DNA from: Ceratorhiza oryzae-sativae
Taxonomy: Eukaryota; Basidiomycota; Agaricomycetes; Cantharellales; Ceratobasidiaceae
Direction: 5' to 3'
NCBI GenBank assembly: GCA_030998015.1
Contig: JARWMV010000253.1
Span: 496,001 to 560,000 of the forward strand
Length of the DNA stretch: 64,000 bases
Positions 1 to 64,000 of the stretch are shown piece after piece (position 1 is the stretch's first letter; each line of letters begins with the position of its first letter). Under the pieces are notes generated by a model that was given only the letters and a program-made list of their open reading frames with translations, was not told the origin of the DNA and did not search any database. Position numbers and translations under genes: made by a program.

Positions 1-1813
1 CTTGATTCCAAGGAAATGCACAGGAAGGATACGGATATTGGAGCACAAGGCTTGCTCTGCTGGGGTTAGAAGATGAAGGGATTGCGCGTTCGCGAGATTC
101 AAAGGAACGACTGGTGTGCGACAAATTAAATCGAACTCGGCTAATCGGCTAAGTGGACATGGAACTCACCTGGACGGCGACCCAAAGGCCCAGCTTTTGG
201 AGTATTGTAAGATGGGTTAGACTCCCCACCTGGCGGCACGGAACCCCGGTGACCGGAGCCATTTCGTATTGGCCCCATCATGCGGTCAGCTCGCGCCCGT
301 TCCTGGCGCATCATTCGTTAGCGTCGAAGTCAAAAGTTACGGTTAGCACCTTACTCGTGCCAGTCGTTCCCGGTCATATCGGTCTGCCTCAGCAAACGTT
401 GTTATACCCATTGTGCGATAGTGCTGTAGGTCAGCGATTCGGCGCTTTAGCGTGTTTTCGTCTAGTAGAACGGTCTGTTGGTGCGGAGGCAATTGGCGTG
501 CAGGAAGTACGTACAAAGTAATCCAGCAACCAAATTCTCAAAGTCGTCGGCCGTCTGTAGCCGAGCCAACGGCTTGAGCTTGTTGATTGCCTCGCGATCC
601 TCCTTTGAACGTTTTCTCTCAGCTTGTTGGATCTTCGTCTTTTGGTCAGCATGGAGCCATGCAAGGGATTAGTGAAACCTACTCGCTTGTGATCGGTAAG
701 TCCTCGTTCAAGAACAATCGCCTTTGCTTCCACTCTGGCGTCCAGACGTTCGTTGTACATGTCGAGTAACGCCAGCTTGAGTTCGAGAGAATCGGCTGAC
801 TCTTCTACGGCGGGTATCTGAGGCTCGTCGTCTTCGTCCTCGTCCTTTGCACTTGCATCACCATCCTTTTTACCCTCACCATCGACCTCCATAGGTGCAT
901 CCTCACCCTCAGGCTTCTCCTCATCCTCGGGCTGATCAGCGCCCCCAAACTCGAGCACAATCCCAAACTCCAGATCCTTTACCAGATCCTCCGCGTCATT
1001 TTCATGCTCATGCTCGAATTCTCGTCGACCGGGCATAAATCCTGCGACTTCGTGGTTGGTTGGACCAGAAACAAAAGGTTGGGTTGGGCCAGATTTCTTC
1101 TTAAGCTCTTCACGGAGGTTGATGATACGCCGTTTCTTGCGTTCTTGAAATACCTCGTGGTCAATATCGAATTCGTGGTCTAAAGACTGAAAGATGGGTG
1201 TCAAAAGCGAGTAAAATGATGAATCGGATTCGTACTGGTAAAGGCCAATTTGTAGAGTTGAGAAAGCACTCGGTATAATGTTTCTCGACCTCTTCGGCGG
1301 TTCGCGTGCCTATAAGTTCGGCCACGGCAGACCAATTTCCCATACCACACTTCGACAATCCGTCGAGCAATTGAAGCTCCCTACTGGCGAATTAGAATAA
1401 TTAATTACTAGGCATCTTACCGACTCACTCGTCAGCTCCCCAGTCCTCGACGAGAATTGGGTAAGAATGGCGACCCTATAACATTCATTAATCCAAGGTC
1501 GTGTACAGCCACAGCGCACTTACCTCGACGCGATACTCGTGCCAGGCTTTATGATTTTCTGGCTCTCTTCCCGCGAGAAAACAAGCTGGACAAAGATCCA
1601 GCTCCTCGCACCCTGGTGCTGCACATTTTATGCGAACGTTTTTCGACAGGTCGACCCGGCAAGCATCACAAGTGTTGACATAGAAATCGCCACCTTCGCC
1701 TGTATCGTATCCAATGAATAGCTTTCGCTAATTGGGTCCACCATGTACTTACCATGGCCTTCTTCGGGCTCGGTTTTAACAACCGGCTGACCGTTGGTTG
1801 TCATGATTGACAT
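1..1813 (-). CDS. ADA2: SAGA/ADA transcriptional adaptor Ada2 (3' end beyond window)
   Basis: Subunit of the histone acetyltransferase module of the SAGA/ADA coactivator in the nucleus, where it partners Gcn5. Exons in order show an N-terminal ZZ zinc finger (about residues 27-75, starting TCDACRVDLSKNVRIKCAAP and continuing with CPACF), the Ada2 linker HSYPILVEDWGADE, a SANT domain (LDGLSKCGMGNWSAVAELIG, then HYTECF), a long acidic middle part, the conserved AERKRSKEDREAINKLKPLA block, and the start of the SWIRM domain (LLTPAEQALCSNIRILP) right at the left edge. Introns of about 45-60 nt separate these parts, including a 44-nt one near 640-683. Start is the ATG at 1813 or at 1804 in the same frame. 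It lies 173 bp downstream of the MNS1 stop on the same strand, with a CACGTGAC box just upstream of its start. Identification is firm; the last exons are missing. Confidence 0.95.
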
Positions 1814-1842
1814 AACAAGCGCACAACGCACAGACCATTACG

Positions 1843-1850
1843 CACGTGAC
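1843..1850 (+). promoter_or_regulatory. CACGTGAC box upstream of ADA2
   Basis: An 8-bp E-box-type CACGTGAC lies about 30 bp upstream of the ADA2 start. The same octamer recurs in several other promoters of this window. It resembles binding sites of bHLH factors such as Cbf1. Function is inferred from motif and position only. Confidence 0.4.
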
Positions 1851-1986
1851 TCGGCGCTTTCTTGCATAAACAAACCAGCCACTACACAAGGTCTAAACTT
1901 ACCACACAAACGGGCTGTTACATTTTCAACGCGCTTTCTACATACAGATGTGCTTTCGTGGATTTCTTTTTTGATAGCTATCATAA

Positions 1987-4468
1987 TTACGTGAATCCAG
2001 TGGCAATATTTGGGGTGAAGATGGGTAAAGGATGCGCCTAACAGATAGCAAGCGAAGAAAGCACTGAGTTGAGCGAATAGTCGCATCCGATCGGTAACTT
2101 ACTTCAGTGTTGAATACGTATTCTGCGACCAGCCATTAGAGAAACAGAAAGTCGGCGACTAAAAAGTAGCTCACCATCCAACGGAATGGTTCTAGAATCG
2201 TCGAAAAGCAAATACAAGTACTTCAAGGTCTCAGCCTGGTAATGCGGTTAGACTCTTAACAACAAACCAAAGAGATCTCCTACCAGGAAGAAAGTTTCCA
2301 TGTTGTCCGTAAGCTGCACTGGGTCCTCAGTAACGCTCTGGACTCCCGAGTAACCACCTCCTGGAACCTTGCAGTGCTTCTCAATAGCTTGAAATACCTG
2401 CCATCCCCATTCACGATATTTGGGGTCCCCAGTCATGCGCCATCCCAAGAACAATGACTCAACCGTCTCAGGCCTGTGTTTAAACACAACTTGAATTATC
2501 TTCTCACAGCCGTAAAGTTGACCTTTTAGTTCACCTCAAGATATACCTAGAGTCAAAACGATTCTTGATATGCCAATCCTTGGTCTTTGACTGTGCGTCC
2601 TCGGCAGTGTAGAATACCGCAATCTCTGGGGACAACCCTCTGAACGGCGTAGGTTAACCCCGCATAAGGAGCAGACCCACAAACAAGCTACGCACGTTTT
2701 CGTCTTGTGCGTGGCCATACATGTCCTAGTCAATCCCTCACCCAGCTTCCAATCGTTCCGAGCCCTCGAGGACCAGGATCCGATTTCAGCCGGATTTAAA
2801 CTCCGACCCTCGGCAACACCTAAGAGAAGCGACCCTCCCAAGAAACAAACTAAATGGTCTTGCTTTGGACTGATACGCCATTTCCTGTGCAAGCGTGTTG
2901 CTGATTGTAAGCGCGTAGAGCCGACCGAGGAGGCAAAAGGGCTGTTACTCTTTCAACCTCGCCGAGTGAGTCGCTTCCATCTCTGCGATGTAAGTCAAAC
3001 CGCTCAATGGAGTCTGAAAAACCAAATGCTTGTGAAGCGCTTCCATCGCTTGGTCGTACATCTATATCTTGTGTGAGTATCGCATATAGCCGCTCAATAC
3101 GGTACACGAACCACGCGATACACTCGCTCGGTACGGTTCTAGACCATTACGAGTCAGCCCGCTATTTCCTTGTCACGAGAGCAATCTCACAGTTTGAAGG
3201 TATTGCTTCCTGGATCCAACGTAACGGATTAGCAAGGTACCACATTAGCTTTTAAGTTTGGGGACCAACAGCAGATACTCGTAGTATGAATCACCTCGTG
3301 ATCCCAACCGGATGTCACTTGGAATAAATTCTCCCGTTTGCGCACTGAATCGAGACACAGGGATGTTGAGCACCTGATCCGTCGAGGAAGCAATCAAGTC
3401 CCCACCTCATGTAAATGGGCACCAACGCCCCATCAACAACGTTATCTCCCTTCAGAGCATCCTTGACCACTTTCATCACCTGTAAATCAACTCTTAATCA
3501 ACGCCCCAGGCCCTTTGAGTACATGCCTCTACCTTCTCCGCAGTTCTCCAATACACATCATCACCGGTGATATGACTGAGATACCTAAATTCGAGCTGAA
3601 GCGTGGTGGCCTCGGCTGTACTAACGGGCTCTCCACTCCAGTTCTGGTTTGGCTCACTGTGAAAATTAACGTTGGGGACAGGTAGGCCGTGAGGTGTGTT
3701 GAACGCCGGCAAAAGGCGATCGGCGAGCTCCTTTGCACGTTGCAAGTATATCTTGTCTTCCCCAGAAAGTGCGTACGCGCTCAACAGTCCCCCGAGCACG
3801 CGAATCGTAATCTTCGGGAAGTATCGTATCCTCGGTGTCGGCGTGGCTTGTGAAAGTTCACTTGATACATGCTTACCTCAAACGTACTATACCGCCCATC
3901 TCGATCAAAGTCCAAATCCCGCGCGACCCAGTCTCTTGCACGCTGATACTCGGTGGAAAGTTCTTTCCCCATGATGAGCATGGTGTCGAGAGAGTCTGCG
4001 ATCATATACCCAATCCCACGGCTGGTGGTCAGGTTGGACCCGATCTTGGTGACTGGGTGATAGTCATCACACCCAAAGGCGTCACGCTCTGTGAAGGGTC
4101 AATCAGGTGAGCCTTTGTTTCAATGCAATCATGTCGCTAGTGCATACCATATCCACTCCATGCATGCTGTGAATGTGGGCGTTGATATGCAATAAAACTC
4201 GGAAAATGAACTGAATATTTCGAACCTTGAATGCTTTCACGATTGTCTCCCGCCTCACAGGGTCAGCGGAAATATTATCGGAGCCGGAAGGCGCCTTGGG
4301 CTGTGTCTTTTCCGGCTGGCGCGAGAGCGGCTCGTCCTCGTCGGGAAACTCGGGCAGCCGCCGAGTCTGGATGCGAGCATTACTCATCAACCTGAGCGCT
4401 ACCCATATGAACAGAACCGAGCCCAAGCACAAGAGCACGACTCGTTGTAAGCGGTTCAACCCAAGCAT
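1987..4468 (-). CDS. MNS1: Class I mannosyl-oligosaccharide alpha-1,2-mannosidase (GH47)
   Basis: ER/Golgi glycosidase that trims alpha-1,2-mannose from N-glycans. The product is a type II membrane protein: a short cytosolic tip, one hydrophobic anchor (RVVLLCLGSVLFIWVALRL, about residues 9-27), a polar stem, then the GH47 domain. Conserved blocks appear in order: AFGCDDYHPV, SRGIGYMIADSLDTMLIMG, DGRYSTFE, LGGLLSAYALSGEDKIYL, STAEATTLQLEFRYLS, GLSPEIAVFY, RPETVESLFLGWRMTGDP, DNMETFFL, ETLKYLYLLF, and the C-terminal EYVFNTEAHPLPIF that supplies the Ca2+-binding Thr. The last exons are short and joined by roughly 50-nt introns; the stop is the TAA at 1987-1989. The start at 4468 puts the anchor at the extreme N-terminus, as expected. 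About 10 exons. No key residue seems lost. Confidence 0.95.
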
Positions 4469-5250
4469 TTGGCAGCAGTGTCAATATGTAAATATCAAAG
4501 ACTGAAACACTGGATGGGGTATCGCATGAAGACGTCACGAGCGACTAGGAACAATTTGGCTATTGCGCTCAGGTCGGAAGATTATCAAGCTTGAGCCACA
4601 AATTATGATCCCCTCAACGACACGCAGTTCGGCTTATTTTTGGTCTGTTGTCGTGTGGGGCGGTTTAGCCGAGTACCTGACCACCGAGGTTGTCGTGGTT
4701 GTTGTCGGTTTGTTATCCCAGACCATCAACAACCATATCCAATTCGAAGTTGTGTCAAGCGGGTGCAAACTGGACTCCAAGCTCACTACCCCTGGGCAAA
4801 ATCTCCGCTCAATTCCCCGACACTCGACCCCAGAATACGTTGTGCGAGCGACTTTGGCTATATATCCAAACGAGCTCAACTGAGTATGACTTGGTTTTGG
4901 TGTGTTGTGGGCTAACCCAACCCTTGCCACGATGACTTGCTGTGCATGATGTCATGTATAAGAAGATCGCGTCTGTAAATATCAGGCGTACAGCCAAAAC
5001 GCCTCGCACGGAATACTTCAGGGAAAGCAACGCTCGTTGGTAAAGGATAAGATGTCAGTTTAGGCTGGGTGTAAATAGTACACGTATCAACCGGTCTAGC
5101 CTGACGGGGCATCGAGAGATTATCCCCTGAATACACATAAGCATATGCATCTAAATCGGCAAGCCGAAGCGAATACAGCTATCGAGGTGGTACCCAGTTG
5201 CTAAATCTATAAACTCGAGCTAGTTGGCTAGACTGCTATCGGTAGACACA
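4469..5250. other. Intergenic stretch, MNS1 promoter side and BET5 3' side
   Basis: No gene is recognised. The overlapping ORFs here are short, have no recognisable domain and no consistent splice-linked partners. A (GTTGTCG)-rich patch sits near 4690-4720. The region should hold the MNS1 promoter and the BET5 3' UTR, both minus strand. Confidence 0.5.
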
Positions 5251-6071
5251 TCACGCAAATATGCTGAGGTTCTGGACAAGTTTGTCTGTCGCTGCGCGAA
5301 ACTGAGGGTTGTCGATCCCTCTCGTTCTGGAGTCAAGCTCCGATAGGGGATTTCGCACAACATGCTCGATGAAAGGTCCTGCCAACGATGACTCAGCCAG
5401 GGGTGAATTTGACCGAAACTGCACCTGCCCACCTGTGTATATTTGACGAAGAATAAACCTCAATGCGTCGGCAGCAGGGTCCGTGAGCATGATGAATTTG
5501 TAGCCTGACGCGGTCTCGAAATAGTGTAGCTTGTAAGTCGATGTCGTATAGCTCGAAAATGCCTCATCAGGTCTTGCAAATCGTTAAAATGAAATACATG
5601 TCAAACGAGTCTGAGTCGGAACTCACCGACCAGACAGCTTCTGGACCATATGGCGAAGGGAGAGCAAGACGCCATAGACAAGCTTGGCCTCTTCGTCAAA
5701 TGGCAGCCCCGTTGATCTCTCTTGTTCGGTAGCCTCCTTGGGTGGTAGGGGAGGCGCTGGTTTGGTGCCATTGGAAGTGTCACTGTAGGCGATAACCAAG
5801 CCTGTACTCGAGCTCAGAGTGTTCCGAGGAGACACCACAGTGGTAGCAGGTTTGGCAGAGGGATTTGCAGATGGCTTGATCGTTTCAATCGTCGGAGAGA
5901 CATCAGGGAGCATATTGCCAGGCGCTGCAGGGCGTGGTTGGCGTGTGCGGTGCCAGTCCTGATAAAACACACAAGCGCAGTGTCTGGCTGAGTTTTTCAG
6001 AACACAACGATCATATTTAGATCCCATTACTCGTCTCACCTATCGTATATATACAACGAGTAGATTGTCAT
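5251..6071 (-). CDS. BET5: TRAPP complex subunit Bet5 (TRAPPC1)
   Basis: Small longin-fold subunit of the TRAPP complexes, the guanine nucleotide exchange factor for Ypt1/Rab1 in ER-Golgi transport. Exon 1 is only about 32 nt and encodes MTIYSLYIYDR; joined to exon 2 it gives the family hallmark DRHCACVFYQDWHRTR. A Pro/Ser/Thr-rich insert of about 60 residues follows, then EEAKLVYGVLLSLRHMVQKL, SSYTTSTYKLHYFETASGYK, FIMLTDPAADALRFILRQIY, and a C-terminal GPFIEHVVRNPL. The start at 6071 was chosen because only that exon supplies the conserved first strand; the longer ORF reading through the first intron does not. It is divergently transcribed from SPC3, the starts being 115 bp apart. The insert makes it longer than yeast Bet5. 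Confidence 0.93.
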
Positions 6072-6104
6072 GGTCGACCACGGTGCCCAAATGAGGATTG
6101 GGGC

Positions 6105-6112
6105 CACGTGAC
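6105..6112 (+). promoter_or_regulatory. CACGTGAC box 1 in BET5/SPC3 promoter
   Basis: Exact octamer, first of two in the divergent promoter. Confidence 0.5.
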
Positions 6113-6145
6113 TTATTTCAGACTCAGAGCAAAGGTGAAACACAG

Positions 6146-6153
6146 CACGTGAC
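6146..6153 (+). promoter_or_regulatory. CACGTGAC box 2 in BET5/SPC3 promoter
   Basis: Exact octamer in the same orientation as box 1, 34 bp upstream of the SPC3 start. Confidence 0.5.
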
Positions 6154-6186
6154 GACACGTAGGCAGGCCTGCTTTTGACGCTCACG

Positions 6187-6988
6187 ATGTATAGCACTTA
6201 CCAGAGAATCAACAATATTTCGGCTTTTGTCTCGTCATGTCTTATGGGGCTACTCGTTGCTATCTCTGTTGCTTCGTATGTCCAACTCTGGTCTATTGGT
6301 GAACCGACTGGGAGGCTCGACGTCAAACCTATGGGCGTGTAAGCACCGAATATTAACTGCATAGCCACTTGGTCAACTCACCCACATACCAGTCAACGAG
6401 CTGTCTCTCGGCCGTACAGCAAAAAGGAACAGACATTGCGTTTTACCGGTTCGACGTCCAAGCAGGTATGTGATTCACCTGGTCACAAAAACGAACCCCT
6501 GCATTGACTGGAATTCCCGATATAGATCTCAGTTCGTTATTCACATGGAACACCAAACAACTTTTCGTTTATGTTATCGCCGATTACACTAATGAGAAAG
6601 GGGTATGAAATAAACCATATATCACAATCACCCTCGATCTAACCAAATTCTAAAAATCAATTCTATTCCCAGATCTCTAACGAAGCAGTGCTCTGGGACC
6701 GTATCATCAGACGCAAACGCGACGCTAAACTTAACCTTGAATCTGCTCGCGGCCGATACGCCCTACGAGACCCTTCGCTTACCTTCCGGTGAGTCCGCTT
6801 CACCGAACGGCCGAGAGAGAAAGAGTAAAAGGCGTTGACTGTTTACGATTCATTTTGACAGCAACGCCTCGCCTGCAAATTTTACCCTTCAATACAATGT
6901 GATGCCATGGATCGGAGCCCTTACGTACGGTCAGGCCGCGCAAGGGAGCAAGCCTGTACCGTTTGCGCGAGTGAAGAACAGCGTTTGA
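6187..6988 (+). CDS. SPC3: Signal peptidase complex subunit 3
   Basis: ER membrane subunit of the signal peptidase complex (SPCS3/SPC22-23 family). Exon 1 starts MYSTYQRINNISAFVSSCLM and continues into the single N-terminal membrane anchor, typical of this family. Later exons give GTDIAFYRFDVQADLSSLFT, then WNTKQLFVYVIADYTNEKG, NEAVLWDRIIRR, ARGRYALRDPSLTF, and the C-terminal FTLQYNVMPWIGALTYGQAA ending VPFARVKNSV. All match the lumenal domain of SPC3 proteins in order and spacing. Four to five exons with introns of about 45-65 nt; stop TGA at 6986-6988. The length, about 185 residues, is normal. It shares its promoter with BET5, another early-secretory gene. Confidence 0.93.
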
Positions 6989-9440
6989 TTATGGCACCTG
7001 TCATTTGGGTAAAACAAATAACATATGGATGATCGAAGCTTCGCTCGGGGAGGGGTGGTTCCTCTCTTCGAAACCGAGTGGAGCTCCCAAAACTTCGAAT
7101 ACGAATCGCGCAAGGCGCTCAACTGCGCGCGCACGCGTGTGTGTGTACGCCTGTGTGAGAGAAAGCTCCATCGACCCTTTGCCGAATCGAGAGCCACGGC
7201 TCGTTACATACGTAGTCTAATACGTCCATCAAGCCCACCGTCGGCGATACCGAGTATGTTTGCAAATCGTCGGTCCTTGATACGCAACCGCCGGCGCCAG
7301 TGGGATGGTTCGAGTCGGACGTCGGCAGCGAACAGGGGCTAAAATATGTTGTTTAATTCAATTATTGGGGTGGTTACCATCGGGTGCCCATATCCGCGCG
7401 AGACGCTTCCTGCACCTTTATGAGGCATTCAGACATGCGCAGCTTCTAAATGAGACCCAAACCTCATTTGTCCAAGCGGCGCTCAAAAACAAGTCAATAT
7501 ATTGAGAGAAAAAAAAAAAAACGAGAAAGGAGATCATGCAAGCGGCCAGGATGACTTGGGGAAGCAAAGACGAAGCTTGGCCAAACGAAAACATAGCTCT
7601 TTGGAAAAGCCAGTGTCTATCGATGGTACCGCCTACATGCAGTATATGCGTGCAGAGAGGCTAAACCCGAGGCGTCGCCCCAACGCCTGTCGCATACGTC
7701 TAAAGGAACAAGCCGAACACTCTTTGGAAACCTAGCCAATCTGTGGTTGCACCGAAATACCGCAACTTATTGAGCCCACTCGGTTGCTCACCAGTTCTTC
7801 TCGATCACTGAAATGATGCGGTTTACTTCCCAGAAGGGTAGTTGCGAGGGCGTTTGCTCCTGCCTTTGTTTTGGTTGTGGAATATAAGCGACCTGGGTGG
7901 TGCGGTCAGTTTTGTTTTTGGGATAGCGCCGAGAGTCATTGGCGGACCATCTGACTGTGTAGAACTGGGGTTCTTCCCGAAGCACTATGCTCAAGCCGAG
8001 TGCTGCATATAGCCCCATATATCATTAGCCGTTCAACCCATGGGCTAAAATCACGGTAAGCTCTGGTGGCAACGGTAGGGTGCAAATGCGTCAGCCATGT
8101 CTTCTTATTAGATCGAGGACGTTCTTTGCAGGGCGTACAGCTCGCGATTAACGCTCACGCCACGCCAGGCGTGCGATCGACAGTGAGCATGGAAGCATCG
8201 TGAATTCAATACGACTTGACGTTTTGGCCCTGATGCATGAGTTCACAGTTAAACGTAAAACACCATATCTGGCGTCTTGAATGATCCAGAGAGGAGCAGC
8301 AAGCGATCAAGCATTTGGTTCTCGGATATATACAAGGAACGGAGGCTCTTTTTCCATTGCCCCCTAGGATTATGAGGTAATGGGGCCACGAGGGGATGTC
8401 GCACTGGATGCAGTGCACTGATACGGATCTCACGAGGAGTGGCGCCTGAGAACTGAACCATATTGTCAGCAGACGCATGCATTGCGACAAACAAACTCTT
8501 GTCAAGCCACCCCCTCGGGGTTTGGGGTAATCGAGGCCGTGTCGCGATCGATTGAGACTGTAGGATTTATTTTATTTTATTTAGTGAGCGAAAAGAAGAA
8601 GAACCCACTGCATTGCACTCTTCCTTGACCCATTGAGTTTCGATCGGACTCTTCTCAGGGGAGGGGAGACAGCGAATGCCCACGAACGAGTGTTCGGCTG
8701 AAAAATGAGCTGGCTGAGCGCCGGCTCGGGACAAGGCTCGGGAAGACATACCTTGATTCGGCAAAGGTCGGACAATCTGCCGGGAGCGACTGATCAACAG
8801 CGGAGTGAGTATGTTTAGCACCTGATTGATAGCACAGCGATTCAAAGTCCGCTCCGACCCTCATTCCACCCGCCGAGAACGACGACAACGAGGGGCGCAT
8901 CGGTCGGTTGGTGGGCAGGTCTCGAACAGACGGTCTAGCCCCTCGGACGACAAGGTGACGTGCGCCGGCCAGAACGTGGGGTGGATGGCTTGGACACACT
9001 AGTGTCGGGGGTTGGGTTTCAGTGCAGCCAATCGCACCGTGCGCTCGAGTCCCGGGACTGAAATGTATACAAGGGCGTTTCGAGAAGCGTCATTATACCG
9101 CAAATGGCAAGCTGGGGCATTGCAGCGTGTGCGCATGTGTGTGGCGATGGCTGTCAGCAGAATGCGCTTGAACGCTGGGCCCAGGGAGTGGGTGTGGGGC
9201 GTCACGTGCTGGCCTGAGGGGGTTAGGCTGATCGGCCGGGTGCGTGGCCCTTGGATTCGGGCGAGGCTTCACGATTGTCGACGAAAGTGGTCAGGCAGGG
9301 ACAGATCACGAACCTTCCGTTGCTCCAGCACACGCACGCCGGCTGCCTGCACAATTCATTCTGCCCCCTTTAAGTGCCCAGGACGCGCTTGGCTGCCAGT
9401 TTGCCCCCCGTCGCATCCGCCGTGTCCGCTGCGTCCAACG
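6989..9440. other. Gene-poor stretch between SPC3 and the Zn2Cys6 gene
   Basis: No gene, tRNA or transposon is recognised. ORFs here are short, overlap on both strands and carry no family motif. An A-rich run lies at about 7506-7522. The last few hundred bases are rich in CpG and C/T tracts and contain GTCACGTG at 9201-9208, so they probably act as promoter and 5' UTR of the downstream transcription factor. Confidence 0.4.
9201..9208 (+). promoter_or_regulatory. GTCACGTG box upstream of Zn2Cys6 gene
   Basis: Reverse complement of the CACGTGAC octamer seen in other promoters of the window, 233 bp upstream of the proposed start. Confidence 0.35.
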
Positions 9441-11572
9441 ATGGCATTCCACTCTGCGCACCCGGGCGTGCACCACGCACCCCACGCCCACCCCAACATC
9501 AATCTCTACGACACCTTCCAGCTCGACGAGCCCGCCGCCGCGATCTCCGAGTCGTCCCCTGTCCTCCACCAGCACCAGTACCCACACTCATGCATCCCCC
9601 ATGTCGCCCCCCGGATCGCCCACCGCACGGGCACATCTGTCCCTAATATGGCATCACACTATCCCAATCAGGTAAGAGTCTGCCATCCTCACCCGGGTTG
9701 ATCGTCCTCATCTCGACGCCCAGCCCCAGCCGCACGCCCCGTACGGCGGCCCCGTCGCCCCCGGCCAGCCCTGGGCTCGTCCTGTCGTTGCCTCGGCCCA
9801 GCAGGCTCCGGCGCCCGCCCCGTACCATGCCCAGCACCGCCGTTCGTCCAGCCACCACTCGCAGAGCGACTATACCCAAAACTTTTCTCGGCGCGCTTCG
9901 GTCGAACACCATGCTTCTGCTGCCTATGTTGCCAATCCTGCATACCCTGTCGTTGCCCAGCATCAGCCGAATCACGACGACCAATCTTACTATCATCAGC
10001 AACCGGCTACTTCTGGCTTTGCTCCTTCCCAATCCGCCCAAGTCTGTGCCGACTCGTACCCGCAGACCCCCATGGCCCAGCTCACCTCGCACCAGCCAGC
10101 CTATGGCCAGGACTACCATCCGGCTCAGTACCAGACCCAGCACCACGTCGAGCCCCAGCCCGGGAACCAAACCATTGCGTACGAGCCAGTACAGACCTAC
10201 GGTATGTTTGCGCCCGAGGACCACGCGCAGCAGCAGCAGCTCGCTCAAACAGCCGAGTACGAGCCGTACAAGCAAGAGGACAACGAACTCTTGCTCAATG
10301 CCCCCTTTGACTACAACCTCCAGTCCCACGCTGGCCAGGCACAGGTGTCGGCCGTCGAGTCTCAGAACCACGAGCACGTCAAGCTCGAGCATGAGCACGT
10401 TGCCCCCGAACACGAGCAGTATGACCACTCGCACACTCAATACCACAGCAATCAGCATGTCGAGTACCAGGCACACGAGTATCACCAGCATCAGTACCAC
10501 GAACAGCAGCAGCAGCAGCAGCACGTCGTCGCTCAGCCAAACATGAACATGGTCAACGGCTACGAATCCTCTCACCAGCACACCCTCCAGTATGTCGACC
10601 ACTCGCGTCGCAACTCGGAGGTCTCTCAGCACGAACCAGCTTCGTTCCAGGTATGTGCCGTCCGCTTCAAACGACATCCCGAGCTCCACTCATGACATGG
10701 TCTGGACAGCATCCCGCGCCGGCCGCGCATCACCCCCACCCCCAAGAATCCCCGTATATCCGCTCCCACTCCCGTTCTTCCTCGTCCTGTTCTTCGGAAC
10801 CCCCGATGAAGAAACTTGCCATCGCTTCGCCCACCGCGCTGTGCTACCCCGACGAATCGACTCCCGAGGCCCCCACCCAGACCCAGATCGTCAGCGCTGG
10901 GGAGCACCACCTGCAACCCGAAGAGACCCCCGCACGCCAGGGCGCGCGGTGCTACCAGACGGACCTCGAGATCCAGTTTCTCGAGCGCGCGATCGCGATG
11001 GGTCAGGTCATTGGCCCGAGCTACACTCGCTCCCTGCCCGAGGCCGGCTGCCATCAGGCTCAGTCGCCCCAGCGCATGCCGCCCATCGTCCCTTCCCAGG
11101 CTCACGAACGCCCGGTCCCGGTTCCGGTCGTGGCCGCCTGTACGAGCGCCCATCCGATAGACAAAAAAGACGCACAGGTTACCCCGAAGAAGCCTGCGCT
11201 CGCATGTCTCTTTTGCCGCAAGCGCAAGATTGCCTGCGGCCCGCCGCCGCCGGATAGCCCGGACAAAACGTGCAAGTGAGTGTCCTCGATTTCATTTCTC
11301 CTATTTCATCCCACGTTTCGTTCTCGTACTGATCAACGTGATCCCGTCTTGACAGTCAGTGCGCTAGGCGCAAGCAGCCATGCGAATATCCGACCGAATC
11401 CCGCCGGGGCATTCGCAAGCCTGTGCCCAAGGAGCCGGTCGAGGATGATGACGACGACGAAGCGTCTTCGCCTTCGGCTATGCGCTTTGTCAAGCACGAC
11501 CCGAACGAGAAGAGCAAAGATAAGAGCAAGAACAAGACTCGTCGCAAACGCTCCCACGAGTTGGTCGACTAG
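9441..11572 (+). CDS. Zn(2)Cys(6) fungal transcription factor, Gln/His-rich
   Basis: Predicted nuclear DNA-binding regulator. Exon 1 starts MAFHSAHPGVHHAPHAHPNI; the long second exon is dominated by Gln, His, Tyr and Pro (for example HEYHQHQYHEQQQQQQHVV). The zinc cluster is at the C-terminus, split by the last intron: CLFCRKRKIACGPPPPDSP, then DKTC, then after the intron NQCARRKQPC, giving C-x2-C-x6-C-x11-C-x2-C-x6-C. An acidic run (EDDDDDEASS) and a basic tail (KSKNKTRRKRS) follow, the latter a likely nuclear localisation signal. Stop TAG at 11570-11572. Most fungal Zn2Cys6 proteins carry the cluster near the N-terminus, and no fungal-specific middle homology domain is visible. The target genes cannot be told from sequence. 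Exon 1 start is the first ATG giving an open path into the rest. Confidence 0.85.
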
Positions 11573-14445
11573 ACCGTCGATCGGCGGCCTGCGTTCAAAA
11601 AAACACACACTCTCTCTATCTGTCGAATCATTTCTTGGTCGGGTGAGATCTCGTATGGGTGTAGGCCATCTCCACGATTGGCCAAGCTCAAGAACGTGCT
11701 TATCTCAGTCCCCTTTTTTTTTCTTCGTAAGTATATGCACTCCTATTATTTGTGTATGGTCTCTGTCTTGGTATTTGCTGGTATGGTACCCCTGTTTGTC
11801 GCTTCGGGGCCTCTCTCTCTCTCGTGGCCTATTATCGCTGTCGTCGCGTTTTTTTGTCCGCTTTTGTTTTTTTGCTCTCGTTGTGGCCAGGATTGGCACA
11901 TATGCCCAATGTGCTAAGTGCCAAAACTGGCCGCTGTATCTAGTTACACTGTCGATTCCCCCTCTCTGCTCTCTCTCGGACTTGGGTTGTCCATTGCGAC
12001 TTTGTCGCCTGACAGCCGACTGTTATGATCACGTCGAGTAGTTTACCATGTTCTTTTGTATTCGAGGCACCAATATACACGAGCTTCGCATGAACTTGAA
12101 CCGATTTGAATTAGCGAGGCAAAGTATACAAGTATACAAGCCTGCGAAAGGAAAGAACAACAACAAAAAAAACGAGGTGAGACAGGCGTTCATATGACGC
12201 CGGCCGGTCGTTCCAGGGGGGTGGGGGTGGGGACAAATTGGCAATACAGCCTCTACTCGCGAGCCAGGTGGAATTCGTCGAGACCCGTTCTTCCGAATGG
12301 GGTGGATCGAGGTGAAATTTAAATTCCAACTGTATCTCTATCTCTCTCTCTTGATTTTTTTTTCTCTTTGAACTCTGAACGAGATAACCTCCCTACTACC
12401 AATCGTCTCGACTTGGTTACAACAAACTTTCTTTAATGTGTTTGATATACTCTAGCATGTGTTCTTCGGCAGTGTCCGCAAGTCAGAAGTGTCCGAGCGA
12501 TTGGGTTTTGAGTATAAACAAAGTTCCATGTGACAGGAGTGTGTCTGTCCATTCTGGAAGAGTTGGTAAAAGTCAGATGAGGAGGCTTGATAACGCATCT
12601 CGATCTGGGACAAACTAGGCAAGGGCATTGCTCAACTAGACGCTCTAAGAAGTGGGAATTTGCTGACGCTAGCCCCTTTGCCTTGCTACAGCACCCACAC
12701 AGTCATCAGGTATTCCACACATACCAAACAGATTGTTGGAGATTAAATGGCTAACCTAGACACGGTACCTGGTTACGTAAAATCACCGGATCACCCGGCA
12801 CGAACTGGCGCGCTTCCGACGCAAGTGCAGAGAGTCTCATCAACCCACCCCCCTCTCTCATCCTCCTCCCTTCCCTGGCGCCCATCCCTTCCTCTACCTG
12901 TGTTTCGAGTAACTGATGGATTTTGATTTTTTTTTTGAGTCTGATGGGATGATGACCCTTGACGTTGCACGTGATTGATTGCGCCAAATGGTCGCATTAT
13001 CGCATGCCATGTGGCGCGTTTTTGTGCCGTGTCCGGGTTTAATCCGGGGAGGTGACACATACAGAGCTAGACTATAGCTGTCCAAAATCGATATCGTCAA
13101 AGTGTGGTCCAGACATGATCGTCTCGGCTTTTGTGTTTTACAGGGACACAAATGAAAAGAACAAAAAGTCAACAGGTCTAGAAGGCAGTGTGCCCGATAG
13201 ATACTGGCTGGAACGTGTGATGAGCAATTCCTCCTGCTGTAGCCGCCCATGAGTGTGGACATAGGAGCTGAAAGGCCTAGAACTTTTGGCGCTCAACGAG
13301 CTAAAAGGAATCATCGTTGCGTGTTAAGAATTCAACCGAAGTCGTGTAGTCATTGAGAAAAAGGGCTCGTCTCTGCACCCCCCCCTATCTTCCTCGCGGC
13401 TGACGATCGAGATCGGTGCATACATCGAGTGCGGGCACCGAATCCAAGGATGCGACTCTAGGGAGCTCGTCCCCTCAGACCAAACCAAAAGGTGACAACG
13501 CAGCCTTTACGAGAAAAAATGGAATGGGCATTCCAGGATCACGAGTGCCAATCTCTCCAGCTACACAAGGGATATCAATCTTCGGGCCGAATGCCTTGCG
13601 GGTGTGGGTGTGTGTGGGCGTCCACTGGGCGCGCGCATACGAAACGAGATAGTTTGGCTAGAAGTTCAGGCTGGATGTATTAAACGATCCTGCCTGATTG
13701 TTCTGATCCTCTGCTTAACAGGCTCTGCCGAGGTCGTGGCTCGTGGCGTTGGTGGCGGTTACCTCCATTTGGATGAGCCGACTGTTGGTTGGGCAGAATG
13801 ACAAAGCATTCTGTCGATTGTGTAATATACCTTATCCTCGACCCTCACGCCCCACGGCTAAACATTTAAAGTACATTGCGTGTCTACGCACCGGGCCACT
13901 GACGTCAAACACCAACCGCGGGATCTGCGCTGCACTAGTAGTCTGCCGTAACAGAATATGAGATAACTGAAAGGATACAATTGTCTTGGCCTTCAGATCC
14001 GAATGAGCCATGGTATTGATGTACGTTTTTGTCTGGCTTAATCTATCAACCTGGGTTACGTCAGCTGACTCAAGGCTCGTGGCGTCGTGCATGTGAGGAT
14101 TGACATGTCGCCAATCAGACGCGCGATAATTCAAAAGATATACATTGCATCAACTAGTTCTACTAGGACATGCACAGACTCGGAATGAAATACCCAGACC
14201 AGACATATATATACTAGACGATGGTATGCGCAAGATCAAGCGATTGTATAGGTACCGAGGGATGGGATGGAGGACAGAACGATGGAAGCTATACACATTT
14301 GGAGTCAGAGGAAACGCCAAGGGCAAATAGACTAGGACGAGTAAAGCTAGACAGAATAGTCATTGAAAGAAAACAGGGGGATCGAGAAAAAAAAAAAAAG
14401 TTCGAGCTCAGATGATGGCAACGCAAAATGCAGCTTCACATTTGT
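11573..14445. other. Gene-poor stretch of 2.9 kb
   Basis: No convincing gene. The left part (about 11600-11900 and 12330-12370) is rich in pyrimidine tracts, consistent with the 3' UTR and terminator of the Zn2Cys6 gene. A CACGTGAT box sits at 12968-12975. ORFs up to 122 codons occur on both strands but match no family I know and overlap one another. The last part is the 3' flank of the FHA kinase. Confidence 0.35.
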
Positions 14446-17400
14446 TCATTGGAGTCTGGCCCTCAGAGGAGTATGTCGTCGGTTCGAGCGGCGGGCGCCA
14501 GTGCCCGTAATCGGCATCCTCAAGTTGCCCTGCTGCAGTCCAATCTCCTCAGCCGCACGACGCGCACGGACACGGCTCGAGACTCGCGTAGGCGCCGCTG
14601 GACGTCGCTGTCGAACCGTTCCTGTCGGTCCGCGCGGCACGTCCTCCTCAGGATCCTCCTCGACTTCGGACAACTCCGAGTCCGAGTCGTCCAGACCGTG
14701 GCTGTCCCCTGTCCCGTTTGAAGGCGTGGCGCTCGTTGGGGTGCCTGCGAACGGGCGAAGAAGGCGCAACAGGCAACGGTTCGCGCATCGGTCCCGGGTG
14801 CGTCGGGATCACCCTCTCGCGCGGTTGTTGCGGTCGAAGAGGTGATGCAGCATTACGAGTGCGCAATAGTAGGGTGCCGCTCCTGGGGCGGAGGATTGAA
14901 CGGCTGCTGGCCGCCTTGAGGAGACTGATCGAATTGGAGGTGGGGCGGTTGAGGAGGTCTTCCGTTGACAGCCTGTGGATACCGGCCGTCGGGCGTCCCG
15001 GCTTGGGCAAACCCAGGCAAATTGGCAGGTGTATGCGGCGAAGCAAAATCAAATGGGTGAGGGGTGCCGTTGGCTTGCAGCTGAGGATGCATCGTACTCT
15101 CTCCCGCAGCTCCTCTAGAGACTTGATCCCAGCTCGAGTCGGTTTGCATCGAGTCCTCAGGCGCGGGCATCGGGGCCTGGCCTCTCCGAACTGGGGCGCC
15201 TGGCACTGGTGGAGTGCCCGGGTTGACAAAATTTTGTGGGGTCTGGTACGCCTGGAGCGGGGTGCGGAGAGGGTGCGTCCGTTGAGTACAGGCATCGGGG
15301 AATGCGGGAATCTGCCGGGGATAGAGAGTGACGCCTCCGAGTCCTCGCTAAACCGACTAACAAGCCTGAGGTTGCTCGCGTCGCTCGTGTGTGTCGTCGC
15401 CGTAACGCCGGACACGACCGACACCGCTCCGGAAACCAGCGACGCTGAACCCAGAGCAGACGCAGCATCCGCCGGGTGCTCATCGAGAACCATGCTATCA
15501 TTGAAGCGCTCGAGCTCTCGGAGCTCTTGTGTCGATGGAGGGTCGGACGAGACAAAGCTCGTCGATTTGCTGCTGTTCGCAACCGAACTCGAAGCCTCTG
15601 TTGGGGTAGTCTGTTGCCTCGGACTCGGTCGGATGTCTGCGTGCGCTTGCGCAAGATCAGCGAGCCATGGGTGGTCAAGCGCTTGAGCGATACTCATGCG
15701 ACGAGCAGGGTCAGGCACGAGCATTCGCTTCATCCAATCGATACATTCGTTCGACAGGCCAAAGCCTGAGACCTGCGACCACTCGACCTGCCGGCGCTGG
15801 AACCGCGTTACCATATCCTCCTCGTCCTCGGTAAACGGCACCGTATTGGTTAGCATGGACCAGACAATCACACCAAGAGACCAACTATCGACCAGCTCGG
15901 TATATCCAGCATCCTGGGCACGCAGCACAACTTCGGGAGCGAGGTAAGTCGGTGTACCACAAAACGTTCTAAGGAAAGTGCCGCTATCGATTGCCTTTGC
16001 GAGCCCAAAGTCGGCGATTTTCGCGTGTCTTGGCGTCGTGTCCGTTAACAAAACGTTCTTTAACAGCACGGTTAGCTAGCTACAGTTGGAGCCGGGCAAC
16101 GAGCTCACCTCGGGCTTCAGATCACGGTGAACAATATTCTTCGAGTGAGAGTACTCAATGGCCAAACACATCTCCATTGCCAACTGCCGGGTTTCATTCT
16201 CGCCTAAAACGGGCAACAAATGTCAGTTCATAATACATAGCGGGTTAGGCGGATATGCCACGACGTAAACACATAATCGGCACACCAATGGTGAGCTACC
16301 AATTGCTCCTAAACGGGTGTTGCTTGTTGGGGACCACCGCTTGTGTCAAACATCGGGGGATGTTCGTACATAATCAGAGCCCTCGAGTCAAGACAGACGG
16401 GTGCCCCGTTTCTCCAACAAACCACTCATCGACGCACCCCCAACGAAAAGATTCAAGATTTCAAGAAGGCCAGACTCACAGAGACCTCCTTCCGACAAAA
16501 CAGCCTCGAGCAAATCTCCCCCAGTGATCACTCGAGTATGAGCCAAATGGTTGATTCGTCTTCAAAGTGTGCGACAAGCTTGCAGATGTGAGGCTATTCA
16601 CAGCAGAAAGACACGAGTATCAGTAAACATGTTCTCGAGCGGTGAGATTGAGAACAAAATGAAACAAGTCCCGAATTCTCCAGATGCGCGCGGTACAAGG
16701 AATGATGACCGGACTGAATGAACAATCCGGTCCCAATCCTACGGCGCAACAGCAGCATTTCCTGGAGAATGCCGATAGAAGCTCAAAGGATCTGTCCGGA
16801 GTTAAAGTTGGGCGACTGAATGGAGAGCGCGAGGTTGGATGAAAATTGCGAACGTTGATAGTGCTGATCGTCAACGTTGAATACCAAAAAAGCAAAACAT
16901 CGTGGGGATGCTGCCCAGGTCCATGGGGAAAGGGAGAGCAAGAGGCTAGGTCGGCGAACCATCATGCGGCCCAAGATCGCTCAAAGGCCAATTCGATTGT
17001 GCATCCATCCTATCACGATTGGGAACAGTGGCAAGTGGGGCGATAGGAAGGAATGGATTCGAGAGAAGTCCAAATGATTGATCAAGTGAATGGACAACTC
17101 ATTATACAGAGTTCGTCAATGAGCCCATCCGATATCGAGCCAAGTGTCGGGACGTAGGTACCTCTTGCCCGGCACCCCCTGCCTCGCGATCTTCTCCATC
17201 ATCCCTTGCTTTCAATGATTGCTCGCACGCTTCTATCCGCGAGCGGAATCGCCGGACAAACAGAGAAGCGACCAAAAAAGCAGCAAACGCGCTAGCCAGG
17301 AACATCCATTCGACTGGTCCAATTACCTCAGTTTTACGCCCAAACAGAACACACGAATCATCGTGTTCGTAAACTGAGCCCGATCCATCCAGACGCAAGC

Positions 17401-19117
17401 TGTCGGTTGAATGTTTCTTCCAACCCTGCTGCGTCTTCCAATCACTCCAGCCATGCTGCTGCGTCTTCCAGCATCTTCTCGCCATTGCGCCCTCGGAGCT
17501 CATCCACATGCTCCAATTGAAAACGAAAATAACGAAAAGAGACAACGAAAACAAAGCTCACATGATCAAACTCTTTCAGATACGCGACTTCGCGCTGGAA
17601 CATTTGGCGACTGCGCGGGTTATGCACCAGCCGACTCTTGGTGATGACCTTGCACGCGAACCATTGGCCGGACACGCGGTGTAGCGCCCGTCGGACGGTG
17701 GCGAACGCTCCGCGACCAAGGCTGACGATGTTGTAATGTAGCAAGGTGAGTCGCGGGTGTCAAGAGATGTGGTTGATTCGTCGAGCATTTCGGTAGTTTA
17801 TCAAGTGTAGGACGGAATTGGTCCATCGAGCAGGGGGCCGCATAGATCGTCGAGAAAGCAGGTAAAAAAAATGTCGTCATCCAGACGGCGATCATAAAGG
17901 TCACGACCAACAGGTGAGCCCATCGTAATGCACATAGATCGTTGATGCCGGGTTTGTTTTCGTCCCGAATAGAACCGTGAAGGAAACGAAGAATGGCCAG
18001 ACCCACTGGTCAGCCTGCTGCTATCTCTCAACGGAGAAAGGGAGAGCACTCACGCAGGCCCAAGTTCGTATTCCTGGAACACGCCGTTTCCGACCGCCAC
18101 ACTCTCCGTTGGGCGACGGAACATGTATCCTAGGGAATGGTCAGCCCAATGTCGGGGAAACCAAGGGAGAATGATATCATAGACAATGGGCAATAACGGG
18201 GGAGTAATCGAATGGCGGGGATGCTGGAAAATGAGACACGCACGATAGTCCAGATCATCAATGTCCTGGCCGGGCAAACCAAACGAGAGCTCATCTCCGG
18301 GCGTGAGGAGGGATTTCTTTCCCTTGCCAATCCGTTTACCGTTGATCTGCAAGGGTTCAGTGTTAGTCACCGGCAGACATATGTGGCTCAAAATGAAACA
18401 AAGAAAACCCGGTCGATTGATTGTAAACAAAAGCCGATCATATCCGCAGGATATTAAATGGGCGCACAGGATAGGTCCAAGTGTGTGAGCGAAAAGAAAG
18501 GGGGGATGCGACTCACAAAAGTCCCGTTTGAGCTGGTATCCAACACGACGACGGCGTTTTCCTTGCTTGGTTTGTCGTTGGCGCGACCAGACCAGGTGAG
18601 CGTACAGTGCTGGCTGCCTAGAAGTAAGCGTTAGCATTGCGCCACCGAGAGCGAACAGATCAAGGCCGCAAGGATGGAAACTCGATGATGATCCAACACT
18701 CATCAGCCTCTGACCGCGCCTCGTCTCCAGGGCCCCGCCGTCAGCGCATCCATCCGTCGCCACCGCATCTTTGCATCTTGAAAGCCCATCTGGAGACACG
18801 ATACCACACGACACGACACTCACTAATCTTCTGGCCCGGCAACGTAAAATCATTCGCGCTCCCCCGCCCGATCTTGAACGTGTGCTCCTCGATGCGAGCC
18901 TTGGGCCAGTCGGCGTTGGCCGGATTGGGCTTTTTCGTGAGCTGGATGACGCCGCTCGGCTGGCCGCTGGAACAGGGGACGAGCAAGCCCCAGCAGTCGG
19001 GGTGGATGACGGGCTCGACGTCGGCGTGGTGTCGGGGACGGTCTGGGTGGGCTGGGTCTGTGGCTGGGTGCTGTCTGTGCCCATGTCGGGATATGGGTCG
19101 GGCGAAGGAGAGCGCAT
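14446..19117 (-). CDS. Rad53/Cds1/CHK2-type FHA checkpoint kinase, frame broken
   Basis: DNA-damage checkpoint Ser/Thr kinase. The N-terminus has a TQ cluster (STQPQTQPTQT), then an FHA domain (FKIGRGSANDFTLPGQKIS, SQHCTLTWSG, DTSSNGTF, NGKRIGKGKKSLLTPGDELS). The kinase domain has GRGAFATVRRA, the ATP lysine in WFACKVI, IVHRDLKPE, KIADFGLAKA and an activation loop TFLRTFCGTPTYLAPEVV very close to CHK2. A long Ser/Pro-rich tail ends in an acidic stretch (SDSELSEVEEDPEEDVP). Oddities: the frame changes between the TQ cluster and the FHA domain (about 19000-19050) with no normal-sized intron available; an in-frame TGA at 16528-16530 interrupts kinase subdomain V (LILE, stop, then GGDLLEA in another frame); introns of 968 nt and 276 nt are far longer than the local norm. 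The tail near 14760-15290 also needs several short introns or shifts. Either a decaying gene or sequence errors; all catalytic motifs survive. Confidence 0.85.
16594..17561 (-). other. 968-nt intron in the FHA kinase
   Basis: Donor GTGAGC follows the exon ending LKEFDH; acceptor AATAG precedes the exon starting PHICKLVAHFEDES, and the two join in phase. Nearly every other intron placed in this window is about 40-75 nt. On the same strand the intron contains an open reading frame at 17102-17554 with a hydrophobic segment (see that entry). Confidence 0.75.
17102..17554 (-). other. ORF with one hydrophobic segment inside the kinase intron
   Basis: A 150-codon open frame starting a few bases inside the long kinase intron. 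Its first part is compositionally odd (repeated KTQQ), but residues from about 70 on read like protein: VIGPVEWMFLASAFAAFLVA, then a basic stop-transfer stretch (RRFRSRIEACEQSLKARDD) and a polar tail. No family recognised. It could be chance, a retained-intron extension of the kinase N-lobe, or a captured gene fragment. Confidence 0.25.
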
Positions 19118-19278
19118 CGTCGCGTGTGGTCGGCTTCAGATTCTCGACTCGCGAGGCTTTCTACCTGGACGCGGTCAAAGAGCCGCCACAACACGACCCT
19201 GAACTCTGGCCAAACATCCGAACCAACAACAAACAAAATCAAATTAATATCTACGGCCTATCCACCTAAAATAAATCG

Positions 19279-22200
19279 CTAATTGCTCAGGTCCATGTCC
19301 TCAACGTCCTTGCCATTGCCGTCGCCCGCGAACCGCTCGCGCAGCACCGTCAGCAGACTCGCTTTCATCGCCTTTTCCGTCGCTCCTTCGCCGCTTTCCT
19401 CGCCATCTCCCGCCACCGCCTCGTCCAGCGCTAGCTTTGTCTGGCCCAAGCGGAGGATATCTTCCTGTAGTTCAAAAGCAAAAATGTTAGCATATGATCA
19501 ACAAAGAGTTCGGAGTTGCACGTCGCGTCGCGGATCAAGCAGGCCCAAGCGGCCACCCACAGGCGCCAGAAACAAAGCCCAAGTGGCGCCAGAAACAAAA
19601 CCCAAGCAGCAAACCCAGCTCACCTCGATCGTGCCCTTGGTAATCAACTTGACAACGTCCACATCCCTCTTTTGCCCAATCCGATACGACCGATCTGCAG
19701 CCTCTGTATCCCAAAGCCCCATTAGCACTCTGGTCTCTTCAATTTGAAAAAGAGACCCACGTCGATCATTGTGCGGATTAAAGTCTTGGTCAAACATGAT
19801 CACCACGCTTGCCGCCGTCAGGTTGATTCCCATTCCGCCTAAGATAAAATAATGTAAGAAAACGAAAGCAGGGATAGAGAGCAAACGCACCAGCTCGAGT
19901 AGACAACAAAAACACCTGGATAGTCTCATCCTCCGTAAACTGATCGACCAAGCTCTGGCGCTCATCCACGGGCGTCGAGCCAGTAAGAACCAAATACCGA
20001 ATCGACTGGTGATCCAACACCACTTTGAGAATATCCAGTATTTGCGTAAACTATCTCTCCTTTAGCCCAGCCGCCCCGAAAAAAAAAAACGAGCAAACCA
20101 ACCTGGGAGAAAACCAGCACCCTTCGCCCCTCGCCCTTGAACCCGGCGAGCAACTTCAACAACTCGGCCACCTTGCCTGCATCCAAAAAGCTGTCGTCGG
20201 GAAGCGCATATTTTCGCACGCTCTTGTACCGCTTCGCAAACACCTGCAGCTCCGCATCCGTCATGACCTCCATATCCTCCACCACCAACTCCTCCACACT
20301 CTCCTCAAACTCGGGCTCCTTTAAACAACCCCTGGCCATCAAGCGGACCTTGGCATCATCAAACCGTCTGCGGAACAACATGGGATGCGACGCGGCTTTT
20401 CGCAAGTCCATCAAGACGTGCGCAGAGGAAGCTTCCTTGGCTTTCATGTTCGCCCCTTGCTTCGTACCCGTTTTGGCTTTTTTCTCGGTCGTCCGTGGAC
20501 GTTTTTTCGGGTTGGATTCGGGGTCGGGTGTGGGCGAGGCCGAGGCTTGTTGGGCCTGAGCTGCGAGCTCGGCGGCTTCGCGCTCGAGCTCTTTTTTCGA
20601 GCGGCGCATCGTCTCGTTGTAGATCGAGCGTTGGAGAGAGGTCATTGTGCACCATACGATTCGCTCCGTCTTGTTTGGGAGGTCTTTGAGCACCTGAAAT
20701 ACATCAAGTTAGAGCTTGCCCCAAATTAAAAGAAATTGCATATCCAAGATGGATCGAGACAAACCTGATCCTTTCTCCTTCGCAACACAAACGGCGTCAT
20801 CATCGTCTTGGCCCGACTGACTCGTTCCCTCGAGAGCAAGCTCGTATGGCTATCCGCCCGGACCTTGAAAATTGTCCGGAGCGAGTCGGTCGTCTCGGCA
20901 GTAAACTTGCCAGGAAGGATGAACGAAATAAGAGACTAGATCAGCGCACAAGCACAGACATGCGAGCGTGCGAAACAAGGGTATACAAGGAAAAGTGAAC
21001 AGTCACGCGACCAACCCAACCTTGAAGATCAGTATGTTTTCGCACGCAGAATAGCCAACAGACGTACGACCAACTCTTGTAAGTTATTCTGCAACGGTGT
21101 CCCAGTCAACAGCAATCTCCATCTGGCCTGGATCTTCATCAGCTGTTGGTAACGCTGGCTCTGAAAGTTTTTCAGCACGTGGCCTTCGTCGAATACGCAT
21201 GTCTATTCGCCGCCCTCGTATCAGATAAAAGGTCACGGCACAGAGGATGGGAAGAACACACCTCCCACTTGACGCTCTTGCTCAAAAACTTTCGATCGAG
21301 TTCAGCACCCTGGGCAAGTTGATACGTCGTGATCAATACGTCCCAGCCTGGATCAACGTCGTCTCGACTGCATCACATCAGTACCGAGCCCGGGATGCAA
21401 GGGAGAGATACCAAGACGTACTCCACCCCAGCTCGCTCGGCTCTCCTCATCGCCCGCTTGTACTCATCCCTAAACCCAGCTCGATCCTTCTGGGAACCAT
21501 AGTACGTCGCAACCCGTATCGAGGGTGCGAACTTGGCAAACTCGCGTGCCCAGTTTTCGAGTGTCGACGAAGGCTACATCCACCCTTTTCAGCCCCCAAG
21601 AAATCAAACGGAAAGAATGAGGACATACGACAATGACGAGATGAACACCTTTTCTCTCTCTGTGGACGTCTCCATCGGCATCTTCGTCCTCACCCGGCCT
21701 TCGTGCGCCACCCATGAGATACGCCAAAAAAGCAACGACCTGACATGTCTTGCCCAAACCCATTTCGTCCGCCAATATACAACTCAACCGCTTTTGGTAC
21801 AGCAGATTCAACCAGCTGATGCCAAACAGCTGGTAATCCTTCAATACCACGCTCGAAGCAAGTAGTCGAGGTTGGGTCGGGATCAAGTAAGACAGCGCCT
21901 TTTGTCTCTCGGGATCTTCGGTCGTCGAAGGTGGCGGAACACCCTGGGACAGACTTGGAACGGTGACGAGGTGTAACCCAGCATCCGCCTCGTCGCCATC
22001 GGTACCTGCGCCCCACTCGCCAACAATCTTGGCAAGCTCCTTGCCGATCAGCTCAAACTCGCCCAGGACAGAATCGACATCAGAATATCCACGCTGGACA
22101 TTCAGATACTCGTCGTAGAACCTTTGGGTAACGCCCTTGGTTCGTTTGAGTGCGCGTTTAAGGGACGGGATGTCTGCGAATGGGCGGAGCGAGGTGATGA

Positions 22201-23476
22201 TCTTCGCCTGGGACTGGCTACAGGCTAAGACACAAACCGTTAGTCCAACCAATTGAAACCAAAAGAAGAAAAGGGCCAGACGCACCGGTGACTTCGACGA
22301 GCGCATCCTCACTGGCCTCGTTGAACCAGCCTAGAGCCTCTCCCTCGAGTCGTTGCGTCTCTTCGTCGGCGACCCATTCACCAGGTGCGTCTTCGTCTCC
22401 ATCGCTTGCATCAAACTCGGTCCCACTTGACGCCACTTCTTCCTCTTTCTCCTTTTCCTTTTCCTTGGGCGGTGGTTTAGACGGTTTGGGCTTAGCGGCT
22501 GCAGGGGGCGGGGGTGTGGGTTTGGACGAGGTTGTAGGCGTCGGGGTGGAAGTTTTAGACTTGGCTTTGGCCACACCGTTGGAGACTGACAATTTGTCGA
22601 CGCGCTTCCCGTTGATGAGCTTGCCACTCACAGGGTGTGGCGGGGGAGACGAGCGGATACGAACAATGCCCTCTCGCTCATCGTTGTCCGATTCAAGTGT
22701 GGGCCCCCGGCTCTTTTCCTTTTCCTTTAATACGCTCCTGGGGCTCGGCAACTCGTCGTCGTCCCCCTCGGACGGCTTTCTTCGCCCCCTCACGACCCGC
22801 CGCCTGGGTTGGCCACCCTCGTCGGAATCTGAATCGACCGCCACGCGCGAGACCTCTTTTCGGAGCTTGCCGACGACCGGCGAAAGCGGGTCGTCGGCCG
22901 CTGGGGTCGGTGTGGGTGTCGGAGTCGACGAAGCCGAGGCCGAGACGCGAGACGATGGCGGGACAGAGGGAGAGTCGGACCGGGTCGAGGCCGTGGAGCG
23001 AATGCGCTCGAGATCGGGCCTTGGCTTTTTGCGCGGCGGGCCATCGTCTGGGTCGAGGTCGATGACGTCGGAGGATGATTTAGCGGGCGAGACGCCGTTG
23101 GCCAATTTGGACGACGACGCAGAGCCAAAGCTGGGGACCGAGAGCGAGTCGTCTCGGAGGCCGCGCGACGTGTCCATGCGGCGGTGGGCAACGGCTTGGG
23201 CTTGGGCTGGGCGGTGTGGTTGTGCGGCGCAGACGGGGACGAGTCTGGGACGAGCACGCGAGGAACACGCGGTGTGGCCGGCTCAGCGGGTGGGCCCGCC
23301 GGAAAAAAGCGCGAGGTCGTCTCCGGCTGGACGTCCTTTTTGCGCTTAAACTTGAGCTGGGCGAGCGCCGCCTTCTTATGGTTATTATGTACATGAGCTG
23401 TCGCGACGGTGTCCATCGGGCTGGAGCAACTCACCCGGGTGTTGGTCCCCCCCACTTCCGCCCCGCTCGTCGACAT
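19279..23476 (-). CDS. FUN30: SNF2-family chromatin remodeller Fun30/SMARCAD1
   Basis: ATP-dependent nucleosome remodeller acting in heterochromatin maintenance and DNA-end resection. The N-terminal third is acidic and Ser/Pro/Lys-rich ([20 protein letters not shown], then [12 protein letters not shown]). The ATPase shows [40 protein letters not shown] (Walker A), a DEGHV-type motif II region near 21190, [11 protein letters not shown] near 21100, and the C-lobe [66 protein letters not shown]. It ends DMDLSN with TAG at 19279-19281. Start ATG at 23476 begins [14 protein letters not shown] and splices to [20 protein letters not shown]. Between about 23290 and 23170 the frame changes; a 62-nt GTGTTC...CAG intron could absorb it, otherwise it is a one-base shift. 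Divergent from TRM112. Confidence 0.92.
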
Positions 23477-23664
23477 GGCCAGCTGGCTCGGGGTGTGTGT
23501 GATTGTGTTTGGGCGAGATGTGCAGTGTCGGCCAGAGACCACTCGGCGCTGTCTCAGACGACGGCGGAGACGACAGCGAGTGTGAACCGCTCTTGCCCTC
23601 TCTGCTAGGCGCTTCCCGCTCCACGGGTTCAGGCGCCAATCCGCGCTTTTTCTCGACCCCCACC
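23477..23664. promoter_or_regulatory. Divergent promoter of FUN30 and TRM112
   Basis: 188 bp between the two start codons on opposite strands. No recognised binding motif; C/T-rich toward TRM112. Confidence 0.5.
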
Positions 23665-24217
23665 ATGGTCCGGCTCATCACCCACAACATCCTCGCCTGC
23701 CATGCCAAGGGATGCACGTCCAACAACTTTCCACTCAGGTTCAAGGACGCTCAGCTCGCCGTCCGCGACGCAGACTACAACCCCGCGTTCCTCACCAAGT
23801 TCATGCCCAGGCTCGACTGGAGTGCGCTCGTGTCGACTGCGAGAGAGGTGCGAACGAATCACTCTTGTCTGTCGTGGAGTAACCGACGTCTGTACGCAGC
23901 TAGGAGATGATAGTCTGCCCGAGATGCAACCCGCACCAGGAACAGAAGACGACGACTTTTGCGGAAACTACATCATGTCTTGCTCGAGGTCCGTTTATCC
24001 TCTGCCATCCTACCAACTCACTAACCCAGTTATAGATACACGTCGAGGAAGGAGCGATGATTTGCCCCAACTGTCAACATACGTATATGATCATGCAGGG
24101 TATTCCTAATATGGTGCGTCTTGCGGCCAACCACTGGCACTAGGACTAACGGAATGATCGACCCAGCTCCTGCAGAACACGAGATATCGAAATGAAGCGA
24201 AACTTGAATTGTGCTAG
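23665..24217 (+). CDS. TRM112: Trm112, activator of tRNA/rRNA/eRF1 methyltransferases
   Basis: Zinc-binding partner that stabilises several methyltransferases (Trm9, Trm11, Mtq2, Bud23 in yeast). Exon 1 encodes MVRLITHNILACHAKGCTSN, the first half of the split zinc site, then FKDAQLAVRDADYNPAFLTK and LDWSALVSTARE. Exon 2 gives LGDDSLPEMQPAPGTEDDD, then RKLHHVLLE; exon 3 gives HVEEGAMICPNCQHTYMIMQ, which supplies the CPNC half of the zinc site; the last exon gives LLQNTRYRNEAKLELC. In exon 2 the frame slips by one base exactly at the TTTT run 23957-23960: the acidic stretch and the RKLHHV block are in different frames and no GT-AG pair can bridge them. One more T would give the family DFLRKLHHV. 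So either a sequencing deletion or a real knockout of an otherwise perfectly conserved gene. Confidence 0.9.
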
Positions 24218-24325
24218 CGCTGTCTTTTGCACTAATTTATTGGCATTTAATGAAAGAGACATGATCCTATGATATTGTGTTCAGCATACACCCTGTGTTA
24301 GACACACATTATGACACACCTTTAT

Positions 24326-26368
24326 TCATCCCACTCCTTCAACACGACATAGCACCGCTCGGCTGCCTCGTGACCCTTGTAATTGCCTGCATAGACCCAA
24401 CTTGTTCCGGAACAGGTTTGAAAACAAACGCCCTTGACAAGCTCGCCATAAACACCTTCAACTTTACGATCTAAACACCGACCAACGATCAATGCCCTCG
24501 AATTGAGAATGACAGAAACCCAAAAAGCCAACCCACCCCAAGCCTTTCCCCAGACCATGCCCTCTTCCCAAGCCCAAACGGATTCCCGTTCGGTCTGCCA
24601 TTCGGGTTAAACGATCGGGTCTCAACCATCTCGCCGGTCACCATCGTCTCACATCCGGTCCCCAGGTGTTTTCATCCATTCCCATCAGACAGATTGGGAC
24701 AACTATTTCTGCCCCTATTTCGCTCAGAGTTAAACTGCGTTCCCAACTCTCTTGTAGGACGTCATTTACCTTTTGGAATATGCCGTCCGAGAATGACTTT
24801 ATCCTCGGTCACTAACGAATGGTCAACCCACACACCAACCTCGCACGAGCTGAAAGCAACGCACAATATCGACCAATCGCCCGTGCGATCATCGCATGCC
24901 GAAGTGTCTCGGTAGCAACAGCCTCCAAAATAGGCACCTTTTCAGAATCCTTGAGCACGTCGAAACTCATCCGACTCCCGTCGTCTCCAAATACACCGAC
25001 GTTGGATCTCCGGGTCCGATAGCATATACTTGACGAACCAGAAGAGCGCAACCGAGGTCGAATCTTGTCCGCCGCCAAGTCTCTCGAGTCGACTCTATAC
25101 AAGCATAGACAGGGGTAATGTCGGCCTACATGAACAGGAGCAAGACTTCATCCAGCAGCTCTTATTCGCTTAGCGTTTCCTCTTCGTTCCTTTCTCGCTA
25201 CAAGAGCATATCCAGAATACAATCGCTATCCGAAACCCCACGCCGCTAGCCTGTTCAATCTTCTGCGCTATAAACTCCCGAACCAGTTTTTTCGACGAGC
25301 GCTACCCGGGCGAAAGCCCAGTGTAGATAGGAAAAGTGACCGAGAGAACAGGATGCATCGGAGCTTGACCTCAAGTGTGTAAACAAGATGCGAAAGGCGT
25401 CATAGATGGCAGGCGGCTTGTGCGAGTCGATTTCAACAACCCCGTCCGAGGTCGGGCGAATGTTTGAGATCGAGGATAACGTACTGTTGATGCATCCCGG
25501 CGATAACCCTAGAGACACCCCGGCTGTTTGAAACTGTGTTAGCACGAATACGTCTATCAACACGCTGGCTTGGATCGTACAGGTAGAGCCCTAGATTTAA
25601 AATCGTTAGAACTTTACAAGTAAAATATCATTCGACGCTTACCATCATGCCAAGTTTCAGATCAGGCACAGCGTTACGCGCCTTTCCTTCGGCCGCTTTC
25701 AACTTGACATTCTACAACTCCGCTAATCCGTTTGCAGCAGCCATGATATGTCGCATCACCTGCGATAGATGCTCGTGGTTCACGCAAGGCCGAATATACG
25801 ACGATGGTGCTTCCACATTTTGTCTACCCTATACTCTGAGTCGATGTTCGCACCAACACAAAACAAGTAGCACACCCGATGGAAGCGCAATCATGCCAGT
25901 TGGTACTACTCGACTGTATCTAAACACCGCTGTCAGAAACGCATGGGACCTCACAGGAAACGACAGCAAACATAATGTTCAAAAACCTGGTAGACTCGAC
26001 GTGTTTTCCCTTGTCACGACACGATCTGCTTCAGCAGGGTCGGCCAGGAGAAGCACCGAATTGTTTGCTGCACACAGCCGAGTCCCCGAGTTGTTAATGT
26101 ACGTGGCACCGAGAGACACGTAAAACCGTACCTGCGTAACTGGGCCGTGCGTTTCAACAAGTATTTCATAGCAGTCGTATAGCGTCTTGCCGCCTTTCTT
26201 CAAGATCGCAGAGATTTCCGGTATGTCACCTAGAACACTCGTTACTGGGTTATGCGGAACCCCCCTGATTGGTCTTGGCTGCAGCCAGTAATAGAACGCA
26301 ACGGCAAGAGACGCCAGCACAGTTCCAACAACAGGAAGCATCAAATGGGGACCTTCCGACTCTGACAT
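24326..26368 (-). pseudogene. Cytochrome P450 pseudogene (copy 1 of 3)
   Basis: Clear P450 relative of the two genes to its right but inactivated. The N-terminus is sound: MSESEG then a membrane anchor (GTVLASLAVAFYYWLQP) and the Pro-rich hinge PIRGVPHNPVTSVLGDIPEI. Helix I reads GGGQDSTSVALFWFVKYM. Damage: in-frame TAG at 25198-25200 and TAA at 25162-25164 just before helix I, where the paralogue reads LLQRESKD and SSRELLDE; in-frame TGA at 24638-24640 in the segment RRW-stop-PARWLR; the haem signature reads FGLGKRAWSGERLG, with Trp (24555-24557) in place of the invariant haem-ligating Cys; and a frame shift before the last residues (CYVVLKEWDE). Two of the stops are single C-to-T changes of Gln or Arg codons, suggestive of cytosine-deamination type mutation. 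Two CACGTG boxes lie about 300 bp upstream. Confidence 0.88.
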
Positions 26369-29300
26369 AGCCGTAGTGCCGATTTCACTGGTGCTCAAGA
26401 ATGGAGCTAACGTCGCACACGCGTAGCGCACAGAACTGTAGCTCAACTGAACAGTAAAAACGCGAAACCCCAAGAACCAATCATGTCAAGCAAGCCGTAG
26501 GCTGAAGGCTGAAAACACGTTCCCCCTGACATTTCAGACAGCACATTCCAAGGAGACAGGTTTCGTTGGTGTGCAAGTCTAGCCAAGAAGCAGGCCCCAT
26601 ACATGTGTTCACATCGGGCGTTGGACCAGCAAAAATGGAGGCTCATCCTGTCGTATTGTTCTCAGAGCAGTCACGTGGGGAAGGCTCATCTATCATCACG
26701 TGGCTTTTGGGGGGATCTTCACGCTTCATTTCAGGACCCAAATGTTCGGACAGTAGAGTAGTTATGGTTTAGGCGACTGCTCAGGCCGGGCTAATCGTCA
26801 TGAGCAGCACCATTGTATTCACCCCGATAGATCTATCGACCGTCAGATCAGGTAGACGGCTTGGCGTTCTCCGTAGAATCCATTCCTTTTCTATGGTTTG
26901 CGGGTCGAAGCCCAACTATTAACACATCTCGGAGGAGTGCAGTTAATTACCGAACCCTTGACGCATGACTCTTGCCAAAAGACACGGCAGACAGGTCTCA
27001 GCACACTCACTCTTATCAGCAATCTATTCATATAGGCAAAGCGCAGCCTCCTGGCACTTGGCGAAAAGGCGTAGCGATATTGGAAGCAGAAGATGCTAAG
27101 ATACGAAATAGAGCTGCTTCATTAACAAATACTCTGGTCGAAGACACTTTGCATTCGCCGGAACCAATGTGGTAGTATCTACACGGGGCTTTAGTCGTGA
27201 TGCGTAATGTGTCAATGACTTGAAAACTTCCTGCTTCTTGAGTACCCCACTTGTATCTTACCGCGACTTTGGTTGGTTGCATATCCCAAATTCTTAATAG
27301 GGCGCATGAGTGCTTGCGACAATCGTTGCGCAAACTCGAGGCTATTACGAACCAAATCCTAGGCTACGACGGCTCGGATCGCCTCATGCATAGTTGGACG
27401 CTCAGATCAATCAGCAACGAGAGCTCAAGTTGACCACACGGTTGCGATTTGCATAATCAAGATGTTTCTGTAAGCCACTCTAAACTTACTCACATCTCGG
27501 TGAATAGCGCTTCTCCCATGGCTGATCTGCGCCAATACACTAACACTTTTGTGAATGAGTGCCGGAAAAGGAAAGAGGTATGATCTTCGTTACTATCAAT
27601 GTACACATCCCATCATGCGGAATGTGCCTGATATGGCGCGGCTGACAGAAGCTGATTGTCAGAAGCAATGCATGGAACTTGCTCGCGAGCACGCGGCGTC
27701 AAGCTCAAATGAAACCTGAATATGTGTGTTGTGCCTCACTAACATTTGCCGCAATAGGGCACATCCGCACTGTCTAAATTCCATCATGCTCTGCAGGTTC
27801 GTGTTGAACGCGTCGGTTTAAACTGTTTCTAGTCAAGGAGGTTATAGCATTGCGGAGGGCTCGTGATGGGGCCCTTGGAATGCGCAGGCGGCACAAAGAG
27901 AAGAGTTGTTGGTGTATAAATACGACCTTTATGGACGAGGTGTTCTGTGAAGATGGCGGATTGAATGATGTAGGATCTCCGCTGAAGCAATTCTTCACAT
28001 TTCTAATTAATGAACATGGACATGATCCAGCTGCCTCGTGGCCAGTGCGATGGATTGGATAGACGCAGTCTTTTCTGGAACCGCTTTAGGAAATGACATT
28101 CAATGGAAGGAGGGTAAGCAGTTCCAGCATTACTATCTAAGTGTTCCACCAACCGATCGATCGCTGCAACAAAACGTGAAAGGCGAAATGTGCCACCAGC
28201 TTTTCTACGACCACTTCCTAAGTTCAAATGGGGTTCGCTTGTCAAGCACTCGGGTCGAATAATCCATAATATTTCAACTACTCGACTATCTTGCCGATCG
28301 CTATTGCTTAGCGTCTGGTCCAAGGCGTTCCAACCCACCCCCGCGAAGGGGTCAGGGAATGCTGTTCCAGGCGACGCCGAGCGGATGTGGCTGGCATTGG
28401 TATTAAACACTATGGACTTTTTTAGAATGTGCTGTCTTACAATGGCTATTGCCTCAGTTACATCCGGTCGATTATATGCGCTTACATCATACGAGTCCAT
28501 CATACGAGCGACCACCAATGTACTATGCTAGGTTGTTGTTGTTTTAGTTTTAGTTTTAGTTTCAGTTTTTTTTTAAAAAAATCTTGTTTATATGTTTGTG
28601 AAGCCCGAGGCTTATGTAGACCATACAAAGGTGCAGAGGGAAAGAGAAAGGAAATCCGAAGTCCACTCCACCTCGCGCCAACTATTCCATAAGGCCTACC
28701 GACCTCTTGCTGCCCGCTAGACGAGCCTACACACCCCTGACATCCCATTCCTTGACCCATTTTAAGCTCTCAAGCCGGCTCCTTCTATCCATCCCAGTCT
28801 CAGTCTTCTATGCGTCCTTTCAGTCAGTGTTTACTATACTATGTTATTACACTCTAACCATTACTGACTAAAGCTTTTTCATAACAACGGCATCCAACAT
28901 ACATATACTTTCGGAGCCCTGGAGTTCGTCGAGATCTATGCGTATATATCGCTAGGAAATACATAGAGAACTTCATTGTGCCAATGACCTTTAATGGCTG
29001 CATCCCATGACGCATAGTCGGCTAAACATGGTGATAAGTATCGGGACGCCTCCGACAACGTGGGGCCGTAAAAGAGGCCATTCAACTTTGTCACAACACG
29101 AATGATCGGAATAGGATTTGCGCAAGGAGGCGTGGTCATGTGTACATCGGCCGGATATTATATCTTATCACAGTTCTTGATTCACTGCCCCTATATTCTA
29201 GCCGAATTCCGGGCCGCTCTCCCATTATTGTCTTCCTATGACTTCCTGTGACTTCCCATAGCTCCATGTAGTACTCTTAAATCCACTCTGTGACCGAGTC

Positions 29301-30545
29301 TGGTCTTAGGCCTTACACATGATTTGACAGTCCTTGGAGTTGGGTCGTTCTCTACATCAGCGGTTCATGAACACAGTGAAGACTACCCAAACAACTTAAT
29401 AACACGAACACCCACAGGACACTTGGCTGTTCTGTTTGTCGGCATTGGCTTCTCGGTCTTTATGTATCTGCAATCTCTATTCCCAGGCCGCCAGAGGCAT
29501 ATGATGGTGCACGGCCAGGCATGCGGACATTCGGCGTGGCGTATGCCGTGATTAGGTGATCCGCCATGATCGGATTTGTTTCATGGGCACAACTTAGTTC
29601 TTACCAACACATCTTCGGGTCATTGATCGAGCTATCGGCACCATGCCTCGTTCACCTTTGCCACTCATTTAATTGTTTCCCAGTTTATTTTAAATAACCT
29701 ACCCTTGTAACGTTCAATTTCTGTTGTGCGGTGACTCGGGGCGAATTACAGGCGTGCAACTCATTGCTATTTATCTGTCGGTGTGTTCGAGACTTCAAGT
29801 TTGAGAGCTTACTCTTGGTGTGGTTGCGTGCTACCCAATAGTGGGTAGCTTCAAATTCATTTGAAGTTACCCCTAACAGGATTTCTTACCAACGGATCCC
29901 GACGAGCTCGGCACATTCCGAGATTAGATCTAGGTACCAGTTTGGTGGCGGCTTTTTCCCGCTCTTGGCCTACAGCTGCTTGGTAAATGATTAGACTCAA
30001 TAGCACGGACAATCAACGCAGTGGGTGAGTTTACCACCTGCAATGCAAGAGACACCGGCTGGTACCAAAAAAAAGCAAGAAAGTGCTCCGAGTTCCCCCA
30101 ACAACTTATGGACTTGAGCGAATGGATCGGAACCGGCGCCGATGGAGTGGAGTACATCGATCCGATGTGAAGCCCATAGTTCAGCCGCCAATTACACAAT
30201 CGACATCTTTCTCTCATTCCATTCTTGTCAAGGACGCTAAGATCAGCTGGTGGCATGGAGAGATCTCTCGGTCTCCTAATATGTATATTGTGTGGTAGCT
30301 TGCTTGCGTTTTCCACGGTTCTCCGAGTGGAAATCCAATGATAACTTGGTGGCCATTTATGAAGTTTGGTATAATGTGCTGACAAGCAGGCGCCTTCACC
30401 ATATATATCTAGATCTGGAGCTTCAGAGAATATCGGCTACTTGCATTGGATTAGCCTATCGCGGCGTGATTGTGCCGGGACAGGTATATAAAAGGCACTG
30501 GGGGAGCAGAGTTGGTGCCCCACTCCCCAACCGGCCTCACGCACG
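26369..30545. other. 4.2-kb gene-poor spacer inside the P450 group
   Basis: No gene recognised. TCACGTG boxes occur at 26671-26677 and 26697-26703, upstream of the copy-1 P450. A minus-strand ORF of 171 codons at 28003-28518 and one of 151 codons at 29930-30385 match no family I know; the latter has stretches that look protein-like in more than one frame, as in an old fragment. A run of TTTTAG units lies near 28545-28563, and two adjacent small hairpins at 29830-29868. Composition is more AT-rich than the flanking genes. It may be degraded repeat or gene debris. Confidence 0.35.
29830..29868. repeat. Two adjacent small perfect hairpins
   Basis: GCTACCC-aatagt-GGGTAGC is followed at once by CTTCAAA-ttca-TTTGAAG. 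Two unrelated 7-bp stems side by side. Possibly the tip of a miniature element or a transcription-end structure; no flanking target duplication was found by eye. Confidence 0.4.
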
Positions 30546-32713
30546 ATGGATTATTCGAGGTTGGACAATTTATGTCCCTTCTCTGCAGCTCTGTTGGTAG
30601 CTGTACTCTTCTGGGTGATCTACCTATGCTTGCTACCTAAGCCTATTCCAAATGTCCCTCATAATCCTATAACCAGCATCTGGGGAGACGTCCCAGACAT
30701 TATGCGTTTTACAAATGGAGGAAACAAGACATTTGCGCAGTATATCGCGGATTGCGTGGACCGTCATGGTCCCTTATGTCAAGTAGGTACCATTTCGTCC
30801 TATGAAGCGCATATAGCGTCAACTGAACATCGGGATCCCGCAAGGTCATGATTGGAAGATCCCCTATGGTACTCGTTGCTGACAAATCCGAGATTGAACG
30901 CATCGTTTTGAGGGGGAAAAACACGGAACAATTGAAGAGAACGAATGACATGCAAGTAAACCAGGTATATGCCATAACACTTATTACTGAACCACCTTAC
31001 CGGTCTGGCGTTCAGATTTTCGACCATTATCCCAAGCTCTTTGATTTCATTACCAACCAGTACGTTCTGCCTCCATGCTATGTTGACCCTCATACGTATG
31101 GAATCTTAGACGAGACGTGGAAACGCCACCGTCGCTTGACTGGCCCGAGCATGAGTCGCCGATACCTCGGGCGTATGTCGACGCGCATGCAAGCGGAAGT
31201 AAACAATCTTGTGGGAGTCTGGACTTCCAAGGTCATCCTCGGCAAAGGAAAGGCATTTGACGCGGATATCGACTTGCAGATGAGCACTCTGGTAAGCGAG
31301 TTCAGTTGCATACTTATGGATTATTCATATAATTTGCTGTAGGACTCTATTGGTAAGCGCATTCGCTTTGTGTCACAAAATTGAGACACAACTAATGATC
31401 ATTCTTTCACAGTAAATATCACCGTTGGTACTTCACCTCGATCCCTGGAAACCATATATACTTCTTTGCTGGCTACAGTTCCAGCATCCAACTCTAATGC
31501 AAATATTGCTGAGTTTTCTCATTCGAGCAGTCCTTCGTTGCATTCAGTCATGCGAGTCATGATGAAAGGCATCGAGAGTGTCAGTTCAGCGCATTTCCAG
31601 CTTTTAATGCTCGATTGTTCCTATGGACCTCTCCTACCTGGCGCAAGGCATACAAGGAGTTCACCGAGTTTTTCAACACGGAGATTGCACGAGCACGTAG
31701 TCGCGCGGTTGAAGTAAGCCAATACGCTGAAAGGAGTGGGCTCGCCACGGATGCCGACTGCGTTTTGGACATGCTTTTGCAAAGAGAATCAAAGGATGGA
31801 GCAGAGAAGCTCAGCTCAAGAGAGCTCCTCGACGAACTTTTGACCTACGTTATGTAAGTCCATATATCTATAAACTATAAACCCGCTATGAGTATTCATA
31901 ACATCAACCTCAATAGTGCGGGCCAGGATTCGACTGCCTCGGCCCTAGCGTGGCTGGTCAAGTTCCTTACTTCAGATCCCGGTATTCAGTACCAATTACA
32001 CGAGGAGATGTGTGCTGTGTTTGGCCCCAATCCGACTCAGAATGCAGAGCTCGATTACAATGCACTTGATAGTGCAGAACGCGTGCCGGTGCTAGAAGCC
32101 GTGGTTGCCGAGACGTTGCGATGTGCCAACGTTGGGTCGCTTACAGGACGTGAACGTAAGTTGATTAATCGGAATTGTCGTTCGTGGAAGCTAATACTAC
32201 GAACCGCGAAGTCTTGAGCGATGAAGTCATCCTTGGCCGGTGTATTCCAAAAGGTATGCTACAATCCAGTCCAATATGTCTACCTGCATCTAAAACTAAA
32301 ACCAATACCGTACGCTTCCAGGCACTCAAGTCATGTTTCCAATTGCATACATGGGAACTAGAGAGTCCGATTGGGGCCTTGACGCGAAGCTCTGGCGACC
32401 AGGTCGATGGCTACGACCAGACGGATCGTTTGATCGCAATGCTGGCCCAAGTATGGCATTCGGCCTTGGCCAACGTTCCTGTTTCGGAGAGAGGCTCGCG
32501 GTGGGTTGAGATTTCATGGTGTCGCGAAGAGAAACTAAATCGTAGTGATTATTTTAGATTGCGCAGATCAAGGTCTTTGCTGCAACGCTTTCGCGGGCGT
32601 TCTTTTTCAAGCCGGTACCCGTAGAAGTAAATGCCTGGGACGCAGTGCAGGTCGTAACCAGACAGCCAAAGTATTGCTATGTTTGCTTGGAGAAATGGCC
32701 GTCCGACGAGTAG
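30546..32713 (+). CDS. Cytochrome P450 monooxygenase (copy 2 of 3)
   Basis: ER-anchored haem monooxygenase; substrate unknown. The start MDYSRLDNLCPFSAALLVAV gives an N-terminal anchor, then the hinge PIPNVPHNPITSIWGDVPDI. Helix C region: DETWKRHRRLTGPSM. Helix I: AGQDSTASALAWLVKFL with the acid/alcohol pair present. K-helix E-x-x-R is present in AVVAETLRCAN. Haem motif FGLGQRSCFGERLA fits FxxGxRxCxG. The last exon gives IAQIKVFAATLSRAFFFKPV and ends YCYVCLEKWPSDE at TAG 32711-32713. About 9 exons. One oddity: around 31580 the frame slips by one base between MMKGIESV and FSAFPAFNARLFLW; a 38-nt GTCATG...CAG intron would bridge it but would remove a segment that the paralogues keep. Otherwise all functional residues are intact, unlike its neighbours. 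Confidence 0.88.
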
Positions 32714-32976
32714 GTTAATGCCTAGGTAAGACTTATAAGTCGCCAACCCGCGTCTCTGAACTTGTGTTTTATCATGAATTAATGCATTTGAATTAATATT
32801 GGAACCCAGAGAATGGTTAATGATACTTCATGAGTCGTGGTATGTTCCATTCGCATCGCCAGGTATGCATTAGGACCGATAATAAGGTTTACATATAGAA
32901 CGGGAAGAAACCAAAACTTCTCGAGCGGCATATGAACTAACGCGGATATTCTCGCCGAATAACGACGAGTTTTCGC

Positions 32977-35073
32977 CTAACTCATTTCGCTCCAATGCTC
33001 AAGCACAACATGACATTGTTTGGGGCGCCGAGCCATGGCAACTTCACCAAGCCATGAGTCAAACGGGGCGGGCACGGGTTTGAGTATGAATGCACGAGAC
33101 AAATTCGCGATGAATACTTTCAACATCATCATCTTTCGACGTTCGAGTTAAGTACCATGACATGATGACGGGTTTGATTCACACTCACCCCCAGTTTCTG
33201 GCCTGCGCAAATTCGGTGGCCCATTCCGAATGGAATACCTCCCGGTCCCGCCTCTCGATCGAATGTCCCATCTTGCCGAAGCCACCTATCTGGGCGCCAT
33301 TCAAGGACATCCGGACCCCAAGCTGACTCTTGGAAACCAAACAATCCAGTTGGTATGAGCAGTTCGGTCCCTGTTGTGCACAGGTAAACAAAAAAGTACT
33401 GTTTCAATCAAAAGATATTTACCCTTTGGGACATGGTGCCCCAGGATAACTTCATCCACTAGTACTGCGCATTCAGAGAGCGTCAGTTCTGAGCTTGAGC
33501 GGGATAGCAACAATTTCACATTCGCGAACAATAAGGCCAGTCACTGTCGAACACCGAAGGGTTTCCGCTATGGCGGCATGCAACAGAGGCATTCGGTCCG
33601 AATCATCGAGAACATCCAGGGATATGGTAGACTCCCCAAACGCAGCGCGAACTTCCGCGTGCAGTCGACGCTGGACATCGTGGCTCGTTACCAAATACTT
33701 CACCCACCAAGACAACACCACGGATGGCGGTATTTGGCCATTGCTATTTACCCGTGAGTAATCGTACCACTCCACGCACAGATACACTTACAAGAAGAAA
33801 ACCATGATCTCGTCAAACCACTCACTTTCTTGCATGGCTTTCGAGGAACCAGATTCTGATTCCTGCTGAACGAGCATGTCCAGTGCACAATCGGGATCGT
33901 GTATGCCCATATCTGCCCGTTTCCTCGCCTCGACGATTCGATCAGTTACAAAAGAGCGAAGAAGGGTATGCGATTTTTTCCAGCTGGAGGAGAGGCGTAA
34001 ATAGATAGGAAATGTAATGGAGGAGAATGGCATGATTGGGCCGCGGGACAGATGAGCCAGAATGGTTTGAATCGCTTGATATATTGGTACTGTTTCCGGC
34101 GATTTTATGTCGGCCATTTCCGGGGATTCTCCGATTTGAGCGTTCTTTAAAGAGAGCAGCGCATCATCCAAGCAGTGAAAAGGGGAACCAAGTGCGAGAC
34201 AGGCTTGCGTGCATATATGTTATTCTTAGTCTCAAACATAAATGACATTGTCATACCTAAGGAATCCTAAAACGAAATAATATATTAGGCTCTATTCTCG
34301 GTCATGGCATTTGCTTAAACTCACCATTGTAGCAAGCCGGAGATCAACCTCAGCGTCAAAGGGTTTCCCTTTCATCACAGCACACTTTGCGCTCCAAAGT
34401 TTGACCAAATCACTCGCTATGGCCGACACTCGGTCCGCCATTCGACGCTGCTGCTGTGTGCTGGGTTTGAAAATTCGACGGTTGCGCTTCCATACGTCAT
34501 CTAGTGTCACACCATGTTTTTAGTGCCGAAGTACACGCAGCAATACTTATCACGTACTTGAAAGGAGGGCAATTGAAGACTTAGGAGCCAATTGGCTGAA
34601 TCTGGCGGCTTGCTCTTAGTTTAATCGACTTTCGCAACGCACATTGGTCTTACATCCGGGTGAGGTAGACGGGTATGTCGACACTTTTAGATCGAATCAA
34701 TATCCTCTCTGCTTCCGGCTGATCGGCAAGAATAAGTATTACTCGTTTGCCTATGAAAAGCTAACGGAAAGGTTTTCAAAATGCTCAGCGGTGACCGTGG
34801 CGCCAAGGAGGCAACAAGCCATACCTGAGAGATAGGGCCATGCGTTGATACAACGTGTGCATAGTAGTCGTACACCGTTTTGTCTCCATTGCGTAACATC
34901 CGCATGATCCCGGGAACGTCTCCAAATACCCCTCTGATTGGGTTGTGAGGAATTCCATACAAAGGTTTAGGCTGCAGCCACCAGTAAAAAGCTGAAGACG
35001 AGGCGACGACAGCAAAGAGGAATGTCCATGTAGTGGACGGGAGACTTGACGAGGCTTTCAGATAGTAATCCAT
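32977..35073 (-). CDS. Cytochrome P450-like protein with altered helix I (copy 3 of 3)
   Basis: Paralogue of the two preceding P450s. N-terminus MDYYLKASSS, an anchor (WTFLFAVVASSSAFYWWLQP), hinge PLYGIPHNPIRGVFGDVPGI, helix C DDVWKRNRRIFKPS, K-helix ETLRCSTVTG, WGPDVLEWRPDRWLRQDGTF, and a complete haem motif FGMGHRICAGQKLG. The last exon gives LKVFIANLSRAFILKPVP and ends CHVVLEHWSEMS at TAG 32977-32979. The helix-I segment reads NGQIPPSVVLSWWVKYL where copies 1 and 2 have GQDST: the acid and the Ser/Thr that deliver protons to bound O2 are replaced by Ile-Pro-Pro (33725-33739). So it is probably not a normal monooxygenase, if it is expressed at all. Convergent with copy 2, the two stops being about 260 bp apart. 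Confidence 0.85.
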
Positions 35074-35344
35074 AACATCTGAGATCAACACATGTAGCAG
35101 GGGGGGAGGAGGGATTGAGGGTGAAGCTGAGGCGCAACACTCCTACCTGGCCTGAATAAATACCGCCAACACGGATATCCTTGCATCAGCTATGTGTTGC
35201 TTAGGCACGGCGACTTGGGATCAAAACCCTGCTGGCTTGAGACTCTGATTGGTCGAACGGTGCTGTGTAGTTTCATCGGTTGCCCTCATATCATTTCAAT
35301 GACTCGGGGTCATAGCTTCCCCGAATGTACAGTCAGAGCCATCC

Positions 35345-37625
35345 TTATTCGTCCCTTTCCAAGAGACGTCCAATTATACCTAAATCGACTTCAATCCCTG
35401 CCTTGGACAGGTATTCCTCGTTCCTAATGATCCGAAATATGTTAGTACGGCGCGTGGATTGATCTCGACAGCCTGCGCCCTACCAAAACTGTTTCGACAT
35501 GTGTTGTATCGACATCAGCCCTACAGATCAGAAGGAAAAGAATGGACGAACGAACCTTTGAATAGTGCCTCGTCCCAGAATCACATCTGCGTTGATAAGA
35601 GACGCTTCGTTGGCTGATTCTGCCACGCGCAGAAGAAGATCAAGGCAGGACTCACAGGATCGTAGCTACGACCCTTCCACTATCTCGGCCAAGAAATTTT
35701 GCCACCTTGACACAAGCGACTAAATTGCACGCGCTGCTGGACCCCAGGAAGAGCCCATCGTTTTGGACCAGGTATCTGGACATCGCAACAGCCTCTTTGT
35801 CTGTTACACTGTTTCACGAAAGGCTTGGGCATTGGTTTCGCTCACGTCCCAGGGATGACTAATCGTACCGGATAGCATCATCAATGAATCCGAGAGCCAT
35901 TTCAAAGTTTCGAGTCAGCCGGTTGATGCCGCTATGTCAAGCCGCAGGTTACAGTCAGCTCTCTCTGTCTTGAACTTGTTCCGAAAGTCCTTACATTCCC
36001 TCGACTATCGTATCAACCTGGATTTTCATCAATATTATTTTCGTCCGGACGAGCTCGCATCGCATGTCGCCTGCAACAGACGCACCTGATGTCGACGTTT
36101 CGTCCCTTCGCTTTCCTTGACATCAAACATCACTCCATGCTTGATCTTATTATATAAACCGCTCCCTTCTGGATCAGATAGTACCACCCGGATGTCTTGG
36201 TCTAAAATGGAATAATGTCAATTCTCGCCAAGGGGTTTATCCGCGCCAAAGACAGGGATAAGTTTACCTTGTGATTTTAGGAACCGGCCGACACCGGCTA
36301 TCGTTCCGCCTGTTCCTGCACCACTCACGAAGGCGTCCAGTCTTCCACTGCACTGCCTCCACAGCTCCGGACCGGTACTCTGTAAGTGTGCTAGATAGTT
36401 TGCGGGGCTCTATGCAAAAGGCGCTAATCAATGATGAGCTGTCTGTACAGGTGCCTGAACGTACCTCGAATTGATCAGCAAAGAATCCTCTTGGTTTAGT
36501 CTCAAGTTCGATCCCACCCTCTGAGCTTGCAGATCTTGTGCTCAACGCAAGGGCTTCATCGGCTGTTGACATTTCGGTCTGACCAAATTCGAGCGCACGT
36601 TGTTTCGCGAGGTTCTATACGCGAAATAGAAGTTTAAGCGTGGGCCTTCCGAAAGAGGGGCACTTCGACGTACGACAAACTAAGGGGAAAGAATCAGAGG
36701 AATGTACCAAATCCAAGCAAACGCGAACCTGTTTCTTATCCACGATGCTCGCCGGTCTAACCTTCTCCACTGTGGCGCCGAGTGCCAAGAGCGCCCGCTC
36801 TTTTTCGGCTGCAACATCGTCGGGCATTATGATTGCTATACAAACATGGATGTAAGAGATGGCACACAGGAGTATCAGACCTGACATACTCGTATCATAT
36901 CCTCTGGAATAAATGTTAGATGATTGAGTTGTAACCATTATGTAGATTCACGCGCCTCGCTTTGGCAATCGTTGCGATACTGATACCTGTGGACCCTACG
37001 GTACCTTCGAATATGCGTGAACCAGAGTAAGGGTGAATCAAGCCTTGCATCTCTGCATCCTGGATGACTAGGTAATGCTGGTAAGGCCAGCGGGTTTGCA
37101 TCAACCGCATAGCAGCTTCTACCAACTTTTAAGCGCAACACGATCCTTGACTGAACCACCAGGATTGAGGAACTCTGCTTTGCCCTAAAAACAACTAGAT
37201 TTGAATAGATATATCGCAGAAGAGGATAAACCGTAGTTACGAGTATCTCAACACCAAGGGCATCACTTAAGGAGTTAATTCTCACGAGCGGGGTATTACC
37301 TACTCGGTTTGTCAATTATTCCTCGCCCCGTCCGCAGACTAGCGTCTTACCGATGAGCCCAACGACACCCGATACAATTTCGTCACTTCGAAGTTCGATT
37401 GGTCGGGGAACGTAATCTCTCGCGCCTTCGGCTTTTTCTCGTGCAATGCGACGTTGCCTCTCAACATAGTTGGAGATCGAAGCACTAGATACTGAGAGAG
37501 CCACACCTGGGAGCCTCGATTAGAGTCTGCAAGATGAGTCGACAACGTGACTTACCTATAGCTACCCCTATGGTGATATCTCTGGTAACTTTGGAAGATG
37601 TCCATTCTGGTAGTGGGATCGGCAT
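35345..37625 (-). CDS. Cysteine synthase-like PLP enzyme (Cys12 type)
   Basis: Fold-type II PLP enzyme of the cysteine synthase/cystathionine beta-synthase family, closest in layout to mitochondrial-membrane Cys12 proteins. Start ATG 37625 (MPIPLPEWTSSKVTRDITIG) leads into a hydrophobic stretch. Then VVGLIGKT, NRVGNTPLVRINSLSDALG, AEFLNPGGSVKDRVA with the Schiff-base Lys in SVKDR, GTVGSTGISIATIAKA for the phosphate loop, IIMPDDVAAEKERALLALGA, RGFFADQFE, NYLAHLQSTGPELWRQ, AFVSGAGTGGTIAGVGRFLK, GINRLTRNF, DNDG-like LVQNDGLFLGSSSACN and TILCDSG. The C-terminus is assembled through a 5-nt exon (separate entry) and ends GIIGRLLERDE at TAA 35345-35347. Near 37110-37150 the frame does not run smoothly: either a 75-nt intron with a GTTGGT donor or a one-base shift at an AAAA run. 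Confidence 0.88.
35484..35488 (-). other. 5-nt microexon in the cysteine synthase gene
   Basis: On the minus strand the sequence is acceptor ...AAACAG, exon TTTTG, donor GTAGGG. Upstream exon ends TCA AAG before GTTCGT; downstream exon starts G AAC GAG after an intron with a perfect TACTAAC branch site. Joining all three gives S-K-F-W-N-E-E-Y-L-S-K, the family signature F-W-N-x-x-Y. Without the microexon the F-W pair is lost and the frame is broken. Confidence 0.8.
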
Positions 37626-38319
37626 TGTCTAATCAATCTGTTCTAACGCAAACAGGAGGGTGAATGGCTGGGGCATGGCTGCATGAATTATGATTGCTAA
37701 AATCGTTTTGAATCAGTCTAAACGCAACAAAAACCTCGTGCTTAGTTGTTTACGACACCTTGCCTCAACTCTGTCGGCGGGGCGACGGTCTGCGATTGAC
37801 GGCAGCGGTAAATTCTGCTTGTCAGCTAAGCGCCGTCCTCTGATCGGCTCCCAAATAAAGCAAAATCCTTGAATCGTAACTCTACGGCGACGACAAACGT
37901 TACTTCGGTCAAGCTCAGGCACAGCTAATGGTGCACAAATAAATTTATCATTTTTTTTTTTACCGTCGAAAGAAGCTGCAATTATTGCACTCGCACAATT
38001 GAGTATCCTTATTTGACATGGTTCAAGTTGAGAGTACCCGCTTTGTTCAAAACCTGCTGCTATTCGCTTTAGTCTTCTCCTAGCTTATTACATATCAAGT
38101 TAGGAAGAGAAAGACTATGCTCCCAACCTCTAGCATTCTTTCTATGATTCCGGATATTAAAACCAGCGAGGGACTTGAAACATTTCATTTCCCCCCTTCC
38201 AGCGGTTGTACTCCGGTATCCGTATGTGCAACAGCTGAAGTTTTGAGCATGACCGCGGGGCAACGATGGTACTATAGATGTCCAACTGCGGGCTTAGATA
38301 ATGCGATGACATCAAGCTC
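37626..38319. other. Divergent intergenic region, cysteine synthase / CUE gene
   Basis: 694 bp with no recognised gene. It should contain promoters for both flanking, divergently transcribed genes. A T-run lies at about 37951-37961. Confidence 0.4.
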
Positions 38320-40368
38320 ATGATGTACCACGGAGAACCACTTGGCGCATACCACGACAACCTACCCGTACGACGGCACACACGATGGCGGATAACGCAC
38401 AACCCACGCTCAGACGGCTCCCCCCCAGCCACCAGAGCTGCATCCTCCTCCTCCTCCATTTGGTGATCCGCCGCTTGCGACTCAACCAACTGAAGTAGCC
38501 GGCCAAACGACATCTCAGCCTACCGTCGCACCTGGGAGTATGCACCACCAGCAGGCCCTCCCCCAGGGGCCTCTGTCCCAGATCCTGTCTCTGCTGCTGT
38601 GGCTCCGGCCCAGCCAAACGCCGACCCGTTTGCAGACAATAACCAGAACACCGCAGTCACGCAGCCCCAGGAGCCTCCGCAGCACCCAGACAGGCCTCTG
38701 CCTACCGGCCCTGTTACCCAGACGCCACTATACAGCGAGCCTACCCCTATATTGCCGCCTCGACCTCAGCCCCCGTCCGTACCAGAACAAACGCCCCCTC
38801 CCCCTCGTGCCTCGTTTGACCAGATGCCTGATCATCCTGCTATACAGCAATCATTCCTTGGGCGTGCTCAGTCACCACCTCAGTCCGTTCAACATGTGTC
38901 GATAACGCCCGTACAGCCTCAACCCGTTGCGCCGCCCCAGGCACCCGTACTAGATGCGAATGCGAATACGTTAGAGTCTGATCCGGCGATTGCCTCGTTA
39001 CATGCCATGTTCCCTGCATTCGACTTGCTCGTCATACAGTCGGTCCTTGAGGCTTCTGACAACAACAAAGATCTGGCGATCGATAGCTTGCTTTCGATGA
39101 GTGATCCTGAGTATGTGTCTGCCCAGACGCAACCCGCTGGAGGTGGCGCTCCTAACCAACGTCGAGAGCTGGTGAGCCTATCGTCTGCCGCCCCCAATGT
39201 ATTAAACTAATGAGATATCAGACTCAAACGGAACTAGACGAAGAGTTCGCGCGTCGGCTGATGTTGGAGGAAGAACAACAAGCTCGTGGAGGGTCTTGGC
39301 CTCAAGAAGAAACGTATCCCCATTCCGGTCAGGTTCCTTACCAAACTTATCAGCCACGGCGGAGTGGAGAGTACCAGCGTCCTTCGGCCGGTCATGGTGG
39401 AGGGATTGGCGACATGGCCAACGACTTGCAGCAGCAGTTTAGGAGTTTCATTGGCGGGGCTAGGGGGACTGCAACGCAACCACAGCCTCAAACTCAAGGA
39501 AGCTCGGGCGCCGGATTTCAGGATCAACTCAACCGGTTTGCAGATAGTGAGCAAAAATTTGCTTGCTTATTCTTATTTAACTGATCATTCTCTCCAGCCG
39601 GAAAGAGGACGTTTAATTCCGTCTTCAACAAAGTGAAGCAGAAGATGGAGGAGTTTGATAGGCAGCATCCGTATGTTTACTGATCGATATTATTGGGATA
39701 TTGTTGGGCCAACTATTTCATAGACCCGACACACAAAATATGAATCGACCTCCCCAGTCGGGACACTGGAGCAACTGGCAAGGTCCAAGTGTCGGACAAC
39801 CGCAGCAGCCCGCTACCTATGCACAGTCCCCAGCCCCTTCTCATCCAGCCCCAGCCCCTCAATCGCCGCCTCCAGTCACGTCACATGGCGCCTTAAACAG
39901 CAATCCGTTCGAAGACACTCCAGCAGATAGGCAAACTGACGCGAACACTGCTGCACTTCCTAGAAGCAGCGGTAGGTGGCAGTATCAGCCAGAGCCTGCC
40001 GCTGCTGCTGGTCCACCCGCCCAGCCCCAGGCTCCGCAACAGGAGCTGTTACTACCGAAGAGCCAAGGAGAAGTATTGATACCTGTGAGCAAAAGATAAT
40101 ACCTATTATTCCGCTTTACTAATGTAGGTGGCTATTTAGCACGACTAGGTCTCCTTCCTAAGCGACCAGTTTCACTCATGGACGTAAACGCCAACACGCG
40201 GCCGGCAGCAGCGGCGGCTCCTGCCCCAGGCCGTACGACTGAGCGGGACAGTGACGAAGAATGTGAGTTTACATAACTCTGACACCATATATTCTCGATT
40301 GATCCTGAGCTTCACTAGCTTTGGAATACGTGGATCGGCCAATGCCGGGGGGCATGAATCGACCCTAA
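38320..40368 (+). CDS. CUE-domain ubiquitin-binding protein (Cue5-like)
   Basis: Probable ubiquitin-binding adaptor of the Cue5/Tollip type, linking ubiquitinated aggregates to autophagy in yeast. A long Pro/Gln-rich N-terminus with repeated NPF-like tracts precedes a CUE domain at about 38980-39110: DPAIASLHAMFPAFDLLVIQ, SVLEASDNNKDLAIDSLLSM, with the diagnostic M-F-P and di-leucine. It is followed by TELDEEFARRLMLEEEQQAR, a glycine/Gln stretch, KRTFNSVFNKVKQKMEEFDR, more Pro-rich sequence, and a last short exon LEYVDRPMPGGMNRP with TAA 40366-40368. The 5' end is uncertain: a 48-nt intron from an exon starting at 38320 and a 56-nt GTGATC...CAG intron restore the frame; an ATG at 38385 is the alternative. 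CUE identification is firm. Confidence 0.82.
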
Positions 40369-40770
40369 TAACACATGAGATGATTGACTATACCCAAGCA
40401 TAATGCGAAGACTTGCAATGTGATACACGAAAGTGATAAACTAATATATAGCATCTGAAACTCGCTCTATAATGATCGTGATAAACGTGCAAGACACGCG
40501 TTTTGCTGTAATCTCGAGCTCTGGAGAGTCAGCAATCGAATTGCTTTCGAACCCTGACCGCGTTGGTGTCATATCGCCCCATCGAAACCGTTCTTATCAG
40601 CCAACCAAGACTCGGTACGTATACGTCTGCCCTCTCCTTCGCCCTTATCGTTCCCATCGTTTCTCCTTTCATGTCATCCATATCTCCCAAGGATTGTGCT
40701 AGACCAGTAGTTTGTCTGAAACTTCCATCTTGTCCACACAGCTTTCCCGCATTTTCCGAACATAGATCTA

Positions 40771-42117
40771 ATGGCTGTGCTCCAAAGCCCTCGCATTTTC
40801 GATATTGAGGATGTTGTCGAAATTGTATGCTTTTTTGTGGACCGAAAATCCGACCTTGGTCGTTTAACACGGGTCTCACGGAACTTTTATCACTGTGCCG
40901 CGTCTCGTCTGTGGCGCGACATTTCCGGAGTACATATGCTCCTCAAACTGCTTGATATTGATCATCTAAGCAGATTTTCGGACAATAATATTGTGGGCAG
41001 GTTCATCATCGTCCTTGGACTCAGACTAAACTGACTTGACCATAAGAGGAGGCAGTCGCAAAACCAAAATGATGTCTCTCGCTTCAGGTTTTACGCAAAC
41101 TTGGTCAGAACCCTTTATTTGCCGATTACCACAGCTAGGGAAAAACGTCAGTGGGGGGCTTTGCTTGCGCACGTTCCGATTCGACCACTCCTTCCTCGGC
41201 TCCGAGAACTCACACTCTCATCAGAAGATGACTGGAAGATTGATCGCGCGGAAGCTGATGTTTGGGCCGAAGCCTTGATTTGCCCAGCTCTCGTTGACGT
41301 TCATATTTATGTCAAATCACTGGAGCTTTTCTGTCCGTTTTTCAACTTGCGAACTCTGGTCACTACGATCGATGCACTGAAACCGAGCGTGATGAACTGG
41401 CTGGCTACACTTCCTCGCCTCGAGTCGATTGATATCCGGCCGTTTGCGCGCTGGGTACCGTGGGGCAATACTGATGAACTCGATGCTACCATTAGCCTGA
41501 GCTTGCCGGAGGATTCGTTCCCAGCCCTTGTTCACCTCGCATTGCACCAGGTCCCGGCGCTCGCCGTCATCGAGTTGTGGAACACACCAGCTCTAGTTCG
41601 TGGATTGATATCGGTAGAAATTGAGTTTAAATCTAGCGACCTTGTTTCAGCCAGAGATATATCTTACCTCGTCTGCCAAAATAGCCCTCGCATAGTCGAG
41701 CTTCACCTCAATCTTCCAGAAAATGGTGACTGTATGCTGTCTTCGGCTGTATCCAATTCGCTAGGACGCTTGCCGTTGAGCCGATTAAAAATGCCTCGTG
41801 CTACCTTCAACGCTACGAGCTACGAGCCTCTAATATCGTCCCTAGTAAACATCGAATATCTTGATGTCTCATCACTACAGTTTGGTCATGAACATTTGAT
41901 ATTGGTCGCTCGGAACATGCCAATGCTGCGATATTTAGAAGTTGGTCTATCGTTAATACACTGGCCTCCGAGTCGAGTGTTCTTTCCATCATTCCGTCGC
42001 CTTCGGTACTTTGTCTTGCAAGTTCGTTCGAATTCCACGAATACTTTTACAAGCATAAAACATAGCCAAATATCTAGCCTCCATGGCTCGGTGCGTGCCC
42101 TAGATTACTTACTCTGA
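40771..42117 (+). CDS. F-box protein with leucine-rich C-terminal part
   Basis: Predicted substrate receptor of an SCF ubiquitin ligase, of the kind much expanded in Agaricomycetes. It starts MAVLQSPRIFDIEDVVEIVC, and the F-box-like segment continues RVSRNFYHCAASRLWRDIS. One intron follows at about 41000-41050, then QNDVSRFRFYANLVRTLYLP and leucine-rich repeats spanning some 300 residues (PALVDVHIYVKSLELFCPFF; LPRLESIDIRPFARW; SLVNIEYLDVSSLQF). The single-frame reading stops at 42117, but downstream at 42155-42360 another frame encodes TLWPNGVRCIVSDRYAELDR and following residues. Such a W-P-N...Y-A-E-L-D ending is what I expect at the C-terminus of these proteins, so the gene probably runs to about 42367 through a further intron that I could not place. 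Confidence 0.8.
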
Positions 42118-42900
42118 GAGACCCTAATCGCGATGGTTTACGAACAGCTTCCTACATACTTTATGGCCAAATGGCGTGCGGTGTATTGTTTCAGATAGAT
42201 ACGCAGAACTAGACCGGGCTACCAAGTCGGACGAAAACAGACTCCGATATCTGAACGACAAGCTCGTGGCTTTGTGTGGTCCAAATAGCCCCAATTTCCT
42301 TTCTGGCGAAGGCGGAATGGATTCCTGGATGTACAGGTCGTTCAATGAAGGACCCCAAGTACGTTAGGTTGGCTGGCCGAGGCAACGTGATGGAGTGCCT
42401 ATCCACTATGGATCAGCTATATTGTTTATATCCTGCCTGCAAAATGACTTGGCGAAGCTTATTATAATCGTGTGCTGCAAGTGATCAGGTGGGACTCCCT
42501 AGTCACGCGCGAGACTTTCTTGGGGTGGTGCAATGTTCGGTCCGGTGACTACTGAAGGGAGCCGAACTCCTAATAGCGGGAGACCCCTGCACAATCCTGC
42601 ACAGAATACGCTTAGAGGCACCTTGACTGAGCTAACTCGCCGTAGTTTTCGTTGCGTTGATAATATAATACATATTGAAACCGAGGAAACATCGTTGATG
42701 CCTGACGCTAGTTCTGATCTTCCGCAGCGTCTAGGGGCCAAGTGGTATAGGAAGGCTCGATGTCGGATATGGAAGGGGCGTTCTTTCGCATTCTTACCAA
42801 GGTAGCTACTGTGACACAATGCCTGAGAGCTTGTGCAGCCGGGTTTCCTCTAGCAGGACGAGGGTTATACTTTCAGAAACTAAAATACCCATGAAATATT

Positions 42901-43510
42901 TTACTGATGTGTACACTTTGAATCAACAGTACCGTCTGTCATCTTCGCCTGGGCTCCCGACGAGCCACCCAAACCTGAGGGGCACACCTCAACGTCCGAA
43001 TCGTCCGAATCCACTTCAATCGGTTCCTCGCTGCTCCCAATGCTCGACCATAATCTTTTGTTGTACCACCACTTGATGAACTATCGTTGCCATCGATCGA
43101 ACGCCATTTATTGTCCTCCCAAATCATGACTTCCCACACCGTATCAGGTGTTTGCCTGAGAATACTGTCGAAGAACCTATTGTATCGGTGGGTCTATCAT
43201 GTACGTGGCACGATATTACGCATAAAATATACCAGTCGTTGATTAGGTCCCCCGATGCGTAGACGCGACCACATATCGGACAATTTATGGTGACAGACAA
43301 CTCGATTAAAGTAGACCAGCTGTCCACATCAAAACATTGGCGGTGGGTGCATGCTGAGAATCGCACTGGCGTCTGAATCCTATGAAGACTGATCTACTAG
43401 GCCGTCAGTCTACTAGTAAGCCCGACCCACTCTACGGGACTTACTGGGCATCTTAAACTAATAGTTTCGTGCTCCATTTGAATATCGTCTCCAGGTTTTG
43501 CAGCGGCCAT
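42901..43510 (-). CDS. Compact SP-RING (PIAS/Siz-type) zinc-finger protein
   Basis: Reads as an SP-RING (MIZ) domain of SUMO E3 ligases with almost nothing else. Exon 1: MAAAKPGDDIQMEHETISLR, ending CP. Exon 2, after a 51-nt intron: ISLHRIQTPVRFSACTHRQC, FDVDSWSTLIELSVTINC, PICGRVYASGDLINDW. Exon 3: FFDSILRQTPDTVWEVMIWE, then DNKWRSIDGND. The Cys/His ligands C, C-x-H, C, C-x2-C are all present. Downstream, in another frame, lies an acidic SUMO-interaction-like stretch EEPIEVDSDDSDVEV, followed by a TAA at 42901-42903, so a frame shift or unplaced short intron lies near 43040. Full-length PIAS/Siz proteins also have SAP and PINIT domains; I see neither within 400 bp upstream. It could be a solo gene, a truncated copy, or the last exons of a gene with distant 5' exons. 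Confidence 0.72.
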
Positions 43511-44512
43511 TTTTGACGGTGCTGTATAATTTCTGCGGTGTCTGGCTGTTGATATTCATTAGTACTCATTTCTACATGAAACCTGGCTATTAAAGTCGTA
43601 ATTCGCGCCTTTCAATAATGCTGTTAAACCTCTCCTCAAGGGGTAATTTTCACAAGAAAGCAAGATACGTTTCGTACTACTAGAGCTAGTTCATTATGAG
43701 ACATGGGTGTTTGGGAAGCTTTATCTTACTACGATGCGCAGGGTTTGCCCGAGGAGTAAAAGGATGTAGACAATCGATGTATGACCAATGTAGCGTTTAG
43801 ATCGATGGCATGTGGCTGTTTATGTTTGTTTGACCGTTGTGTCACAAGTCCCATCTGTGTTTGCAGTCTGAAAATGAACTAAGTACCATCAGCCTATGAG
43901 GCATACGTTATTCCTGGTTTGTTATTCCGAAAAAAATACATATATAACGGGATTTTTAGACTGAATTATCTCTACTATGTCGTACTGACCGAGATGTCCG
44001 TCGGGGTCGCTAAACAAGAGCCGAGGGTAGCCATCGCTAGACATCAAGAATTGGTGAAAAGCCGCGTATCTAGCCACGCCTCCGAGAACCCCTTACGATA
44101 ATTTGGACCTATTTTATGATGCGCTTGTGCGGCCTTATGGAGCGAACTGAATGGATATGATTGATATGGATTTCGTCCAGTGATGGGCAGGGTCAACCGA
44201 GCTGCCGCCATCAAGGAACCATGTCATAGTTGAGATATCCGTGAACCTATAGCCGACAGCAGCATAGCATGTTCCCTTCAAAGTTCGGATATCTGACGGG
44301 TTTTCATCCAGGCTCTCCTGCTGCCAAGCCCCAGTCGTTCGTGAGCCGACGCACGCGCTGTGGGGTGCGTGGAAAACCGAGCCATGGTTCTCGGGTTGCA
44401 CGGCTAGTCACACGGAGGTTCAATACTATAAGTAACGACGCTAGCCCCAGCGGATACATATCAGACTGAGTTTCGATTCGACTCGTTTCTACTAAGCCTG
44501 TTTCCTGCCAAC
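43511..44512. other. Intergenic stretch, SP-RING 5' side and thaumatin promoter
   Basis: No gene recognised. The SP-RING reading frame can be entered from a second ATG at 43567 only in a different frame. The last about 100 bp before 44513 should be the promoter and 5' UTR of the thaumatin-like gene. Confidence 0.35.
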
Positions 44513-45306
44513 ATGCGTTTTTCAGTTACCACGTTGCTCTCCGCCGCTGCTCTTTTGGCATCTGGCGCCCAGGCAGCGCATACCATCACACTCAAAAATA
44601 ACTGTAGCTTGTAAGTCTCCTATCAACGTCATTATTCGGGGTAACTAAAATATCCTTGACAGCGGCGTTGGGCTGTTTGTCCATACTTGGAGCGGCTCTC
44701 CCTACACTGGCGCTCCCAACCAGGACGTCCCGGCTAGGAGCAGCAAGACAATTACTGTTCCAGATGGTTGGGACGGCCGTATCTGTGACAAGACCGCATC
44801 GGGTGTATGTGCCAATAACTGCTATGGTGTAAGTGATGCATCCAGATGCCTTTGTTTGTGCTTTTTTAAAATAAAACTTTCAGTCATGCTCCATGACCGA
44901 GTTCAACATGAACGCAGGCGGTCTGAACTACTACGATATCTCAAACATCCAGGCGTACACGGTGGCAAGTATCGGTCCCTAGCTAGCGTTCTAATTGCTC
45001 TTGACGTCAGTTGTCTTCTAGCCCCAGTCGATTTCTTCAAGCTGCGGAAGCGTAACCTGCACCTCTGCCACTTGCCCTTGCAACCAGGTAAATAAATTGA
45101 TATATATGCCTTTACTCAGCATCTAACCAAATAATAAAACAGGCCTACCGCCCGGGTGACACCTCCGGAACCTGTGGCGGCACTGGTCCCGTTGACCAAG
45201 GTAAGTACACAGTAATGTAGTTCAATACACTACAACTCATAGTTAAACTATTCCAGCTGTTCGTGCATGCGGCCAGCCCAACTTTACCATCACCTACTGC
45301 CCTTAG
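44513..45306 (+). CDS. Small secreted thaumatin-like protein
   Basis: A classical signal peptide MRFSVTTLLSAAALLASGAQ (cut after AQA) is followed by the thaumatin-fold opening AHTITLKNNCSF, then GVGLFVHTWSGSPYTGAPN, SKTITVPDGWDGRICDKTAS, GVCANNCYG, SCSMTEFNMNAGGLNYYDIS, CTSATCPCNQ, AYRPGDTSGTCGG and the C-terminus CGQPNFTITYCP, with TAG 45304-45306. Six exons, five introns of about 50-65 nt. The many paired cysteines fit a secreted disulfide-rich protein. Fungal thaumatin-like proteins are wall-associated and some cleave beta-1,3-glucans; the acidic cleft residues of that activity cannot be judged by eye in this short form. About 170 residues, at the small end of the family. Confidence 0.88.
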
Positions 45307-46337
45307 ATTACCCTAACGGTGAATCCCGTGTCGCCTACCATGACAAGTTTGTAGACTATACAGGATGTGCATGATTCATTTATTTTGACCTGATCGTAAT
45401 GGAATCAATATCCCATAGCTCTCCTTCGCTTTCAATGAGTTGATCAATTTAAACTGATCACCATGTCTCGCTAAGCGGGGGCTGGACCACCATATGATGT
45501 CAAAGTACTCGAAGTCATCGTTGCAGGGTGCCCGGGTGGCACGTGTACCTTCGAACAGAGCTCTGTACTGGGGAGCAGGATACCGGAATTTCACTAAAGA
45601 TTCGAAATAACACTAATGGTTCTTTTTATCCAACGTGAAGCTTCATGCAAGGATGAAATGACAACAGTATTGCTTGTCTCGGACCACGGTTTTCGTTTAA
45701 ACCTCACTTCAAGCTATGGGTCTTTCAAACCGTGGATGAAATTCATATCTTCATGCCTCTCCATGTTTCAACTGAGCTCAACGTACCAAGATAAGGCTAC
45801 TCAAATCCCTTCCCAGCACTGTGATTGTCTGCTCAAAGAGACACGCGCAGTGCATATCCCCAGGTTGTGAAACCCCTTACATTGAACCCTTCCAGCATAC
45901 AGACCTGGCTAGCTCAATCGTCATAATGTGCACTTGGAGATGCCTGATAAGTCAGAATACCTGTGTGTGAAACTGGTGCTTTTGGTATTAAGTGCGTTTG
46001 TGTGACCGCGAGGCTGAGGCGAGACCGGCCGCTGTATTGCCACTCCGAACGTGTCAGCCGGAAAGGGGTCTGCTCCCGAACAAGATACAGCGGGGTATAT
46101 CGTATACGGCTAGCTCCACGTTGTGGGAGCTTCAATTGCGATGACGTGTCGCTATGAACCGGAGAAGCCAGAGCCTGGATGAGGCCAAACATCAAGCGCC
46201 GGATCACGTCAAGCTCATGATCATTCATCAACGTATACCAAAAATGCTAAAAGCTACCACCATTTTGCTCTCCCAGCTCTTGAAACGCAAGACGTGGCCC
46301 TTTTCTTAGCTGCCTGAAGAAATCATTGACTAAAACG
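45307..46337. other. Intergenic stretch of 1 kb
   Basis: No gene recognised. Short ORFs on both strands lack family motifs. It should contain the thaumatin gene terminator and the thioesterase promoter. Confidence 0.35.
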
Positions 46338-48490
46338 ATGCTGTCCCGACTCTTATTGTCAACCGCTAGTCGTTCGCGCCGGATCGCCGTTGGAAGAACG
46401 TTTGCTTTTCGTCGTTCGCTCATTTGGTCGCTTACCCCAAAACACGAAGACACTCCTCCATCAACTGAACTTGATGCTTCAAAAGAAATGGCTGCAATTG
46501 ACTCTATCGATAACCTATTGTCGGTAGTCAGTGAGTATACAACTCTTGGATCAGTATGGGTATCCACAAATGACGTCATAAAATCTCTCAGGGCGACGGT
46601 CGAATCCAGCTTACAGCTCGTCAGTCACAAAGTATTACAACGAAGCATGACTTAAACTTCAATCCTAGATTTATGCCCATGCGTTCAACGAGCTCATGGA
46701 GGGAGATTCTTGACCAGTCAAACGCTGAGGCCAACCGCGTTGCACAACAAACACCAAGCACTGCTCAAGGGCAAAAGGACATACCACTGCCTCCTCGCCA
46801 TATGCATGACTCCTACACTCAAGTTCGTAAAAAAAAAATCAATCCACTAGTTGAATCCTAGATAAATTGTGATTTTAGGTCGAACTACCATTCGCGAGCA
46901 ACAGCGCTGCTCGAGCAATTTACCAACGCTGGTGGAGGACTACGAACTGGGCTGATTATGGAACAACTCGACGCTCTTGCGGGATCCATCGCGTACAAGC
47001 ACGTACTAGGACCTAGCATCCCGGACTTGAGCTCTGGTGGACCCGCCAGCCGTGGGTTCTATCTTGTGACTGCCTCGGTTGACAGGTATTTCTGGGATTT
47101 CATCTTAATCGATCCTTCGCACACTGAGGCCTTTAGACTTGATATGCTGCAGTCATTTTCGCTGTCGAAGGAGCCTTCGGACATTCGGCTCTCTGGCCAG
47201 GTCATTTACGTTGGTCGAAGTAGTATCGAGTGCGCCGTTCGAATGGAAGCGTTGAGCGATCATGGTCGGGCTGAGAAAACTGTTATGCTTGGTCAGTGAA
47301 ATATTCAGGCCTTTTGTATCACCGCTCTTAGCTCGTAGCTGGTGACAGGGAGGTTTTCTATGGTTGCCCGAGATGCAGTGACCCACAAGGCCCGAGCTGT
47401 CAATCCGCTCGTTCTGTCTACTCCAGAAGAGCAAGCTCTCTTCAAGTTTGGTGAAAGTATGACCTGCGATTAGAAACGTTGTAAGTCATATTAACTCGTT
47501 TTGGTTAGCTCATAAGGATAGAAAACGGATCTTGTCAACTGCCTCTCTCAGCCGGGTCCCCCCTTCTCAAGAAGAGGCGCAGCTCCTGCACGAGAATTTC
47601 TTGAAGCATTCAACGACTCACAAGCCGGGCTACAAATTTACCAACCACACAAACAAGTTAGCCCTGTATCATGTCCTCGTTATTGTTGAAATGCTGATCT
47701 TTCATCAGGACCGGCGGCGATGACGTAGAAGCAGTCTGGATGGAAGACACAAGGCTTGAAAAGACCTTGATGATGTTTCCGCAAAAACGGAAGTACGTGG
47801 ATCGGACTTGTCCTTAGAGAACAATTTACCCAAGCTATTTTTAGTGTTCACTCCAAGGTGTTTGGTGGTTATCTGATGAGGTGGGTATTCGAAAATCGAA
47901 ACTTTCCCACCAAATATTTACCACGAATTAATTTAGGCTAGCATACGAGGTAACGCCTCGTTGCCATGGGGGACCGGAATTACTGACGCTGAGCTCCTTG
48001 TTTAGATCGGGTACACCAACGCATATCTATTTACTCGCACGCCACTTCGATTCCTCTCTCTCGACGGGATTGCGTTTAAGAAGCCAGTCCCAATTGGCTC
48101 AATCCTTCGTCTAACATCGTATGTGACGCATACCGCCAGCTGCGACGAGTTGCGGCCGTTGCCGTAAGTTTCCCACGTTCCAGAGACCCACGCACATGGA
48201 GTTTTGATTCTGATGCGGTACCCGGGTAGCATGTTCAAGTGCAAGCGGAGGTTATTGACCCTGCGACGGGCGAAGGGAATTTGACAAATACATTTAGCTT
48301 TACTTGGGTTCGGGAGAGCGACAAACCTCTACGCAGGGTGGTAGTCCCACGCACATATGCTGGTATTTACACAGCTTATCCCGTTATATTCTGCTAAATT
48401 CGCAATTCATCTGCAGAGGCAATGCAATGGATAGAAAGCAAACGAGCCCTGGACACAGGAGCTGAAATTCGGGCACTACGGAAGAAATGA
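46338..48490 (+). CDS. Mitochondrial acyl-CoA thioesterase, ACOT9-like
   Basis: Double-hotdog acyl-CoA thioesterase hydrolysing acyl-CoA in mitochondria. The N-terminus MLSRLLLSTASRSRRIAVGR is a typical arginine-rich targeting presequence. First hotdog: LPPRHMHDSYTQVELPF, GGGLRTGLIMEQLDALAGSI, AYKHVLGPSIPDL, RGFYLVTASVDR, DIRLSGQVIYVGRSSIECAV, then FSMVARDAVTHKARAVNPLV and LSTPEEQALFKFGE. Second hotdog: MEDTRLEKTLMMFPQKR, HSKVFGGYLMRLAYE, NAYLFTRTPLRFLSLDGIAF, KKPVPIGSILRLTSYV, TNTFSFTWVRESDKPLRRVV, ending IRALRKK at TGA 48488-48490. Both N/D-x-x-(G) hotdog helices (MEQLDALAG; VFGGYLMR) are present. About 9-10 exons. Intact as far as can be seen. Confidence 0.9.
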
Positions 48491-48779
48491 TCGCAGCGTT
48501 CATCTTATTACAAGTATTTGATATAATGTTTCCCCTAAAACATATATAGTTTTCCTAATAAACACGTTGACAAAATGCGGGTGAGGATTGGGGTTGGAGC
48601 CCGAAGCTGAAAATCAGAGCGTGATTTGGGGTCCTGGTTCCTGAGGTTCGGAGGGGTCCGGCATGTGACCAGCCGGAAAACTCAAACGGCCACCTGATTC
48701 CAACCACCACACTTCGTTCGACTCCCCTCCGGCGAACAGCTCGAGATTTGTTTAGTTCTCCTATAATAATACTAGTAAA

Positions 48780-51103
48780 ATGGTACGGTTTGATCTTATA
48801 TTAGCATTTCCAAGCTTGGATGCGTGTCTGATCAATCCCCAGTCTGCACACGGCGACGATGATCTGTACGCTGGTAAGTCATATCTGATATCTAGCTCGA
48901 TACACAAATGCTGAATCACCTTTGCTCGTTTTCCGCAGACCTATACGGGAACGATGACTATGCCGCGGTCGAGGACGAAATTTTAGGTACAAAATCGACA
49001 TCGGCAGAAAAATCTGACGGTGCCCCAGCTGAGACCGCTCAACCTTCAAACGCCAGCGATGTCAAAGCAGAGAAGTCCGCCGCGCCGAACCAGGCTGAGA
49101 CCACCGCAACTCCCAAACCCATCGAATCTGCCCCGGAACCTGTTCGGGCTGCGGTACAACCGCCACCTCAGGTTGGTTCCTCGATCGCCACATATACATC
49201 CGACGAGGGTACCACGCTGCCACCTACTGGATACAATAACGGGTATTCTTCCCTTCCATCCTCTATGCGACCGTATGATCCCGAGGCCGAGAAGCAAACC
49301 AGCTACACGAAATCTGAGTCGAGCGGCTATGGTAACGCAGCATCTGGAGGCTCCCAGGTGGAGGATACAACAATCAGTCTAGCGACGAAGGTTATCAACA
49401 AAAGCAGGGTGGATATGCGAACGGGGCGGTGTATGAATCGTCGAACCAGGGCGGATATCAACGTAGTGGGTTTAACAACTTCAACAACGCAGCGCAAGGT
49501 GGCAATCGGCGGTTTGATAGTGTTCGCCCCAGCGAGATGAAAGACGAAGGGTGAGTTAGTACCAGTAGTTAAATCATCTTTACCAGCTTTGTTTCATTGC
49601 GTCATCGCTTTACTTTGGTCTGGAACGAGAACCATTGTTACGGGATCGCGTTTTCAAAGGACGATACGTTAGCTAGTACAGTAGCACGAACATCCCATGT
49701 GATCTACCAATCGCTAGTATCGTACCTTTGACCAGACAAGTCCATTACTTTCGCTTGGTTTGCCCTGTGTATTAACAGTAACTTACTAATGCAACATTGC
49801 TTTCGGTCCTTTCTGCGCGTCTACTCGTAAAACATCCGTGGTTGTAGGAAAATGTTTGTCGGAGGACTAAACTGGGACACTACAGATGGTGAATGTCTCA
49901 TACATAGTTACTACCCGTTTCCTACCTCATGTTCTTTCACCGAAATAAACCCTTATCATTTCGATAGCCTTTGCTAACCACGCCATACATAGAATCGCTT
50001 CGAAATTATTTCTCCGAATTCGGAAAAGTCGATGCGTGTACCATCATGAGAGATGCATCGGGCCGGTCTCGCGGTTTTGCGTTTTTGACGTTTGAAGACC
50101 CGGCTGCGGTTAATGCTGTGATGGTAAGAGAACACTATCTGGATGGTAAAATTGTGAGTCACGGCTTTTGCTGTGGTGCGTCTCGATACTCATACCCATC
50201 TCGATCATGTTCAAAAAAGATCGACCCCAAACGAGCAATTCCGAGAACAGAACATGCCCGAACCCAAAAGTTGTTTGTCGGAGGCTTGGCTTCGACTGTT
50301 ACGTCCGAGTCGATGAAGAACTTCTTCTCTCAGTAAGTTATGCGTTCATGACGGGATGCGGGTAGCCTAGTTGCTTATTCGCATTAGGTATGCCAAAGTC
50401 ATTGATGCCAATGTAATGGTCGACCGAGACTCGAGCCGTAGCAAAGGATTTGGGTTTATCACATTCGAAGACCAAGAGGGTGTGGACAGACTACTTCAAA
50501 TGGGTCCGTTAGAGTTGGACGGAAAACTGGTAGGATTGTCCCAGCGATGTCCAAGGTTTAAAAACTGACTGGGACCAGATGGACATCAAACTTGCTCAAC
50601 CGCGAGGCACCTATCAGCGAGGGGAAGGCTTCAACCAAGGTGCAAACGAAGGCGGATACAACAACAACAACTTTAACCGCCAGCAGCAAGGCGGAGGAAC
50701 ACCATTTGATCCTCAGGCGATGGCTGCGCTGTATGCCCGAGTCCAAATGATTAACCAAAACCAGGGTGGTATGGGTATGGGCATGGGCATGGGCATGGGT
50801 ATGGGCGGTGGGGGAGCTGGAATAGCTGGTGGTATGGGTATGGGTGGCGCCGGTATGGGCGGCATGGGTAATATGGGAGGCTACAGCGGAGGAATGATGG
50901 GAGGGGCAATGGGTGGCGGGATAGGAGGAAATATGGGGGGGATGGGTCAAAACCGAGTGCATGCCGGCATGATGGCCGGCGTTCCGCGCGGACCAGCCGC
51001 TATGCGAGGGGGAATGGGGCAGGGCCAGGGGCAAGGTGGACAAGGAGGTATGGGTCCGAACAGGTACAACACCAAGGGCCAGCACAACTATCGCCCGTAC
51101 TAG
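48780..51103 (+). CDS. Two-RRM RNA-binding protein, Hrp1/Nab4 type
   Basis: Nuclear/cytoplasmic hnRNP of the Hrp1/Nab4-Musashi kind, involved in mRNA 3'-end formation and export in yeast. The ATG (48780-48782) is followed at once by an intron; exon 2 gives SAHGDDDLYA, exon 3 DLYGNDDYAAVEDEIL. Disordered Pro/Gln/Asn/Gly sequence follows. RRM1: KMFVGGLNWDTTD (RNP2), SRGFAFLTFEDP (RNP1). RRM2: QKLFVGGLASTVTSESMKNF, SKGFGFITFEDQEGVDRLL. The C-terminal tail has a long Met-Gly repeat and ends HNYRPY at 51103. Within the disordered part (about 49330-49360) the frame must change: a tiny 26-nt GT-AG gap or a one-base deletion would do it; the downstream frame (GGYNNQSSDEGYQQKQGGY) clearly continues the same kind of sequence. 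Confidence 0.9.
50766..50945 (+). repeat. Met-Gly-rich coding repeat
   Basis: Tandem ATGGGC/ATGGGT units within the Hrp1-like CDS encode GMGMGMGMGMG and then GGMGMGGAGMGGMGNMGG. A low-complexity prion-like tail; such repeats are length-variable. Confidence 0.8.
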
Positions 51104-51509
51104 TCGGTAGACTTCTCTCCGATATTCCCCAACTATGTAATTCTTTACTTATAGTATTGGACGTGTGGATTTCAACGATATTACTACAATTAGCTGTTAA
51201 TGAGACACTACCTATCCTACATCACGTCAAGCACTACTGCGACAAACTAGTACAAACAGGCTAAATTGTCCCAAGAAGTCAAATATAGATATATCCATCC
51301 GGAAGGCTGTGCGCGCTCGGGCGCTCGGGCGAATTTTGGACAGCATTAGCGCCGGTTCGATTACCACGATCGGAACAGATCCCAGCGTTTGCCTCTGCAA
51401 AGAGAAACCAAGTGTCTCAGATATGGCTCAACTTGTGGTACAAATCAAAGCAATCGGTGTTTGGGTAATACATTTGAGACCATTTCGGTCCAGAGGATGA
51501 ATGGGAAAA
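51104..51509. other. Convergent intergenic region
   Basis: 3' flanks of the Hrp1-like gene (plus) and of the first ZZ gene (minus). No gene seen. Confidence 0.5.
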
Positions 51510-52757
51510 TCAATCGCTAACGCACATGTCCAAGTAAAGAACCGGAGCAAAGTCTTCCGGATTCGGGTGCTTCTTATGTTTCTTATCGACTTTTTCGAAG
51601 CATTTCGAACACTGGACAAAGTGGTCAGACAAGCCAGACAAAATCCACGAGTCCATGCCGTACCAATGAGTCATTACCGCAGTGTTTGCAGTCCCAGCGC
51701 ACACCCGCGCGCTTCTTCTTAATCAGTTCTTCCTGGCTCGCATCGCAAGAATCACACTTCCACCAGCGGTTGAGCGAAACGACTGGCATGTAATCAGACT
51801 GATTTGGGTGAAGCTTGTGGTGCTGAGCCGCCGATCCGATACAGTTCGGACACTGGTGAACGCATGAGTATTGTTCGAGTCGTATCGTAAGAGGGACATA
51901 CCAAGTTCATGTCACGGCAACTTCCTACATAGCAAATGGATAAATATTTTACCGGTAATAAGCAAATGAACATAACGTACTGCACTTGAAAGCAAGGTCG
52001 CCGTTCTTGGAACCGCATCCCTCACATTCCCAGGTCGCATCACTGTAAAGATTCCACATAAAGTCCTCATCCCTGGGATGAGCTGGATGGACGTTTGCGA
52101 CCCCACGACCAGTGAAGCAGTCGAGGCACAGGTCCGAGTCTGGGCAGGACCGGCATTTGGCCCGGAGAGGCGCATCACGGGTCCCACAGCCGTCACAGCC
52201 CCAGATGCCCTCGGCGGCAGTCACGAGTGCAAAGTTGTGGGGAGCGTGTTTGGGGTGATGCTCGGTGGGGTTCTTGTGACAATCAAAACACTGCAGAGGG
52301 CAGTTAGTCAGGTTATGCTCGAGCACGGAGTCGTTCGAGTCACTCACCAGAGAAAAGCTATGGCACAACACTGGCGAGACAACGGGTTAAATCAACCTCC
52401 TAGAACGAATGTATAGCAGACTCCAACTTACAGCACTTGTAGCGAACTGGGGCGTTGGTTATCCCACAACCGCGGCAAGACCAGATGGCAGCGTCTTCGT
52501 TGTCCGCCTGCTGGAGGTGTCCGTAGGCCACACGAGCGTCGTGGGCCATCTGCGAATATCGATGATGAACAATCGGAACTCGAGTCGCTATGGCTCGAGA
52601 ATAACAAACGTACTGTGCTCCGAATCTCAGGCCCTGCGGTGACAGCATGATAAGCAGGCGGGGCGTCGGAATCTGCGCCAGAAGGCCCCGCCGTTGGGCG
52701 GTTTGTCGGTGTCTCGACAGGCTTTTCCTTGCCTGGGAGAAAATCAAAGAGACCCAT
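51510..52757 (-). CDS. Tandem ZZ-like zinc-finger protein (intact array member 1)
   Basis: Not a known named gene. Starts MGLFDFLPGKEKPVETPTNR, a Pro-rich linker, then successive C-x2-C modules introduced by aromatic residues: AAIWSCRGCGITNAPVRYKC; LQCFDCHKNPTEHHPKH; GIWGCDGCGTRDAPLRAKC, then CRSCPDSDLCLDCF; ATWECEGCGSKNGDLAFKC; CPNCIGSAAQHHKLHPNQSD; WWKCDSCDASQEELIKKKRA; RWDCKHCG; and a last CSKCFEKVDKKHKKHPNPED. The spacing and the C-terminal His pairs resemble ZZ-type zinc fingers, which usually mediate protein contacts. Four or five fingers, no catalytic domain. The last module ends at a stop at 51510. Three decayed relatives follow on the same strand. Function unknown; a role as protein-binding scaffold is inference. 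Confidence 0.75.
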
Positions 52758-53169
52758 GGTTGAATTGCGAGTTGTAGAGGTTGAGTTCAAGACAATGAAC
52801 ACTGAGGGTCCGTCGTAACGCGCCGAGCACGGTTTATATAGTATTTGGCCAGGCGCACGTGCTGTGCCTGATCCCGCTCGTGCCCCGCATCCCCTCGGAT
52901 CCGCGGCAATGTATTCGAGCACATACACGTCTATCACTTCTTCAGCCTTCGAGGGTGATCACCCCACAGTCGTATTTGGACGGCGGGGATCCAGCAGGCC
53001 CGCTTTTTGCTCGCCGAGTATCCCCCATATCGATAAACCAGCTTCTGTACATTGCAAAAAAGCACCAATGTACATACAAAGCTCAACCGAGCCCCAAGGA
53101 GAATGGAGATCACGGGCTTACGAACTTGGGATGGCACCAATCAACTAATTGATTGTACGACAACTTTGG

Positions 53170-54242
53170 CTACTTTCGAGCTGGAGCTACATATGCTAAT
53201 CGGAGTCCGAGTCTGGCGTGTACAAAGGGGGGTATAACCGGGGTGTAATCTTCCGGATTGGGATGTTTTTTATGCCTCTTTTCAGGCTTCTTGAAGCACT
53301 TGCCAAATTCAAATTGTTGCAAAAATCTCAGGAATCAACAGGATCAACAGGACCTACCAAGGACGTATCGTATAATATTTACAATCCCAGCGAATTCCAG
53401 CGCGGTTCTTGTTGTTCAATCCTGTTTCACACTTCTCGCACCCATTCCATGCCCAACAACGGGACAAAGTCAGCACCCCTACATAATCCGAAGCAGAGGG
53501 GTGTAATTTGTGATGCTGCGCGCTTCGCCCAAGACCTCTAGGACACTTATGACAAGGTCAGCTTGACGTTATCCGGCAGTTTGAACATGACTACTAGAAA
53601 CAAGGGACAAGTCAATATAAGATCGCGACACGATTCTGCATAAAGATAGATTCAGGTAGTTGGCTCAAGATCAGCCACTAGACGTACTACACCTGAACGC
53701 CAGATCGCCGTTTGACGCTCCACACCCTTGACATTTCCAGGATGCGTCGCTATACGTAGCCCAACTAAAATCCGCCGCGTTATCACGCTCAGGATGGAGT
53801 TCTGAAAGCTTAATGCTCCCGAAAGAATTTTCGCAAAAATCCACGTCAGGGCATTCCAGACACTTGATAGGGACTGGTGAGTCGGCGACATCGCAGTTGT
53901 TGCAGGGCCAGATGTTGCTCGACTCGATCACAAGTGCAAAGTTGCGAAGTCGGCGCTTGCTGTGACATTCGCTGGGGGTTTGTGACACTCGTAGCACCGA
54001 TCAGATAGTGCTGAGTATCGATTCCACTGAGCGTCAATGAATTAACAGTGGGGAGCTATTGTACAATAATTCGGGAGATCTTCATTAGCTAGGATTTTGT
54101 GGATAAGGACCCTCTCACAGCACTTGTAATGTATGGGCTAATTAGTGGTCCCACACCCTCGACAAAACCGGTGGCCCTCCGCAAATTGATCGAGCGTTCT
54201 CTTTCCTTCGCTTTTGGAGAACAGAGAAAAGAAGTGAATCAT
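53170..54242 (-). pseudogene. Decayed ZZ-like zinc-finger gene (array member 2)
   Basis: Same architecture as member 1 but broken. It starts MIHFFSLFSKSEGKRTLDQF, and its first finger reads RFCRGCGTTN, in-frame TAG, then PIHYKCC (member 1: GITNAPVRYKC). A second break is at a CCCCC run near 53990, where CYECHKPP and ECHSKRRLRNFALVIES are in different frames. Later fingers remain readable: NIWPCNNCDVADSPVPIKCL, ECPDVDFCENSFG, ASWKCQGCGASNGDLAFRCS, and the last module FGKCFKKPEKRHKKHPNPED. Stop at 53170-53172. Confidence 0.75.
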
Positions 54243-54830
54243 TTCGATAATAGTGGGTGGTCGAGGAATAGCTAGCCTACGCTCCTGCCTTCAACCGGTT
54301 AAATAAGCCTTGGATATATGCTCTGGACCCCGACGGGTCCGTTCTAATTGAATAATGCATTGATGGGCACCCGATCCAGTCAATCGCGCTGACCAATTCC
54401 TCAATTCTTAAATCAAAACGATGCCAAGACACATATAGCTTCTACGGCTTGCGCTCTCGTTGCTCACATGGCCCCAAAGTGGGTTAAGCTCGGCGCTAGA
54501 TGGCCGGTTCAACTCGTCGAATCATGGTTGAACCGAGGTGTTTGCTATCCGCCGGCCGCGGGCCGCGCTTTGGGTGGGATGTCCGTGGACTTGTGGTTAG
54601 TGTCCCGAGGAGCATGATAACGATCAGCGTCAGCCGTTCATATGATCCGCTCTGACAATAGGGTTGTCGCCATTGCTGTGCATCTTGACAACCCTTGCCG
54701 CTCACCCTCGTGGAGCTCCTTTCAGGCAAAAGCCGTTTGAATTTGATTGAAATAATTGCTTCGCCTGACAGGGGTGCAGCTCCTATGCCATAAATCGCAT
54801 AGCGTAAACCAATAATAGCCTATAGTAGGG

Positions 54831-55685
54831 CTAGCTTGAGTCACTCGATGACTGCCATGAGCCATGTACTGTCGGAATAAAGTCTTCGTCATGGTAGTGT
54901 GTCTTGTACCTTTTCTTGACTTTCTGGAAGCATTCAACGTGCTGCGGTTACAAATTAGCCTGGCCCAACTTATTTCTAGAACTAGGAGACCCCAACAGTG
55001 TTTTATGTTTGCAGTACTTTCGTTTCCATCGTATCTCGGCACCATCTCTCCCTTTGATTTCAGGGCTGGGCTTGCCATTGGTAAGTAGTCTTTGGGACCT
55101 TGGTTAGGTGTGTGGTACTGTGTCACTTCTTCAAAGTGTATCGGGTACTGAGGACGGATACGGTAAATCAATGCGTACCGGAAAGTGCGAAACGAAGCCG
55201 GGAATACCGGTATAAATTCATGACACCTACCTGATGGGTTGTTCACATGTTATCCATCGCACAAGGCGGTGTATTACTACCCTCTGCATCTCGAAGCCGG
55301 GTGGCTACCCGAGAGCTCACAGCCTCGGCACTCCCACAACGGATGTATCTAAAGGGTACAACCAGACTTCTCACATGGACGATCGAAGTGAATGGCCGCC
55401 AGCCCAGGCTGATCTAAACAGTACCTGCAGAAATCAGTATTTGGAGACTGCAGCCGTGTGAAGCGCACCGAAGAACCGCGGCGGTTGCAGTGGTCCCAGT
55501 AATACCCGTCCGCGTAGAAGATAACGACTGCAAAAAATACCGCATGTTGAAAGTGGAGTGCAGATATGTTCCTGTGACACTGGCGACACTACAGGATTGA
55601 GAATGCCATTTCGAACTAGGCGACTTCGCGCTCGATCCCGAATATTATTGCCTTTGGTGGTAAACATACCAGAGAAGAACGACAT
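54831..55685 (-). pseudogene. Decayed ZZ-like zinc-finger gene (array member 3)
   Basis: It starts MSFFSGMFTTKGNN. The remains of fingers are in shifting frames: DHCNRRGSSVRFTRLQSPN then DFCRYCLDQPGLAAIHFDRP corresponds to GCDGCGTRDAPLRAKC...LCLDCF of member 1, with several Cys missing. The C-terminal module HVECFQKVKKRYKTHYHDED is readable up to a stop at 54831-54833. No continuous reading frame can be built. Confidence 0.6.
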
Positions 55686-55896
55686 CTTCAGCGGCGGCGT
55701 TAAAGACAGTAGCGAACATGCTATTTACATCTTATCTCCTTCCGTACTATCACGGCGACTAGTGCTTGGATACTCTACTCCGATCTGTTGTATCGCCACA
55801 GATGCCTTCTACATGCCGTGAGGTTGTTTAATAGGAACTAATTTGGGCCTTGTGACGCCAATAGAAGCAGTACACTTGGTCTGAGTCACCTGGTGG

Positions 55897-56923
55897 CTAC
55901 AATGAGGCATGTACTATTGGAATACGATCCGCTTCGTTGGGGTGTTTCTTTTGATTTCTCCCTACTTTCCTGAATCATGTCGCGCACTTCAGTTTTATGT
56001 CGGTTTAGTCCAGCTCCAAGTTGAGAATTAGAAGACCTCACCAGAGCCAAATCCGTACAATACTTACATTTCCATCGTATATCAGTGCAATTGCTCTCCC
56101 TAGTTTCCGGACTTGGCTTTTTACATCCAACGCAAGTCCAACCAAGGGCCCGCCCACTCATGGATATATAGTTCTTGGGGTCGGGATTCGACCTATGATG
56201 TCCTGGCACTTGTTTGACCCATGTCGCGCGCTGTGGGCGGGTAGGGTACATCAGTATGCCTTGGAAGGTGTGTAGAAGGAGCCGCAAATACAATTATTAT
56301 ACCATGACGTTGCCCTGATGAACGATCCACGGGTTAATCGTTATTCACTATATCTAAACGCCGGATCGCCATTTGACCCACAAGGCCTTGGCATCTCCAT
56401 AACGCATTGCTACATGCGGTACAGTAAAAGCTCTCCTCGTTTGGATGCTCAGAGTAAGCGCTCGTTACGCAATGCTTCGTGTAACAGGCCCCACAAAAAC
56501 CGATATCCGAGAGTTCAAGGCATTTGACACGCATTAGGGAGTCGCAACCTTCACAATTATCGCAGTACCAAGTATTTCCAGGAAAAATAACAAATGCGAA
56601 GCATGTAGCGTGTTGAGGGTGGTGCGTAGATATGTTCGTGTGACATCGGTAGCCTACAGGGTTATGATATTCATTCAAAACAAGGTAAATTTACGAGTGA
56701 CAAAGAACTCGCCAGCGAAAAGCTATTGCACGAAGCTAGACGCAAGGTGGGAAAATTGACATTAGCCATAAGCTTTGCTTACTACGGTCGTATCTTGATC
56801 CGGAGGTCAGCGAGACCACATCCTTGGCAAGACCACTGACGTTTAAGTCTATGGCGACCCCACTCTTCTTGGCCCTGACTTTTGGTTCCTTTGATAGTGG
56901 GGATACCAGAGAAAAGAGGCAAT
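55897..56923 (-). pseudogene. Decayed ZZ-like zinc-finger gene (array member 4)
   Basis: The 5' end reads LPLFSGIPTIKGTKSQGQEE but with ATT-GCC where a start ATG is expected. First finger WSCQGCGLADLRIKIRP then stop. Middle fingers TWYCDNCEGCDSLMRVKCLE and GFCGACYTKHC are clear. The next, ALWRCQG, loses frame. WTCVGCKKPSPETRES and IRWKCKYC follow, and the last module has KVGRNQKKHPNEADRIP up to TAG 55897-55899. Same strand and order as the other members. Confidence 0.65.
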
Positions 56924-57494
56924 TTTAGAGGGAATAATGGAGACCGCAGTCGACGTACTGCTTATATCTTGTCCACTTCGGTACTATCACGGCAACCGGA
57001 GCTTGAAACCTTACCCAGGCTGTTTCATTGGCACGAAGGCTTCGATATGCTGTGAGACTAATTTAGTGAGAGTTAATTTAAGCCTCACGATGCCGATCGA
57101 AGCGATGATCGAGGGCTATTGACTTGTAGAGGCGGATTTAACCATAAATAGCAGGTGGAGCCAAGGTGGTATACTCGGCACTTGAGCAGTCACGGATCTA
57201 GCATAGCCACAGAAAGCACCCCCACACTCAGGCGAAGATACCGGTATAAGCTGCTACGACCCTAGTCATAGCGAGATCGATAGAAAAGCCGTAGATACTA
57301 AATTGTAGGGGAGTTACACTGTCAACACGGGTACAATCCGACAATTCGCCGCAGGCACAGCTTGGGCACACCCAGCATAGACCCACCCTGCTATCTCTAA
57401 TCGCCCAACAAAAATCAGTTCATTTACGCAGCATTGGTCCAACATGCTATCTCACTTCGGTAAACTACTCCGTTCCCACCCCATAGTTCCAGGC
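56924..57494. other. Intergenic stretch
   Basis: 570 bp between the last ZZ remnant and RKM4. No gene recognised. Confidence 0.4.
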
Positions 57495-59377
57495 CTAGTT
57501 TTTCTTCGTCCCCTTTCCTTTCTTCCTCACCCCGCCCTCTCCCTCCGCCTTTCGTTTTTTCGATCCGGCTCCTAACGTCTCCGATATCTCCCCCAACGCA
57601 GCTTGGAGCACACGTTTCTCCCCAATTCGGATAGTTAGGGCGTGTCGCTTGTTGGTAGTCAGTGAAGTGAGCCTAGAGGACAGTTCGGCCTCGTCGTTCT
57701 GTGGAACGGGATATGAGCGCCGGTTTGGCTCGGGCAGAAGAGAACAGGGATATTCACTTGGAGCGTTGTGGGGTACATCGTGAGACGTTTTTTGAGGACT
57801 TCTTGAATTGTGGTGTACACTTCTTGTAATTTCGGTTTGGGAGGTTTTTCTTTCTCTTGTGCACGTTCCCATTCCGATCGCGGAAGAAGAAGAAGTTGAA
57901 CAAAATAAAGGAGCGAAGAGGGCAATGAAGCGTTCATTTCTAGTGTGAATGTACTGCATAAAGACGTTGGTCTTTCGTGAAGGTCAGTTAAACGGCGAAC
58001 ACTCACTCGTCTCCGCCCATTTCTAGCCACCAGTCCACACGTTCTTTCTGTTCATCCTCGGCTAAAGGTACACATTCCACAACTACACTTCCTTTAACTT
58101 CGACAATATCCAGACCCGTGCCGAGATCATCAACATAGCCATATCGACGAAGGAGATCTGAGTTGGGTGGATCTCCATATGTGTTCCACTGGGATGAATA
58201 GATGAAATCGGAATTAATGACGAAAATAATAAGGTACACACGATCTGTTCGCCCCTAGGGACAGGCTTTGTCGTCACCATCTTGAGGACCGTTGGTTCAT
58301 AGAAAAGTTTGGCCTGTGCATATAGGTTAGCACGTGTTGGCTAGAGCGGATATTTGCCTACATTCTCCCCACCGTACCGAGCATTTAGCATGTCTGCCAT
58401 CGGAACCATTGCTACATCTTCTACTTTTTCTTCTTCGCCGTCACTATCACTGTCGTCCTCTTCCTCCGCCGGTTTCTCTGAACGAACCGATTCCATGCTC
58501 ACGTCCGCATCCTGCGCATGTTCACCGGAAATCGGTTGGACTTCGTTATCTTCGTATGGGTCTTCACCGTCACTGTCGCTCTCCCCACCAGCGTCCCATT
58601 CCTCAACGTGAAAGCTGCGGGATAGTATACGACTCCCCATGATATGAAATTGGGAGAGAGTATAGTATGTATCGATGTGTTCGGGCTTAAATATGTCTGG
58701 TCTCGACTAAGTAGCACATTCAGAAACGAGACTGAACTGTGGGGAAGGGGATTGTACCTGAATGAGAGGTATAAGGTGATCATTGTACTCCTTTTCTGCC
58801 TCGTCGCGGCCTATTTTTTCTGGCAAACACAGGTTATCGTCAGATATTATATTCGAACCCCTCCAATGTACCTCCAATTGTGGTCCCTTTTAGCTCCTGG
58901 AGATCCGTTTCAGGCCAAAACATGGGTGTATCAAACGTTATAGGCATGGTATCTGCTCACATGAGTTCTCTGTGCGGGCAATCCTCCAAGACGGGAAATT
59001 AACTCACCAAGATAGCCATCCCAGATACTTTCATCCCTTCTCGCCGCCTCCCACATCATACACAGGATGAGCGGAGTCCAGCCCTTTCCTAGTCGCTTCC
59101 ACTCATTTTTACTCAAAATTGCCTTTAGTGTGCAGTTTCGAGTGGATAGTAGTAATTCGCGAGGGATCTCGAACAAAACATGTTTTTTCTAGAAAGCCAG
59201 TTTCATATATGTCACGCGTCAGTCTAGGGAGAGATTGCCAGGACGGACAGGTATATCCTTAAGAGCTACAGCACTCCAGCCACATTTATCGAGCTGTGAG
59301 AGCGTCATATATTGTTCGTCGATAACCCCGCCATGGGATTTAAACCAGGACACAAGCTTCGCCCCAAGAGCAGCCAT
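57495..59377 (-). CDS. RKM4: SET-domain ribosomal lysine methyltransferase Rkm4 (SETD6 family)
   Basis: Protein lysine N-methyltransferase; yeast Rkm4 methylates ribosomal protein L42. Start MAALGAKLVSWFKSHGGVID with DIP as the typical first strand; then LFEIPRELLLSTRNC, LILCMMWEAARRDESIWDGY, FDTPMFWPETDLQELKGT, DIFKPEHIDTYYTLSQFHIM, GSRILSRSFHVEEWD, a long acidic insert (EEEDDSDSDGEEEKVEDVAM), VPMADMLNARYGGENV (SET N-H-like core: ADMLN), LKMVTTKPVPRGEQI, WNTYGDPPNSDLLRRYGYVD (conserved NTYG and RRYGY). The C-terminal domain has LQEVYTTIQEVLKKRLTMYP and ALTIRIGEKRVLQAALGEI, ending in a basic tail KKGKGTKKN. A 59-nt intron (GTGAAT...CCACAG) joins YPTTLQ to NDEAELSSRL and removes an apparent frame shift. 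The catalytic Asn is replaced by the family's D-M-L-N form. Confidence 0.9.
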
Positions 59378-59550
59378 GGTTATCGTCGCGATTATTCGTT
59401 CAATGGCCGTATATCTGAATTAAATAGCGTAACGGAGGAGCCACTCAAGGGATGCCTCTCTATGTAAATGTCTGGAGAGCGCAGATGATCTTGGAAGCAA
59501 AAACTTCGAGCCGAGGCGGCGCTCAAATTTGGTAAGCAATTGCAGTGTTG

Positions 59551-59558
59551 CACGTGAT
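59551..59558 (+). promoter_or_regulatory. CACGTGAT box upstream of Josephin gene A
   Basis: About 100 bp upstream of the ATG at 59659; variant of the CACGTGAC octamer of other promoters. Confidence 0.4.
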
Positions 59559-59658
59559 AGGTTCGCACGCATCACCCTCCACCTCCGCCAATCACATCTG
59601 TTGCCGACCCCTATCCGCGCCGCCCCACTGTTATCCTTAGCACCAAAACCCTGGCACA

Positions 59659-60878
59659 ATGATAGATGTACCAGCTACCATAGCATTCATCACTACCGTT
59701 CGACCTTATGTGGAGCCATACGTCGAACCCCTCCTATGGCGAGGCGTCAGCTGGTTCATAGGCAATGCCGAACGCCCGAGCGACGCAGTGCGTGAAGTCG
59801 AGCAGTTCAAAGCCAAGCAGAGGGAGAAAGATGGTGAAGTTATGGAGGCGCTTGGACCTTACATCCATCATGAACGGGTGAGTTGAATGGAGTCGCCTGA
59901 GCGATAGGTGGACTCTAATCGGCATTGGGGCATGAGCAGCAAGAGCCCGGATCGATGACGTGTGGGCAGTATGCCTTGAATGCTCTGTTACGTAAGCACA
60001 CTTTCTCGTGTCTTGCTCAATCGTGCTGATCTATTAGTTTGTGCGTTTTAGAAGGAAATTACGTGCGTACACCCATAGTTACCACTCATTTTCATGCTGA
60101 CCCTAGTTTCAGTTTACATCCTCGGACCTGACTGGTATAGCAAAAGAACTCGACGCAAAAGGTGTGAAAGGGGATGGTGGGGGAGAAAACAACGCCAATA
60201 TGGACAACACTGGTATGAATTTGCATTCTGGTTGTGTACGATGACGAGCGCTAACAGAGGACCACAGGGCGGTTTTCTGTCCAGGTTCTTGAGAATGGGC
60301 TGAAAGAGACATTTGGACTGACGTAAGTCTGGGAATGGTTATAAGCGTAGATATCCTGATTTTAAATTATGTGAGGATATACATAGTTTGACAAAATGGC
60401 GAGGTCCGGATATGCGAGTCTTCCAGGCACACCCAGAGTATGGGCTCGTTTCCCCTGCTTTTCTCCCCTAACTCCTTGTTTTCTTAACTCAGGACCCAGT
60501 TGGGGTTTCTCCTAAATCTCGAACAACACTGGTTTACTCTTCGTCGATTCGGCCAACGACAAGGCAAGGGGTTTTGGTTTAATCTCAACTCGTTCCTATC
60601 TGGGCCTGAATGGGTCGGAAGCGGATATATAAAGATGGTGCTGCAACAGGCTGAGCAAGAAGGTCAGCCAATTCATCCAAATCATTGTGGTTGACATTAG
60701 ATTAAGCCATCCGAGTTCAACAGGATACTCGGTATTCGTCGTCCGCCCAGCAGATCCATCAAATCCTGAATGTGGCCTGCCGGAGACAGAGGCGGATATT
60801 TTAGCCGAAACATTAGATGAGTCGATGCAAAACACGCCTCTGTCTCCACGGGTTACTGGTAGTTCGAGCTTGGTTTAA
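59659..60878 (+). CDS. Josephin-domain deubiquitinase, ataxin-3-like (copy A)
   Basis: Cysteine protease removing ubiquitin. Josephin blocks appear in order: MEALGPYIHHER, QEPGSMTCGQYALNALLQGN with the nucleophile Cys in T-C-G-Q, YFTSSDLTGIAKELDAKGVK, NANMDNTGRFSVQVLENGLK, LTKWRGPDMRVFQAHPE, LLNLEQHWFTLRRFG with the catalytic His, WFNLNSFLSGPEW with the catalytic Asn, and EGYSVFVVRPADPSNPE. About eight exons; stop 60876-60878. Ahead of the usual Josephin start (Met 62, position 59842) is an extra segment that is also conserved in copy B: FITTVRPYVEPYVEPLLWRG, VSWFIGNAER, AVREVEQFKAKQ. It contains a 12-bp tandem duplication (YVEPYVEP). Polyglutamine and clear UIM motifs are absent. Note Tyr instead of His in the usual C-x-Q-H. 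Confidence 0.88.
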
Positions 60879-60900
60879 ATCTGGAGAATAGACCCTGTCA

Positions 60901-61137
60901 ATGGAAATGAGTCACTTCAAAGGCCCATCGAGTGCTGCAATCACCAAGACGATAGACAAGATATTCGGGGTTAGTAGGCGGCTGTTTCTGGGCGTAACAC
61001 TTGCTATGCTTTGGGCCATTTTGCTGTATGATTGTCTGCGGCCGATACCAACGGAGCTACTCTTGGACATACTTGTGTGTTCCGGTTTCAATCAGGTATT
61101 TGAGGACATGCTGTCTCCAAGCGAACGAATAGATTAG
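60901..61137 (+). other. Short ORF with a membrane-like segment after the Josephin gene
   Basis: 78 codons starting at an ATG 22 bp after the Josephin stop: MEMSHFKGPSSAAITKTIDK, then LFLGVTLAMLWAILLYDCL (membrane-like) and RPIPTELLLDILVCSGFNQV. Not recognised. It could be a 3' exon of the Josephin gene joined by an intron removing the stop, or chance. Confidence 0.3.
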
Positions 61138-61506
61138 GTTGCAAGATGGAAATATGCATGAATTAAAAATTCGGTGCATAAAAACGCATTCTATCCAGAC
61201 ACAGCTCACGTAAGAACTTTTAGACGTGAATGACAGAAACAGACCTAAGCGACAGGCAGGACGCAAGAGCGCTACATAGGCCGTGAGTTCCATATTTATG
61301 TAGATATATATGTAGATAAATACTGACTCAACGAATGTGGTCAACCCAACCAGCCAGAAGGGGCGTCCCCTTAAGAGTTGGACACCTGAGGCGGACAAGC
61401 TGAGCGACGCATCTGCTCTACAAGAAGAACCAAAATCCAACAAATATCCACGTGCCCCCAAGTTGTGAGACCTCAACAGACACCCCATCCAAATCCCACC
61501 CAAGTG

Positions 61507-61617
61507 TTAACTATGATGCTCTTGGTCATACTCGAAAACCTCTGAGAACATGACAAAATAACCTATACCATGCGTTAATGCGCCGTGAGCAGACATGACA
61601 CTGCGCCGACCTGGCAT
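61507..61617 (-). pseudogene. Truncated mirror copy of the C2H2 gene 5' end
   Basis: Starts at ATG 61617 with MPGRRSVMSAHGALTHGIGY, FVMFSEVFEYD, the same as the C2H2 gene at 62334, then runs into unrelated sequence and a stop after 36 residues. It lies in the left arm of the inverted repeat and carries the mirrored promoter. Confidence 0.8.
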
Positions 61618-61949
61618 GATTATTCTGTGAGCAGCTGATAAGGTTGCTATTAGCTCTAGTGGATGAGGGATGAGAGAGAGAGAGAGAGAGAGCATATATG
61701 GGTTTATATCGCTCCGAAAGATGCTGTGGCGTCGACATGCATCATGCTCTTCTCGCATTATGTTTGAGGGTTTCACATTGAAGTTTGGCGCCCATCTAGC
61801 TCATCCATGCATAATTGGGACACTCCGAACAAGATTTGGCGACTTGACCTGACTTTATGTGACCTTACATCAGATCATATAGTCACGTGTTGCACACCGA
61901 CGATCGTAGATGTTTGCCTTATGGGATAATTCGGGCCTCGTATTCATCA
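61513..61949 (+). repeat. Inverted repeat, left arm (about 437 bp)
   Basis: Pairs base by base with 62006-62438: position x on the left matches 123955 minus x on the right for the inner part, changing to 123951 beyond the (GA)n tract (left 21 nt at 61672-61692, right 17 nt). Only a handful of substitutions were seen over the arms (for example gatcATATAG against gatcGTATAG), so roughly 97-98% identity. Contains GTCACGTG at 61882-61889. Confidence 0.93.
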
Positions 61950-62005
61950 TGTTTCCTGGATTCATTAACCTTATCGCATGAAGCATGAGGCCTGCTAGCC
62001 ATAAT

Positions 62006-62438
62006 TGATGAATACGAGGCCCGAATTATCCTATAAAGCAAACATCTACGATCGTCGGTGTGCAACACGTGACTATACGATCTGATGTAAGGTCACATAA
62101 AGTCAGGTCAAGTCGCCAAATCTTGTTCGGAGTGTCCCAATCATGCATGGATGAGCTATATGGGCGCCAAACTTCAATGTGAAACCCTCAAACATAATGC
62201 GAGAAGAGCATGATGCATGTCGACGCCACAGCATCTTTCGGAGCGATATAAACCCATATATGCTCTCTCTCTCTCTCTCATCCCTCATCCACTAGAGCTA
62301 ATAGCAACCTTATCAGCTGCTCACAGAATAATCATGCCAGGTCGGCGCAGTGTCATGTCTGCTCACGGTGCATTAACGCATGGTATAGGTTATTTTGTCA
62401 TGTTCTCAGAGGTTTTCGAGTATGACCGAGACCATCAC
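62006..62438 (-). repeat. Inverted repeat, right arm (about 433 bp)
   Basis: Reverse complement of the left arm; 56-bp spacer between arms. The outer part of this arm is the promoter, 5' UTR and first about 100 bp of the C2H2 gene. Contains CACGTGAC at 62066-62073. Confidence 0.93.
62066..62073 (+). promoter_or_regulatory. CACGTGAC box upstream of the C2H2 gene
   Basis: Exact octamer 261 bp upstream of the ATG, duplicated in mirror image at 61882-61889 in the left arm. Confidence 0.4.
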
Positions 62439-63209
62439 GTTTGCGATGTGAGCACTGCTACGACTTTCAAAGTCAACTCATTTGAGCTCCGGGAAGATGG
62501 CTCTCGAATATTCTATCTTCGGGGGATTTTGCACATGATAGACAATGTTGGAGACCTGTGGTACTATAGCGCCTCAACCATGAACTGGCAGTTAAGTTGG
62601 CTATATAACTGCCTGTCAGATGCAATAGAATATGTGCTGGTAAGCCTCAAAATGTGTGGTTTGTAATGCTCGAAGAGGCCTACACTAACGTTCGCCGGTT
62701 CAATCTTAGCTTCTCCGCCCTTACATTGAGCCGTGCATAAACCAACCGAGAGTTTATCCTTCAATTGTGAATGGGGTGAGCACTTTTAGTGCCTTTGCTT
62801 TGACATAGCCACCAATCTTTGCTTCTGTATTCAGATGAGTCGCAGAGAAGTTGACAGCATGTTCGACGAATACATGACGCATCGCAATGGAGCCCGTTTG
62901 CACAAACTTAGCAGTATTATCTGCCCGCTTTATGGATGTGGAAAGAAGATGAGGCGCCCACATGCACTCAAGGTACGTACAATGAACGACTAAGATGCTC
63001 TTGAAGAAATGACCATACCTGTACCACACAGGACCATCTATACTTCCATTTCAAGATCAAAGGTCAATACGCTATATGTATATTCTTAATGGTGACTTAC
63101 TACCTATCGCATAGCTTACCCGTGCCGCCATTGTCCCCGAGGATTTGAGACGACCACCAATCAGAGGCGGCATGAGAAGATTTGTCGTGCTCCGGGCCGA
63201 TCTAACTGA
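62334..63209 (+). CDS. Small C2H2 zinc-finger protein
   Basis: Starts MPGRRSVMSAHGALTHGIGY at the ATG conserved in both repeat arms. Exon 1 continues FELREDGSRIFYLRGILHMI and STMNWQLSWLYNCL. Exon 2 LLRPYIEPCINQPRVYPSIV; exon 3 MSRREVDSMFDEYMTHRNGA then a first finger CPLYGCGKKMRRPHALKDHL, YFHF (C-x4-C-x12-H-x3-H, split by an intron); last exon YPCRHCPRGFETTTNQRRH, EKIC (C-x2-C-x12-H-x3-C), ending RAPGRSN at TGA 63207-63209. Probably a DNA- or RNA-binding nuclear protein; the rest has no known domain. Five exons. Its promoter and first codons belong to the inverted repeat, so this gene or its mirror arose by inverted duplication. Confidence 0.75.
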
Positions 63210-63754
63210 GCTGCGTTGTTTAATCCTCGAATTCCCATTATATTGCCCGAACGGCATAGTTGCCCTAAATTTCTTTTGACTGTGGTATTTGGCTCGCTGG
63301 GTGCTTGTTCTGCTCAGATGTACGCGCTTTGGTTGTTACAAAACTTTCCACTTAGTTCGCATGACTCAGTCCGATACATTGAACATGGCGAGTCTGTTTT
63401 CGTTTCTACACAACCGTCCGTTGTCCCTCTCCATAAACCACAAATTATGGCCTGGGGGCAGTGGTGCCTCATGGTTCAAGCAAGTTTTGCGTCGCTCACA
63501 AGACCGGAGACAGTACGGGCTGCCAGCGGGATCCTTCAAGTGTTATAAAGATCGACAAGAATCGTGAGAATGTGTTGATTTAACTGCATTCTTGGGTTTT
63601 GTCATATGTCCTGACAAGATCCAAGTTTCGGCGTGATGCAGTAAGGCTATTCTTCATCCCCCACGTGCCACATTCACACGGATCACGCTATGACTTCGCC
63701 AATCCGACGGAACCAGAACCCTGCAAACGCGTCATCCCACCTGCGACCATCACA
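63210..63754. other. Upstream region of Josephin copy B
   Basis: No gene recognised. Short open frames exist (for example 63216-63548, without ATG start). The last about 80 bp align with the upstream region of copy A (AACCAGAACCCTG against ACCAAAACCCTGG). Confidence 0.4.
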
Positions 63755-64000
63755 CTGAACCTCCCGACTGTACTCCGATTTATCACTACCGTCCGGCCGT
63801 ATATCGAGCCGTTGTTTCAGAGAGGTGTGAGCTGGGTGATTGGCGACGCTGAGGGTTCAGACGACGCGGTTCAAGAAGTTGAACGATTTCTAGCGAGAGA
63901 GAGGGAGAGAGAAGGTGGCATTATGGACACGCTCGGACCTTATATTTATCATGAGCGGGTGAGTTTCCTTGTGTTAGTGAGTTGTAAGCCGGAACGCTGA
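63755..64000 (+). CDS. Josephin-domain deubiquitinase copy B, 5' part only
   Basis: First exon of a paralogue of copy A, cut by the window edge. It encodes RFITTVRPYIEPLFQRGVSW, VIGDAEGSDDAVQEVERF and IMDTLGPYIYHER, and ends with the same splice donor (CGG|GTGAGT, exon end 63958) as copy A. Where copy A has its upstream ATG, copy B has CTG (63755-63757); no other in-frame ATG exists until 63923-63925 (MDTLGPYIYHER), the position equivalent to the usual Josephin start. The four-residue duplication of copy A is absent. Whether the catalytic exons follow cannot be seen. Confidence 0.8.
   Translation: MNLPTVLRFITTVRPYIEPLFQRGVSWVIGDAEGSDDAVQEVERFLAREREREGGIMDTLGPYIYHERVSFLVLVSCKPER

What the first reader, a model, noticed from the sequence alone, without database searches (positions are those of the whole stretch)
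61513..62438. 0.93-kb near-perfect inverted repeat that duplicates the promoter and 5' end of a zinc-finger gene
Two arms of about 435 bp, separated by 56 bp, are mirror images with only a few substitutions and a length change in a GA microsatellite. The right arm continues into a C2H2 gene; the left arm carries the same promoter and first about 30 codons, then breaks off. The result is two head-to-head copies of one promoter driving a real gene and a 36-residue truncated product. Transcription through the centre would give a long hairpin RNA that could feed RNA silencing against the gene's own leader. A fold-back assembly artefact is the main alternative, though the differing arms argue against a simple one.
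Basis: partly seen in the sequence, partly recalled or inferred. Interest (0 to 1): 0.75.

Follow-up and report, generated by a model that had tools for sequence, protein, structure and literature searches.

The report
Local inverted duplication of gene start
A fungal chromosome carries a 430-base back-to-front copy of the start of a zinc-finger gene right beside the original; it is most likely an ordinary copying accident rather than a gene-silencing device.

Summary
Two arms (61514-61949, 62006-62437) are reverse complements at 424 of 432 aligned bases, plus a 4-base GA-repeat indel, around a 56-base spacer; chance does not give this. The genome is a 48.8-Mb fungus whose ataxin-3 genes match Ceratobasidium/Rhizoctonia best. 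The right arm runs into a five-exon, 211-residue zinc-finger gene model. Its family alignment begins inside the arm and crosses the outer edge, so the right arm is probably the source and the left a truncated copy; only about 16 of the aligned residues lie inside the arm. A whole-assembly search found no second copy.

Best reading: one local fold-back duplication, by template switching or hairpin-primed synthesis, no longer fresh (1.4-1.9% divergence). The silencing idea is possible but unsupported: Argonaute, RdRP and RNase III domains exist, but the two presumed promoters point outward and would give same-sense leaders, so a hairpin RNA needs read-through from outside. An assembly artefact is unlikely but cannot be excluded without reads. 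Ordinary kind of mutation; low to moderate interest.

The parts
61514..61949 (-). left arm: inverted, probably derived copy
   Evidence: 8 substitutions and one 4-nt indel against the right arm
61507..61617 (-). truncated 36-residue reading frame (with stop) at the start of the left copy
61672..61692 (.). GA microsatellite in the left arm, 4 bases longer than in the right arm
61703..61708 (-). TATA-like element of the left copy
   Evidence: read from the sequence; inference
61950..62005 (.). 56-base spacer (loop)
62006..62437 (+). right arm: probable source copy; upstream region plus first 34 codons and 2 bases of the zinc-finger gene
62247..62252 (+). TATA-like element (TATAAA) upstream of the gene
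   Evidence: read from the sequence; inference
62334..63209 (+). zinc-finger gene model: exons 62334-62639, 62710-62775, 62835-62972, 63032-63062, 63115-63209; 211 residues; one C2H2 and one C2HC-spaced finger
   Evidence: GT-AG introns of 70, 59, 59, 52 nt

Best explanation
A single, local, inverted (fold-back) duplication in a Ceratobasidium/Rhizoctonia-like fungus. The 5' end of a zinc-finger gene (right arm) was copied once in reverse orientation just upstream of itself. The most likely route is a replication or repair strand that switched template (or primed on a hairpin loop of about 56 bases), copied about 430 bases and returned. The copy has since drifted by about 1.4-1.9%. The consequence is two presumed promoters firing away from each other: one drives the full gene, the other a 36-codon dead end. 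Shown: the structure, no second copy in the assembly search, the reading frames. Supported by comparison: right arm is the source. Inferred: the template-switch mechanism, promoter activity of either arm, absence of selected function.
For: Near-perfect arms with short spacer. In the own assembly, searches with the palindrome and the right flank returned only the locus itself, and the left flank returned the locus and the neighbouring ataxin-3 copy, so not a transposon family at that sensitivity. Flanking bases at the arm ends show no direct repeat, by eye. The family alignment starts at about residue 20, inside the arm, and runs on past residue 34 where the arm stops, so the left copy breaks off mid-domain. 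Both arms start TGATG and end CATCA, which would offer 5-base annealing at each switch point. Two of the 8 mismatches lie in the outermost 10 bases (Fisher P 0.013, chosen after seeing the data), as expected if those bases are junction microhomology and not copied. In yeast, foldback inversions form through ssDNA hairpins with stems as short as 4 bp, and loops have a median of 35.5 nt where MRE11 and SAE2 are intact (PMC7467729, passages).
Against: No ancestral or sister-strain DNA was available to show the unduplicated site. The 5-base termini and the outer mismatch cluster were noticed post hoc. Only about 16 aligned residues of the family domain lie inside the arm, with 3-4 identities (my count). 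Relatives carry a further N-terminal part (about 120 residues in P0013) of which no match better than E 0.36 was found in 58000-66000, so the right arm's upstream part is not itself shown to be ancestral for the family. A 430-base switch is far longer than the short-range events of PMC8794818, whose largest TSM-like pattern was up to 59 bp (passages). A mismatch-free run of 213 bases over the core upstream region (P 0.040 in 20,000 random placements, indel ignored) weakly hints at gene conversion or constraint.
Confidence: 0.75

Rival explanations
1. Assembly or library artefact: a chimeric or fold-back read, or a mis-join of two haplotypes, produced the palindrome.
For: Fold-back chimeras are a known artefact (recalled). 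The assembly has 253 contigs, and two short contigs (C63, C35) carry a 99-100% identical stretch, so alternative haplotypes or recent duplicates may be present in it.
Against: Arms differ by 8 substitutions and an indel; a 56-base spacer is not mirrored; the left arm ends in unique sequence that belongs to the locus (an ataxin-3-like gene upstream, its diverged tandem relative downstream). A simple fold-back would continue as mirror image. The site is interior in a 653-kb contig. A second, near-identical locus was not found.
Confidence: 0.1
2. Natural silencing locus: read-through transcription makes a roughly 430-bp hairpin RNA that is diced into small RNAs which repress the zinc-finger gene's promoter and leader (Mu killer-like).
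For: Piwi, RdRP and RNase III domains are in the genome. A gene on the same strand ends 635 bases upstream and could read through. The fold is extremely stable. Rhizoctonia solani had the most confirmed and replicated fungal hairpin small-RNA loci in PMC9757828 (passages).
Against: Promoters in the arms point outward and give same-sense leaders; no transcript or small-RNA data; no Rfam match in 58000-64000; about 2% divergence gives no sign that pairing is maintained. In Mu killer itself, read-through transcripts were not linked to silencing (PMC3440606, passages).
Confidence: 0.08
3. Fold-back transposon or MITE that inserted upstream of the gene and supplied its 5' end.
For: Long inverted arms with a short loop. 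The gene's relatives have a different N-terminal part, so its 5' end could be borrowed.
Against: No second copy in the 48.84-Mb assembly search (the search skips very common words), no target-site duplication seen, no other arm-like inverted repeat in 153,217 bases; family-related coding sequence lies inside the arm.
Confidence: 0.04
4. Same duplication, but since recruited as a selected bidirectional promoter (second transcript regulatory or antisense to the upstream ataxin-3-like gene).
For: 213-base mismatch-free run over the TATA-like and CT-tract region (P 0.040); the left transcript would run antisense towards the 3' end of the upstream gene.
Against: Marginal statistic; no expression data; the short ORF is a simple truncation.
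Confidence: 0.08

Closest known systems
Fold-back inversions / inverted duplications (yeast, PMC7467729; human, PMC3907307, seen only as search listing)
   Same: inverted copy beside its source with a short unique spacer, as a hairpin-primed or template-switch product would give
   Different: those are large and often end in further rearrangement; this one is about 430 bases, interior, and returns to the original flank
Template-switch mutations that create hairpins (PMC8794818, passages; PMC7954356, search listing)
   Same: a switch and return yields a reverse-complement copy in one event
   Different: typical events are tens of bases or less; largest TSM-like pattern in PMC8794818 was up to 59 bp
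Maize Mu killer (PMC3440606, passages)
   Same: partial inverted duplication holding a gene's terminal/promoter region and 5' part, with a flanking gene that could read through
   Different: Mu killer silences a transposon in trans and its effect was demonstrated; here no transcripts or effect are known and the target is a host gene

Membership tests
local inverted (fold-back) duplication | two near-identical inverted arms with a short unique spacer | tested here: met
local inverted (fold-back) duplication | one arm is part of a longer source unit, the other a truncated copy | tested here: met
   right arm continues into a gene with relatives, left stops at codon 34; caveat: only about 16 residues of the family alignment lie inside the arm
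local inverted (fold-back) duplication | microhomology at both switch points relative to the unduplicated ancestor | tested here: inconclusive
   both arms begin TGATG and end CATCA, but no ancestral site is available
MITE / fold-back transposon | target-site duplication | tested here: not met
   flanks printed show no direct repeat at the arm ends (by eye)
MITE / fold-back transposon | dispersed copies | tested here: not met
   only the palindrome itself found in the own assembly
endogenous hairpin-RNA silencing locus | RNAi machinery present | tested here: met
   Piwi 13 matches, RdRP 24, RNase III 4, counted exon by exon and not as genes
endogenous hairpin-RNA silencing locus | a transcript across both arms and arm-derived small RNAs | not testable with these tools
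   no RNA data
C2H2 zinc-finger protein (PF00096) | score above Pfam's curated cut-off | tested here: not met
   23.3 bits against 25.2, two stretches
C2H2 zinc-finger protein (PF00096) | paired Cys/His zinc ligands with zinc-finger spacing, conserved in relatives | tested here: met
   C154, C159, H172, H176 and C184, C187, H200, C204 invariant in the three aligned proteins; the second finger ends in Cys, so C2HC

The most novel reading that the evidence does not exclude
A natural, gene-specific, self-silencing locus in a basidiomycete: an inverted copy of a regulator's own promoter and leader yields long hairpin RNA that feeds Dicer and tunes or epigenetically switches the same gene.
Probability: 0.06. 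Interest if true: 0.65.

Novelty: new member of a known kind. Interest (0 to 1): 0.25.

Why it matters
As found, it is an example of how a fold-back copying event can create a second presumed promoter and a long palindrome beside a gene in a single step. PMC9757828 says exploration is needed to show clearly whether long hairpin RNAs drive RNAi naturally (passage); this locus would be a concrete test case, because both arms have distinguishing variants that let small RNAs be assigned to an arm.

Tried and rejected
MITE/fold-back transposon: rejected on copy number and flanks. Rfam: no match in 58000-64000 at gathering scores. Bacterial promoter/terminator scan: not applicable to a fungus, not used. 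First protein search with an incomplete 189-residue model: none of 4 candidates at E<=1e-3; a profile of five family peptides then gave 1 hit among 1149 candidates, Ceratobasidium sp. 392, 343 aa, E 1.9e-60. The first exon table was off by a base in places and was corrected. Search for the relatives' upstream N-terminal part in 58000-66000: nothing better than E 0.36. Weak alignment between 60825-63740 and neighbouring DNA: none at E<=0.5. A RIP-like mutation bias was considered by eye from the contexts and not pursued (too few sites).

Full report
Observation. The palindrome is present as described: arms 61514-61949 and 62006-62437, 424 of 432 aligned bases identical, 8 substitutions, a 4-base difference in the GA/CT tract, and a 56-base spacer (one search finds it without gaps). 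In 60500-63500 the longest exact inverted match is 120 bases; 200 dinucleotide shuffles reach at most 20. The RNA fold is -856.2 kcal/mol against -264.6 (sd 6.4) for 20 shuffles. At 40 bases or more it is the only inverted repeat reported for the 64-kb window. No other one of 50 bases or more was found in 153,217 bases scanned (24 of 35 loci then held plus the window extended to 73 kb; 11 loci from the same stretch left out).

Setting. The window lies inside a 653-kb contig of a 48.84-Mb, 253-contig genome. Two ataxin-3/Josephin genes flank the locus on the same strand. The left one (59659-60878) is 90% identical over the first 73 residues to ataxin-3 of Ceratobasidium sp. AG-Ba. The right one, from about 63.75 kb, is a diverged tandem relative (67.97% and 68.8% DNA identity over two stretches) and hits Josephin at 117.6 bits. 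The top three of 12 database hits for the right one are Ceratobasidium or Rhizoctonia. So this is a fungus of that group; the species is not established.

The gene. The right arm continues into a five-exon model (62334-63209) with four GT-AG introns of 52-70 bases and 211 residues. Pfam zf-C2H2 gives 23.3 bits, just under its cut-off of 25.2, but all eight zinc ligands are shared with relatives; the second finger is C2HC. A relative with the same N-terminal domain and fingers is encoded at C244:900198. Weaker candidates are C244:902150 (E 0.002), C238:41952 (E 0.15) and C233:286892 (E 0.45), accepted on my reading of the translations. C63 and C35 hold near-identical copies of the N-terminal domain. 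Outside this genome, one protein was found, 343 residues, Ceratobasidium sp. 392 (29% identity over 91% of the query, profile E 1.9e-60).

Direction. In alignments with these relatives, similarity starts at about residue 20 (window 62391), inside the arm, and continues past the arm edge at 62437. The right arm is therefore part of a longer unit and the left copy, which stops after 34 codons and ends as a 36-residue ORF, is a truncation. Caveat: the within-arm part is only about 16 residues with few identities, and the relatives' own upstream N-terminal part is not found nearby (best E 0.36). So the gene's upstream part may have been replaced earlier, and the direction is supported, not proven.

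Origin. No second copy of the palindrome was found in the assembly, its right flank is unique there, and its left flank matches only itself and the second ataxin-3 gene. No target-site duplication is visible. That fits a one-off local event better than a transposon. Each arm starts TGATG and ends CATCA, and two of the eight mismatches fall in the outermost ten bases (P 0.013, post hoc). Both fit short annealing at the two switch points, but without an unduplicated relative this stays inference. Divergence is 8/432 (1.9%, 95% interval 0.8-3.6%) or 6/422 (1.4%, 0.5-3.1%) without the outer ten bases. The duplication is thus not a fresh event, and gene conversion could make it look younger than it is. 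A 213-base run without substitutions covers the CT tract and TATA-like element (P 0.040, indel ignored); I treat that as weak.

Function. The duplicated upstream regions face outward. Transcripts from them would share the same sense leader and would not pair with each other. A hairpin needs a transcript that starts outside and crosses both arms, for example read-through from the left ataxin-3 gene, 635 bases away. Piwi, RdRP and RNase III domains are encoded in the genome, and fungal hairpin small RNAs are documented, with Rhizoctonia solani prominent (PMC9757828, passages). But nothing here shows transcription or small RNAs. Mu killer is the nearest precedent; there, read-through transcripts were not the ones linked to silencing (PMC3440606, passages). 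I therefore rate a silencing role at under one in ten.

Artefact. A simple fold-back read would mirror onward without end and would not differ at eight sites plus an indel; here the left arm ends in sequence proper to the locus. A more complex mis-join cannot be excluded without reads, and the assembly does contain near-identical stretches on short contigs.

Noticed in passing
59659-60878 and L004 about 755-3038 (window 63755 onward): Two ataxin-3/Josephin genes in tandem on the same strand flank the zinc-finger gene; the left lacks the long glutamate/glycine-rich C-terminal part seen after the right one.
   Followed up: partly
G000:C63:44958-45263 and G000:C35:111979-112284 (L036, L037): 99-100% identical copies of the zinc-finger family's N-terminal domain on two short contigs: alternative haplotypes or a recent duplication.
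   Followed up: no
211-residue protein, residues about 20-100: An N-terminal domain with no Pfam match, shared by a small zinc-finger family; outside this genome one Ceratobasidium protein was found.
   Followed up: partly
52000-56690, minus strand: Several ORF fragments of 28-58% mutual identity, apparently a diverged tandem gene family.
   Followed up: no
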